Below are positions 1-11,341 of a stretch of DNA of 11,341 nt, one piece after another. The stretch is from NCBI GenBank assembly GCA_017452945.1, contig JAFTLD010000010.1, forward strand, positions 1 to 11,341. The letters are read 5' to 3'. A program made the position numbers and the translations under genes. Origin of the DNA: Clostridia bacterium. GTDB lineage: Bacteria > Bacillota_A > Clostridia > Oscillospirales > CAG-272. The notes below the pieces were generated by a model. That model saw nothing but the letters and a program-made list of their open reading frames with translations, was not told the origin of the DNA and did no database searches. The number at the start of each line of letters is the position of its first letter. Within the stretch, counting starts at the first letter, position 1.

Positions 1-1008
1 ACCGAATCCGGCACGACGAGCAGCTATTACTTCCAGCGCAACCTTCTCGGAGATGTCATTGGTATTTATAACACCAGCGGAATAAAAGTTGGCGGATACG
101 CGTACGACGCTTGGGGTAATTGTACCATCACGCTCAACACCAATAACATTGCAACCAAGAACCCGATCAGATACCGCGGCTACTATTACGACGAGGAATC
201 CGGGCTGTACTACCTCAACGCGCGTTACTATTCTCCCACTTGGCGTAGATTTATCTCGCCTGACGATACCGCTTATCTGGATACAGAGAATCCCAATGGG
301 TTGAACCTGTATACGTATTGTAATAATGATCCGGTCAATTACGCAGATCCGAGTGGGCACATGGCGTTTTTTGTTGCAACGGCAATTGGTTGTGCGCTCA
401 TCGGTTTAGGTTGGGCAGCGTATAGCGATTATACTGCTGATGGTATTTGGTTTAATGGTTCTGTTGGAACCTATATTGGATATACTTTGTGTGGTGCTGT
501 AATCGGAGCTACAATTGGACTCGCTGCCGCATCTTTATTAGCAGGCACTTTTGTCGCAAGTTGTGCTCAGGTATATATGGGACTAAATGGGCTAGCCTGG
601 GCGTTAACTTTGGGAGGTCCAGGGGCTGCAGGACTATATATGATCAATAATTTGCTAAATTCAATTCATGTGAATGCACCATGGCTTGGCTATTATCCGC
701 CTAATAATGGCTTTAGCGGTTCCACTGAAACCATAACACTACAAAGTGGCACCATATTGCAACGCTTCGGCGGTACAGGCGGGTCTTATGTTGCACCATA
801 TTATACAGCTCCAATGAGTTTATCATTGCCATATGCGCAGTTGCCCAATATGAACAATCCCCAACTTTACATTTTGAACCAATCTCTCGAAGTAACCGCG
901 GGAACCGCGGCACCTTGGTTTGGTCAATATGGTGGAGGAACGCAGTATTTGCTGCCTCAAGCAATCAGAGAGCTGTTAGAACTTGGTATTATATCGAAGT
1001 ATCCGTGA
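1..1008 (+). CDS. Rhs/YD-repeat polymorphic toxin, 3' end, with TNT-like NAD-glycohydrolase tip (5' partial)
   Basis: Frame 1 is open from the first base, so the start lies outside the window; numbering here counts window codons. Codons 1-120 are a typical Rhs-associated core: YAYDAWGN, then RYRGYYYDEESGLYYLNARYY, then NPNGLNLYTYCNNDPVNYADPSGH. After DPSGH (116-120) the sequence changes to a Gly/Ala-rich hydrophobic stretch (about 121-215), a likely pre-toxin or translocation segment. Codons about 245-335 match the TNT family pattern: GTILQRFGG, APWFGQ, GGGTQYLLP, then a closing helix. R255 and Q315 fit the NAD-binding Arg and catalytic Gln known in this family. Known TNT enzymes hydrolyse NAD+ and kill target cells. 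Oddly, there is no histidine after codon 223, although the Mycobacterium enzyme uses one. The tip is more A+T-rich than the core, as expected for exchanged tips. The Rhs call is firm; the TNT call rests on recalled motifs. Confidence 0.88.
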   Translation, partial: TESGTTSSYYFQRNLLGDVIGIYNTSGIKVGGYAYDAWGNCTITLNTNNIATKNPIRYRGYYYDEESGLYYLNARYYSPTWRRFISPDDTAYLDTENPNGLNLYTYCNNDPVNYADPSGHMAFFVATAIGCALIGLGWAAYSDYTADGIWFNGSVGTYIGYTLCGAVIGATIGLAAASLLAGTFVASCAQVYMGLNGLAWALTLGGPGAAGLYMINNLLNSIHVNAPWLGYYPPNNGFSGSTETITLQSGTILQRFGGTGGSYVAPYYTAPMSLSLPYAQLPNMNNPQLYILNQSLEVTAGTAAPWFGQYGGGTQYLLPQAIRELLELGIISKYP

Positions 1009-1018
1009 GGTAATCTAT

Positions 1019-1282
1019 ATGACTTATGGTGAATTATTACGTCAAATAAGCGAAAATCAAGAGCTTGGTGAGCGGCTATACATTTGTACCTTTTTTACTT
1101 GTGATTACGAAAAAATGCGAAGAGCTACGGTGACAATGGTAAAAAACGTTTTAGGCAAGTACGTGGTTACCCGGTGGTCAGATTTTGAATATGGCAGATA
1201 TCTTGTAAAAAAAGAGTTCACCGATAAAGACTTAGCATCGGATTGTGCTTGGGATTTGTTATACAGATACCCAAAGACATGA
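1019..1282 (+). CDS. Small protein, probable immunity partner of the TNT-like toxin
   Basis: This encodes 87 aa. I chose the ATG at 1019 because GAGG (1007-1010), overlapping the toxin stop codon, sits 8 bases before it; an in-frame TTG at 983 inside the toxin gene lacks such a site. The protein is small, soluble-looking and rich in Tyr, Asp and Lys, with no signal peptide or membrane segment. I do not recognise its family. A small cytosolic gene directly after an Rhs toxin tip is the standard place for an immunity gene, so its likely role is to bind and block the NAD glycohydrolase. It is shorter than the known mycobacterial TNT antidote as I recall it (about 170 aa). Its stop codon is only some 70 bases before the repeat-rich spacer, so loss of an original 3' end cannot be excluded. 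The function is inferred from position alone. Confidence 0.68.
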   Translation: MTYGELLRQISENQELGERLYICTFFTCDYEKMRRATVTMVKNVLGKYVVTRWSDFEYGRYLVKKEFTDKDLASDCAWDLLYRYPKT

Positions 1283-1353
1283 TCACAAGTCGCTGTAAAG
1301 AGGACGGTTGTGTCTCTCCCCCGCTTGGTTGTGATGCGGGAGCAAGCCCCCGC

Positions 1354-1383
1354 CCTACGGGAGCACCCGTCCTACGGGAGCAC
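1354..1383 (+). repeat. Two direct copies of a 13-bp motif
   Basis: CCTACGGGAGCAC occurs at 1354-1366 and again at 1371-1383, a period of 17. The sequence before the first copy (from about 1337) holds related GCGGGAGCA and CCCCCGCC pieces. It looks like a short, G+C-rich dispersed repeat of the kind scattered in the intergenic DNA of gut Clostridia. I see no coding function. Confidence 0.6.
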
Positions 1384-1443
1384 ATCCGCCCTGCGTACCA
1401 AAAGCAAAAAACACAACTGCGCGCTCGGGGATTGCGTCTTGGC

Positions 1444-1522
1444 GGGGACGGAGCATTGTTACGCCGCGCTGTAACCGAACATGACACAAAAAACAATCAC
1501 GCGGTGTAACAAGGGCCTGTCC
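1444..1522. repeat. REP-like imperfect hairpin element, 79 nt, copy 1
   Basis: The left end (GGGGACGGAGCATTGTTACG) and the right end (CGGTGTAACAAGGGCCTGTCC, read as its complement) form an imperfect stem closing on a middle that contains GAACATGACACAAAAA. A second 79-nt copy lies at 1708-1786. The ends are related to the 27-nt palindrome at 2391-2417 through the shared GTAACA and GGACNGTCC pieces. This fits a non-autonomous repeat mobilised by a REP-associated transposase. Confidence 0.75.
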
Positions 1523-1579
1523 ATCCGACAGATCAGCCGCCTGACGGGGATCAGCTTTGGTATTGTTTCAAAAGTTTAA
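1508..1579 (+). pseudogene. Remnant: C-terminal tail of a REP-associated Y1 transposase (RAYT)
   Basis: Read in frame from 1508, the sequence gives N-K-G-L-S-I-R-Q-I-S-R-L-T-G-I-S-F-G-I-V followed by S-K-V and a stop at 1577-1579. This is the characteristic C-terminal helix-turn-helix tail of Firmicute IS200-like/Y1 (RAYT) transposases. Nothing upstream encodes the catalytic HUH and Tyr part, so only a tail of about 23 residues survives. Its first five codons coincide with the right end of the 79-nt repeat (1508-1522), so the fragment may have been joined there by short homology. Non-functional. Confidence 0.7.
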
Positions 1580-1603
1580 CTAAATTACGCGCGCATAACA
1601 GGT

Positions 1604-1663
1604 GGACGGAACCATGTTACATTGCGCTCCCTTGAGTCGCTGCAACGTAACGTGGACCCGTCC
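1604..1663. repeat. REP-like hairpin, 60 nt
   Basis: GGACGGAACCATGTTACATTGC at 1604-1625 pairs imperfectly with GCAACGTAACGTGGACCCGTCC at 1642-1663 across a loop of about 16 nt. The order of parts (GGACGG, then GTTAC, loop, then GTAAC, then CCGTCC) matches the other elements in this cluster. Confidence 0.65.
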
Positions 1664-1711
1664 CCGCAGTTACACGCTTGGTTAACCGTTCGGGGATGCG
1701 TGTAACCGGGG
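1662..1711. repeat. REP-like hairpin, 50 nt
   Basis: CCCCGCAGTTACACGC (1662-1677) pairs with GCGTGTAACCGGGG (1698-1711), with a two-base bulge in the left arm and a loop of about 20 nt. It overlaps the ends of the neighbouring elements, so the units form a continuous chain. Confidence 0.65.
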
Positions 1712-1786
1712 ACGGAGCATTGTTACGCCGCGCAACACCCGAACATGACACAAAAACCGATCACGCGGTGTAACAAGGGCCTGTCC
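1708..1786. repeat. REP-like imperfect hairpin element, 79 nt, copy 2
   Basis: Same length and order of parts as 1444-1522: GGGGACGGAGCATTGTTACG at the left, GAACATGACACAAAAA in the middle, CACGCGGTGTAACAAGGG then CCTGTCC at the right. Differences are confined to a few positions in the inner part. Two near-identical copies 264 bp apart show a defined unit rather than chance structure. Confidence 0.75.
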
Positions 1787-1810
1787 CCCGTTACGCGCAA
1801 CATGTAAAAA

Positions 1811-1829
1811 TCCCTTATAGTATAAGGGA
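1811..1829. repeat. Perfect 9-bp palindrome
   Basis: TCCCTTATA, a central G, and TATAAGGGA form a perfect inverted repeat. It is A+T-rich, unlike the neighbouring elements. It lacks a T-run after the stem, so it is not a clear terminator. It could be an operator or simply the core of another repeat. Confidence 0.55.
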
Positions 1830-1835
1830 AATTAA

Positions 1836-1862
1836 CGTAACAGAGAACCGTCCCATGTTACA
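1836..1862. repeat. 27-nt palindromic element, diverged copy upstream of the orphan gene
   Basis: This 27-nt stretch begins CGTAACAG and ends ATGTTACA. It aligns without gaps to the perfect palindrome at 2391-2417, with 22 of 27 bases the same by hand count. The two copies flank the A+T-rich gene at 1930-2373. Confidence 0.65.
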
Positions 1863-1929
1863 GGTTTATATGCAAGCTTTGCGTACTTTGAACAAAGGAA
1901 TTCAATTTTTGGTAAAGCGAGTTTAATTT

Positions 1930-2373
1930 ATGAAAGAGAGATTATCACCTTCACGGGACATAAATAATGTGTTATCTAAATTAGGAGTAATCGTACAACA
2001 GCGAAACGGACTTGTTAGTCGTGTGGAAGATTGCGAATGGATTCCTTACTACATGTTCAGATTTGATGATACTATCGAGAAATCCATATATGATGATATA
2101 AAGCATTGTATAGAAACATTTGATGGAAAGTTAAAATGGACACTATATTATGAGCCTAATCAACCACCTAAGCGTTTGTATGTTATTGTTCCACAAAAAT
2201 ATGCTAACAAAGCTGCAAGAGGAAGACGCAAAAATGCGAGAGGCATGTATGTAAAAGCACCAATATTTGAGGATGAGCTTTATGGCGAAGAGGCATTTTG
2301 GCAAACTTGCAATTTGGCTATACTAGACACACCTAAGTTAATTGATTGGATTTCAAATTGGTTCGATATTTAA
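1930..2373 (+). CDS. Unrecognised A+T-rich 147-aa protein, possibly an orphan immunity protein
   Basis: I do not recognise this protein. The ATG at 1930 is the only possible start in this part, because an in-frame stop lies at 1924-1926. There is no convincing ribosome site before it (only GCGAG at 1918-1922), so expression may be weak or coupled to something lost. The sequence is soluble-looking, with many aromatic residues (YYMFRFDD, WTLYYEPNQPPKRLYVIVP), a basic patch (about 96-104, ARGRRKNAR) and an acidic, Trp-rich C-terminus ending in WISNWFDI. Its base composition is clearly richer in A+T than the housekeeping genes downstream. Between repeats, downstream of a polymorphic toxin, it could be an immunity gene left from an earlier toxin tip. 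The 18 codons just before it (1870-1926, ending IQFLVKRV then stop) might be the tail of such a tip. Both ideas are inference. Confidence 0.62.
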   Translation: MKERLSPSRDINNVLSKLGVIVQQRNGLVSRVEDCEWIPYYMFRFDDTIEKSIYDDIKHCIETFDGKLKWTLYYEPNQPPKRLYVIVPQKYANKAARGRRKNARGMYVKAPIFEDELYGEEAFWQTCNLAILDTPKLIDWISNWFDI

Positions 2374-2390
2374 ATGATTTATACCTATAG

Positions 2391-2417
2391 TGTAACAGGG
2401 GACAGTCCCCTGTTACA
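2391..2417. repeat. Perfect 27-nt palindrome downstream of the orphan gene
   Basis: TGTAACAGGGGAC, a central A, and GTCCCCTGTTACA form two perfect 13-bp arms. It is the cleanest member of the REP-like family in this window and lies 17 bases after the stop codon of the orphan gene. It may also act as a weak bidirectional hairpin, but no T-run follows. Confidence 0.8.
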
Positions 2418-2442
2418 CCCGACTCTCTGCCACATGAGCAAG

Positions 2443-2477
2443 CCCCCGTTCCGCTCAGCGGAACGGGGGGCATTTTT
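2443..2477 (+). terminator. Strong intrinsic terminator
   Basis: A perfect 12-bp G+C-rich stem (CCCCCGTTCCGC at 2443-2454, GCGGAACGGGGG at 2458-2469) with a 3-nt loop is followed by GCATTTTT. It separates the accessory island from the riboswitch-kinase unit. Confidence 0.85.
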
Positions 2478-2485
2478 AGGGGGGA

Positions 2486-2514
2486 TTGACAAATGCTGCC
2501 ATATATGATATACT
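2486..2514 (+). promoter_or_regulatory. SigA-type promoter of the riboswitch-kinase unit
   Basis: TTGACA (2486-2491, perfect -35), a 17-base spacer and TATACT (2509-2514, five of six) make a near-consensus housekeeping promoter. The predicted start of transcription is near 2521, just before the riboswitch. A promoter this strong is consistent with control by termination rather than by initiation. Confidence 0.85.
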
Positions 2515-2537
2515 GAATACGAGGAGAGATCCGAAAA

Positions 2538-2609
2538 TATGGGGTATAGGCCTGTAATAAGGGCAGGCGTTTCTACAGACCACCGATAATGGTTGACTAC
2601 CGGGGCATA
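2538..2609 (+). promoter_or_regulatory. Purine riboswitch aptamer, guanine type (C at the specificity position)
   Basis: P1 is GGTA 2543-2546 with TACC 2598-2601, possibly extended by TATG 2538-2541 with CATA 2606-2609 across an asymmetric internal loop. P2 is 2550-2555 with 2563-2568, with loop AATAAGG. J2/3 is TTTCTAC (2570-2576). P3 is 2578-2582 with 2590-2594, with loop CCGATAA. J3/1 is GAC followed by TA (2595-2599). The loop GG (2561-2562) can pair with CC (2583-2584), the known loop-loop contact. In xpt numbering U22, U47, U51 and C74 are present (C74 is 2597), which predicts guanine or hypoxanthine rather than adenine. Departures from consensus are an A-G mismatch at the base of P3 (54-72), a short uninterrupted P1, and changed bases in both loops. 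The family call is firm; the exact ligand is inferred. Confidence 0.88.
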
Positions 2610-2638
2610 ACCGATAGCCAACCTTTTTTGTCTTTTTT
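2591..2638 (+). terminator. Riboswitch expression-platform terminator, exclusive with the aptamer
   Basis: The left arm is GGTTG-A-CTA-C-CGG (2591-2603), the loop is GGCATAA, and the right arm is CCG-A-TAG-C-CAACC (2611-2623). The pairs G-G-T-T-G, C-T-A and C-G-G are separated by two mismatches. Six T (2624-2629) and a second T-run (2633-2638) follow. The left arm uses the 3' strand of P3, the ligand-contact C and the 3' strand of P1, so a folded aptamer blocks the terminator. This is the pbuE-like arrangement and predicts that ligand raises expression. Confidence 0.8.
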
Positions 2639-2704
2639 AGGGAATATCGGTACACTTTCGCGCATACAATACACGATAAGATATACGGATAAAGGAGAAA
2701 GACT

Positions 2705-4405
2705 ATGAAATTATGGATAGATGGAAGAGAATTTGAGGCACGGGCAGGGCAATCGCTGCTGGATATCGTGCAGGAATTGGGACTTTGCACAGGCAGGCTT
2801 TCGGATGATCCGCTGGTGGCCAAAATTGCGGGCGAGGTGTTTACCCTAAACTATATACCGCTGCGGCAAAAGGACGTTTTGCCGGACAGGGAATCTAAGC
2901 GCAAGGCAATGGCTGCCTCGGGCGGAAAGATCCGCCTTTTGCGCTATGCCGATGCGGCGGGGAAGGCAGCATACACGCGCACGGCACAGTTTGTGCTGTT
3001 CCTTGCATTGCATGAGCTGTGGCCGGGGGCGCGTGCCACTATGCGCTGTACGCTGGGCTCTGCCTTGTATATCAAGGTGTCAGGCGCTTCGGATTTTTCT
3101 GCCGAGCGGCTGCGCGCGCGCGTGTCGGACATTGTTGCACGTGATATTTCGCTTAATTTCCACCGCATTCCCACCGAGCAAGCGATTGCGCTGTATAGCG
3201 AGCGCGGACAGACCGATAAGGCAAGGCTGCTTTCTTACCGCACGCATCCTACGCTGGACGTGTATGAATACGGTGATTTTGCCGACTATTATTACGGTGA
3301 AATGGCACCGAGCACAGCGTATTTGCGCACCTGGGAAATTTATCCCACAGCAGACGGCTTTGTGTTCGTGTTTCCCGATGCGGAAGATCCCGACCGTGTT
3401 TCGCCTTATTGCGAAATGGAGAATTACTACAACGTGTACAGTGAGGGGATCGCATGGGGCAATCTGATGGGCTGCCGCACGGTTGCCGATCTGAACGAAA
3501 TGGTGGATTCGGGGAGCATTCGCGAGCTGATCCGTGTCAACGAAGCGTTACATGAGAAGAGATTTTCGCAGGTGGCGGATATGATCTGCTCACGAGGTGC
3601 GCGTGCGGTCATGCTGGCAGGTCCCAGCTCGTCGGGCAAAACTACCTCTGCCAACCGCCTTGCCACGCAGCTGCGCGTGCATGGTAAAAAGCCGATCCTG
3701 ATGAGCCTTGACGACTACTATATCGACCGCGACAAGATCGCGCCCGGTCCCGACGGAAAGGTGGATCTGGAGCATATCAACACGATTGATACGGTGTTGT
3801 TTGGCGACCATCTCCGCACCCTGTTGGCAGGCGGAGAGGTCGAGCTCCCCTCGTTCAATTTCAAATTGGGTAAGAGGGAATGGAGAGGCCACACGCTGCA
3901 GCTGGATGCCGATTCGGTCATCATCGTCGAAGGGCTGCATGCGCTCAATCCCGTCATGCTGCCTGAAGACCTGTCACCCGACGCAGTATTCAAGCTGTTT
4001 GTATGCCCCCTCTTGCCGCTCAATCTGGATCTGCACAACCGTATTCCGTCCAGCTATTTGCGTCTGCTTCGACGCATTGTGCGTGATTTTGAATTCCGAG
4101 GCTCATCGGTCAGCGGGACGCTTTCCATGTGGGATTCGGTCAGACGCGGTGAGGCACGCTGGATTTTCCCGTTCCAGGAGCAGGCCGACGTGATCTTCAA
4201 CAGCTCTACGCTGTATGAGCTTGCAGTGCTGAAAAAGCATATTTTCCCGCTTCTGGTAGCGGTTGAACCGGACGACGAATACTATGAAGAGGTGCGCGCC
4301 ATCGTCAAGGTGCTGAATTTTGTACATGAAGCCGACGTGGACGACGAGATCCCGCCCACAAGCCTTGTACGCGAATTCATCGGCGGCAACAGCTTTTACA
4401 GATGA
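2705..4405 (+). CDS. TGS/SAD-domain P-loop nucleoside kinase (uridine-kinase-like)
   Basis: This encodes 566 aa; AAAGGAG (2691-2697) sits 7 bases before the ATG. Residues 1-60 look like a TGS/ubiquitin-like fold (MKLWIDGREFEARAGQSLLDIV). About 80-240 resembles the second additional domain of threonyl-tRNA synthetase, but with a single H103 (LHELWPG) instead of its HxxxH zinc pair, so it is not obviously an editing enzyme. About 298-500 is a PRK/Udk-type kinase: Walker A GPSSSGKT (306-313), SLDDYYID (334-341), VEGLHALN (407-414). Members of this three-part family are annotated as nucleoside or uridine kinases, and few are characterised to my knowledge. The kinase part would transfer phosphate from ATP to a nucleoside in salvage. 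It stands alone behind a guanine-type riboswitch, which hints at a purine nucleoside substrate or at purine/pyrimidine balancing. The substrate is not shown by the sequence. Confidence 0.87.
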   Translation: MKLWIDGREFEARAGQSLLDIVQELGLCTGRLSDDPLVAKIAGEVFTLNYIPLRQKDVLPDRESKRKAMAASGGKIRLLRYADAAGKAAYTRTAQFVLFLALHELWPGARATMRCTLGSALYIKVSGASDFSAERLRARVSDIVARDISLNFHRIPTEQAIALYSERGQTDKARLLSYRTHPTLDVYEYGDFADYYYGEMAPSTAYLRTWEIYPTADGFVFVFPDAEDPDRVSPYCEMENYYNVYSEGIAWGNLMGCRTVADLNEMVDSGSIRELIRVNEALHEKRFSQVADMICSRGARAVMLAGPSSSGKTTSANRLATQLRVHGKKPILMSLDDYYIDRDKIAPGPDGKVDLEHINTIDTVLFGDHLRTLLAGGEVELPSFNFKLGKREWRGHTLQLDADSVIIVEGLHALNPVMLPEDLSPDAVFKLFVCPLLPLNLDLHNRIPSSYLRLLRRIVRDFEFRGSSVSGTLSMWDSVRRGEARWIFPFQEQADVIFNSSTLYELAVLKKHIFPLLVAVEPDDEYYEEVRAIVKVLNFVHEADVDDEIPPTSLVREFIGGNSFYR

Positions 4406-4429
4406 TTGAGATCGACACTATCATACATT

Positions 4430-4458
4430 TTCCAAAAAGTTAAGCTTCGCAGTATAAT
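4430..4458 (+). promoter_or_regulatory. Weak candidate promoter upstream of spoVT
   Basis: TATAAT at 4453-4458 is a perfect -10, but the matching -35 (TTCCAA, 17-base spacing) is poor. SpoVT genes are often read by the forespore factor SigG, and I could not place a good SigG promoter by eye. If 4453 is used, the transcript has a leader of about 150 nt. Confidence 0.3.
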
Positions 4459-4498
4459 TTCCTTCTCACGACAAATACTAACATCACGGTTTGAATTG

Positions 4499-4588
4499 TG
4501 CAGGGGCGGGCATCGCCATTCCGCTAAAGAATCGACATCTTGAAACGGACGGCTAAATTTTGGCATAGTCGAAATTCCCGCCTCTGCA
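4499..4588 (+). other. Possible structured leader RNA before spoVT
   Basis: TGCAGGGGCGGG (4499-4510) can pair with CCCGCCTCTGCA (4577-4588) over 12 bp with a single G-U pair, enclosing about 66 nt. Within it, TCGAC (4532-4536) and GTCGA (4568-4572) can also pair. No T-run follows, so it is not a terminator. I do not recognise it as a known riboswitch class. Confidence 0.4.
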
Positions 4589-4598
4589 AATGCATTTG
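4587..4598. promoter_or_regulatory. 12-bp perfect palindrome just before the spoVT ribosome site
   Basis: CAAATGCATTTG is fully self-complementary and ends 2 bases before AAAGGAG (4601-4607). It shares its first two bases with the 3' arm of the long helix at 4499-4588. It may be an operator or part of the leader fold; AbrB-family proteins bind A+T-rich DNA, but no specific link can be read here. Confidence 0.35.
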
Positions 4599-4617
4599 TA
4601 AAAGGAGAATTATATAT

Positions 4618-5172
4618 ATGAAAGCCACAGGAATTGTAAGAAGAATCGACGATCTTGGACGTGTTGTGATCCCCAAGGAGATCAGAAGAACCATGAGAAT
4701 CCGCGAGGGGGACCCGCTGGAAATTTTTACTGACCGCGAGGGCGAGGTCATTTTCAAGAAGTATTCGCCCATTGGTGAGCTGGCCTCTTTTGCCGGACAG
4801 TATGCTGAGACCTTGCATAAGATCTGCGGTCTGGGAGTGGTGATCTGTGACCGTGACGCAGTCATTGCGTCCGCGGGTGTGTCACGAAAGGAGTATGCGG
4901 ATAAGGCGCTTTCCGAGGAGCTGGAGAGCGTGATCGAGGGCAGAAGCCTGTACGTTTGGCGCGAAGGTGAAGAGAAATATCCTGTTATTTCGTATGAAAC
5001 AGCGCATTTTGTCAGTTGTGCCATGCCCATTATCAGCGAGGGCGATATCGTGGGCTGCGTGGTGTCTGTGGCGGATAAGTCGGTCGAACGTGCGGGAGAA
5101 ATGCACAGTGACGTGGAATGCAAGCTGGTGCAGACCGCGGCCAGCTTTCTTGGCAGACAATTGGAGGGATGA
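4618..5172 (+). CDS. spoVT: Stage V sporulation regulator SpoVT (AbrB/MazE-type DNA-binding protein)
   Basis: This encodes 184 aa, close to the roughly 178 aa of Bacillus SpoVT. The ATG at 4618 is chosen because MKATGIVRRIDDLGRVVIPK is the standard N-terminus of the family and AAAGGAG (4601-4607) lies 10 bases before it; in-frame codons upstream are not conserved-looking. Residues 1-50 form the swapped-hairpin AbrB DNA-binding domain (DDLGRVVIPKEIRRTMRIREGDPLEIF). Residues about 55-184 form the GAF-like sensory domain (GLGVVICDRDAVIASAGVSRKEY ... VSCAMPIISEGDIVGCVVSVADK). In Bacillus it tunes forespore SigG genes late in sporulation. The gene is monocistronic, with its own terminator after it. 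It suggests an endospore-forming ancestry, although related AbrB/GAF proteins also occur in Clostridia that rarely sporulate. Confidence 0.93.
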   Translation: MKATGIVRRIDDLGRVVIPKEIRRTMRIREGDPLEIFTDREGEVIFKKYSPIGELASFAGQYAETLHKICGLGVVICDRDAVIASAGVSRKEYADKALSEELESVIEGRSLYVWREGEEKYPVISYETAHFVSCAMPIISEGDIVGCVVSVADKSVERAGEMHSDVECKLVQTAASFLGRQLEG

Positions 5173-5178
5173 GCTCAG

Positions 5179-5207
5179 GGTGGACGCGAATGCGTCCACC
5201 TTTTGTT
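5179..5207 (+). terminator. Intrinsic terminator of spoVT
   Basis: GGTGGACGC (5179-5187), loop GAAT, GCGTCCACC (5192-5200) form a perfect 9-bp stem, followed by TTTTGTT. It begins 6 bases after the spoVT stop codon. I see no feature in the 70 bases that follow (5208-5278). Confidence 0.85.
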
Positions 5208-5278
5208 ATCGGAGCCACCGCTTGGCGGCTTGGGCCTCTGCTTTCCTTAAATATTGTATGAATTTGTCACCAAAGACC

Positions 5279-5307
5279 TTGATTTTTGGCGTATATCTTG
5301 GTATAAT
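5279..5307 (+). promoter_or_regulatory. SigA-type promoter of the dCMP deaminase-lipoprotein-rimI-tsaD unit
   Basis: TTGATT (5279-5284), a 17-base spacer and a perfect TATAAT (5302-5307) predict a transcript starting near 5314, giving a leader of about 44 nt before the deaminase start codon. There is no other clear promoter before tsaD, so the four genes are probably read together. Confidence 0.78.
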
Positions 5308-5331
5308 AAAATGAATGATTATATCTTGGGG
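5288..5331 (+). promoter_or_regulatory. Paired 10-bp direct repeats on the promoter, resembling NrdR boxes
   Basis: TATATCTTGG occurs at 5292-5301, between -35 and -10, and at 5320-5329, just after the predicted start, 28 bp apart. The core W-ATAT-N-TTG agrees with the centre of the NrdR box (ACACWATATNTTGT), but the outer CAC and TGT bases do not, and 28 bp differs from the usual helical spacing of about 31-32. Repression of a deoxynucleotide gene would suit NrdR. This is a suggestion; the repeat itself is certain. Confidence 0.42.
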
Positions 5332-5357
5332 GGAAATGCCCTAAAAAGGAGTTGCAT

Positions 5358-5846
5358 ATGGAAAGAGTATCCAAGCACAATTATTACTTAGATATTGCTC
5401 AAACCGTGGCCGAGAGAAGCACCTGCCTGCGAAAAAAATATGGCTCGATCATAGTCAAGAACGACGTGATCGTATCCACGGGCTACAACGGCTCGCCCAG
5501 AGGGCGCAAGAATTGCTCGGATATTTCTTATTGTATGCGCGAGCATTTGCAGATTCCCCGCGGAGAGAGATACGAGCTGTGCCGTTCGGTACACGGTGAG
5601 GCAAATGCTATCATTGCCGCATCGCGCGAGCAGATGCTGGGTGCGGATCTGTATATGGCTTGTGTGGATCCCAAGGATGGCTCGATCGTGAGCGGTACCT
5701 GTTCTTGCATGATGTGCAAGCGCATGGTGATCAATGCAGGCATTGCACGTGTCATTATCCGCGACACCAAGGATGATTTTCGCATCATTGAGGTGTCTGA
5801 CTGGATCGAAAACGACGATTCCATGAGTGGCCAATTTGGATATTGA
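5358..5846 (+). CDS. dCMP deaminase family protein (ComEB-like cytidine/deoxycytidylate deaminase)
   Basis: This encodes 162 aa. The ATG at 5358 has AAAAAGGAG (5343-5351) 6 bases before it. It is a zinc-dependent deaminase of the dCMP type, converting dCMP to dUMP for dTTP synthesis. The catalytic HGE (H79, E81) within SVHGEANAI is present, as are the zinc cysteines C117 and C120 in CSCMMC. The early KYGSIIVKNDVIVSTGYNGSPRG matches the nucleotide-binding N-terminal region, and C53, C59 and C75 lie in the insert typical of dCMP deaminases. The usual PCxxC proline is Ser116 here. Length agrees with the family (about 150-190 aa). It is the first gene of the probable four-gene unit, and two repeats on its promoter may control it. 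Confidence 0.9.
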   Translation: MERVSKHNYYLDIAQTVAERSTCLRKKYGSIIVKNDVIVSTGYNGSPRGRKNCSDISYCMREHLQIPRGERYELCRSVHGEANAIIAASREQMLGADLYMACVDPKDGSIVSGTCSCMMCKRMVINAGIARVIIRDTKDDFRIIEVSDWIENDDSMSGQFGY

Positions 5847-5860
5847 TGAGGGGAATGGTT

Positions 5861-6532
5861 ATGAAAATCAAATGGATTGCACTTGTGCTGGCATGTGTTA
5901 TGTCGGTGCTGTGCCTTTGTTCCTGCGGGGGCGCAAAAATCGCATATGATCAGGAGGACGGCAGCTATACCGACAAGCGCGGCAACACCTATCTGCGCGC
6001 ACCCTCCTGCTACGAGCCCGTTTCCTACGATTCGGAAAAAGTCTACGGTACGCTGACTGCGGGTATTGGGACCTTTGATCTGTACAGCATTGCAGGTACG
6101 GAAAAAGGGGAGTGGCTGACCACAGCAGAAAAGGACGTGCTGTACAAGGATTCGGTTGCCTTGCCTACACTGCAGGATTTTGGGACGAATTGCATTTACG
6201 TCTGCCGTGAGGGAGAGAGCATTCACGCCTTTGCGCGTATCGATACGGCAGCTGAGATCAATGCGCTGGTCAAGGCTTATTTAGAGGGTGAGAGTATTCC
6301 GTATCCCAGCCGTCAGGCAACGCAGAGTCTGAGATTGCGTTTTGCTTCCGAAAAGTATCCCTTTCTCTATTATCGCCTGACCTATCTTGAATATTCCTCC
6401 GACGTGATCGTGTACGATACGGATGAGAACGGACAGGAGATTGAGATCAATTACGGCAAGTATTTTATTTACAACAGAGATGACGGCAGATGCGTTCCCG
6501 TGGGGGATGCGGTGCACAAGTACGTGGAATGA
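5861..6532 (+). CDS. Small lipoprotein of unknown function
   Basis: This encodes 223 aa. I chose ATG 5861 because GAGGGG (5848-5853) lies 7 bases before it and it gives a clean signal peptide: MKIK, a hydrophobic core (5-20), then the lipobox-like LCSC with Cys22 as the predicted lipidated residue. In-frame ATGs at 5846 and 5855 would only lengthen the N-terminus. The mature part (about 200 aa) is polar, with many Tyr and Asp residues and no membrane segment, so it should sit on the outer face of the membrane. I do not recognise its family and see no catalytic motif. It follows the deaminase by 14 bases, and its stop codon overlaps the start of rimI, so it is co-transcribed, but its neighbours do not reveal its job. 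Confidence 0.82.
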   Translation: MKIKWIALVLACVMSVLCLCSCGGAKIAYDQEDGSYTDKRGNTYLRAPSCYEPVSYDSEKVYGTLTAGIGTFDLYSIAGTEKGEWLTTAEKDVLYKDSVALPTLQDFGTNCIYVCREGESIHAFARIDTAAEINALVKAYLEGESIPYPSRQATQSLRLRFASEKYPFLYYRLTYLEYSSDVIVYDTDENGQEIEINYGKYFIYNRDDGRCVPVGDAVHKYVE

Positions 6533-6993
6533 TGGAACAGAACAAAAAGAGAAAAAGACTTTATACACAGCCGCTGACAGCGGCACATATCCCCGAGGTG
6601 GCTGAGCTTGAAAAGCTGTGCTTTTCTGCGCCTTGGAGCGCGCAAAGCCTGGAGCTTTTGACGCGCGAGGGGATCGGCATGGGAGTGGTATATCTGCAGG
6701 ACGGAAAGGTTGTTGCGTACGGTGGCATGCTGTGCGTGGTGGATCAGGGGCAGATCACAAACATTGCCGTGCATCCCGATTACCGTCGCCAAGGGATCGG
6801 CCGTGCTATTGTTGGTGCATTGCTTAAGTACGCAATGGATGAAAAATTTGAAGAGGTCACGCTCGAGGTGCGTAAGTCCAACGAGGCGGCACAGGCTATG
6901 TATCGCTCTATGGGATTTCGTGCCATTGCCACGCGTCCCGGCTTTTATTCCAAGCCGACTGAGGATGGCGTGATCATGACAGCATATTTGTAA
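6529..6993 (+). CDS. rimI: Ribosomal-protein S18-alanine N-acetyltransferase RimI (GNAT)
   Basis: This encodes 154 aa. The start is either ATG 6529, overlapping the preceding stop in an ATGA arrangement, or the adjacent ATG 6532; neither has a strong ribosome site, so translation is probably coupled. It is a GNAT fold with the acetyl-CoA loop RRQGIG (86-91) after NIAVHPDY, the catalytic-type Glu113 (TLEVRKSN) and Tyr125 (AMYRSMGF). The C-terminal RPGFY then DGVIM stretch is characteristic of RimI. It acetylates the N-terminal alanine of ribosomal protein S18 in E. coli and may act on other N-termini. It stands directly before tsaD, a common pairing in Firmicutes (often with tsaB). No tsaB or tsaE is seen in this window. 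Confidence 0.9.
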   Translation: MMEQNKKRKRLYTQPLTAAHIPEVAELEKLCFSAPWSAQSLELLTREGIGMGVVYLQDGKVVAYGGMLCVVDQGQITNIAVHPDYRRQGIGRAIVGALLKYAMDEKFEEVTLEVRKSNEAAQAMYRSMGFRAIATRPGFYSKPTEDGVIMTAYL

Positions 6994-7006
6994 TTTTGGA
7001 GATATT

Positions 7007-8014
7007 ATGTACATTTTCGGAATGGAAAGCTCCTGCGATGAAACGTCTGCTGCGGTCATTTACGCAGACGATGCAGGGAATTTGACGATCAAATCCAATA
7101 TTGTGGCGTCACAGGTGGACGTGCACCGCTTGTACGGTGGCGTTGTGCCCGAGATCGCAAGCCGCGCACACGTGGAGGCGGTTTCGCGCATCACAAAAGA
7201 GGCACTGGATACCGCGGGTATAGGGATCAAAGATCTGGATTGCGTGGCAGTCACGGCTAATCCGGGGCTGATCGGTGCGCTTTTGGTAGGTGTGAATTTT
7301 GCTAAATCCTTTGCATTTGCCAACAATATACCGCTTGTTGCGGTGAATCACATTCACGCGCACGTGGGTGCGGCATATTTGTCGCATCAGGGACTCAAGG
7401 CTCCCTTTATTGCGCTTGTAGTATCGGGCGGTCATACCCAGTTTTACAGAGTGGATACCGATACGCAGTATACCGAGATCGGTGGTACGCGTGACGATGC
7501 CGCGGGCGAGTCGTTTGACAAGGTCGGCCGTGTGATCGGCATGCCGTATCCCGGTGGTGCCGCTTTGGACAAGCTGGCATACGAGGGGAATCCCAAGGCG
7601 TACGCGCTTCCTTCTCCCGCGCTTGCGGGGGATCGCCCGGACTTCTCGTTCTCGGGTATCAAGACGGCTGCGCTCAATCTCATCAACGGTGCCGCACAGC
7701 GCGGTGAACAGATCAATGCTGCCGATATGGCTGCAAGCTATACGGCAACCATCGTCAAGGGCATTGTCAAGCAGACCGAAAAGGTGCTGGAGCAGACGGG
7801 TACGCCCGTGCTCGTGCTGGCAGGCGGTGTGGCGGCCAATTCGCACCTGCGCCGTGCGCTGCAAGAGCTTTGCGACGCGCATAAGGTCACGCTGGCCGTG
7901 CCTCCCATCTCGCTTTGCGGGGACAACGGCGCTATGGTTGCAGCGGCAGGATACTTTGCCTTTATGGACGGTGAGCGTGCGGGAACGGACCTGAACGCGA
8001 GCGCGTACGATTGA
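7007..8014 (+). CDS. tsaD: tRNA N6-threonylcarbamoyladenosine transferase subunit TsaD
   Basis: This encodes 335 aa, the usual family length. GGAG (6998-7001) lies 5 bases before the ATG. TsaD, with TsaB and TsaE, transfers the threonylcarbamoyl group onto A37 of ANN-decoding tRNAs. The family landmarks are all present: FGMESSCDETSAAV (4-17), the metal-binding H115 and H119 in NHIHAHVGAAYL, VSGGHTQ (139-145), GESFDKVGR (167-175), FSFSGIKT (213-220), LAGGVAAN (271-278) and CGDNGAMVA with Asp306. It ends the four-gene unit. It is essential or nearly so in many bacteria. Confidence 0.97.
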   Translation: MYIFGMESSCDETSAAVIYADDAGNLTIKSNIVASQVDVHRLYGGVVPEIASRAHVEAVSRITKEALDTAGIGIKDLDCVAVTANPGLIGALLVGVNFAKSFAFANNIPLVAVNHIHAHVGAAYLSHQGLKAPFIALVVSGGHTQFYRVDTDTQYTEIGGTRDDAAGESFDKVGRVIGMPYPGGAALDKLAYEGNPKAYALPSPALAGDRPDFSFSGIKTAALNLINGAAQRGEQINAADMAASYTATIVKGIVKQTEKVLEQTGTPVLVLAGGVAANSHLRRALQELCDAHKVTLAVPPISLCGDNGAMVAAAGYFAFMDGERAGTDLNASAYD

Positions 8015-8060
8015 ACATAAATCGTGCGTTTGTCAAGTCCTTTTCAGAAAATAAATCATT

Positions 8061-8081
8061 TTCGTCAAAAGGACGAATTTT
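8061..8081 (+). terminator. Weak hairpin after tsaD, possible terminator
   Basis: TTCGTC (8061-8066), loop AAAAG, GACGAA (8072-8077) and TTTT follow tsaD by about 47 bases. An alternative fold pairs GTCCTTTT (8037-8044) with AAAAGGAC (8067-8074). Both are A+T-rich and weak. Confidence 0.35.
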
Positions 8082-8114
8082 AATGCGGTTTTCATAAAAA
8101 ACACACAAGAATTG

Positions 8115-8263
8115 TTTTCCACATGGGTTTTCAACAGGCTGTGGAAAAACCCGTGGAAAACTGAATAATTCGGAATTTTATTCATGGAAAAATGTGGAAA
8201 TAAACCGAAAAAGGTCGAATTTATAAGCGAAACTGTGGATAAGCCTGTGGAAACTGTGGATAA
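8115..8263. promoter_or_regulatory. DnaA-box cluster in an A+T-rich spacer before rex-dnaD-dnaC
   Basis: Against the DnaA box TTATCCACA, two perfect sites read on the minus strand: 8234-8242 and 8255-8263 (TGTGGATAA). One-mismatch sites are 8115-8123 (TTTTCCACA, plus strand) and 8140-8148 (TGTGGAAAA). Two-mismatch sites are 8128-8136, 8152-8160, 8193-8201 and 8246-8254, the last abutting a perfect box. That is about eight sites in 150 bp, most of them in one orientation, within DNA far richer in A+T than the flanking genes. Such density is typical of origins, DnaA-titration clusters or DnaA-controlled promoters. The rest of the spacer (8015-8114, 8264-8372) shows no convincing promoter by eye, only the weak hairpin listed above. 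Confidence 0.85.
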
Positions 8264-8386
8264 CTTTATGCAAAGATGTACTTGTTGAAAACTTTTCCGA
8301 CAGCCAAACCGTGTTTGAAAGTCAAAATTTTAACAGGAAAAAATATCGTCAATTTACACAAAAAGACAGCCCGGGAGGTATGAATT

Positions 8387-9127
8387 TTGGCATACGAAGA
8401 AATGGAAAAGCAATTGTCCGAGAGCTCCGAGGGACACAAGGAGCACGGCATAAAACCCTATATTTCTCCTGCAGTCGTACGCAGATTGCCGCGATACTAT
8501 CGCTATCTGCGTGAGCTTTTGACGCAGGGCATTACGCGTATCAGCTCAAGTGAGCTATCCGCGCGTATGAACGTGACCGCCTCACAGATCCGTCAGGATC
8601 TCAACTGCTTTGGCGGCTTTGGCCAGCAAGGCTACGGCTATAACGTGCATTATCTGTTCACCTGCATCAGCGAAATTCTGGGTGTAGGTGCGGGTTTCCA
8701 CGCCATCATTATCGGTGCGGGGGATCTTGGCCGCGCTCTGGTGCATCTTTCCATGTTTGAAAAGCGCGGTGTGGATATTTTGGGCATGTTTGATGCGGAT
8801 ACCTCCATGGCAGGCGTTGAGGTCGCAGGCGTTAAGATCTATCCGCTTTACGAGCTGGAACAGTTCTGTGCGCAAAATCAGGTGGATATTGCGGTGTTGA
8901 CGTTGCCCAAAGAGGGAGTGCCTGCCGTGGCGGAACGATTGGTCAAGTGCGGTGTCAAGGGACTGTGGAATTATATGGGTGTTGAGCTGGATTACAGCAG
9001 GGATGATATTGTGATCGAAAACGTGCACTTGGGGGATTCGTTGATGATCCTCAATTATGAGATCTGCCGCAAGATGCAGGAAAAGCAAGAGGCACGGCAA
9101 GAACAGCTCTTGCAGGACGAGGAGTAA
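8387..9127 (+). CDS. rex: Redox-sensing transcriptional repressor Rex
   Basis: This encodes 246 aa starting at TTG 8387, chosen because GGGAGG (8373-8378) is 8 bases before it. The next in-frame ATG (8402) is 23 bases from that site, and ATG 8380 is in a different frame. Residues 25-87 form the winged-helix domain (ISPAVVRRLPRYYRYL ... SELSARMNVTASQIRQDL). Residues about 103-225 form the Rossmann domain with GAGDLG (110-115), then FDAD (135-138). Rex leaves its operators when NADH rises and so derepresses fermentation and NADH-oxidising genes. The charged, Gln-rich tail after about 227 makes it longer than the usual 210-220 aa. It leads an operon with two replication genes, 8 bases before the next start. 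I saw no clear Rex operator (TTGTTAA-type) upstream. Confidence 0.94.
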   Translation: MAYEEMEKQLSESSEGHKEHGIKPYISPAVVRRLPRYYRYLRELLTQGITRISSSELSARMNVTASQIRQDLNCFGGFGQQGYGYNVHYLFTCISEILGVGAGFHAIIIGAGDLGRALVHLSMFEKRGVDILGMFDADTSMAGVEVAGVKIYPLYELEQFCAQNQVDIAVLTLPKEGVPAVAERLVKCGVKGLWNYMGVELDYSRDDIVIENVHLGDSLMILNYEICRKMQEKQEARQEQLLQDEE

Positions 9128-9135
9128 GGAGATTT

Positions 9136-10206
9136 ATGGCTTTACAGATTCAATACGGAAACAGTGTGGTGGTACTGCCCGGTAAGGCGGCAGACGCTGT
9201 GCGTGATGCGGAAAAAAGCGACCTGGCGGTGCTTTTGGTGCTGCTTTCGGACGCATCCCTTTGCAACGCATACGGGCAAAAGGGGAGTGCCGAAGCCATT
9301 GCGCAAGCTGCTGGCTGCTCCGAGGACGAGGTGCGCTCAGCCGTGGCCTTTTGGCGCGGTGCGGGGGTGCTGAGTGTTGTCGGAGAGAAAAAGAAAAAGG
9401 TGCAGGAAACTGCTGTTGAAGAGAAAAGCGCGTCTGTGCAGACTGCACCCGCGGCAGCAGCACCCGCAGCAGACGGTGCTGCACTGCTTAAAAAGAGTGA
9501 CGAACTGCCCAAGTATACGACGGCCGAGCTCGGGAACCTGTTAGAGGCAAGACCCGAAACGGCTGCTTTGCTGGAGGAGTGTCAGAACCTGTTTGGCAAG
9601 CTGTTTTCTACACATGAGGTCAACACCGTTCTGGGACTGACCGATTATTTGGGTTTGGATACAGAGTACGTGCTGATTTTAGTCACGCATTACTGCCAGT
9701 ATTGCAGATTGCAGGAAAAGCGCCCCTCTGTCAGAGGCCTGGAAAAGCTGGCAATTTCTCTGTATGATCGCGGCATTACCGATATGGCCGCGCTGCAGGA
9801 GGAGCTTTTGCGTCAGGAAGAGCTGCAAAAGACGCAAGGGCAGCTGCGCGCGTTGTTTGGCATTGGTGCGCGTGCGTTGACCACCAAGGAAAAGCGTATG
9901 TTCTCGGATTGGGTACATACCTATAAGTACGATATGGAGATGATCAAGCTGGCTTTTGAGATCGGCATGGATGCTTCGCCCGATGCGTCGGTGGCGTATA
10001 TCGATTCGATTCTCAAGCGTTGGAACAGCGAAAATATCCGTACCGCGGCAGACGTGGAAAAAGACAGGACTGCCCGTGAGGCCAAAAGAGGCAATGGAAA
10101 GACTGCAGAGACACAGAGCAGCAGCTTTGATACCGATGACTTTTTTGATGCCGCCATGCGCCGCAGCCTTGGCGACAATTACGATAAAATCATAAAGGGA
10201 GAGTGA
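9136..10206 (+). CDS. DnaD-domain replication-initiation protein
   Basis: This encodes 356 aa. AAGGAG (9126-9131), overlapping the rex stop codon, precedes the ATG. Residues about 20-82 look like a winged-helix region (LVLLSDASLCNAYGQKGSAEAIAQAAGCSEDEVRSAVAFWRGAGVL). A Lys run and an Ala/Pro-rich linker (85-118) follow. Two DnaD/DnaB-type DDBH2 segments come next: about 128-215 and 235-305, the latter with the signature AYIDSILKRW (287-296). The C-terminal 60 residues are polar and probably disordered. In Bacillus, DnaD and DnaB bridge DnaA at the origin and the helicase loader DnaI. Two DDBH2 copies make it resemble DnaB in layout as much as DnaD, so I give no symbol. It sits directly before the loader gene, its expected partner. 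Confidence 0.88.
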   Translation: MALQIQYGNSVVVLPGKAADAVRDAEKSDLAVLLVLLSDASLCNAYGQKGSAEAIAQAAGCSEDEVRSAVAFWRGAGVLSVVGEKKKKVQETAVEEKSASVQTAPAAAAPAADGAALLKKSDELPKYTTAELGNLLEARPETAALLEECQNLFGKLFSTHEVNTVLGLTDYLGLDTEYVLILVTHYCQYCRLQEKRPSVRGLEKLAISLYDRGITDMAALQEELLRQEELQKTQGQLRALFGIGARALTTKEKRMFSDWVHTYKYDMEMIKLAFEIGMDASPDASVAYIDSILKRWNSENIRTAADVEKDRTAREAKRGNGKTAETQSSSFDTDDFFDAAMRRSLGDNYDKIIKGE

Positions 10207-10210
10207 GCGC

Positions 10211-11185
10211 ATGGGTTATAATCAAGAGAATTTCCGCAGAATACGCGAAGAGTACAGCCGTAAGTACCTACAGGTACAAGAGGCCGCTACCAAGAGAAGA
10301 GAAGAGATCCATGCAATTCTACCCGAGGTGCAAGAAATCGATTCGCAGCTTTCGGATATGGGACTTAGGATCATGCAGGCTGCACTGCAGAGCGAGAATT
10401 ACCAAGCCGAATTGGCAAAAATCGAGGCACAGTCGCATGCGCTGGAGCAGAGAAGGGCAGAGGTATTGATCCAAAACGGTTTTCCTGCTGATTACACTGC
10501 GCCCAAGTACGAGTGCGCGGCTTGCGGTGACACCGGCTATATCGATTATAAAATGTGTGACTGTATGCGCAAAAAGCTGATTTTGGCGGGTTATGAATCC
10601 AGTGGCATCGGTACACTGATGCAGACGCAAAGCTTTGAGAATTTCTCGCTGGACTATTATAAATCCGATCGCATGACCTATCTGCTCATGCAAAGCAATT
10701 TTGAAAAGGCCAAGGAGTATGCCAAGAGCTTCCACCCTGCAAAGAGTGACAATCTTGCCATGTTCGGCGGCACAGGGCTTGGCAAAACGCACCTTTCCAC
10801 CGCCATTGCGCGTGAGGTCATTGAGAGCGGCTGGGACGTGGTGTACGTCAGTTGCGTGGATATGTTCGCAGATTATGAGGCACACCGCTTTGGTAACAGC
10901 ACGGGTACGCCCACGGGCGCAGATCTCTCGCGCTATACCGATTGCGACCTGCTCATTATCGACGACCTTGGCACCGAGCTGTCCAATCAGTTCACCACCT
11001 CCTGTCTGTATGGGCTGCTCAACACGCGCTTGAACAGACATTTGCCCGTCATTCTGAGTACAAACCTTGAGACCGACGAGTTCCGTAAGCGGTATTGGGA
11101 TCGCATCACCAGCCGCGTGCTGGGCAATTTTACCATCATGCCCTTCAAGGGAACAGACGTAAGAAGACAGAAGCTGAGTAAATAA
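10211..11185 (+). CDS. dnaC: Helicase-loader AAA+ ATPase, DnaC/DnaI family
   Basis: This encodes 324 aa; GGGAG (10197-10201) lies 9 bases before the ATG, which is 4 bases after the preceding stop. Residues 1-90 are helical and charged, probably a coiled coil. A four-cysteine zinc site follows (C102, C105, C116, C118). The AAA+ core has Walker A GGTGLGKT (186-193), Walker B LLIIDD (247-252), sensor STN (283-285) and an arginine-finger region RITSRVLGNF (298-307). Proteins of this type load the replicative hexameric helicase at the origin and at restart sites; DnaI of Bacillus likewise has a zinc-binding N-terminal domain. A IstB-type transposition ATPase is the main alternative, but the zinc domain and the DnaD-domain neighbour favour replication. 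It ends the rex operon. Confidence 0.92.
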   Translation: MGYNQENFRRIREEYSRKYLQVQEAATKRREEIHAILPEVQEIDSQLSDMGLRIMQAALQSENYQAELAKIEAQSHALEQRRAEVLIQNGFPADYTAPKYECAACGDTGYIDYKMCDCMRKKLILAGYESSGIGTLMQTQSFENFSLDYYKSDRMTYLLMQSNFEKAKEYAKSFHPAKSDNLAMFGGTGLGKTHLSTAIAREVIESGWDVVYVSCVDMFADYEAHRFGNSTGTPTGADLSRYTDCDLLIIDDLGTELSNQFTTSCLYGLLNTRLNRHLPVILSTNLETDEFRKRYWDRITSRVLGNFTIMPFKGTDVRRQKLSK

Positions 11186-11202
11186 AAAATCCCCGACGGA
11201 AA

Positions 11203-11230
11203 GGCGTTGTGTTCCTAAGGACACAACGCC
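11203..11230 (+). terminator. Hairpin after dnaC, probable terminator-like stem
   Basis: GGCGTTGTGT (11203-11212) pairs perfectly with ACACAACGCC (11221-11230); inner CC and GG can add two pairs. It begins 17 bases after the dnaC stop codon. No T-run follows (AATTCT), so it may stabilise the transcript end rather than terminate alone, or be the first unit of the hairpin array that follows. Confidence 0.45.
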
Positions 11231-11236
11231 AATTCT

Positions 11237-11341
11237 ATTCGCCTTCGTGCGAGTATATTTCGCCAAAGGCGAAATTCTTGCTTACGCAGTGATATTTGGA
11301 CTTCGTCCAAGTGATATTCGCTTCGCGAGCTTTGGAGGCGA
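11237..11341. repeat. Array of small variable hairpins joined by a recurring AGTGATATT linker (continues past the window)
   Basis: Successive units are TCGC-CTTCGT-GCGA (11239-11252), ATTTCGCC-AAA-GGCGAAAT (11257-11275), TGC-TTAC-GCA (11279-11288), TTGGAC-TTC-GTCCAA (11296-11310) and TCGC-TTC-GCGA (11318-11328). Linkers are AGTGATATT at 11288-11296 and 11310-11318, with degenerate forms (AGTATATT at 11252-11259, AAATTCTT at 11272-11279). Stems differ in sequence but keep pairing, while the linker is kept. The spacing is about 20-22 bases. It is not a CRISPR. Confidence 0.7.

Follow-up and report, generated by a model that had tools for sequence, protein, structure and literature searches.

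Genes and features of the locus

The window, by which we mean the whole stretch of 11,341 nucleotides analysed here, carries tsaD followed by rex, dnaD and dnaC, all on the forward strand; Pfam matches bore out the gene names, among them the rex-dnaD-dnaC of the earlier note (Table 1). The gap between tsaD and rex (8015-8386, 372 bp, 35% GC) contains the group of DnaA-like boxes that is the subject of this work. Ahead of the first box, in the stretch that follows the tsaD stop (8030-8080), several relatives showed a semi-conserved TTTGTCAAG and AATTCGTC...hairpin-like stretch, which is perhaps the tsaD terminator. Spo0A-like boxes near the end of tsaD were judged by eye in the alignment of 18 relatives described below and were dropped. 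Elsewhere in the window, positions 1-1008 encode the C-terminal part of an Rhs-like protein (a reading made by eye), in which a TNT domain was matched (Pfam E 9.2e-22) and which looks like the tail of a polymorphic toxin, and positions 4618-5172 encode a SpoVT-like regulator (Pfam SpoVT_C).

Table 1. Features of the tsaD-rex region in window coordinates. Identity is the agreement of each box with the window over 18 cluster-positive relatives.
Feature	Position	Strand	Remarks
tsaD	7007..8014	+	Pfam TsaD, E 3.5e-88; box cluster linked to its 3' end
Terminator-like hairpin (weak) behind tsaD	8061..8077	+	6-bp stem with 3 GC pairs; consensus match only
DnaA box TTTTCCACA	8115..8123	+	Identity 0.86
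DnaA-like box TTTTCAACA	8128..8136	+	Identity 0.85
DnaA box TTTTCCACA	8140..8148	-	Identity 0.96, highest of the nine boxes
DnaA-like box TTTTCCACG	8152..8160	-	Identity 0.20; unconserved
DnaA-like box ATTTCCACA	8193..8201	-	Identity 0.38; poorly conserved in near relatives
Triple DnaA box, starts 8234/8246/8255 (0, +12, +21)	8234..8263	-	Identity 0.89, 0.73 and 0.87; recurrent signature
DnaA-like box TTTTCAACA	8283..8291	-	Identity 0.89; conserved, beyond the coordinates of the earlier note
rex	8387..9127	+	Pfam Put_DNA-bind_N and CoA_binding
dnaD-like	9136..10206	+	DnaB_2 domain
dnaC/dnaI-like AAA+ helicase loader	10211..11185	+	IstB_IS21 and Bac_DnaA matches

Density and conservation of the boxes

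A box scan confirmed the eight DnaA-like boxes, two of them perfect, that had been described between 8115 and 8263. When up to two mismatches to TTATCCACA are allowed, eight sites start there, at 8115 and 8128 on the forward strand and at 8140, 8152, 8193, 8234, 8246 and 8255 on the reverse strand, the perfect matches being those at 8234 and 8255; further two-mismatch sites follow at 8266 (forward) and 8283 (reverse). The motif TTWTNCACA occurred five times in the whole window (0.95 expected), with four of the five inside the cluster. In the tsaD-rex gap we counted four exact TTWTCCACA and nine sites with at most one mismatch, eight of these inside 150 bp, whereas in 2000 dinucleotide shuffles of the gap these three counts averaged 0.04, 0.62 and 0.56 and never exceeded 2, 5 and 4. 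The cluster is real and far above chance.

A locus was called cluster-positive when at least three boxes with at most one mismatch lay in 250 bp between tsaD and rex. The window gap was aligned with 18 of the 28 cluster-positive relatives on the tree described below, gaps being counted as disagreement. Agreement with the window reached 74% of cells in the boxes, 33% between boxes and 30% in the rest of the gap, a contrast between boxes and spacers that is due in part to the selection of these relatives for having boxes. Seven of the nine boxes had identities of 0.73-0.96, the exceptions being those at 8152 and 8193. A common layout consisted of one or two rightward boxes and one leftward box, about 90-110 bp of variable DNA and then three leftward boxes, often with one more; two loci (L038 and L052) were without the long spacer between the box groups.

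Linkage of the cluster to the 3' end of tsaD

Relatives were collected by searching the window Rex in one genome per species and taking the best 80 loci, the first of them at 70% identity. Most carried titles of metagenome-assembled genomes (Oscillospiraceae, Clostridia or Clostridiales), ruminant guts being a frequent source, and Pseudobacteroides was the one named strain. Among these best 80 loci, rex, dnaD and dnaC occurred together in 67; 12 were without a dnaD match and one ended before dnaC. With the window added there were 81 loci, of which 13 had no tsaD match, and the box map of the tsaD-rex gap comprised the remaining 68. Presence of the cluster varied with the length of the gap: it was found in 0/34 loci with gaps of up to 130 bp, in 23/25 with gaps of 131-1000 bp (a class that includes the window and in which L015 and L039 fell short of a cluster) and in 6/9 with gaps above 1000 bp. 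Since 39 of the 68 loci had no cluster, 34 of them with a gap of up to 130 bp, the cluster is dispensable in many lineages.

In five loci with extra DNA in the gap (L043, L050, L064, L071 and L078) the main box group followed tsaD at a distance of 8-340 bp, while rex was over 1.1 kb away, with stray single sites further from tsaD in L050 and L078; in L080, the sixth cluster-positive locus with a gap above 1000 bp, the group was found 625-711 bp behind tsaD. Because the boxes remain near tsaD where extra DNA parts the two genes, the cluster belongs with the 3' end of tsaD and not with rex-dnaD-dnaC. On a quick tree of TsaD and Rex, cluster presence required 10 changes compared with 22 for shuffled labels, and none of 500 shuffles was that low; presence thus tracks descent, the cluster having been lost or gained repeatedly. 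The closest kin of the window on this tree included both cluster-positive and cluster-negative loci.

For a survey of the class, the window TsaD was compared with 245 genomes of the class of G002 (titled Clostridia bacterium), of which 233 matched. We used 90 of these 233 tsaD loci, namely the best 30 and 60 of the next 61 (one ended by a contig end), a sample that leans to window-like TsaD. Within 500 bp behind tsaD, groups of at least three boxes per 150 bp were present in 30/90 loci (0.19 expected from shuffles) and groups of at least four in 25/90 (0.01 expected), the remaining 60 having no group of at least three. Position mattered as well: among the 89 loci with 800 bp available behind the stop, a group occurred in bases 1-300 in 28 and in bases 501-800 in one, and the coding ends of tsaD contained box groups in 0/30 loci over 500 bp and in 0/60 over stretches of 113-200 bp. 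Both this sample and the set of Rex loci are biased to window-like proteins, and the genomes are mostly fragmented. Among the first 30 class loci, rex lay within the 1.5-kb flank of tsaD only at the locus of G002 itself. In B. subtilis, where we take gcp to be the older name of tsaD, rex (ydiH) presumably lies two genes on from it.

A recurrent three-box register

The 0/+12/+21 arrangement of the triple was first noticed by eye in early loci and then sought as TGTGGA-N6-TGTGGA-N3-TGTGGA in the 245 class genomes, giving 47 matches in 41 genomes, as against 0/245 for the reversed pattern. Thirty of these loci were examined, and 27 of them were on the same strand as tsaD, at 48-421 bp behind its stop. 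A further box was present at -42 to -44 in 19 of the 27, and the window box at 8193, 41 bp ahead of the triple, is near this place. By coordinates, nine of the other 17 matches were behind tsaD and eight were not. Altogether 36/47 triples were located behind tsaD on its strand, or 29/40 when the seven genomes in which the register was first noticed were set aside; the 11 matches elsewhere were in G121, G126, G162, G260, G031, G060 (three), G094 (two) and G181. The three examined triples without tsaD nearby were L186, L188 and L201; the next gene looked by eye like a dihydroorotate dehydrogenase gene in L186 and like mnmG/gidA in L201, and L188 ended at the contig end.

In a sample of the phylum, the triple with one mismatch was found in 69/199 genomes compared with 4 for the reversed pattern. 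Thirty of these loci were examined, with tsaD within 1.5 kb in 15 (on the opposite strand in L299) and absent in 15; in five of the phylum triples (L290-L293 and L308) the matched letters were, by eye, unlike DnaA boxes. At least 12 of the 28 cluster-positive relatives also had the triple, with one mismatch allowed, in their tsaD-rex gap. The register is common, not universal. Among the relatives with a short tsaD-rex gap (33 of 34, L026 left out), seven had a triple elsewhere in the genome. A second recurrent triple (one mismatch), away from tsaD-rex and about 21-28 kb downstream of dnaA, was observed in four genomes of the wider lineage of the window, at G013:C14:31941, G011:C5:108345, G014:C66:4470 and G015:C39:45999, and similar triples occurred at other places in seven more genomes (G012, G016, G017, G018, G019, G020 and G023). 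The recurrence of the register suggests more than a sponge, and DnaA molecules may be able to make contact when bound to boxes with spacings of 9, 12 and 42-44 bp.

Genes downstream of the cluster and possible control of rex-dnaD-dnaC

Downstream ORFs of at least 80 aa, called mechanically, were found at 25 of the 27 tsaD-linked triple loci, 14 on the opposite strand and 11 on the same strand (that of L196 looks spurious). Nine next genes, chosen by eye as different, represented nine Pfam families (radical SAM, SLT, CBS, BioY, GntR/FCD, SpoIIR, RNA polymerase beta, ABC and polysaccharide synthesis). Several of the remaining next genes seem by eye to be further SLT and BioY genes, and the triple loci are accordingly not all independent. 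Across the class, no fixed gene lies downstream of the cluster.

These data bear on the feedback switch proposed in the earlier note, in which DnaA would govern its helicase-loading partners. On this reading DnaA bound at the cluster would act as a transcription factor, repressing or activating the rex-dnaD-dnaC promoter and tying the supply of helicase loader to free DnaA. Conservation of the boxes upstream of the orthologous operon held for the gap class of 131-1000 bp, where the cluster stands directly upstream of rex in nearly all loci, the window included; it did not hold for the 34 of 68 loci with a short gap, which had no cluster, and in the five loci split by extra DNA the boxes stayed with tsaD. 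The cluster itself is conserved, but it goes with tsaD and not with the operon. Weak promoter-like matches (9 of 12 positions) numbered three in 7950-8450 compared with 0.9 expected, among them 8142-8169, which overlaps boxes, and 8315-8344, and one paper describes B. subtilis DnaA as acting as a transcription factor at certain sites away from the origin (PMC4447404). Class-wide, on the other hand, the genes that come next are varied, and a cluster between two convergent 3' ends, as in 14 of the 25 triple loci with a downstream ORF, is the promoter of neither gene. Because 34 of the 39 cluster-less loci have a gap of up to 130 bp, a rex-dnaD-dnaC promoter may lie in or after the cluster and be modulated by DnaA. 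We regard control of this operon as an unlikely account of why the cluster exists; it is possible but secondary, a plausible added effect and not the conserved function.

The suggestion that replication genes would be coupled through Rex to the NADH/NAD+ state found no support. With the operator consensus that we assumed for Rex, TTGTTAANNNNTTAACAA, the best match upstream of the window rex had 10 of 14 fixed bases, and the best matches in cluster-positive relatives had 8-11 of 14 at inconsistent places, all these being scores without a shuffle control. The candidate operator was dropped on account of these inconsistent places.

A catalytic element that recycles DnaA in the manner of E. coli datA or DARS was also considered, in which the register would arrange DnaA in a defined oligomer, so that ATP is hydrolysed or nucleotide is released faster. 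The recurrent triple and its companion box at -42 to -44 would suit such an element, as would the behaviour of the B. subtilis gcp/ydiF region, which one paper counts as one of two high-affinity regions with the largest preference for ATP over ADP (16-fold at 55 nM; PMC4447404). Against this, one review knows of no regulator of DnaA-ATP conversion in B. subtilis (PMC5295017), and according to another review this species is without datA, DARS and IHF (PMC13220808). We consider such a catalytic role improbable.

Position relative to the replication origin

Dense boxes in A+T-rich DNA with helicase-loading genes adjoining had led the earlier note to consider a displaced or secondary origin as well, but this is contradicted in the relatives, on which the case rests, by a constant sign of GC skew and by a dnaA gene with its own box cluster. 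Mean GC skew had the same sign on both sides of the cluster in 7/7 long contigs (G002, G022, G023, G011, G013, G025 and G017), and the change of sign that might have marked an origin was likewise missing from the window (+0.116 to the left and +0.119 to the right). In G022 and G025 the skew was negative on both sides of the tsaD-rex cluster, and these two genomes were uninformative at dnaA too.

The dnaA gene was searched for in the genomes of 25 of the 80 Rex loci, those in which the 500 bp upstream of rex contain one or more exact TTWTCCACA, including L015 and L039 with fewer than three boxes. It was present in 24/25, and in 20/24 the 900 bp behind the region encoding the DnaA C-terminal domain contained at least three boxes per 150 bp. 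No dnaA was found among the ten window ORFs scanned with Pfam, the dnaC-like protein matching only the Bac_DnaA ATPase domain. Skew at dnaA was determined in 15 of 19 dnaA stretches, those with enough upstream DNA (G001, G008, G009 and G012 were left out). It changed from minus to plus in nine, one of which (G017) had just 2.3 kb downstream, and did not in the other six, G025 turning from plus to minus; the skew test is in this respect unclean at dnaA itself. In G017 the tsaD-rex cluster and dnaA were about 21 kb apart on one 38-kb contig, each with its own cluster, and in six stretches of 55-60 kb the tsaD-rex cluster was the sole group of at least three exact boxes with neighbours within 300 bp. 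Three exact boxes were also seen about 5.2-5.7 kb downstream of the 3' part of dnaA in L110, L111 and L112 (G025, G021 and G022), in G021 and G022 in addition to the cluster directly behind dnaA. These sequences make it very improbable that the main origin lies at the cluster, nothing seems to ask for a silent secondary one, and we find an origin of either kind at this place scarcely credible.

The distance between tsaD and dnaA was estimated in six genomes that are near-complete on a single contig and that all carry a cluster behind tsaD; the values are approximate, as contigs were treated as circular. They amounted to 19% of the chromosome in G050, 13% in G226, 23% in G161, 20% in G088, 6% in G116 and 48% in G067. 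Thus, tsaD was nearer the origin than the terminus in 5/6 genomes, G067 being the exception.

A probable off-origin DnaA-box cluster

Of the three options offered by the earlier note, a DnaA-titration cluster was the best supported. We think it probable that the boxes form an off-origin DnaA-box cluster (DBC) tied to the 3' end of tsaD, a counterpart of the B. subtilis gcp-ydiF DBC whose binding of DnaA restrains initiation. A tie to tsaD that involves no single promoter, the dense packing of the boxes and a location mostly on the oriC side of the chromosome agree with a site that, once copied, takes up DnaA at a distance from oriC. Binding of DnaA to the two groups of boxes (8115-8160 and 8234-8291) would be cooperative. 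Where it is nearer oriC than the terminus, the site would be copied early and would double soon after initiation; the doubled site would pull free DnaA from oriC, and re-initiation would be restrained, as analogy with B. subtilis leads us to expect. The genes rex-dnaD-dnaC would stand behind the cluster by neighbourhood, any local control of the operon being an added effect in the lineage of the window.

Some observations sit less easily with titration. In G067 about 48% of the chromosome separates the cluster from dnaA, a poor fit with early duplication. For B. subtilis, one review reports that about 10-fold overproduction of DnaA caused no over-initiation, which speaks against simple titration (PMC13220808), and another review describes the clusters of this species as without a significant role in initiation (PMC5295017). 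Removal of six off-origin clusters from B. subtilis is reported to lead to early initiation (Okumura 2012, as cited in PMC5295017 and PMC13220808).

A bolder proposal, which we put forward tentatively and hold to be possible but doubtful, is that a DnaA-binding control element behind tsaD predates the split between Clostridia and Bacilli. It would have a preferred register (boxes near -53/-43 and the triple at 0/+12/+21) on which DnaA assembles in a defined way, would be the Firmicutes counterpart of datA/DARS and would have stayed by tsaD while the downstream genes were exchanged.

Off-origin DnaA-box loci are already known in E. coli and B. subtilis, and their worth in B. subtilis is disputed. 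The same place, often with one register, across many relatives argues for selection keeping the cluster, and box spacing, beyond box number, may count. The disputed question can now be put to the test: does the tsaD cluster set the timing of initiation, and does it do so by simple binding or through a defined DnaA assembly?

Comparison with known systems

The cluster resembles the bipartite Firmicutes oriC of the dnaA region in box type and in the packing of its boxes, and differs from it in lying away from dnaA and in showing no change of skew sign. With DnaA-bound promoters such as sda of B. subtilis it shares, in the lineage of the window, a box cluster upstream of an operon, whereas class-wide the tsaD cluster is not tied to one downstream promoter. 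The E. coli loci datA, DARS1 and DARS2 are likewise DnaA-box loci away from oriC and determine how much active DnaA is available; as described in a review, they act on the nucleotide state of DnaA, datA needing IHF and DARS2 binding both IHF and Fis (PMC5295017).

The closest likeness is to the gcp-ydiF DBC of B. subtilis. In one paper the gcp/ydiF region, with 10 sites, is listed fourth among the top 20 DnaA regions in vitro, with a Kd of 0.15 uM with ATP and 0.33 with ADP (PMC4447404). A literature search found no tsaD-linked cluster outside B. subtilis, a weak result, as most subscription papers were beyond reach. The window cluster shows these features of a B. subtilis-type DBC: packed intergenic boxes beyond chance, a location outside oriC (in the relatives) and a place at the 3' end of tsaD, and from this position and one paper, the register aside, it may be homologous to the gcp cluster. 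Both consist of densely set DnaA boxes, off oriC, in the intergenic region that directly follows tsaD (gcp); they differ in that ydiF converges on the cluster in B. subtilis, whereas rex-dnaD-dnaC is codirectional in the window.
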